Shown here: positions 1-21,880 of the stretch, piece by piece
Layout: each line of letters starts with the position of its first letter
Position numbering within the stretch: the first letter of the stretch is position 1
IMG/VR virus record: IMGVR_UViG_3300026382_000058
Coordinates: 1 to 21,880 of that record
DNA length: 21,880 bases
Strand: one strand, 5' to 3'
DNA from: a virus
The notes under the pieces: model-generated
The model's input: only the letters and a program-made list of their open reading frames with translations
What the model was told of the DNA's origin: nothing
Databases searched by the model: none
Made by a program: the position numbers and the translations under genes

Positions 1-1
1 A

Positions 2-1720
2 AATGAAGAAAAAATATGTCCTTATTGTAATACTATATATTATACTAATAATAAAACTTGTGGTAAAAAAGAATGTAAAGTAAAAGCGATAGAAGATACA
101 AATATCAAAAAATATGGTTGTAAGAGTCCTATACAGAATAAAGAAATACAAGATAAAATTAAAGATACTAATTTGAAAAAATATGGAGTTGAATTTCCAT
201 TACAATCTGATAAAATTAGGGAAAAAGCAAAAAAGACATCTAAAGAAAAATATGGATTTGAATCACCTTTAGAATCTAAAGAAATTCAAAATAAAATTAA
301 AGAAACAAATTTGAAACGATATGGTGTTGATAATCCTATTAAAACTGAAGAAATACAAAACAAAATTAAAGAGACAATTATTGAAAAATATGGAGTTGAT
401 AATGTATTTCAAAATGAAAATATAAAAGAAAAAATAAAACAAACTAATTTAGAAAAATATGGAGTAACAAGTCCTATTAAAAACGAAGACATAAAAGAAA
501 AAATAAAGAAAACTAATTTAGAAAAATATGGAGTTGAATATGCAACACAAAATAATAATATAAAAGAAAAGATGAAAAAAACCAATTTAGAAAGATATGG
601 ATTTGAATATCCATCTCAAAATAATGATATAAAAGAAAAGATAAGTCAAATTCAAAAAAATAATAATTTGAATAAATTTAAGGAAAAATATAAAAATATT
701 TTAACTTATTTGGAACATAATATAGATAAATATATAAACAATAACAGATTAAATGCTACTAAAATATGTGAAGATTTTAATTTACATTATAGAGAAATAC
801 ATATTTTATATGAATATTTTAGTGAATTATTTGATTTTGATTTCTATTTTGAACAAGGAAATTCTAAAGTAGAAAAAGAAGTATTAGATTATGTAAAATC
901 TATTTATAATAACACTATAATAGAAAATGATAGAAAGATATTAAATGGTAAAGAATTAGATATTTATATTCCAAATAAAAACTTTGCTATAGAATTTGAT
1001 GGTCTTTATTATCATTCTTATTCTAATATAGAAGAAGTAAATAAAAATTACCATATTAATAAAACAATTGAATGTGAAAAAAATAATATACATTTGTTTC
1101 ATATCTTTGAAAACGAATGGTTAGATGAAGTCAAGAAAGATATTTGGAAATCTAAAATTAGTATTAAATTACATTCTAAAAAATTAAATAAATTAAATGG
1201 AAGAGATGGAATTATAAAAGAAATTGATTCCAAAATAGCAAAAGAATTTCTTAATGAAAATCATTTACAAGGTTATACTAATGCTAAAATAAAATTAGGA
1301 TTTTTTATAAATAATATTCTATATGGTGTTATGACTTTTGGAAAAAGTAGATTCAAAAAAGATGAATACGAATTAATAAGATTTAGTGTGCTAAAATATA
1401 CAATAGTAAGAGGTTTATTTTCTAAATTTATTAAATATTTTAAGAAGAATTATAACATAAATAATTTAATATCATATGGAAATAGAAGATGGACTTATAA
1501 AGATAATGTTTATAATTCTCTAATGGAATTAGAATCTATATCTAAATCTAATTATTTTTATGTTAAAAACAGACAATTATTATCAAGACAACAATTTCAA
1601 AAACATAAATTGAAAGATTTATTAAAAAATTTTAATCCTAATAAAACAGAATTAGAAAATATGTTAAATAACAAATATAGAATTATATATGATTGTGGAA
1701 ATTATAAATATAAATTATGA
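2..1720 (+). CDS. Putative intron-encoded homing endonuclease (Vsr-like/EDxHD type), 5' end outside window
   Basis: The frame is open from base 2, so the true start lies upstream; the TTG at 173 is internal and lacks a ribosome binding site. The visible 572 residues begin with a zinc-finger-like Cys cluster (C6, C9, C20, C25). Eight regular 23-residue repeats built on TNL-KYG follow (about residues 33-215), typical of DNA-binding arrays in phage homing endonucleases. A nuclease-like segment (about 286-385) carries E318-x-D320 and E331-x-D333 with H338, resembling the Vsr/EDxHD fold. The C-terminal 180 residues form a conserved domain shared with the second endonuclease at 2744-4498. It lies directly before a capsid exon that has no ribosome binding site, so I infer it sits inside an intron and spreads it by cutting intronless capsid alleles. 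Cleavage activity is inferred, not shown. Confidence 0.85.
   Translation, partial: NEEKICPYCNTIYYTNNKTCGKKECKVKAIEDTNIKKYGCKSPIQNKEIQDKIKDTNLKKYGVEFPLQSDKIREKAKKTSKEKYGFESPLESKEIQNKIKETNLKRYGVDNPIKTEEIQNKIKETIIEKYGVDNVFQNENIKEKIKQTNLEKYGVTSPIKNEDIKEKIKKTNLEKYGVEYATQNNNIKEKMKKTNLERYGFEYPSQNNDIKEKISQIQKNNNLNKFKEKYKNILTYLEHNIDKYINNNRLNATKICEDFNLHYREIHILYEYFSELFDFDFYFEQGNSKVEKEVLDYVKSIYNNTIIENDRKILNGKELDIYIPNKNFAIEFDGLYYHSYSNIEEVNKNYHINKTIECEKNNIHLFHIFENEWLDEVKKDIWKSKISIKLHSKKLNKLNGRDGIIKEIDSKIAKEFLNENHLQGYTNAKIKLGFFINNILYGVMTFGKSRFKKDEYELIRFSVLKYTIVRGLFSKFIKYFKKNYNINNLISYGNRRWTYKDNVYNSLMELESISKSNYFYVKNRQLLSRQQFQKHKLKDLLKNFNPNKTELENMLNNKYRIIYDCGNYKYKL
98..649 (+). repeat. Eight tandem 69-bp coding repeats (KYG repeats)
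   Basis: Eight consecutive units of exactly 23 codons, each reading roughly T-N-L-x-K-Y-G-V-x-x-P-x-Q, then a Lys/Glu-rich helix ending in IKEKIKK. The spacing is exact: 8 x 69 = 552 bases. The DNA copies have diverged while the protein pattern is kept, so this is a selected protein repeat rather than a fresh slippage array. Confidence 0.85.
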
Positions 1721-1897
1721 TATCAGATTATAAAATCATATTATAAAAAAATTAAATAAAAATATATATAAAAGTATGAATAAAGAGTTTATTTTTTATA
1801 AAAATTTTAATATAATTATGAAAGAAAAAATTAAATAAATATAAACACAAATATAGATTAAGAAGATATTTATCTTCTAATTTATATTAAATATTTT

Positions 1898-1942
1898 ATA
1901 TGATGTTATAAAAAATTAAATAATATTGATATAACATCATAT
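1898..1942 (+). other. Perfect 13-bp stem-loop in intron tail
   Basis: Arms 1898-1910 and 1930-1942 are perfectly complementary with a 19-base A/T loop. A second stem (1942-1949/1960-1967, containing AAGGTAT/ATACCTT) follows directly. Likely peripheral elements of the intron RNA, alternatively a terminator for the endonuclease transcript. Confidence 0.6.
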
Positions 1943-2015
1943 AAGGTATTTGAAATATAATACCTTAAAATACAACATTCTTTATTAGAATAAATGTATT
2001 TGATATTTGTTTTTC

Positions 2016-2035
2016 AGGTATCGAGAACGATATTT
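2016..2035 (+). other. P9-like hairpin just before the inferred 3' splice site
   Basis: TATCG-AGAA-CGATA, extended by two G-U pairs and one A-U pair, ends nine bases before G2044. Its 5' arm plus loop (TCGAGAA, 2021-2027) is also perfectly complementary to exon bases 2074-2080 (TTCTCGA), so an alternative pairing with the exon is possible. Confidence 0.45.
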
Positions 2036-2044
2036 AACATCAAG

Positions 2045-2664
2045 TATTCAAATCTTATGAAATGAGTAAAAGATTCTCGATGAATACAGAAGAAATTTTG
2101 GGACAGGATTTAGTTAATGAGCTTAATTCTACATTAAGTGCTAAAGTTGTTAGAGAATTATATAGAGGTGCTGCAAGTACTTTAACTTGGGACAAACAAG
2201 CACCAAGTGGAGTAAGTTTTACAGAACACATTTTAAGTTTCACAGCAAAATTAGCACAAGCAGAAAACACAATTCTTGCTCAAAGTGGGCAATTAACTGG
2301 GAATATTTCATATATTGTTGGTTCTGATGTTGCTGGTATATTAAGAGCAATGCCTGGATTTGTACCTGTTACAGATGTTAGAGCATCAAGTGGTACTCAT
2401 TTATATGGAACATTAGATGGAAGACCTGTAATTAGGTCATTAGTAATGCCAAGTGATGAAATGATTATGGCTACAAAATCTGATGATGGTTTTTCAAGTT
2501 CAGTTGTATATGCACCATATATGCCATTATTCATTAGTAATCAAATGAATGGACAAGATCACAACCCATTAAAGGCACAAAAAGTTGCTGCTACAATGTG
2601 TGGTATTAAATCGGTTAATCCTTTCTTGAGTACTAAAATTAAAATTCTTAATGCAACAATCTAA
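2045..2664 (+). CDS. Major capsid protein, C-terminal exon
   Basis: About 206 codons of the C-terminal part of a T4 gp23-like major capsid protein; full proteins of this family are usually over 400 residues, so the N-terminal half is upstream of the window. The segment F-K-S-Y-E-M-S-K-R-F-S-M-N-T-E-E-I-L-G-Q-D resembles the region before the helix in which gp23-type proteins carry AQDL. The stretch around 2281-2400 (GNISYIVGSDVAGILRAMPGF) and the DGRPVIRS strand fit the capsid P/A domains. The exon start is uncertain by a few bases. The first in-frame ATG (2062) has no AAAGGA-type site, unlike almost every other gene here, which argues against an independent gene. The stop is followed by a GC hairpin. 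I recognise the family by pattern; fold-level confidence is good, the exact subfamily is unknown. Confidence 0.75.
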
Positions 2665-2691
2665 TAATTAGATAATTGAGAATCTTTATTC

Positions 2692-2709
2692 TTTCCCCTT
2701 ATGGGGAAA
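2692..2709 (+). terminator. GC-rich hairpin after the capsid gene
   Basis: TTTCCCC-TTAT-GGGGAAA, a perfect 7-bp stem with a TTAT loop, 28 bases after the capsid stop. It is the strongest G/C hairpin in the window. No T-run follows it, so it may protect the 3' end of capsid mRNA or attenuate rather than fully terminate. Confidence 0.6.
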
Positions 2710-2743
2710 TCATGAAATTATTAAAACATAAAGAGGAAAACAT

Positions 2744-4498
2744 ATGCAAAAATGTAATTATTGTAATCAAGAATACAATAACAGAAAGAAAATGATAAAT
2801 TTTGACAATAAATTGTTTTGTAAAAAAACTTGTCTTCAAAAATATTGTTTAGAACAAATAGAAAATAATTTAGATTTTAATTCAAATTCAAATTTAGATA
2901 AAAAATATGTAGAAAAATTAGTAAATTTGAATAATGGTAAATATATATCAAGAATTAAAATAAATATTAATACAAAATCTATGATAAATAATTTTTTGTG
3001 GAAATATAAAGGAAATAAAGACAAAAAATGTTTAACTTGTGGTAGAAATATTTTACAATCTTATTTGAAAAGAAATGTGTTATATCTTCCTGAAAAAACA
3101 ACATATTGTTCTATGAGTTGTGCATTAAAAAATGAAGAAACACAAAATAAAATCAAAAATACAAAAAAAGAACGATATGGAAACGAAAATTACAATAATA
3201 TGTTAAAAAATAAACAAACTAAAAAAGAACGATATGGAAATGAAAATTACAATAATATGATAAAAAATAAACAAACACTTAAAGAAAAATATAATGTTAC
3301 AAGTAGTTTCCAATTAGAACATGTTGAAGAAAAAAGAAAACAAAGTTGTGTATTAAAATATGGTGTAGAAAGACCATTTCAAAATAAAGAAATTCAAAAT
3401 AAAATTAATAAAAATGTTAGAGAAAAACATTTAATTGAATACAAAGAAAAATATAAAAATATATTAAATAATTTAGAAAATAACTTGAATAGTTATGTTA
3501 AAAAAGGAAGAATAAATGGTACTAAAATATGTGAAGATTTCAATTTACATTACAAAGAACTTTACATTATAAATAAATATTTTAATATTTTTTCTAACTA
3601 TGAAATTTATTTTGAACAAGGAAATTCTAAAATGGAAAAAGAAATAGCAGAATATATTAAATCTATTTATGATGGTAAAATAATAGAAAACGATAGGAAA
3701 ATATTAAATGGTAAAGAATTAGATATTTATATTCCTGATAAAAATTTTGCTATTGAATATGACGGATTATTATATCATTCTTATGGTAAAACATTTCCTA
3801 ATAATGTTGAAATTTTAGATAAAAATTATCATTTAAATAAAACTATACAATGTGAAGAAAAAAACATTCATCTTTTTCATATCTTTGAAAATGAATGGTT
3901 AGATGAAATTAAAAAAGATATTTGGAAATCCAAAATAGCAATTAAATTATATTCTAAAAAATTAAATAAATTAAATGCTAGAAATGGTTATATAAAACCT
4001 ATAGATACATTTGAAACCAAGATTTTTTTAGAACAAAATCATTTACAAGGATATGTTCAATCTAAAATTAAATTAGGATTTTTTATAAAAAATGAATTAC
4101 TTGGAGTAATTACATTTGGTAAAAGTAGATTCAAAAAAGATGAATATGAATTAATAAGATTTGCAACTAGGAAGTATACTATTATAAGAGGTTTATTTTC
4201 TAAATTTATTAAATATTTTAAGAAGAATTATAATATTTCTAATTTAATATCATATGGTAATAGGAGATGGACTTATAAAAATAATGTTTATGATTCTCTA
4301 ATGGAATTAGAATCTATTTCAAATCCAAATTATTTTTATTTTAAGAATGGTGATTTATACAGTAGAATTAAATTCCAAAAACACAAACTTAAAAATATAT
4401 TAGAAAATTTTAACGAAGATAAAACTGAATTAGAAAATGTATTAGATAATAATTATAGAATTATATATGATTGTGGTAATTATAAATACAAGTTATGA
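2744..4498 (+). CDS. Putative free-standing homing endonuclease (paralogue of the intron-encoded one)
   Basis: This 584-residue protein starts at an ATG with an AAAGAGGA site seven bases upstream. Two Cys4 clusters are visible: C4, C7, C26, C30 and C96, C99, C122, C126. A shorter repeat array follows, including two nearly identical 19-residue TKKERYG units, one T-L-K-E-K-Y unit and one KYGVERP unit. The nuclease-like segment has E338-x-D340 and H345 in the same context as the upstream sister. The C-terminal third is close to the sister at both protein and DNA level, down to the final YKYKL and the bases after the stop. It sits between the capsid gene and the next head genes, as an intergenic mobile gene would. 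It is expected to cut capsid-region DNA of related phages and promote its own inheritance; the target site is unknown. Confidence 0.8.
   Translation: MQKCNYCNQEYNNRKKMINFDNKLFCKKTCLQKYCLEQIENNLDFNSNSNLDKKYVEKLVNLNNGKYISRIKININTKSMINNFLWKYKGNKDKKCLTCGRNILQSYLKRNVLYLPEKTTYCSMSCALKNEETQNKIKNTKKERYGNENYNNMLKNKQTKKERYGNENYNNMIKNKQTLKEKYNVTSSFQLEHVEEKRKQSCVLKYGVERPFQNKEIQNKINKNVREKHLIEYKEKYKNILNNLENNLNSYVKKGRINGTKICEDFNLHYKELYIINKYFNIFSNYEIYFEQGNSKMEKEIAEYIKSIYDGKIIENDRKILNGKELDIYIPDKNFAIEYDGLLYHSYGKTFPNNVEILDKNYHLNKTIQCEEKNIHLFHIFENEWLDEIKKDIWKSKIAIKLYSKKLNKLNARNGYIKPIDTFETKIFLEQNHLQGYVQSKIKLGFFIKNELLGVITFGKSRFKKDEYELIRFATRKYTIIRGLFSKFIKYFKKNYNISNLISYGNRRWTYKNNVYDSLMELESISNPNYFYFKNGDLYSRIKFQKHKLKNILENFNEDKTELENVLDNNYRIIYDCGNYKYKL
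3161..3274 (+). repeat. Two tandem 57-bp coding repeats in the second endonuclease
   Basis: Units 3161-3217 and 3218-3274 differ at only a few bases and encode two 19-residue copies beginning TKKERYGNENYNN. The near-identity points to a recent duplication, unlike the diverged 69-bp units of the sister gene. Confidence 0.85.
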
Positions 4499-4536
4499 TA
4501 TCAGATTATAATATCAGATTATAATATCAAATTATA
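4498..4536 (+). repeat. Three tandem 13-bp repeats after the endonuclease stop
   Basis: ATATCAGATTATA occurs at 4498-4510 and 4511-4523, with one mismatch at 4524-4536. The same unit follows the sister endonuclease at 1720-1732, with a degenerate second copy at 1733-1745. This sequence therefore appears to belong to the duplicated cassette. Confidence 0.8.
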
Positions 4537-4549
4537 ACATTAAAATAGA

Positions 4550-4608
4550 TTTAATATAAATTTTAATATAAATTTTAATATAAATTTTAATATAAATTTT
4601 AATATAAA
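4550..4608 (+). repeat. Five tandem 12-bp A/T repeats
   Basis: Four perfect copies of TTTTAATATAAA (4561-4608) follow an 11-base copy at 4550-4560. Noncoding, between the second endonuclease and the next small gene. It most resembles slippage at the edge of an inserted cassette. Confidence 0.85.
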
Positions 4609-4660
4609 TTTAGTTTATTTTTAATTGAAAATTTAATATAATTATAAAAAGGAAATAGAT

Positions 4661-4879
4661 ATGATTAAAAATTTTGATTTAAATTTAGATAAAAAATCTA
4701 AATCTATTTTTGAAAATGCTTACAATGAAGCATTAGAAAATAATCTAAAAGTTATGATGATAAAAAATAATAAATTATATGAAATTAAAAAAGACGAAAC
4801 AAAGAATAAAGATTTAATAAAAATATATATAAAAGATGTTAAAAATTATAAAATAAATAATAAAAGTTTTTATATATAA
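4661..4879 (+). CDS. Small hypothetical protein
   Basis: This 72-residue Lys/Asn-rich protein is preceded by AAAAAGGAAA at good distance from the ATG. An N-terminal helix-like half (DKKSKSIFENAYNEALENN) is followed by short strand-like segments. I do not recognise it. It lies between the repeat tract downstream of the endonuclease and the head/neck genes, so it could be a minor virion protein or a leftover of the mobile insertion. Confidence 0.55.
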   Translation: MIKNFDLNLDKKSKSIFENAYNEALENNLKVMMIKNNKLYEIKKDETKNKDLIKIYIKDVKNYKINNKSFYI

Positions 4880-4929
4880 ATCTTTATTAAAATATTATAA
4901 TTTATTGAAATATTATAATGTATTAAAAA

Positions 4930-4938
4930 ATTAAATAA
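4930..4938 (+). promoter_or_regulatory. ATTAAATAA element upstream of the 4958 gene
   Basis: It is embedded in AAAAAATTAAATAAATATAA, with AAAAGGA directly downstream. There are 19 bases between the element and the ATG, the spacing also seen at 9815-9823 and 19126-19134. Candidate late promoter core or translation-initiation element; see the finding on this motif. Confidence 0.4.
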
Positions 4939-4957
4939 ATATAAAAGGAAATATAAA

Positions 4958-5371
4958 ATGGTATTAGTTAATAGAACAAAAATGAAAATATCTGTTATTA
5001 AAACAGACGGAAATGTTTTAGCTGTGAAACCCGAAAGTCATATTTTTGTTAGTGAAGAAACAATAAAATCTTATCCAAGTTTTATAGAAGCATTTACAGA
5101 TGAAGATTTCAATAAATTAAATAAAGAAAAGAAGATTGAAAAATCATCTAAAAAAGAAGTTGAAAAAACTCCAAAAGTTGAAAAAACAACTGATAAAAAT
5201 ATAGATGAAAATATAGATGAAAATATAAAAGAAGTAGTTAAAAAAATTGAAGAAGATGTTAAAGAAAAAGTTGAAGAAAAGATAGAAGAAACTAAAGAAA
5301 CTCCTCAAACAAAAGCACCGAGAAGAAGAAGAAAACCAAAAAATGAAATTGAAAAAAAGGAAAGTAAATGA
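4958..5371 (+). CDS. Hypothetical protein with Lys/Glu-rich tail
   Basis: This 137-residue protein has a compact, strand-rich N-terminal half (about residues 1-55, hydrophobic alternation ending in SFIEAFTDEDF). A highly charged, probably disordered or coiled-coil Lys/Glu tail follows and ends in a basic APRRRRKPK cluster. AAAAGGAAA precedes the ATG. Its TGA overlaps the next start codon (ATGA at 5368-5371), implying translational coupling with that gene. I do not recognise it. The position after the capsid gene suggests a head or neck role, for example a decoration or completion protein, but no motif proves this. Confidence 0.65.
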   Translation: MVLVNRTKMKISVIKTDGNVLAVKPESHIFVSEETIKSYPSFIEAFTDEDFNKLNKEKKIEKSSKKEVEKTPKVEKTTDKNIDENIDENIKEVVKKIEEDVKEKVEEKIEETKETPQTKAPRRRRKPKNEIEKKESK

Positions 5372-5991
5372 AAATAAATTTTGAAGATATTAAAAAATTA
5401 GTAGAATCAGATAGTTCATTAATTATTAAACAAATTGGTGAAGGTTTAGTAATTAAAAGAGCAGATGGTTCAGTTACACCTGATGTAGAAGAAATTGTTA
5501 CAATTTTAAGACAATTTGGAGTTAAAGATTCTTCAATTGAGATTGTAGATGAAGGAACATTAGTTGAAAGTGGTAGTTATAATGCTCAAAAATTAAAAAT
5601 GATTTTAGCACCTTTTTATAAATTAGGTGAATTAAAAGTATTTTCAACTTGGAAATTGTTACTTAAAGGTATTTATATTGTAGAAGAAGATTTAAAATCA
5701 GTACCTGAAATATTAAAAGAAGAAAACAATGGTTCAGCTGATGATTTAGGTACAGTTCCAAATGGACAACCAAACAATAATAAAAATGTAACTGCTGTAA
5801 CAATAGAACAAATTGCTACAATTTTAGATAAAAATTTTGGTAATGAATGTAACATTGAAATTTTAAGTGATTCAGAATTAATAGTTAATCCTATAAGCGA
5901 TGAATTAATCAAATTTATAGAAAATAATGTTGATTTATTTGGTGATGCTGAAATTGTTATAGATGATGATAATATAACAATTACTTTATAA
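5368..5991 (+). CDS. Hypothetical protein with two similar halves
   Basis: This 207-residue acidic protein is translationally coupled to the preceding gene by a four-base ATGA overlap and has no separate intergenic leader. The halves look alike. Residues about 45-105 (LRQFGVKDSSIEIVDEGTLV...FYKLGELKVF) and about 148-207 (LDKNFGNECNIEILSDSELI...DLFGDAEIVI) share the pattern helix, SxIEI strand, acidic-turn-L strand, helix, G-x-(A/L)-x-V strand. A Gly/Asn/Pro-rich linker (about 119-138) joins them. This suggests an internal domain duplication. The function is unknown. Location in the head/neck region makes a structural or assembly role plausible. Confidence 0.65.
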   Translation: MKINFEDIKKLVESDSSLIIKQIGEGLVIKRADGSVTPDVEEIVTILRQFGVKDSSIEIVDEGTLVESGSYNAQKLKMILAPFYKLGELKVFSTWKLLLKGIYIVEEDLKSVPEILKEENNGSADDLGTVPNGQPNNNKNVTAVTIEQIATILDKNFGNECNIEILSDSELIVNPISDELIKFIENNVDLFGDAEIVIDDDNITITL

Positions 5992-6055
5992 TTTACATAC
6001 TAAAATAATTAAATATAAATAAGAATTAAGAAAATATATAAAAAGGAAATATAAA

Positions 6056-7123
6056 ATGGCAATCAAAGATTTAAGAAAAAAAGATAGTTTATCAGAAAAA
6101 CTTTTAGAAGTTGAAAAAGAAGCATATACAAAAGCATATAAAGAAATTTTAGAAGAAAATATTGTTCTTAAAGAAGAAGAATTTAAAAAAATTATCGAAA
6201 ATGCTAATAAAAAAGCAATTAAAGAATTAGAAGAAACTCATTATGTTTTAGATGAAGATAAAATTGAAGAAGTTGAAGAAGAATTAACTAAAGAAATTTT
6301 ATCAGTTGTTGCAGAAACTTTTAATATTGATTTAGAAACTTTAGCAGAAGCATTAGAAGATGAAATTGAAATGAAAGTTATGGATGAAGAAGAAATCAAA
6401 GAATCTGTTTTAAGTGGAGAAATTGATGGTGTTATTGCAATTCCTGAAGAAAAAGAAGAAGAAGTTGAAGAAAAATTTATTGAAAAATTAAAAACAGGTG
6501 AAATTGAAGGATTATATGTAATTGAAGAAAGTCAACTTCCTGTAATTGAATCTCAAATGAAAGATAAAATTATTGAAAAATTAAAAGAAAATGAAGTTGA
6601 AGGATTATATGTAATTGAAGAAAGTCAACTTCCTGTAATTGAATCTCAAATGAAAGATAAAATTATTAAAGAAACTGAAGAAACATTAAAAGAAGCATTG
6701 AGTGAAGAAACTTATACTGAAATTATGGAAGCAGTAAAAGAAAATGAAAAAATTTATGTTCTTAAAGAAGAAGAATTAGAATTAGTAGAATCTAAAATGA
6801 AAGAAAAATTAGGTATTAAAGAATCTAAAATTGATCAAGAAGAATTAAGACTTATGTTATTAAATGATGAAGGTCTTTATACTATGATTCAAGATGAAGT
6901 TAAAAAACCAGAAGAATTAAAACAAATCGTGTGCGATGCTATTAAAAATGTAGATTGTAAACACATTGATTGGAAATCATTACTTACAAATGTTATAGAT
7001 GAAAGTAAAAAAGAAATTGAAAAAAGTAATAATCTTTTAGAAAAATTGGTTGATGTAGATGTTAAATCTACTGATATTAAAGAAAATCAAGAAGAAAGTA
7101 ATTTTTTAAATAAATTATTATAA
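6056..7123 (+). CDS. Acidic, mostly helical protein with a 31-residue tandem repeat
   Basis: This 355-residue protein is extremely rich in Glu and Lys and is predicted by eye to be long helices or coiled coil. AAAAAGGAAA precedes the ATG. A near-perfect 31-residue repeat covers about residues 142-204 (motif EGLYVIEESQLPVIESQMKD twice), and a related third element occurs as KIYVLKEEELELVESKMKEKL. The repeated pattern (I/V)xxEEExLxxVExxMKxKL recurs through the protein. The C-terminal part contains the only two cysteines, in the phrase IVCDAIKNVDC. A phage scaffold or core protein would look similar, but those usually lie before the capsid gene, so I leave the function open. A terminator-like hairpin follows. 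Confidence 0.7.
   Translation: MAIKDLRKKDSLSEKLLEVEKEAYTKAYKEILEENIVLKEEEFKKIIENANKKAIKELEETHYVLDEDKIEEVEEELTKEILSVVAETFNIDLETLAEALEDEIEMKVMDEEEIKESVLSGEIDGVIAIPEEKEEEVEEKFIEKLKTGEIEGLYVIEESQLPVIESQMKDKIIEKLKENEVEGLYVIEESQLPVIESQMKDKIIKETEETLKEALSEETYTEIMEAVKENEKIYVLKEEELELVESKMKEKLGIKESKIDQEELRLMLLNDEGLYTMIQDEVKKPEELKQIVCDAIKNVDCKHIDWKSLLTNVIDESKKEIEKSNNLLEKLVDVDVKSTDIKENQEESNFLNKLL
6479..6667 (+). repeat. Two tandem 93-bp coding repeats
   Basis: Units start at 6479 and 6572 with a constant 93-base offset. The block from TTGAAGG (6504 and 6597) through AAAATTATT is identical over about 70 bases, which indicates a recent in-frame duplication or recent gene conversion. Confidence 0.85.
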
Positions 7124-7126
7124 TTT

Positions 7127-7156
7127 AGAAGAGATTTTTTCTCTTTTATTTTTTAT
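7127..7156 (+). terminator. Terminator-like hairpin with T-rich tail
   Basis: AGAAGAGA (7127-7134) pairs with TCTCTTTT (7140-7147), one pair being G-U, around a loop of five T. The tail TATTTTTTA follows. It sits just after the stop of the acidic protein and fits a weak intrinsic terminator. Confidence 0.6.
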
Positions 7157-7217
7157 AATATATTTATATAATAAAATTAAATAATAAAAAATATTATAAA
7201 AAATAAAGAGGTTAAAT

Positions 7218-7820
7218 ATGACTAAAAAAGAATTAATAGATTATATATTTGTAAATTCAAATCAATATTTTATAGGAATTGAAAATTTTGAAATTAAAAA
7301 ACCTGTATTAGATGGTTTAGTTAATAGAGCATTAAATATATATGGACAATATAAAGAAGTTGAAATACTTATTCCTATTTTTATTTCAAGTTATAGAACA
7401 CAATTAAAAAAAATAGAAGATGAATTTGGTAAGTTAAGACAAGTAAAAAGTATAAAAGATATTTATATGTTAGATTATAGAAAATTTCCTGTTGATAATA
7501 GAGAAGATTTTAGAATTCCATTTCAATGGCAATTTGATAATACAAGAAAAGTATTATCAACCTCATTCAGACAAAGATGTTATATAGAATGTTTGTGTTC
7601 TCCTATTTTGGATGACATCGATTATCAAAATCAAGAATTTTTAGATATTATGTTAGGTTTAACATTAATTTATATAGGACATAATAGAACAGATTTCGTA
7701 TTAAATGATTTACCTACAGAAATTAGAGATTTAAGAGATGAAGGTCAAGATTTATTGGAAAAAACAATAGAATATCTAAAAGAATCAGGAAATTCAAATT
7801 GGTATTCAGCAATATTATAA
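7218..7820 (+). CDS. Putative head-tail connector (neck) protein
   Basis: This 200-residue protein has AAAGAGG ahead of the ATG. It is helix-rich, with an N-terminal helix pair, a conserved-looking centre (VKSIKDIYMLDYRKFPVDNREDFRIPFQWQF, with aromatic and Pro/Arg residues typical of virion proteins), and a C-terminal helical part ending in NSNWYSAIL. It follows the capsid genes and precedes the sheath, the usual place of connector or neck proteins. I infer such a role from position and style. No signature residue fixes the family, and other virion roles are possible. Confidence 0.7.
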   Translation: MTKKELIDYIFVNSNQYFIGIENFEIKKPVLDGLVNRALNIYGQYKEVEILIPIFISSYRTQLKKIEDEFGKLRQVKSIKDIYMLDYRKFPVDNREDFRIPFQWQFDNTRKVLSTSFRQRCYIECLCSPILDDIDYQNQEFLDIMLGLTLIYIGHNRTDFVLNDLPTEIRDLRDEGQDLLEKTIEYLKESGNSNWYSAIL

Positions 7821-7863
7821 AAATAAAGATTTAAACAAAAACCTGAAACAAAAAAGGTAAAAT

Positions 7864-8046
7864 ATGAAGAATAAAACAAAAATATATAAAGTTATAAATG
7901 ACTTTATTTTTAATGATGTTAATTATAAAAAAGATGAAACTTTTAGTATAAGTAAAAATAAAATAAAAAAATTTGATTTTTTTATTAAAAACAAACTCAT
8001 AAAAGAAGTTGAATCTAATTTTGAAGAATTAGATATTGAATTATAA
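7864..8046 (+). CDS. Small hypothetical protein
   Basis: This 60-residue Lys-rich protein starts at an ATG preceded by AAAAAAGGT. By eye it is a small strand-rich fold (KIYKVINDFIFNDVNYKKDETFSI, then KFDFFIKNKLIKEVE), reminiscent of short domains in which a length-limited beta unit ends in a VE strand. The N-terminal part of the 4958-5371 product has a similar outline. Not recognised. It is sandwiched between two probable neck genes. Confidence 0.55.
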   Translation: MKNKTKIYKVINDFIFNDVNYKKDETFSISKNKIKKFDFFIKNKLIKEVESNFEELDIEL

Positions 8047-8261
8047 TATCTTTTTCTTTTCTACTCTTCAATACTACATAAATTTTCTACATAAATACAA
8101 TTACTACTAAAATAAAAATCATAAAATAAATAAAAATTAAAAATATATTATCAAAATATCATTTAATAAAATACATTTTTAAATTCATATATAATAAACA
8201 ATTAAATATCTTTTAAATTATAAAATTATTAAATAATAATAAAATTTATAAGGATATCAAA

Positions 8262-8960
8262 TTGAATTTATTTAATCCAATTAAAATAGGATGTAATTTA
8301 TCCATAAATGTTTTGACTACAATGTATGGAATAGATTGTAAAGTTTATTTTCCTAAAAATATTAAAAATTTACAACACGGATATTATGATGATGATATTA
8401 AATATGGAGAGGAACCAGATATAGAACAAAAAATGTTAATACCTGCTATTTTTAGCGAAGGACAAACTACTTTACCTGGTGTTTTCGATCAAATAACTGT
8501 TGATGAAAAAATATTATATGTTCCTAATGATTTAGATATACCTAAATATAGTTTAATCGTTGCTACATTAAATAGTAATAGAATATTAAAATATAGAGTA
8601 AATGATACTACTGAATATAAAGATGATGAAAGTTTAATATTTAGAAAATATTATTTAGTACCTGTTGTATCTTATAATGATGATGACAATGAAGAAGATA
8701 AAATAGATGAAATTCAAGAACAATTTGATGAATTAGAAGATGAATCTAATTTTGATTTTATGCTTGATTATAATAATACTCAATATAAAGAAGATGTTGA
8801 TGAACACACAAAAAATAATGAATTCGTTGAAGTTGATTTAGATAATTTATTCGATAATATTTCTAATGACAATTCAAATAATGATTCTGACAGTAATAAT
8901 ACTAATAAAAGTACTAATAATAGTATTAATAACATTAAAAAATATAAACCAATTAAATAA
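8262..8960 (+). CDS. Putative head-closure/neck protein, TTG start
   Basis: The TTG at 8262 is the best start: AAGGA (8250-8254) lies seven bases upstream and no better ATG is near. Residues 1-150 are strand-rich, with LPGVFDQITVDEKILYVPNDLDIPKYSLIVATLNSNRILKYRV-type alternation as in phage head-closure or tail-completion beta-barrels. Residues 150-232 are a low-complexity Asp/Glu/Asn/Ser tail (for example NDNSNNDSDSNNTNKSTN), probably disordered. Order in the cluster supports a neck role. The exact T4 counterpart is not clear. The 215 bases ahead of it hold only A/T-rich sequence, with an ATTAAATAA element at 8228-8236 and no gene I can support. Confidence 0.65.
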   Translation: MNLFNPIKIGCNLSINVLTTMYGIDCKVYFPKNIKNLQHGYYDDDIKYGEEPDIEQKMLIPAIFSEGQTTLPGVFDQITVDEKILYVPNDLDIPKYSLIVATLNSNRILKYRVNDTTEYKDDESLIFRKYYLVPVVSYNDDDNEEDKIDEIQEQFDELEDESNFDFMLDYNNTQYKEDVDEHTKNNEFVEVDLDNLFDNISNDNSNNDSDSNNTNKSTNNSINNIKKYKPIK

Positions 8961-8985
8961 AATTATAATAAATAAATTTAAAAAT

Positions 8986-8994
8986 ATTAAATAA
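8986..8994 (+). promoter_or_regulatory. ATTAAATAA element upstream of the 9017 gene
   Basis: It lies in AATATTAAATAATATAAAAGGAG, 22 bases before the ATG; the Shine-Dalgarno AAAAGGAG begins four bases after the element. Confidence 0.4.
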
Positions 8995-9016
8995 TATAAA
9001 AGGAGAAAACATAACA

Positions 9017-9808
9017 ATGATAAGTAAAATATATAATGAATTTGTTAAATATATAATAACTTATTTCAAAGAATATGGTTATGATATTCAAACACAATAT
9101 AATTCAGACATAGGTATAATTAAACAATATGTATCTTCTATAAATTACAGATATATGTATAAAGATGTTGATTTATTTGATGAAAAAACGATTAAAAAAT
9201 TACATAAGGAAAGTTATATATTAATGTTATATAAATATAATCCTATTAAAAAAAATCCTGATATGTTTAATAATATAAATTTTGAATTAGTATTTGACCC
9301 TAAGGAAACTATGAAAACAAAAATGGAATGGAATAAAATAAAAGATCCTAATGTAATTCAATATTTAAGAGGGATTAAAGAAAATTATAATACTACTCCT
9401 GATGATTATCCTGTTAGAGATATGATATTTGCTGATTTTGAAATGGATTTTGAAATCATAACATCTTCTACTAATATAATAAATGATTTACAATTTCTTT
9501 ATTTATTTAAGTTTGCTAATAAATCTATGGGATTTGATATAGAATTTATAATAGATGATGACATTGAACCTATAACTTTCAATTATAATATAACATTTGA
9601 AGAAATTAGTGAAATAGGTCATATAGATTTTCAACAATATGGAAATATACAACACTTAACATTTAATGCTAAAATAACGGGACCTGTTTTAAGTAATTTT
9701 GAATCAAGAACTAAACCAATTAAAAAAGTTAATCTTGTTATGGATTTTCTTCCTAAAAATAATTATGATGATAAATTACTTCATAATTATAATGTAGAAG
9801 AAAATTAA
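9017..9808 (+). CDS. Putative tail completion/terminator-type virion protein
   Basis: This 263-residue protein has AGGAG 11 bases before the ATG. N-terminal helices (MISKIYNEFVKYIITYFKEYGYDI) lead into a mixed alpha/beta domain. The C-terminal third has strands typical of tail completion or sheath-stabiliser proteins (ITFEEISEIGHIDFQQYG..., then LTFNAKITGPVLS). The gene sits two places before the sheath, where T4-like phages and relatives often encode proteins of the proximal tail end. Function is assigned from position and fold impression only. The acidic cluster FIIDDDIEP is a notable exposed loop. Confidence 0.65.
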   Translation: MISKIYNEFVKYIITYFKEYGYDIQTQYNSDIGIIKQYVSSINYRYMYKDVDLFDEKTIKKLHKESYILMLYKYNPIKKNPDMFNNINFELVFDPKETMKTKMEWNKIKDPNVIQYLRGIKENYNTTPDDYPVRDMIFADFEMDFEIITSSTNIINDLQFLYLFKFANKSMGFDIEFIIDDDIEPITFNYNITFEEISEIGHIDFQQYGNIQHLTFNAKITGPVLSNFESRTKPIKKVNLVMDFLPKNNYDDKLLHNYNVEEN

Positions 9809-9814
9809 ATAAAA

Positions 9815-9823
9815 ATTAAATAA
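9815..9823 (+). promoter_or_regulatory. ATTAAATAA element upstream of the 9843 gene
   Basis: A second copy of the nonamer (9804-9812) overlaps the preceding stop codon. The copy at 9815-9823 is 19 bases before the ATG and is followed by AAAAGGA. Confidence 0.4.
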
Positions 9824-9842
9824 AAATAAAAGGAAAAAATAA

Positions 9843-10028
9843 ATGTTAGTTCAAATAATTAATAAAACAGATTTACAACAATTTGTTAATATTGGTATGA
9901 ACGGATATGCTAATGATAGTATTTCTATACCAGCAAGGGGTAAAGTTATCGTAAATTTAGAAAATGAAAAATTATTTATAGATATTTCTAAAAAAAATAG
10001 AAATAAACTTATTCTAAAAAAATTATAA
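9843..10028 (+). CDS. Small hypothetical protein before the sheath gene
   Basis: This 61-residue protein has AAAAGGAAA ahead of its ATG. The strand-rich core (MLVQIINKTDLQQFVNIGMNG, then SISIPARGKVIVNLENEKL) looks like a single small beta domain with a conserved-looking PARGKV turn. The tail is basic. It ends 12 bases before the sheath start, so it is probably co-translated with it. Not recognised. The outline recalls the other small beta proteins of this cluster at 4958 and 7864. Confidence 0.6.
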   Translation: MLVQIINKTDLQQFVNIGMNGYANDSISIPARGKVIVNLENEKLFIDISKKNRNKLILKKL

Positions 10029-10040
10029 AAAGGAAAAATT

Positions 10041-12599
10041 ATGTCAAGTGCAAAAGTAATTATAAAACAACAAGATAGAAGTTCAATAGTTCCGTCATTA
10101 CCAGGTATTTATGGTGGAATTGTTATTAGAAGTAAAAAAGGTCCTGTTGGTAAACCTACATTGATAACTTCAGAAAATGAATTAATTGATGTATTTGGAG
10201 AACCTGATACAAGATATCCTGAATTTTATTCAGCAATTGTATATTTACAAGAAAGTGATAAATTATGGGTAACAAGAGCAGCGCACGATGATGTTAAATA
10301 TGCTGGTGCATTAGTTAGAAGTAAAGTTAAAGATGTTCCAACAGATGCATTTACACCATTTGATAATGAAATGTTGACTGTAAAACCAATAGAAGGTTTA
10401 ACTGAAAAAGAATTGGAAAGTTTTGTATTTCCTATGTATGAAACTAATAAAGAATATGAATTAGAAAGTTCTAAAATTCTTGAAGATAGTGATAAAGATG
10501 AAATTATAGTTGATACTTTTGATAACTTAAAAATTCAAGATAGAGTTTCATTTAGTGATAAAACTTTAAATGAATTAAATTCTTCAGAAGATAAAGTTGG
10601 AGAAGAAGAACCTACTTATACTGTTACTGATTTATTAACTAAAAAAGTAGATTACGATTTAATTAAAATTGATGATAGTGTTGATATCAATAAAGGTGAT
10701 GAAATTCTTGTTAAGAATTCTGATGGAGATTATGTAAGTTATGACCCACAAGTATTTGCAGGAAGAAGTGCAACATCAAGCGATCAATTATTAGTATTAA
10801 ATGCTGATGCTATGCAAGATGACGATGAAATTAAAATTGGTGATACTGAAACTACTTTCAAAGAAAAAGACAAAGTTACAATTGAAGAAAAATATATTAA
10901 AGTTGATAGTAATGTAGTAGTTACAAAAGACTTAAAAGTTTACAAAGTTATTCAAGCACAATTCGAAGAAAGAGATTCATTCTTAGTAGTTGGAAAAGAC
11001 CCTTCAGTTGATTTTAATAAAATTAGTGTAGGAACAACACCAAGTAAAAATTATGAAAATGCATTTAATGTTATTGTATATTATGATGGAGTTTTAGTAG
11101 AAACTTGGGAAGTAACTAAAGAAGATTTTATTGATGGATTTGGAAAACAAATGTATCTTGAAGATAAAATCAATGAAAAATCAAAATACATTAAAGTTAT
11201 TGATAATAAAAATTTAGAAAAATTACCTTTAATTACAGACCATAGTTATTGGAGACAATTAGAAGAAGATATATTCTTACCTAAAGAAAATTATTTAGCA
11301 GAAGATGTTCTTAAAGACCATATATATGTTACATTAGATAGTGTAGATGAATTAGAAGTTGATGATAGAATTAAATTTGCTTATGATGTTGATGCTAATG
11401 GTGATGTAATTTTAACAAAAGAATATAAAATTGCAGAAATCAATAGTGATGATAAAATAATTAAATTAGATAGAAAATTCGAAGAATATGAAATTGAAAA
11501 AACTTATACTGATTTAGATGGTAATGAAGTAAAAACTCAAGTTTATAAATTTGATAAAGAATATACAGATTTAGATAAAAACATTCTAAATGGAGTAAAA
11601 CATTACACTATTAGTAGATTAGATAAAGTATTTTATAATTATCCATTAGGAAAAATCATATATATTAAAGATATTGCTGGTAAATTATTAGATGCTGGTG
11701 TTAATTTAATGAAAGGTGGTAATGAAGGTAGTTTAATTACAACTAAAGATATGATTGAAGCATTGAATACAATGTTTAATTATGCTGAAACACCTGTTAC
11801 TTTAATAATGAGTGGTGGTTATTATGATACTGCTTATGTTCAAGAAATGAAGAAATTAGTAGATACAACTGATTTATCACACGGATATATTTCAAGTAAT
11901 CCTAATGTTGAAGATACAACAGATTGGAAAAATGGATTAGCAAAAGATGTAGCAAGATTAAATCTTAATACTGAAAAAATGTCATATTTTGCTGGATGGG
12001 TAAAAATTTATGATAGATATAACCAAAAATATGTTTGGGTAGGACCAGATGCTTTTGCAGCAGCAAGTCAAAGTTATACATATAGAAATTATTATATGTG
12101 GTATCCAGCAGCAGGTTGGTTAAGAGGAAGAATTACTGTTATTGATAGTAAAATTAAACCTAATGAAGGTGATAGAGATTTCTTAACTGAAAATAAAATC
12201 AATCCTTTAAAATATACTAAAAAAGATGGATTTGCTATTTGGGGTAATAAAACATTATATTCTAAACCATCACCATTAAACGATAGAAGTGTAGCAATGT
12301 TATTAATTGTTATTAAATATGGTGTTAAAAATATGTTAGAATATAAATTATTTGAATTAAATACTGAAAGAACTTGGACTATTACAGAAAAAGCAATTTT
12401 TGATTTCTTAGCAGATATCAAATCTAAACAAGGTTTATATGATTATCAAGTTGCAATTAAAAGTATTATTACACCTCAAGATATTGATAATAATACAATG
12501 CCAGTATTTATAGGAATTAAACCTACAAGAAGTATTGAACTTATTCCAGTAACATTAGCAATATATAACAATGGTGCTGATATTAAAGTTGAATTATAA
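10041..12599 (+). CDS. Tail sheath protein with large insertion
   Basis: The 852-residue contractile tail sheath. The N-terminal part (SIVPSLPGIYGGIVIRSKKG, GKPTLITSENELIDVFGEP, then LWVTRAA) and the C-terminal domain (LNTERTWTITEKAIFDFLADIKSKQGLYDYQV, then PTRSIELIPVTLAIYN) match the sheath family. The C-terminal region carries the strands that interlock neighbouring subunits. T4 gp18 is about 660 residues, so this one is longer. The extra length lies in about residues 95-550, which are acidic and contain several look-alike beta modules ending in phrases such as KIQDRVSF, INKGDEILV and LEVDDRIKF. Such inserts usually face outward. AAAAGGAAAA precedes the ATG, and a stem-loop follows the stop. 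It polymerises around the tail tube and contracts at infection. Confidence 0.93.
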   Translation: MSSAKVIIKQQDRSSIVPSLPGIYGGIVIRSKKGPVGKPTLITSENELIDVFGEPDTRYPEFYSAIVYLQESDKLWVTRAAHDDVKYAGALVRSKVKDVPTDAFTPFDNEMLTVKPIEGLTEKELESFVFPMYETNKEYELESSKILEDSDKDEIIVDTFDNLKIQDRVSFSDKTLNELNSSEDKVGEEEPTYTVTDLLTKKVDYDLIKIDDSVDINKGDEILVKNSDGDYVSYDPQVFAGRSATSSDQLLVLNADAMQDDDEIKIGDTETTFKEKDKVTIEEKYIKVDSNVVVTKDLKVYKVIQAQFEERDSFLVVGKDPSVDFNKISVGTTPSKNYENAFNVIVYYDGVLVETWEVTKEDFIDGFGKQMYLEDKINEKSKYIKVIDNKNLEKLPLITDHSYWRQLEEDIFLPKENYLAEDVLKDHIYVTLDSVDELEVDDRIKFAYDVDANGDVILTKEYKIAEINSDDKIIKLDRKFEEYEIEKTYTDLDGNEVKTQVYKFDKEYTDLDKNILNGVKHYTISRLDKVFYNYPLGKIIYIKDIAGKLLDAGVNLMKGGNEGSLITTKDMIEALNTMFNYAETPVTLIMSGGYYDTAYVQEMKKLVDTTDLSHGYISSNPNVEDTTDWKNGLAKDVARLNLNTEKMSYFAGWVKIYDRYNQKYVWVGPDAFAAASQSYTYRNYYMWYPAAGWLRGRITVIDSKIKPNEGDRDFLTENKINPLKYTKKDGFAIWGNKTLYSKPSPLNDRSVAMLLIVIKYGVKNMLEYKLFELNTERTWTITEKAIFDFLADIKSKQGLYDYQVAIKSIITPQDIDNNTMPVFIGIKPTRSIELIPVTLAIYNNGADIKVEL

Positions 12600-12602
12600 T
12601 AT

Positions 12603-12628
12603 ATAAAGAGAATTTATTTTCTCTTTAT
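12603..12628 (+). terminator. Stem-loop after the sheath gene
   Basis: ATAAAGAGAA (12603-12612) and TTCTCTTTAT (12619-12628) form a perfect 10-bp stem around TTTATT, four bases after the stop. Only a short GTTTATAT follows, so termination is likely partial. Confidence 0.6.
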
Positions 12629-12730
12629 GTTTATATATAAATTTGATATGAAATTAAAAGAATTCAAAAAAGATTCAAATAAAATATTTGAATAAAATAT
12701 TTGAATAAAAAAAATTATAAAGGACAAATA

Positions 12731-13273
12731 ATGAAATTTGATTATAACAGAGTTAGAAAAGCAATGGGTGAAATTCAACAAACTCATCATTGGATAATGA
12801 CTTTTGTAAAATCTCCAAAAGTAGTTGATATTCCAGAAGATATGGAAATTAAATGTACAGGAGTAGGAGTACCAGCAGCAGAAGTTACACATACTGAAGT
12901 TCAAGTTGGTGGTTTTACTTATAACTATGTTGGAAAAGTAAACAAAGCAGGAGAATTAACATTTACATTTCCTGAAGATACAGATGCAACAGTTATGAGT
13001 GCTTTATTCAAATGGTTAGATGCTTATTGGAATGGAGAAGTTAATAATACAACAGGAAAACAAGCATTTACGAAAGAATTACAAGCACAAGTTAGAATTC
13101 AATTACTTGCGCCCGATGATAGTGTAACACAAACTTATGATTTAGTTGATTGTTTACCATCATATGAAGCAGGTGGAGAATTAGGACAAGATGCTGGAGC
13201 ATTTATGCCTACATTAACATTAAAATACAATGATTGGCATTGGTCTGGAGAAAATTCAGGACAAACTTGGTAA
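12731..13273 (+). CDS. Tail tube protein
   Basis: A 180-residue protein of the T4 gp19-like tail tube family by pattern and position directly after the sheath. It starts at the ATG at 12731, because AAAGGA lies just upstream; the in-frame TTG 30 bases earlier has no such site. Features that fit are an N-terminal helix leading to QTHHWIMTFVKSPKV, a strand pair VGGFTYNYVGKVNKAGELTFTFPEDTD, a helix SALFKWLDAYWNG, and a final strand with aromatic residues (LTLKYNDWHWSGE). Hexamers stack to make the DNA channel inside the sheath. Its richer G/C use compared with neighbours suggests high expression. A terminator hairpin overlaps the stop codon. Confidence 0.85.
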   Translation: MKFDYNRVRKAMGEIQQTHHWIMTFVKSPKVVDIPEDMEIKCTGVGVPAAEVTHTEVQVGGFTYNYVGKVNKAGELTFTFPEDTDATVMSALFKWLDAYWNGEVNNTTGKQAFTKELQAQVRIQLLAPDDSVTQTYDLVDCLPSYEAGGELGQDAGAFMPTLTLKYNDWHWSGENSGQTW

Positions 13274-13297
13274 GAAGATTTTTCTTCTTATCTTTTT
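13271..13297 (+). terminator. Intrinsic terminator overlapping the tube stop codon
   Basis: TAAGAAGA (13271-13278) pairs perfectly with TCTTCTTA (13283-13290) around TTTT, followed by TCTTTTT. The stem begins on the TAA stop itself. Confidence 0.7.
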
Positions 13298-13322
13298 AAT
13301 AAAAACATGATAATAAATATAA

Positions 13323-13369
13323 AAAATAAAATGTAAAATAAAATGTAAAATAAAATGTAAAATAAAATA
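13323..13369 (+). repeat. 12-bp tandem A/T repeats upstream of the 13385 gene
   Basis: Three perfect copies of AAAATAAAATGT (13323-13358) and most of a fourth. Each copy carries an ATG-like ATGTAAA that is an immediate start-stop (ATG TAA), so none encodes a peptide. Confidence 0.85.
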
Positions 13370-13384
13370 TATTGAAGGAAAAGT

Positions 13385-13891
13385 ATGAATGCAGCAAATA
13401 ATTCAAGTAAAGTTTTTTCATATAATAATGCTAAAAATTTTGAACCAACTCATACAACACAATGGGTAATATATAGTACATCACATGAAAATCTTAATGT
13501 ATTAGATGGATATTGTCCTATTACTGATTATTCATTTGATTATGAAGTAGAAAATGAATCTTTAATGGTATCAAGTAGATATAACATTGAAACATTTAAG
13601 AAAAGACAAATGCCAAAATCGTTGAGTTTAACTTTTATAGACATGGGATTTAATTTATGTGGTTTTTTTGAAGATTATTGGAAAGACCAAAAAAATGCTA
13701 TTGCTTTTAACGAAATAGATGGAAAAGGCATAACATTTATAATTGAATTATATGATAAAGATAAAACAACGATTAAAAAATATGTCATAACAGGATTTCC
13801 AACAGGTAATATTTCGGTAAGAGGAGATCAAGGTTATTCGTTAAATACTTTTCCTGTTAATTTAACAATAACTTCTTTTTCTACTATGTGA
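13385..13891 (+). CDS. Putative second tail-tube-like protein
   Basis: This 168-residue protein has GAAGGAAAAGT ahead of the ATG. The ending (YVITGFPTGNISVRGDQGYSLNTFPVNLTITSF) resembles the last strands of tube and tube-initiator proteins, in which a subunit strand returns to the hexameric ring. The centre SSRYNIETFKKRQMPKSLSLTFIDM gives a helix-plus-strand outline also seen in tube folds. It directly follows the tube gene. It could be a tube paralogue, a tube-initiating baseplate protein or a tail terminator; the sequence does not decide. Its TGA stop is followed by an ATTAAATAA element. Confidence 0.65.
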   Translation: MNAANNSSKVFSYNNAKNFEPTHTTQWVIYSTSHENLNVLDGYCPITDYSFDYEVENESLMVSSRYNIETFKKRQMPKSLSLTFIDMGFNLCGFFEDYWKDQKNAIAFNEIDGKGITFIIELYDKDKTTIKKYVITGFPTGNISVRGDQGYSLNTFPVNLTITSFSTM

Positions 13892-13906
13892 AAAATAATT
13901 ATAAAA

Positions 13907-13915
13907 ATTAAATAA
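13907..13915 (+). promoter_or_regulatory. ATTAAATAA element upstream of the 13933 gene
   Basis: It sits in AAAAATTAAATAATCATAAAAGGAG, 17 bases before the GTG start, and the AAAAGGAG site begins five bases after it. Confidence 0.4.
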
Positions 13916-13932
13916 TCATAAAAGGAGTATAT

Positions 13933-14850
13933 GTGAATACTAAGAATAGTAATAAAAATAGCACTAAAACTAGTATAAAAATATTTGAAGAAGATGGATT
14001 AAATGTAGAATATTTTGAAATTGATGATTTACCTACTAAATTTAGATATTATGATAATAATAAAGTTTATGTTAGAGGTATGTATATAACTGAAATAGAT
14101 TCAATTTCTAAATTTATAAATAATTTTAGTTCAATTAAAGAAAATATTAATCAATTAGTTCTTATATATAAAAATATGATAAAAGGTATAAATATTTTAG
14201 AATTAGAATACATTGATTTTTTAACTTTATTATCTATAATATCTACGATAACAATAGATAATTTCGGATGGCAAAGTACATTAACTTGTAAAGGAATAAT
14301 TAAAAATCCTAAAATTGATGAATTAAATAATAAAATAATAGAATTGACAAATGAAATGTCTAATCCTGATTTAGAAAAAGCAGAATTCAATAAATTAAAA
14401 GATGTTTTAGAAAAAATAACAGACAAATTAAAAAATATTGAAGAAAATGAAGAATTTGTAGAATGTGGATATCCTATTAATGATACTATAAATTTAAGTG
14501 ATTTTGAATTTGAAGACCCTAAAATAACAAAATTTGAAGAAATAACAATTATGAATGAAAAAATTAAAACTAAACCAATATTAGTAAAAGATATTATTCA
14601 AATGAATGAATTCAAAAGTGATATTGATGTAAAATATTTAGTACTTGCTTCTTTATTAGATATAGATAAACCATTAGAAGAAAAGATAAAATATATTGTT
14701 AAAAATCCAAAATTATCAGAAATCAAAAAATTAGTTGAATTAGAAGAAGATATTGTAATTGGAATAAAACCTATAATAAAAAGATGTAGAAGATGTGGAC
14801 ACAAAAATAAAATTATAGTTAATATAAATGATATAAAGGTATATCCCTAA
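13933..14850 (+). CDS. Probable tail assembly chaperone (zero-frame product), GTG start
   Basis: A 305-residue product starting at GTG 13933, with AAAGGAG five bases upstream. An ATG two bases earlier reads ATG-TGA and cannot be used. The protein is acidic and mainly helical. The C-terminus contains a CxxC pair (C285, C288 in CRRCGHKNK) followed by strand-like IIVNINDIKVYP. T4 gp26-type baseplate/hub chaperones have, as far as I recall, a similar Cys-pair ending. It lies between the tube genes and the tape-measure-like gene, where tail chaperones with programmed frameshifts are encoded. The frame ends at CCC-TAA, and an open +1 frame continues for 46 codons; see the next entry. Expected role: binding the tape measure during tail assembly. 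Not expected in the finished virion. Confidence 0.65.
   Translation: MNTKNSNKNSTKTSIKIFEEDGLNVEYFEIDDLPTKFRYYDNNKVYVRGMYITEIDSISKFINNFSSIKENINQLVLIYKNMIKGINILELEYIDFLTLLSIISTITIDNFGWQSTLTCKGIIKNPKIDELNNKIIELTNEMSNPDLEKAEFNKLKDVLEKITDKLKNIEENEEFVECGYPINDTINLSDFEFEDPKITKFEEITIMNEKIKTKPILVKDIIQMNEFKSDIDVKYLVLASLLDIDKPLEEKIKYIVKNPKLSEIKKLVELEEDIVIGIKPIIKRCRRCGHKNKIIVNINDIKVYP
14842..14850 (+). promoter_or_regulatory. Candidate +1 programmed frameshift site (TAT CCC TAA)
   Basis: The zero frame ends ATA-AAG-GTA-TAT-CCC-TAA. Slipping the Pro-tRNA from CCC to CCT moves the ribosome one base forward over the stop into the open frame AAT-ATA-CAA. CCC next to a stop is a classic +1 shift setting, as in tail-gene frameshifting reported for Listeria phage PSA. 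CCC appears rare in this AT-rich window. The effect is inferred from sequence and position. Confidence 0.6.
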
Positions 14851-14989
14851 TATACAATACAAAAGTATAATTGAAATAAAATATGCATATCAAAAAATAT
14901 TCAACACTAATATTCCCAAAGATATTTTATATTCAGATGTTATTTCACTTTTAGAATATCATAAAGCATTAATAGAAAAACAAAAGTAA
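14846..14989 (+). CDS. +1-frame extension of the tail chaperone
   Basis: From CCT at 14846, 47 codons stay open to TAA at 14987-14989, encoding PNIQYKSIIEIKYAYQ, then KIFNTNIPKDILYSD, then VISLLEYHKALIEKQK. The segment looks like two helices. It has no ATG, GTG or TTG start with a ribosome binding site and none of the A/T-rich intergenic character seen elsewhere. Joined by a +1 shift it gives a 351-residue product, analogous to the long form (G-T) of tail chaperones made in minor amounts. It ends 26 bases before the tape-measure start. Confidence 0.6.
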   Translation, partial: PNIQYKSIIEIKYAYQKIFNTNIPKDILYSDVISLLEYHKALIEKQK

Positions 14990-15015
14990 AAAAGTATAAA
15001 CAAAGGTGTGTAGTT

Positions 15016-18000
15016 ATGATTAACAGCGAAATAAAGGAATTCCTTAAAGAATATAAAACAAAAACAGAAAAAGAAAATTTTACTTATAATAATATAAATA
15101 CAGTTATTGATGAAATAAAAAACATTTATGAAGAATTGAAGAACGATTCAACCAAAGAATTATCAGATGAAAATAAAAAATTAATAGAAAAATATAATGA
15201 AATAAATTTAACCAATATAAAAATGAATAATCAAGAAAATTTATTAGAAAGTATAAATAAAAATCTTATAAATTTAAATGCTTTACAAAATGATTATATT
15301 GATACTGTAGAAAAAGTAAATAAATCTAAAAATTTAGATAAAAATAATAAAAACGATGTTATAAATATGTTAAATAATTCAAATGTAAAAGACTTAGATA
15401 AAATAACAAATGCTGTTAATACTATGTTAATTGAAAATGAAAGTAACATAAAATTATTATCTACAATTAAAAATGATTTAGATGCAAATGAAAAAATAAA
15501 TATTGTTACAAGAAAAAAATTAGAAAAAGAATTTTTTGTTGTATTAGATGAAATAAAAAATGGTGATATAAATGCATATAAAGATGTTGATAAATTAATA
15601 GAAAAATTTGAAAAAGAAAAAATAGAAATATCTAATAAAGATAGTATTAAAGAAATATTAGATAAACAATTTTTATCTATTATAAATAATGTTTTAAGAA
15701 AAGATATGGAAAACATTATAGAAAAAGACATTAAAACTTTTGAATCTCAATTTGGTAGTATAAAAGAAAAAATACCTAATTTTAATAATTTAATTGAAGA
15801 ATTAAAAAGTGATACAATTTCATATAATGATTTTATATCTAAATTAGAAGAAACAAATGATGAAAGTATTAAAGAATTAACCAATACTTTTAATAATAAC
15901 ATCGATAAATTATTTGAAACTCAAAACACATTTGTTACTGCTTTTGATAAAGAAATCAAAGAATTAACATCAGAACAAAAATCTCAAATATCAGAATTAT
16001 ATAAATCTTTTGAAAAGGGTGATATAACTCAAGAAACATTAATTAAATCTATCAATGATTTAACTAATATCGATAAAGAACAAAAAGATACTACATATAA
16101 ATTAATAGAATTCATAAAAGAAAATAGTACAGATAGTAAAATGGATAATGCATCTAAAATAAAAGAAGAACAACGATATAAACAAAATCAAGAATTAGTG
16201 GAAAATATGGAAAAGACACTTAATAATCTTAATATTAAAGAAAACGAAAGTGTTATATCTAAACTACAACAAAGTTCAGATTTTGAAGATTTAGGACAAA
16301 AATCAGGAGAGATGTTATTAGATCATTTATTTGGAGAAGGTACATTAGTAGAAAAAGTAGGAGAAAAATTAAAATCAGGTTATGATAAAACAAAATCTGC
16401 AATAAATGAAAAATTATTTAGAAGAAATGAAAAACAAACAACAAATAAATTAGACCAAGTTAAAACTTCTATCGATAAACAAACAAAAGAATTGATTAAA
16501 AATGAAAATAAAAATTATAATAAACTCGATAAAGACATTAAAACTAATACTAAAGTTACTAAAACTGAATCAGATCAAACTCAAAGAGAATTATCTTCTT
16601 TAGATACAGGAGATTCAGGATTAAATTTTGGAGATAATAAAAGAAGTAGAAATAAAAGAGGTAAAAATAAAAGACCATCTAAATTATCTAAATTTTTACC
16701 TAAAGGACTAGGTTCTAAAATAGGAAATGTCGCATCTAAAGTAGGTGGTATTGCTTCGAAAATTCCAGGAGTTGACGCAGTAGGTGAAATGTTAGGTGGT
16801 GCTTCAATTTTAGGTGAAGGTGGTATGTTAGCGGGTGCTGGAAGTACTTTGGCAAGTGTAGGTTCTATGGCAATGACAGCATTACCTGTGGTCGCTGGTG
16901 CGGCAGCATTAGGTGCCGCAGCATATGGTTTATATCATTTAAGTATTGACGATGATTCTGAAGAAATAATGGATCAATTAGAAAGTCAAGGTGCCGTTAA
17001 TCATAATTTTTTTGGTGATAGTGAAATCACAGATTGGAGTAAAGTATTAATTTTAGATAAAAAACAATTAGATGCATTAGATAGATACGACGATTGGTCT
17101 GAGTCTGATAAAAAAACTATTGAACAATTAGAAAAAACTGATGATGATGTTAAACATTATTTAGCAGACATGGTTTCTAAAGGAATGGCAGAAAAAACTG
17201 ATGATGGATTTAAATTAAATGCTGGTGGATTGGAAATGTTAAAAAGAACCAATATTTTACAAGATGAAACTAAATTAAAATCATTAGAACGTTTATTAGA
17301 TTCTTCTTCAAAAAAAGAAGTTGATAAATTAGAAAAACCAAAACCTAAAGAAAAAAAGAAAGAAATTAAAGATACTAAACCAAATAAAGATGATAAATCT
17401 AAAGATGATAAATTAAAAGGTGAGTCAAAAGAAGAAAAACCTAAAGGATTTTTAGACAAAGCAGAAGATATGACAAAATCAATACTAGAAAATGCTACTC
17501 CTTTAGGATTAGTAAAAGATGGTGTAGATTCTTTACTAGGAGAAGGTTCAACTGATAAAGCAATTAGTGGTGCTATGGATTTAATTAAAAAAGGAATTAA
17601 ATTAACACCTATTGGTGCGGCATTATCATTATTTTCAAATGATAAATCTAAAGAAATATTTAATTCATTAAAAGATAAAGGAATAGTAGAACATAATTTC
17701 TTTGGAAATAGTGAAGTTAAAGATTGGAATGGTTTATTACAAGTATCAAGTAAAGATTTACAAATATTATCAAAATATGATGATTTTTCAAAAGAAACAC
17801 AATCTAAAATAGAAAATTTAAGTAAAGTAGATGATAAATCTAAATCAATTCTTGCTGAATTAATAAAAGATAAATCAGCAACAAATAATAATGGTATAAT
17901 TAATATTTCTGAAAAAGGTATAGAAAAATTAAAAGAATCTAAAATAGAATTAAAAAGTTTGGAACCAGTTTTAGATAAAAATACTATTAAAAAAATTGAT

Positions 18001-19092
18001 AATGATACTTCTAAGAAAGAAACACCTAATCCTGTTAGTGATGAATTAAAAACAAATGAAAATATATCAGTAAAAGAAACACCTAGTCCAAGTGAAACAC
18101 CTAATCCTGTAGATGATAATTCAAAAAAAGATGAAAATACAATTGTAAAAGAAGAAACATCTAAAACAGAAAAAACTTCTAATGATAATTCAAAAAAAGA
18201 TGAAAGTACATCAGAAATCAAACAAATAGAAAATCAAATTTCAAAATATAAAGAACAATTAGAAATGGTTAAATTGAACCCTAATAAAAAATTAGTTGAT
18301 GTTCAAACAAAATTTATTCAAAATAAAATAAAAACTTTACAAACAAAATTAGAAGATAAAAAAAGTAGTATTAAAAATAATGTTGATGAAACACCTAATC
18401 CTGTTAATGATGAATTAAAAACAAATGTAAACGAAAACACATCAGTAAAAGAAGAAACATCAAATTCAAATGAAACACTTAGTCCTGTAGAAAATAATTC
18501 AAACACAGATACGGATGAAAGTACACCGGAAATTAAACAAATAGAAAATCAAATTTCGAGATACAAAGAACAATTGGAAATGGTTAAATTGAATCCAAAT
18601 AAAAAATTAGTCGATGTTCAAACAAAATTTATTCAAAATAAAATAAAAACTTTACAAACAAAATTAGAAGATAAAAAAAGTAGTATTAAAAATATTAATG
18701 AATTAAAATTAAAAGATATTAATAAAGATTTGCAACCTAAAGAAAGTGGTTTCTTAAATTCAACAATGAAAAAAATTTTTGGAGATACATCTACTAATAT
18801 AGACGATAATGATATGAAACCTGTGGATGATTTAATCCAAAAAGGTGAGACTAATCCTGTTATGATAGCACATTTAACAGGAAAAAATCTAAAAGATGTC
18901 AAAAATCATATGTCTAAAAAAACAACATCAGATGACAGTCCAAAAATAAATACCAAAGAATTAGTTAAAGACAAAAAAGAATCTTCTCCTACTATAATAA
19001 ATAATAGTCAATCAAATGATGGTGGTGTGGTTAAAAAATTAACACCAGATAGAATTTCTGATAAGTCTTTGAGTATAATAACAGCATTTTAA
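15016..19092 (+). CDS. Probable tape measure protein with duplicated modules
   Basis: A 1358-residue protein starting at ATG 15016, with AAAGGTG upstream. Residues 1-550 are mostly coiled coil. A Gly/Ala-rich hydrophobic segment (about 558-643, for example GSTLASVGSMAMTALPVVAGAAALGAAAYGLYHL) may insert into membrane, as tape measures do when DNA is ejected. Two related domains follow at about 648-775 and 878-995, each starting with a HNFFG(D/N)SE motif and D-W. A Lys/Glu/Pro-rich linker region with repeated ETPNPV phrases then includes two copies of a 60-residue charged helix (about 1062-1121 and 1167-1226). Position after the chaperone and before the baseplate hub supports the tape-measure role. 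At 1.5 angstroms per helical residue the tail would be about 200 nm if the whole chain were helical. Baseplate hub or virion protein remain alternatives. Confidence 0.75.
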   Translation: MINSEIKEFLKEYKTKTEKENFTYNNINTVIDEIKNIYEELKNDSTKELSDENKKLIEKYNEINLTNIKMNNQENLLESINKNLINLNALQNDYIDTVEKVNKSKNLDKNNKNDVINMLNNSNVKDLDKITNAVNTMLIENESNIKLLSTIKNDLDANEKINIVTRKKLEKEFFVVLDEIKNGDINAYKDVDKLIEKFEKEKIEISNKDSIKEILDKQFLSIINNVLRKDMENIIEKDIKTFESQFGSIKEKIPNFNNLIEELKSDTISYNDFISKLEETNDESIKELTNTFNNNIDKLFETQNTFVTAFDKEIKELTSEQKSQISELYKSFEKGDITQETLIKSINDLTNIDKEQKDTTYKLIEFIKENSTDSKMDNASKIKEEQRYKQNQELVENMEKTLNNLNIKENESVISKLQQSSDFEDLGQKSGEMLLDHLFGEGTLVEKVGEKLKSGYDKTKSAINEKLFRRNEKQTTNKLDQVKTSIDKQTKELIKNENKNYNKLDKDIKTNTKVTKTESDQTQRELSSLDTGDSGLNFGDNKRSRNKRGKNKRPSKLSKFLPKGLGSKIGNVASKVGGIASKIPGVDAVGEMLGGASILGEGGMLAGAGSTLASVGSMAMTALPVVAGAAALGAAAYGLYHLSIDDDSEEIMDQLESQGAVNHNFFGDSEITDWSKVLILDKKQLDALDRYDDWSESDKKTIEQLEKTDDDVKHYLADMVSKGMAEKTDDGFKLNAGGLEMLKRTNILQDETKLKSLERLLDSSSKKEVDKLEKPKPKEKKKEIKDTKPNKDDKSKDDKLKGESKEEKPKGFLDKAEDMTKSILENATPLGLVKDGVDSLLGEGSTDKAISGAMDLIKKGIKLTPIGAALSLFSNDKSKEIFNSLKDKGIVEHNFFGNSEVKDWNGLLQVSSKDLQILSKYDDFSKETQSKIENLSKVDDKSKSILAELIKDKSATNNNGIINISEKGIEKLKESKIELKSLEPVLDKNTIKKIDNDTSKKETPNPVSDELKTNENISVKETPSPSETPNPVDDNSKKDENTIVKEETSKTEKTSNDNSKKDESTSEIKQIENQISKYKEQLEMVKLNPNKKLVDVQTKFIQNKIKTLQTKLEDKKSSIKNNVDETPNPVNDELKTNVNENTSVKEETSNSNETLSPVENNSNTDTDESTPEIKQIENQISRYKEQLEMVKLNPNKKLVDVQTKFIQNKIKTLQTKLEDKKSSIKNINELKLKDINKDLQPKESGFLNSTMKKIFGDTSTNIDDNDMKPVDDLIQKGETNPVMIAHLTGKNLKDVKNHMSKKTTSDDSPKINTKELVKDKKESSPTIINNSQSNDGGVVKKLTPDRISDKSLSIITAF
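16960..18005 (+). repeat. Diverged duplication of a ~115-residue domain in the tape measure
   Basis: Copy one starts near 16963 (DQLESQGAVNHNFFGDSE) and copy two near 17659 (NSLKDKGIVEHNFFGNSE). Both continue with DW, L-x-L, YDD(W/F)S, IE-L, and a (L/I)LA(D/E) helix, ending in SLE-x-LLD or SLEPVLD. The protein pattern is conserved but the DNA has diverged, so the duplication is old. Confidence 0.75.
18199..18693 (+). repeat. Two copies of a 180-bp coding repeat, 315-bp offset
   Basis: Bases 18199-18378 and 18514-18693 match with few differences and encode the same charged helix (IENQIS-YKEQLEMVKLNPN, then KKLVDVQTKFIQNKIKTLQT). The intervening 135 bases also contain ETPNPV- or ETLSPV-like phrases, so the full repeat period is 105 codons. 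Confidence 0.85.
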
Positions 19093-19125
19093 TATAAGTT
19101 TTTATATAAATTTTAATAAAAATAT

Positions 19126-19134
19126 ATTAAATAA
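19126..19134 (+). promoter_or_regulatory. ATTAAATAA element upstream of the 19154 gene
   Basis: It lies in ATATTAAATAAATTTATAAAAGG, 19 bases before the ATG, with AAAAGGA between. Confidence 0.4.
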
Positions 19135-19153
19135 ATTTATAAAAGGAAAGTAA

Positions 19154-19813
19154 ATGAATTTATTTCAAACATACACTAATGATGAAATTGATAACTATAA
19201 AGTCATTTTATCTGGAGGTGGTGGAACAATTATGGGTATTTTAGATACAGATAGTTTAGATATTTCTATGGGAATGGAAATGTCGGATTCTGTTTTAGCA
19301 GATGGTATAGGAAGTACTCTTATGGGTGGTGCTAAAGCAATTGCAGGAAAACTTATGGGTGATTTTGGAGTTGGATTAATAGAAAAAGCAGGTGTTCAAA
19401 GAATGAGTGCAACAGTTAAAACTTGGGCAGGTGGAACAAACCCTTCTTTTTCTATTCCTATTTTAATAGTTCCAGGAGGATTTGGTGCTTCGTCGTATAG
19501 TGCTATAAATCAAACAGTAGCAAAATGGACAATGCCAAAAACAGAAAGTGGCATTTTATTAACAAATATATATCCTGCTAGTAAATTAAAGGAATTGACG
19601 ACAAATCCAAAAGCATTAGATGGTAGTTTAATATCAATTACAATAGGTAATTGGTTTTCTACCGGTGCTGTGTTTTTTGCTACAAGTGTATCACAAAGTT
19701 ATACAACAATTACTGATGATAGTGGTAAGCCATTATATATGAAATTAAATGTTTCTTTAACTGCTTATAGACAATTAGAAGCAAGTGAAATAAGTAGTTG
19801 GGTAACAGTATAA
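19154..19813 (+). CDS. Putative baseplate tube-cap/initiator-like protein
   Basis: This 219-residue protein has AAAAGGAAAG before the ATG. A Gly/Met-rich middle (ADGIGSTLMGGAKAIAGKLMGDFGVGLIEKAG) precedes a strand-rich part (SFSIPILIVPGG, then TGAVFFATSVSQSYT) and ends LNVSLTAYRQLEASEISSWVTV. Similar gly-rich, beta-ended proteins lie between tape measure and hub genes in contractile phages and cap or start the tube at the baseplate (T4 gp48/gp54 type). The assignment is by position and general resemblance. Neighbouring genes are baseplate genes, which supports it. Confidence 0.6.
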   Translation: MNLFQTYTNDEIDNYKVILSGGGGTIMGILDTDSLDISMGMEMSDSVLADGIGSTLMGGAKAIAGKLMGDFGVGLIEKAGVQRMSATVKTWAGGTNPSFSIPILIVPGGFGASSYSAINQTVAKWTMPKTESGILLTNIYPASKLKELTTNPKALDGSLISITIGNWFSTGAVFFATSVSQSYTTITDDSGKPLYMKLNVSLTAYRQLEASEISSWVTV

Positions 19814-19829
19814 TTTTTATATAATTTAG

Positions 19830-19858
19830 TTGACTTTTTATTAAAAATATTATATAAT
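19830..19858 (+). promoter_or_regulatory. Near-consensus sigma70-type promoter
   Basis: TTGACT (19830-19835), a 17-base spacer and TATAAT (19853-19858) match the bacterial consensus except for the last base of the -35 box. Expected start is near 19865, about 75 bases upstream of the gp53-like gene. I saw no second match of this quality in the window. Confidence 0.65.
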
Positions 19859-19903
19859 TATAATATAAATTCAAAAGAGAAAAAATGAAATAAAATTTTT
19901 AAT

Positions 19904-19912
19904 ATTAAATAA
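19904..19912 (+). promoter_or_regulatory. ATTAAATAA element upstream of the gp53-like gene
   Basis: It sits downstream of the sigma70-like promoter and 28 bases before the ATG; AAAAGGAAAA follows. The leader also carries a start-Lys-stop minigene at 19885-19893. Confidence 0.35.
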
Positions 19913-19940
19913 ATTTATATTTTTATATAAAAGGAAAAAG

Positions 19941-20231
19941 ATGATAGAAATAAATCAAGATGACTTATTAAAATTTACAGGAATTATTTATGATGATTTA
20001 GATTCATCAAAATTAAACATGATACATAATCTAAAAACATATAAAATTATATATACAAATAAACCATTAGATTTATTATCATTTGAAGAATATGATACAG
20101 AACAATATTGGTGGATAATTGCTTTATTAAATAATATACTAGACCCTTTTAATTATGAAACAAAAGAAATAAAATTACCCAATATAAGTGATTTACTCGA
20201 ATTATCATCTAATATTAAATATCCATCTTAA
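19941..20231 (+). CDS. Baseplate wedge protein, gp53-like
   Basis: This 96-residue protein starts at the ATG at 19941 with AAAAGGAAAA upstream. The core DTEQYWWIIALLNNILDPFN is the hallmark of the T4 gp53 family, where YWW--I---NNI-DPF recurs. The preceding KTYKIIYTNKPLDLLSFEEY fits the family outline. It is shorter than T4 gp53 (about 196 residues) and holds mainly this domain. It should help hold baseplate wedges round the hub. It is followed within ten bases by the gp27-like gene, whose ribosome binding site AAAGG overlaps its TAA. Confidence 0.7.
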   Translation: MIEINQDDLLKFTGIIYDDLDSSKLNMIHNLKTYKIIYTNKPLDLLSFEEYDTEQYWWIIALLNNILDPFNYETKEIKLPNISDLLELSSNIKYPS

Positions 20232-20240
20232 AGGTATAAT

Positions 20241-21323
20241 ATGTTAAAATTAGATAAATTTGTAATTGATTTGAAAATAGGTGGTTTTGAAATAAACAAT
20301 TTTGATTTATTTCAAAGTTTAGTTATAGAACAACATTCAGGGGGAATATTACCTTCTTTTGAATTAGTTTTATCTTTACCTGATACAAAAATAATGAAAG
20401 AATTCAAAATAAATAAATTGATTACCATAGGATTTGGAAAAACAGATGCTGAATTAAGATATTATAAATTTAGATTAGTAAATTTTAGTTCAACATTAGT
20501 AGATGATAATGGATTCACAATATTTTTAAGTGGTGTTAGTGATGTTTTGGATTATATTTTTAACACTAAAATTGAAGTATTTGATAATAAAGCAAGTTAT
20601 CAAGCACTTCAAGGTGGTGTAACATTAGATAAAAAAATAGAATATACTGATTCTTGTATTCAACATTGGATTAAATATAATATAAGTGAAAAACAATTTG
20701 TAGAAGATGTGTTAGAAAGAACATACATTCCTAATTCATATCCAATTTTTGGATTAAATATAGAAAAAAAATTATTAGTATATGATGCTAAAAAACAATT
20801 TGCTAAAGGACCTAAAGTTACTTTCAAACATCAAGATGTTCAATCAGATACAATAGTAGGTTTTGAAAGTATGAGTATTGAATCAAATAATGTATTACAA
20901 AATTTTATGAGTTCAGGAAAAGAATTGATTTCACTTGAACCTAAAAATTGGAAAAGAATTACACATAAAACTGATTTGAAATCATTGAATGGTAAAAATT
21001 ATTATGATAAAAAATTAAATACTAAATATGCAACAGAAATAGATAGTTATAATACACATCCTATGTATTTTGATGCTAAAGTTACAAATTATGCTAAATG
21101 GAATCAATTACAAATGTATAAAGTTAATTTAGTCGTTGTAAATCAATTTGTTACAAATGATATATTAACTATTTTAGATCCTGTTAAATTAGTAAATCAT
21201 TCAGGACAACATCAATACGACGAGTTAGGTGGAAAATATTTAGTAGAAAGTATTATATATAAAATAAGTAGAGAAAGAACATCTCAAAGATTTATATTAG
21301 TTAGAGATTTTATAAATGATTAA
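20241..21323 (+). CDS. Baseplate hub protein, gp27-like
   Basis: This 360-residue protein fits the gp27/gpD (late control D, VgrG N-terminal) family. It begins with a strand-rich beta-barrel segment (IGGFEINNFDLFQSLVIEQHSGGILPSFELVLSLP) followed by FKINKLITIGFGK. A middle domain with WIKYNISEKQFVEDVL leads to the ending GGKYLVESIIYKISRERTSQRFILVRDFI. Trimers form the hub that continues the tube and anchors the spike, and the OB spike gene follows directly. T4 gp27 is about 391 residues, so the length agrees. AAAGGTATAATATG is the start context. Family resemblance is by pattern rather than alignment. Confidence 0.7.
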   Translation: MLKLDKFVIDLKIGGFEINNFDLFQSLVIEQHSGGILPSFELVLSLPDTKIMKEFKINKLITIGFGKTDAELRYYKFRLVNFSSTLVDDNGFTIFLSGVSDVLDYIFNTKIEVFDNKASYQALQGGVTLDKKIEYTDSCIQHWIKYNISEKQFVEDVLERTYIPNSYPIFGLNIEKKLLVYDAKKQFAKGPKVTFKHQDVQSDTIVGFESMSIESNNVLQNFMSSGKELISLEPKNWKRITHKTDLKSLNGKNYYDKKLNTKYATEIDSYNTHPMYFDAKVTNYAKWNQLQMYKVNLVVVNQFVTNDILTILDPVKLVNHSGQHQYDELGGKYLVESIIYKISRERTSQRFILVRDFIND

Positions 21324-21334
21324 AAGGAATAAAA

Positions 21335-21655
21335 ATGTTAAATACTCTTAAACATATGTATTTAATAAATTCAAATACTAAAAAATTAAAAGATGGTATA
21401 TTTAATGGAAAAGTAGTAGATAATAAAGACCCCAAAAAATTAGGTAGAATTAAAGTAGAAATTGATGAATTAACAAAGGGAATAAACAAAGCATATTTAC
21501 CTTGGTACTTTATAAAAAATCCAATTTCATCTACTCCTAATGCTAAAAATAGTATACCTCAAATAGGTTCAATGGTTGTAGTTGAATTTTATACAAATGA
21601 TATTTATAATGGATTAGTATCTTGGATGATAAATTCAGTTCCACCATCAAAATAA
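21335..21655 (+). CDS. Spike OB-domain protein (gp5 N-terminal/gpV-like)
   Basis: This 106-residue protein is an OB-fold spike base in the style of the gp5 N-terminal domain. GIFNGKVVDNKDPKKLGRIKVEIDELTKG gives the first strands, LPWYFI the middle, and IPQIGSMVVVEFYTNDIYNGLVSWM the closing strands with the typical P-xxG-xxV-xVEF pattern. AAAAGGAAT precedes the ATG. In T4, gp5 continues with a lysozyme domain and a beta-helix. Here the gene stops after the OB fold, so the needle or lysozyme must be encoded elsewhere or be absent. Translation is probably coupled with the hub gene, whose stop is ten bases upstream. Confidence 0.7.
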   Translation: MLNTLKHMYLINSNTKKLKDGIFNGKVVDNKDPKKLGRIKVEIDELTKGINKAYLPWYFIKNPISSTPNAKNSIPQIGSMVVVEFYTNDIYNGLVSWMINSVPPSK

Positions 21656-21667
21656 AAAGGGGATTAA

Positions 21668-21880
21668 ATGGAAATAAATAATTACAATATTTATGGTAAT
21701 AATACTGATCATATTAAATTACCTGAAATATGTAAATTAAAACAAGATTTAGAATATATAAATACTTTAGATAAAAATTCTTTTGAATATTATTATAATT
21801 GGTTAAAAATTTTAAGTAAAGATAAAGAATATTTTTATGAATGTGAAATTGATAATGATAATATAAATTATATAAAAAAT
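21668..21880 (+). CDS. Unrecognised baseplate-region gene, 3' end outside window
   Basis: An ATG at 21668 preceded by AAAAAGGGG opens a frame of 71 codons that runs to the window end. It begins MEINNYNIYGNNTDHIKLPE and continues with ICKLKQDLEYINTLDKNSF and FEYYYNWLKILSKDKEYF. The Tyr/Asn/Asp-rich, helix-like start gives no family signature. The location just after the OB spike suggests a baseplate or spike-associated protein. Too little is visible to say more. Confidence 0.6.
   Translation, partial: MEINNYNIYGNNTDHIKLPEICKLKQDLEYINTLDKNSFEYYYNWLKILSKDKEYFYECEIDNDNINYIKN

Follow-up and report, generated by a model that had tools for sequence, protein, structure and literature searches.

The window analysed here is the whole of IMG/VR record IMGVR_UViG_3300026382_000058 (21,880 bases), and DNA upstream of its first position lies outside the record. 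It opens inside an endonuclease ORF (HEG1), which is followed by a hairpin-rich non-coding stretch, the C-terminal part of a gp23-type major capsid protein (MCP) gene and a second endonuclease gene (HEG2). The coordinates of these features are collected in Table 1.

Table 1. Features at the interrupted capsid gene, in window coordinates
Feature	Position	Strand	Basis
Intron, 3' part; 5' end and catalytic core predicted off-contig	1..2044	+	same-site introns in L014/L015, L115, L118
HEG1, intron homing endonuclease, 572 aa, 5' end open; Vsr-like (EDxHD-type) nuclease domain, DUF7487 repeats	2..1720	+	phrog_3339, PF24308, profile to 3r3p
Non-coding 3' tail of intron, rich in hairpins, 324 nt	1721..2044	+	folding against shuffles; no Rfam intron match
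Strong hairpin, arms TATGATGTTATA / TATAACATCATA	1899..1941	+	sequence and folding
Possible hairpin GGTATT / AATACC; absent from the predicted minimum-energy structure	1945..1964	+	sequence
Predicted 3' arm of P9.1-like stem; 5' arm presumably before HEG1, off-contig	~2000..2016	+	position analogy with L015, L115, L118
Last hairpin of intron, GGTATCG-AGAA-CGATATT (P9.2-like)	2017..2034	+	sequence; relatives have theirs there
TAA in capsid frame, within intron	2035..2037	+	reading frame
Terminal G of intron; 3' splice site 2044|2045	2044	+	alignment to intact L012; comparison with L112 and same-site introns
3' exon: C-terminal part of gp23-type MCP, including stop	2045..2664	+	PF07068, phrog_138, tblastn
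HEG2, free-standing homing endonuclease with own SD, directly behind capsid gene	2744..4498	+	phrog search, SD check, HEG1 alignment

Positions 2045-2661 code for the C-terminal ~206 residues of the MCP, in a frame that is open from 2038 to 2661, after the TAA. The capsid segment contains the Gp23 domain (PF07068, E = 2.8e-14, 53.8 bits against a cut-off of 24.4, profile positions 163-338 of 376), matches phrog_138 (6.8e-10), and has tblastn matches in 33 of 50,697 phage records. An earlier interpretation made from the letters of the window alone (the sequence-only reading) had a capsid-like segment resuming right after the in-frame TAA, and these searches bear it out. Used alone as query, the capsid fragment found no relative in a scan of viral_contigs, although the alignments A1 and A2 did find relatives; a single-sequence search gave it no PDB match. 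No second MCP copy was found within the record, and thus no separate full-length capsid gene of the kind that the sequence-only reading had named as evidence against an interrupted gene.

The 3' boundary was placed by alignment to the DNA of an intact homologue, L012, which reads GGTTTATTCAAATCA where the window has AAGTATTCAAATCTT. From 2045 on, the two are 92%, 87% and 73% identical over 12, 30 and 60 bases, and over the same distances before 2045 they are 33%, 33% and 23% identical. This jump puts the junction at 2044|2045, in phase T|TA (Leu), and the intronless locus L112, whose residues 262-464 are 60% identical to the window's 3' exon, fixes it as well. Seen from the 3' side, which is the side present in the window, the TAA at 2035 would be lost with the intron, the phase of the 3' exon allows T|TA to be read as Leu, and the intron ends in G2044, to the base where the sequence-only reading had put its terminal G. 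The string of hairpins that this reading had described as ending about nine bases before the G was also recovered: the region 1718-2062 has a predicted folding energy of -64.3 kcal/mol (z -4.5; 0/100 shuffles as low), and nine bases (2035-2043) lie between the last hairpin (2017-2034) and G2044.

Two alignment-based scans of viral_contigs, with 36 and 60 capsid loci, together yielded 65 distinct ones. When intact capsids were mapped onto 75 phage and IMG/VR loci, 12 were found to be split: L009 (phage SP-15), L014, L015, L032, L033, L035, L115, L118, L130, L133, L134 and L137. In this exon map the window shows only the C-terminal capsid part. Four loci are split at the very base at which the window is interrupted (T|TATT), namely the near-copies L014 and L015, L115 and L118. 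In these same-site relatives the 3' exon starts TATT(G/C)... and the intron ends in G. Each has a group I intron match (RF00028) at the end of its 5' exon, with scores of 55.7 (L014), 55.6 (L015), 55.4 (L115) and 79 bits (L118). With cmscan at gathering thresholds there was no match in L115 or L118, though another RF00028 search scores both over the cut-off; we take the miss to be an effect of the fast filters. All three same-site relatives tested have a P1 guide pairing with a terminal U.G, of 7 bp in L015, 8 bp in L115 and 6 bp in L118; equal pairing is reached by chance at 4.7%, 1.5% and 11.4%, respectively, of the T positions in the same locus. The 3'-exon pairing, P10, comprises 4/6 positions in L015 and 6/6 in L118.

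Among these relatives, L115 has the nearest intron-bearing capsid C-exon found for the window (61%). Its intron is 2,501 nt long, with the 5' exon ending at 5500 and the last intron G at 8001, and with the intron taken out the gene reads EIGLFKSYEM in frame, end to end. The flanks of the insertion are 87.5% and 90.5% identical to intronless L112 DNA over 200 nt, and the capsid proteins of the two are 92-94% identical. L115 and L112 thus form a natural intron-plus/intron-minus pair.

An Rfam search over the window (E<=1) and over 1700-2110 (E<=10), the check that the sequence-only reading had proposed, gave no intron match, so that the RF00028 matches are those of the relatives at the same site; a CRISPR-DR6 match at 7211-7239 was rejected (25.6 bits, below the gathering score of 39). 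In L015, L115 and L118 the core match directly adjoins the 5' exon, and the intron ORFs come after the core. These ORFs are enclosed by stems of 11, 10 and 11 bp, respectively, whose distances to the terminal G of the intron are 33, 29 and 36 nt; stems of such length were reached in 0, 5 and 0 of 500 shuffles each (the test covered these three of the four same-site loci). As the stems flank them, the ORFs of the same-site introns appear from sequence to sit in a 3' peripheral loop. Since all three relatives have the core upstream of the intron ORFs, the core of the window's intron is expected upstream of the contig end. The 3' fragment of the SP-15 intron, whose ORF precedes P7', is seen by the same kind of Rfam search (19.8 bits, E 0.0028); the lack of such a P7' fragment match in the window agrees with an ORF sitting behind the core. 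Against the intron reading stand the lack of an Rfam match in the window itself and the length of its 324-nt tail behind HEG1, which exceeds the tails of the three same-site relatives and is not alignable to them by eye. By this analysis the P3/P7 core should lie off-contig and its absence would not be odd. The apparent group I intron of the sequence-only reading is therefore retained, on the strength of same-base relatives with RF00028 cores and the intronless near-twin of L115, while the unusual AT-rich type that had been offered for the missing core is not needed.

The best explanation, to which we give a probability of about 0.93, is that the window starts inside a mobile group I intron interrupting a gp23-type MCP gene. 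Once all sequence through G2044 had been spliced out, the 5' exon, which would lie off-contig and is predicted to end ...GG-N-T, would be joined to TATTCAAATC at 2045 to give ...G-L-F-K-S-Y-E-M... in one frame. The ribozyme core would lie upstream of HEG1, and HEG1 in a 3' peripheral (P9.1-type) loop, such that the window holds ORF and tail only. By cutting capsid alleles that lack the intron, HEG1 would presumably drive intron homing. A group II or other type of intron is very improbable: the window's core would lie outside the visible DNA and group II introns do occur in phages, to judge from the accessible portions of the literature, but the introns of the same-site relatives match RF00028, have U.G at their 5' splice junction and terminate in G, and group II families had no match in the Rfam searches above.

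The endonuclease alone is weak evidence for an intron, because most of its relatives have no link to one: in 19 of the 22 records with such a relative, RF00028 has no match at all. This preponderance of free-standing relatives would suit a split gene with no intron: the capsid gene would have been disrupted by a free-standing endonuclease, and its two halves would be produced as separate polypeptides that assemble, as in nrdA of phage Aeh1. The capsid segment does contain an ATG, at 2062, the first possible start past the TAA. However, a start there loses the conserved LFKSYE, and, as the sequence-only reading had remarked of the missing ribosome binding site, no SD-like sequence precedes it, versus 17/17 other ATG starts checked (loose pattern; ATG starts only). 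These points, together with the group I cores and splice-site pairing in three same-site relatives, make a split gene improbable. In metagenomic phage genes, nucleases of the type assigned to HEG1 are also found between the halves of split inteins, which would fit a fractured gene with a split intein and the endonuclease between its halves; but only two codons lie between the TAA at 2035 and the capsid codons, so a C-intein has no room, and we consider the chance of this negligible.

The sequence-only reading had placed an endonuclease gene ahead of the capsid segment, and the ORF at 2-1720 is indeed a homing endonuclease, matching phrog_3339 (1.8e-138) and PF24308 (6.4e-57); it is cut by the window start, and the capsid segment opens 0.3 kb after it. 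Single-sequence search of the PDB with the endonuclease gave no match. A profile of the HEG1 C-terminal part (A4, 11 relatives) matches 3r3p, 'Mobile intron protein', weakly (E 0.0012), which points to a Vsr-like domain. We take 3r3p to be I-Bth0305I, an EDxHD homing endonuclease; the likeness to HEG1 is confined to the nuclease domain, detected by profile, and the parts outside that domain have no match. I-Bth0305I is treated as an EDxHD homing endonuclease in the accessible part of PMC3943268.

HEG1 and HEG2 are 64% identical over 468 aligned positions, their C-terminal parts (74%) being more alike than their N-terminal parts (36%), and 14 nt past the stop are common to both. A HEG2 homologue lies behind the capsid gene in five of six close intronless relatives (L111, L113, L114, L116 and L117; not L112). 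In a tree of the C-terminal part with 62 rows, eight capsid-linked endonucleases form one group (100/98), within which HEG1 is sister to HEG2 (100/99) and nested in free-standing endonucleases (98/95), all these values being from a bootstrap that had not settled. When the first 60 residues of HEG2 were searched, good matches among the best 8 rows were only HEG2 itself, L113, L114 and L116 (E 2e-9 to 1e-7); the other rows of these 8 had E about 1, and HEG1 gave no good match. The first 45 residues of HEG1 match other endonucleases, that of L115 at 4e-4, weaker than that of L077 at 2e-7. We read this pattern as a probable exchange of the nuclease half between the intron and the neighbouring place, the N-terminal parts being different. 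Transfer of an entire free-standing endonuclease to the intron is a weakened proposal, as the N-terminal halves do not match. Tentatively, the intron endonuclease may have been rebuilt from its neighbour, with the nuclease half of HEG1 taken from, or kept in step with, the HEG2 lineage and the N-terminal, presumably target-reading half coming from elsewhere; we regard this as possible and somewhat doubtful. If true, it would be a natural snapshot of introns gaining or retargeting an endonuclease, at a site used by several cargoes. Holding the two intron endonucleases (window and L115) together was not rejected by the AU test (p 0.205), and holding the six free endonucleases together was weakly rejected (p 0.030, for a group named after seeing the tree); two independent captures, in the window and L115, are thus not established. 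How introns acquire endonucleases is an open question, reviewed in PMC3984707 (accessible part), and sister endonucleases of which one is intronic and one next door bear upon it. The portions available of PMC10448857 and PMC3984707 discuss collaborative homing as well as free-standing endonucleases located close to capsid genes.

The introns at the shared site carry different ORFs. That of L115 contains an endonuclease of HEG1's family (44% identity over 459 positions) and a 200-aa ORF, relatives of which are found in the L118 intron and in L115's own first intron (pairwise blastp E 1.8e-13 to 2e-5); the L015 intron contains a 147-aa ORF (L015:7505-7948). From these differing ORF sets we conclude that one insertion site has held different cargo. 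The small intron ORFs had no Pfam match above cut-off and no PHROG match at E<=0.001. Two of the three were searched against NCBIfam and had no match. For the L015 147-aa ORF, Pfam (above cut-off), PHROG and NCBIfam all gave no match. The L118 small ORF had no relative in phage records, and viral_contigs returned just the query. One small-ORF structure model was of low confidence (pLDDT 68). Small intron proteins of 157-225 aa with a shared K-P-K...R...R-x-W pattern are encoded at L115:7350-7952, L115:4115-4792 and L118:7403-7876, and in two of these three capsid introns there is no endonuclease beside the small protein.

Of the 65 IMG/VR records, chosen for bearing a capsid gene, 47 were searched with RF00028. 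Matches at E<=0.001 numbered 14 and came from 11 records (5/20 and 6/27); 9 of the 14 score above the cut-off. Although the records searched total 2.08 Mb, all 14 matches lie inside MCP genes when the loci are compared with the exon map; at least two near-copy pairs (L014/L015 and L133/L134) reduce them to about 12 distinct matches. In L112 numbering, approximate insertion points lie at 64-83 (L032, L035, L115), 96-99 (L033, L130, L133/L134), 279, 323 and 421-437, and those resolved to the base are 261-262 (the window, L014/L015, L115, L118) and the SP-15 site at ~265. L032, L035 and L115 each have two group I introns in the capsid gene. In records chosen for a related endonuclease (22, chosen from 63 loci), 13 RF00028 matches were found in 3 of the 22, 10 of them in one contig, and group I introns of this type therefore occur elsewhere in phages. 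That contig (L057; G056, IMG/VR, 100-kb) has its ten group I matches within 11 kb, at 81,355-92,057. A literature search that reached few subscription papers found no report of capsid genes as a hot spot for group I introns.

A capsid-gene intron with an endonuclease is of a known kind. In mycobacteriophage LittleE an intron lies in the major capsid gene and its splicing was demonstrated by RT-PCR; the same paper cites lactococcal phage Tuc2009 for a capsid intron (PMC3706429, accessible part). The LittleE intron resembles ours in that exon 1 ends in U (here the 5' exon end is predicted), the intron ends in G and an endonuclease-like frame lies inside. It differs in that the LittleE capsid is HK97-type and the frame is LAGLIDADG-like and lies on the opposite strand (PMC3706429, same portion). 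In the window the capsid is gp23-type, and the Vsr-like endonuclease is encoded on the strand of the capsid gene. For Bacillus phage SP-15 (KT624200), the annotation gives the MCP as a joined CDS; this MCP too is gp23-type, with an endonuclease-bearing group I intron a few codons from the window's site, but the insertion is ~12 nt further into the exon, the endonuclease is annotated as Phage_endo_I-like, and the ORF stands before P7'. L115 shares with the window the insertion base and the endonuclease family, the L115 enzyme being encoded directly behind the core, but has a second ORF in the intron and a further intron closer to the start of its capsid gene; in the 414 nt after that gene no endonuclease was seen. 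Many essential genes of the Jug phages are split by group I introns, according to the portions available of PMC12363816. By itself, the window's intron, lying in a late structural gene, would simply add to the known group I introns of phages. Seen alongside its relatives, it would belong to one insertion site used by introns of different cargo, in a gene where group I introns pile up.

Two repeated sequences were noted around the endonuclease genes. A 19-base unit is present as three tandem near-copies at 4493-4537, starting at the HEG2 end, and as one copy at the HEG1 end (1715-1733). The motif AAAAATTAAATAAA has 13 matches (<=1 mismatch) versus 3.2 expected, all on the + strand, at 1747-1760, 1826-1839, 1911-1924, 4926-4939, 9811-9824 and 8 more sites. 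Several stand before genes, three are in the intron tail and two lie inside endonuclease genes, and the motif is possibly a promoter or other intergenic element.

Follow-up and report, generated by a model that had tools for sequence, protein, structure and literature searches.

What can be discerned from this locus about the number of proteins made from its tail assembly chaperone gene? The window, the whole stretch of 21,880 nucleotides analysed here (a virus record of 21.9 kb, GC 22%), carries a chaperone gene whose first frame ends on a CCC codon and a stop, and the original prediction proposed that some ribosomes pass this point by a programmed +1 frameshift. We put the probability at roughly 0.9 that the chaperone is made in two forms by way of a +1 slip at the CCC-stop, aided by a Shine-Dalgarno (SD)-like element, a reading drawn from comparative sequence analysis. 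The tail module is T4-like, in the order sheath, tube, one more gene, chaperone and tape measure, and the features that bear on the question are the following:

10041-12599, + strand: tail sheath, upstream of the chaperone, fixing the tail-module context
12701-13273, + strand: tail tube, upstream of the chaperone, likewise fixing the context
13922-13927, + strand: Shine-Dalgarno sequence AAGGAG of the chaperone, assigned from sequence, with the GTG start 5 nt downstream
13933-14850, + strand: zero-frame tail assembly chaperone (T4 gp26-like superfamily), GTG start, 305 aa, TAA stop
14785-14806, + strand: C-terminal Zn-ribbon-like knuckle CRRCGHK, conserved in the clade, with invariant Cys columns 285 and 288
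14835-14839, + strand: candidate weak SD-like stimulator AAAGG (AAAGGU), duplex -4.0 kcal/mol, p=0.02 against synonymous expectation
14845-14847, + strand: predicted shift codon CCC, a codon used for 3% of the prolines in the window
14848-14850, + strand: zero-frame stop TAA, T14848 being the base that a +1 shift would skip
14849-14989, + strand: C-terminal extension in the +1 frame, 46 aa, with its TAA stop at 14987-14989
15016-19092, + strand: tape measure protein gene (phrog_1533), directly downstream of the chaperone

Elsewhere in the window, the similarity of an ORF at 2062-2664 to the T4 gp23 major capsid model is limited to the C-terminal portion of that model (165-338 of 376). Flanking this ORF are two related DUF7487 proteins of 570-580 aa (2-1720 and 2744-4498), in which a weak Mom-like stretch was noted. 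Mobile inserts may have interrupted the capsid gene; an Rfam search of this gp23-like/DUF7487 region gave no match. A 355-aa protein at 6056-7123 carries a near-exact internal repeat, with EGLYVIEESQLPVIESQMKDKII occurring twice.

The zero frame of the chaperone ends TAT (14842-14844) CCC (14845-14847) TAA (14848-14850), as the original prediction had it. The +1 frame is open already four codons ahead of the first shifted codon and remains so through 14986, with its stop just ahead of the tape measure gene; of the 47 codons first claimed for this run (14846-14986), the open end at 14986 holds, while the extension proper counts 46 codons (14849-14986). The predicted fusion thus has 351 aa, the length originally given, with 46 residues beyond the shared proline. 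No ATG, GTG or TTG was found in this frame, in agreement with the claim that it lacks a credible start codon. Two other ways past the junction were considered and rejected, readthrough of the zero-frame stop, which would meet a TGA after only 7 codons, and a shift into the -1 frame, which is open for 7 codons only. An AlphaFold2 model of the zero-frame protein, built with three sequences, was poor (pLDDT 61, pTM 0.40).

How much weight can the open frame itself carry? In an order-2 Markov model of the 22% GC window, 47 codons remain open with a probability of 0.009, and as the window offers 17 genes with two frames each, one such run is not rare. At about 1%, the argument that it is unlikely by chance is weaker than had been stated, and with open-run statistics this modest, the case rests on comparison with relatives. 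Searches for close relatives of the window chaperone, with the single protein in viral contigs and in genome contigs, found none. By tblastn we obtained the Cobetia phage Carin-5 and two Yersinia phages, GN1 and YerA41, and scans of IMG/VR added L009/L010, which are identical in sequence, and L017. With the window, these make up the five lineages that we call class A, and their junctions read as follows:

Window: AAG GTA TAT CCC TAA
L009: AAG GTT TAT CCC TAA
L017: CGG GGG TAT CCC TAA C
Carin-5 (L012): AGG GGG TAC CCT TGA C
Yersinia phages (L013): AGG AGT TAT CCC TAG C

In all five lineages the zero frame ends Tyr-Pro-stop and a conserved domain lies in the +1 frame; the stop varies (TAA, TAG, TGA) and always stands directly after the proline codon of the shift. 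Conservation of CCC-TAA and of the frame behind it had been named in advance as supporting evidence, and what the five lineages keep is CCC or CCT, a stop and the downstream frame in the predicted +1 direction. A broken extension frame, an in-frame fusion or widely separated segments, any of which was said to speak against the shift, occur in none of them. Pairwise scores of the extensions exceed those of 2000 shuffles in 10 of 10 lineage pairs (p <= 0.0015), and their summed similarity is 646 in the +1 frame versus 225 and 211 in the other two; conservation of the extension protein among the class A lineages is confined to the +1 frame. Because the extension is conserved across lineages, we judge the two-frame arrangement to be real, and on this level of sequence it is confirmed. 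A chance open frame without a product, which the figure of about 0.009 per run in so AT-rich a window would allow for, is hard to reconcile with a protein sequence conserved in that same frame across lineages, and we give it practically no credence. Similarly, a single indel, be it a sequencing error or the mark of a decayed gene, would give an in-frame fusion the identical appearance in one genome, but five lineages of different sources, isolates included, share this junction although their stop codons differ, which makes this explanation extremely improbable.

The extension could also be a separate small gene at which ribosomes reinitiate after the chaperone stop. The SD-like stretch could serve for this, and in more distant relatives (class B, below) the +1 ORFs are annotated as independent hypothetical genes in several GenBank records; in the annotated phage records of class A, the extension is not marked. 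However, the window frame is devoid of the three start codons, the relatives have no start position in common, and conservation sets in directly after the junction, which renders reinitiation very unlikely compared with a frameshift.

What, then, might promote slippage at this site? The shift codon is rare, CCC making up 1-7% of the proline codons in class A genomes and, among the L009 genes counted, occurring only at the shift. Ahead of it lies an SD-like element that is clear in Carin-5, L017 and the Yersinia phages and weak in the window and L009, where it is shorter (AAAGG or UAAGG), one base closer to the shift codon, and matched in pairing strength by ~10-12% of in-frame positions. When synonymous codons were sampled by each genome's own usage and pairings at least as strong were counted, the element exceeded expectation in every lineage, with p values of 0.021 (window), 0.034 (L009), 0.0067 (L017), 0.0007 (Carin-5) and 0.017 (Yersinia phages); the combined Fisher p of 8e-7 is valid only for independent lineages, an independence that the five class A lineages found, forming one clade, do not have. 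No conserved stimulator in the form of a downstream pseudoknot or hairpin was found in class A (folding z-scores -1.6 to +0.9). A review places stimulatory SD sequences for +1 shifts 3 nt upstream (PMC5009743), and the signal of prfB consists of AGGGGG, 3 nt, CTTT, a stop and C (PMC12421855). L017, Carin-5 and the Yersinia phages (three of five lineages) fit the prfB register, and all three have the C after the stop, which is absent in the window and L009; AGGGGG-TAC-CCT-TGA-C in Carin-5 and CGGGGG-TAT-CCC-TAA-C in L017 match the layout of prfB down to this C.

The class A signal resembles prfB in its NNY_Y shift codon and the stop in the A site and, in the three lineages where the SD-like element is clear, in the position of that element ~3 nt upstream, with a near-identical layout in Carin-5 and L017. 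Unlike prfB, which uses CUU and nearly always TGA, class A has CCC or CCT with TAA, TAG or TGA, near the end of the gene and with no sign of RF2 autoregulation; having neither a consistent UGA nor CUU, it appears from its sequence to work like the prfB cassette and is not a member of it. A second precedent is the +1 shift on CCC-stop, by which SPP1 17.1* is made at CCCUAA (PMC6316719) and which uses CCC_UGA in Listeria tsh (PMC5009743). The window site, a rare CCC followed by a stop with the +1 frame open, belongs by sequence to this class; it shares with SPP1 gp17.1/17.1* and the tsh genes of Listeria phages PSA, A118 and A500 the C-terminal extension of a tail protein, but those are tail tube or shaft proteins, whereas the window encodes a tail chaperone with an SD-like element. 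In the available portions of these sources the SPP1 and Listeria shifts are described without an SD stimulator, and since the window element is weak, slippage could be due to the general weakness of CCC-stop alone, the SD-like element having no role. Against this stand the excess over synonymous expectation in five of five lineages and the prfB register in three; we hold an SD-independent slip to be unlikely, albeit worth serious consideration.

To which family does the chaperone belong? Pfam gave no direct match to the window protein at E<=1, PF12322 included, and a comparison with known G-type families gave neither a Pfam match at E <= 1 nor a PHROG match. G-type chaperone families are known for sharing no detectable sequence similarity, and we therefore file the window chaperone as working like G/GT. 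Profile-profile comparison (hhalign) relates class A to class B, which comprises RHph_TM39, GR7B, GR11A, Ab1-TPeters, EP_H11, Aura, phiLo, 1.031.O and Va2, with an E value of 1e-16 over 214 columns. Members of class B match PF12322 (T4_baseplate, gp26) above its cut-off of 24.5 bits, RHph_TM39 with 29.2 and phiLo with 33.2 bits; through class B profile homology, the window chaperone falls into the T4 gp26 superfamily, which bears out its predicted identity. In Thermus phage phiLo, an IS605 gene beside the tube was rejected as a chaperone candidate, the chaperone lying elsewhere.

The shift proline codons of class A and class B align. Eight of the nine class B phages have the site CCN TTT CGT (CCC in six, CCG in two), with the +1 frame continuing FV..., and Va2 has CCC TAT; UUU_Ynn has been noted as +1-prone in bacteria, and a +1 cassette UCC_UUU_CGU has been described. 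Within class C, a +1 shift is needed in SP-15, LIS04, GXN1 and Mel-JY01 and a -1 shift, at T_TTT_TTC, in Atu_ph07, PA5oct and LR756511. The frame-shifted extensions of class B, class C and the -1 relatives occupy the same place as that of class A; aligned on its own, the class A extension has no significant score against those of class B. Held-out scans, for which the alignments of classes B and C served as queries, gave 84 usable loci with 62 distinct C-termini, 44 of them with T_TTT_TTC and an open -1 frame, though many of these loci are mutually close and do not represent 44 independent events, and 17 with TTT_CGN and an open +1 frame; the remaining one is SP-15 (TTT_CAC), already part of the query. 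A motif with a qualifying frame is present in 61/62 non-redundant scan matches versus 0/249 control ORFs, the controls being other ORFs of the same loci, five of which carry one or the other motif within their final 60 codons. A PDB sequence search with the SP-15 homologue gave no match. Many gp26 homologues from the environment and from jumbo phages, found among L036, L038, L039 and L060-L129, have T_TTT_TTC and a conserved -1 extension. In GenBank, extensions appear as independent overlapping hypothetical genes in L020 (15247-15396), L033 (3321-3497), L034 (3159-3371) and L037 (3195-3431).

What does this imply for T4 itself, which the review, of 2016, names as the exception to G/GT frameshifting, otherwise widely conserved in long-tailed phages (PMC5009743)? 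In gp26 (208 residues) PF12322 spans 1-206, in gp51 (249 residues) 1-201; the gp26 and gp51 sets match with an E value of 3.5e-20 up to about gp51 residue 202, and the strand that carries gene 26 is not the one that carries gene 51. By sequence, the two are paralogues with a C-terminal tail only on gp51, and as PF12322 leaves this tail uncovered, gp51 has the shape of a long form. Class C extensions score against gp51 tails with p about 0.01, a hint that this tail and the frameshift extensions may be homologous. These PF12322 hub assembly chaperones belong to one superfamily with class B and come as a short and a C-terminally tailed form; unlike in the window, there are two separate genes without a frameshift. 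Gp26 and gp51 thus seem to be the short and long forms as two genes, a split that would explain the T4 exception. Since both match one Pfam family, public resources imply, at the least, that the two are related; the G/GT conclusion was not found in the open-access PMC papers searched. Bacillus phage 0305phi8-36 likewise has G/GT roles in two paralogous genes, gp143 and gp144, without a frameshift (PMC2147016), which we liken to the gp26-type family in gene arrangement. In phage NCTB (L027), two consecutive genes at the chaperone position (12841-13617 and 13614-14555), the second longer, look as if two forms had been split; the first is below the PF12322 cut-off. We consider it fairly probable that the gp26 superfamily ancestrally obtained a short and a long chaperone through a frameshift at a single place near the gene end and that its signal was swapped repeatedly, between -1 at U_UUU_UUC, +1 at UUU_CGN and +1 at an SD-assisted CCC-stop converging on prfB, T4 having turned the two forms into the paralogous genes 26 and 51 and being no true exception.

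For the window, the SD-aided slip would proceed as follows. The majority of ribosomes would terminate at UAA and release the short form of 305 aa. Some would be held by the slow stop while the SD-like stretch pairs with the 16S anti-Shine-Dalgarno sequence; peptidyl-tRNA(Pro), the presumed slipping tRNA, would move from CCC to CCU, and AAU would be read next, yielding a 351-aa long form that ends in the 46-aa C-terminal domain. It is plausible that termination efficiency sets the ratio of the two putative forms. From position, family and analogy we infer a G/GT role: as in lambda gpG/gpGT, a single gene immediately ahead of the tape measure would give a short and an extended form by a slip late in the first frame; the lambda shift is -1 at a heptamer, whereas the window has +1 on a stop codon, in a T4 gp26-type protein. 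By the same analogy, binding of the tape measure protein would fall to the part common to both forms, and the extension would recruit or couple parts of the tail tube or hub.

Phages from several groups of hosts carry two-frame chaperone genes of the T4 gp26 superfamily, with three kinds of signal. Class A among them would represent a natural prfB-like +1 cassette outside prfB, occurring with all three stop codons, which could be used to separate the effect of the SD element from the identity of the release factor.
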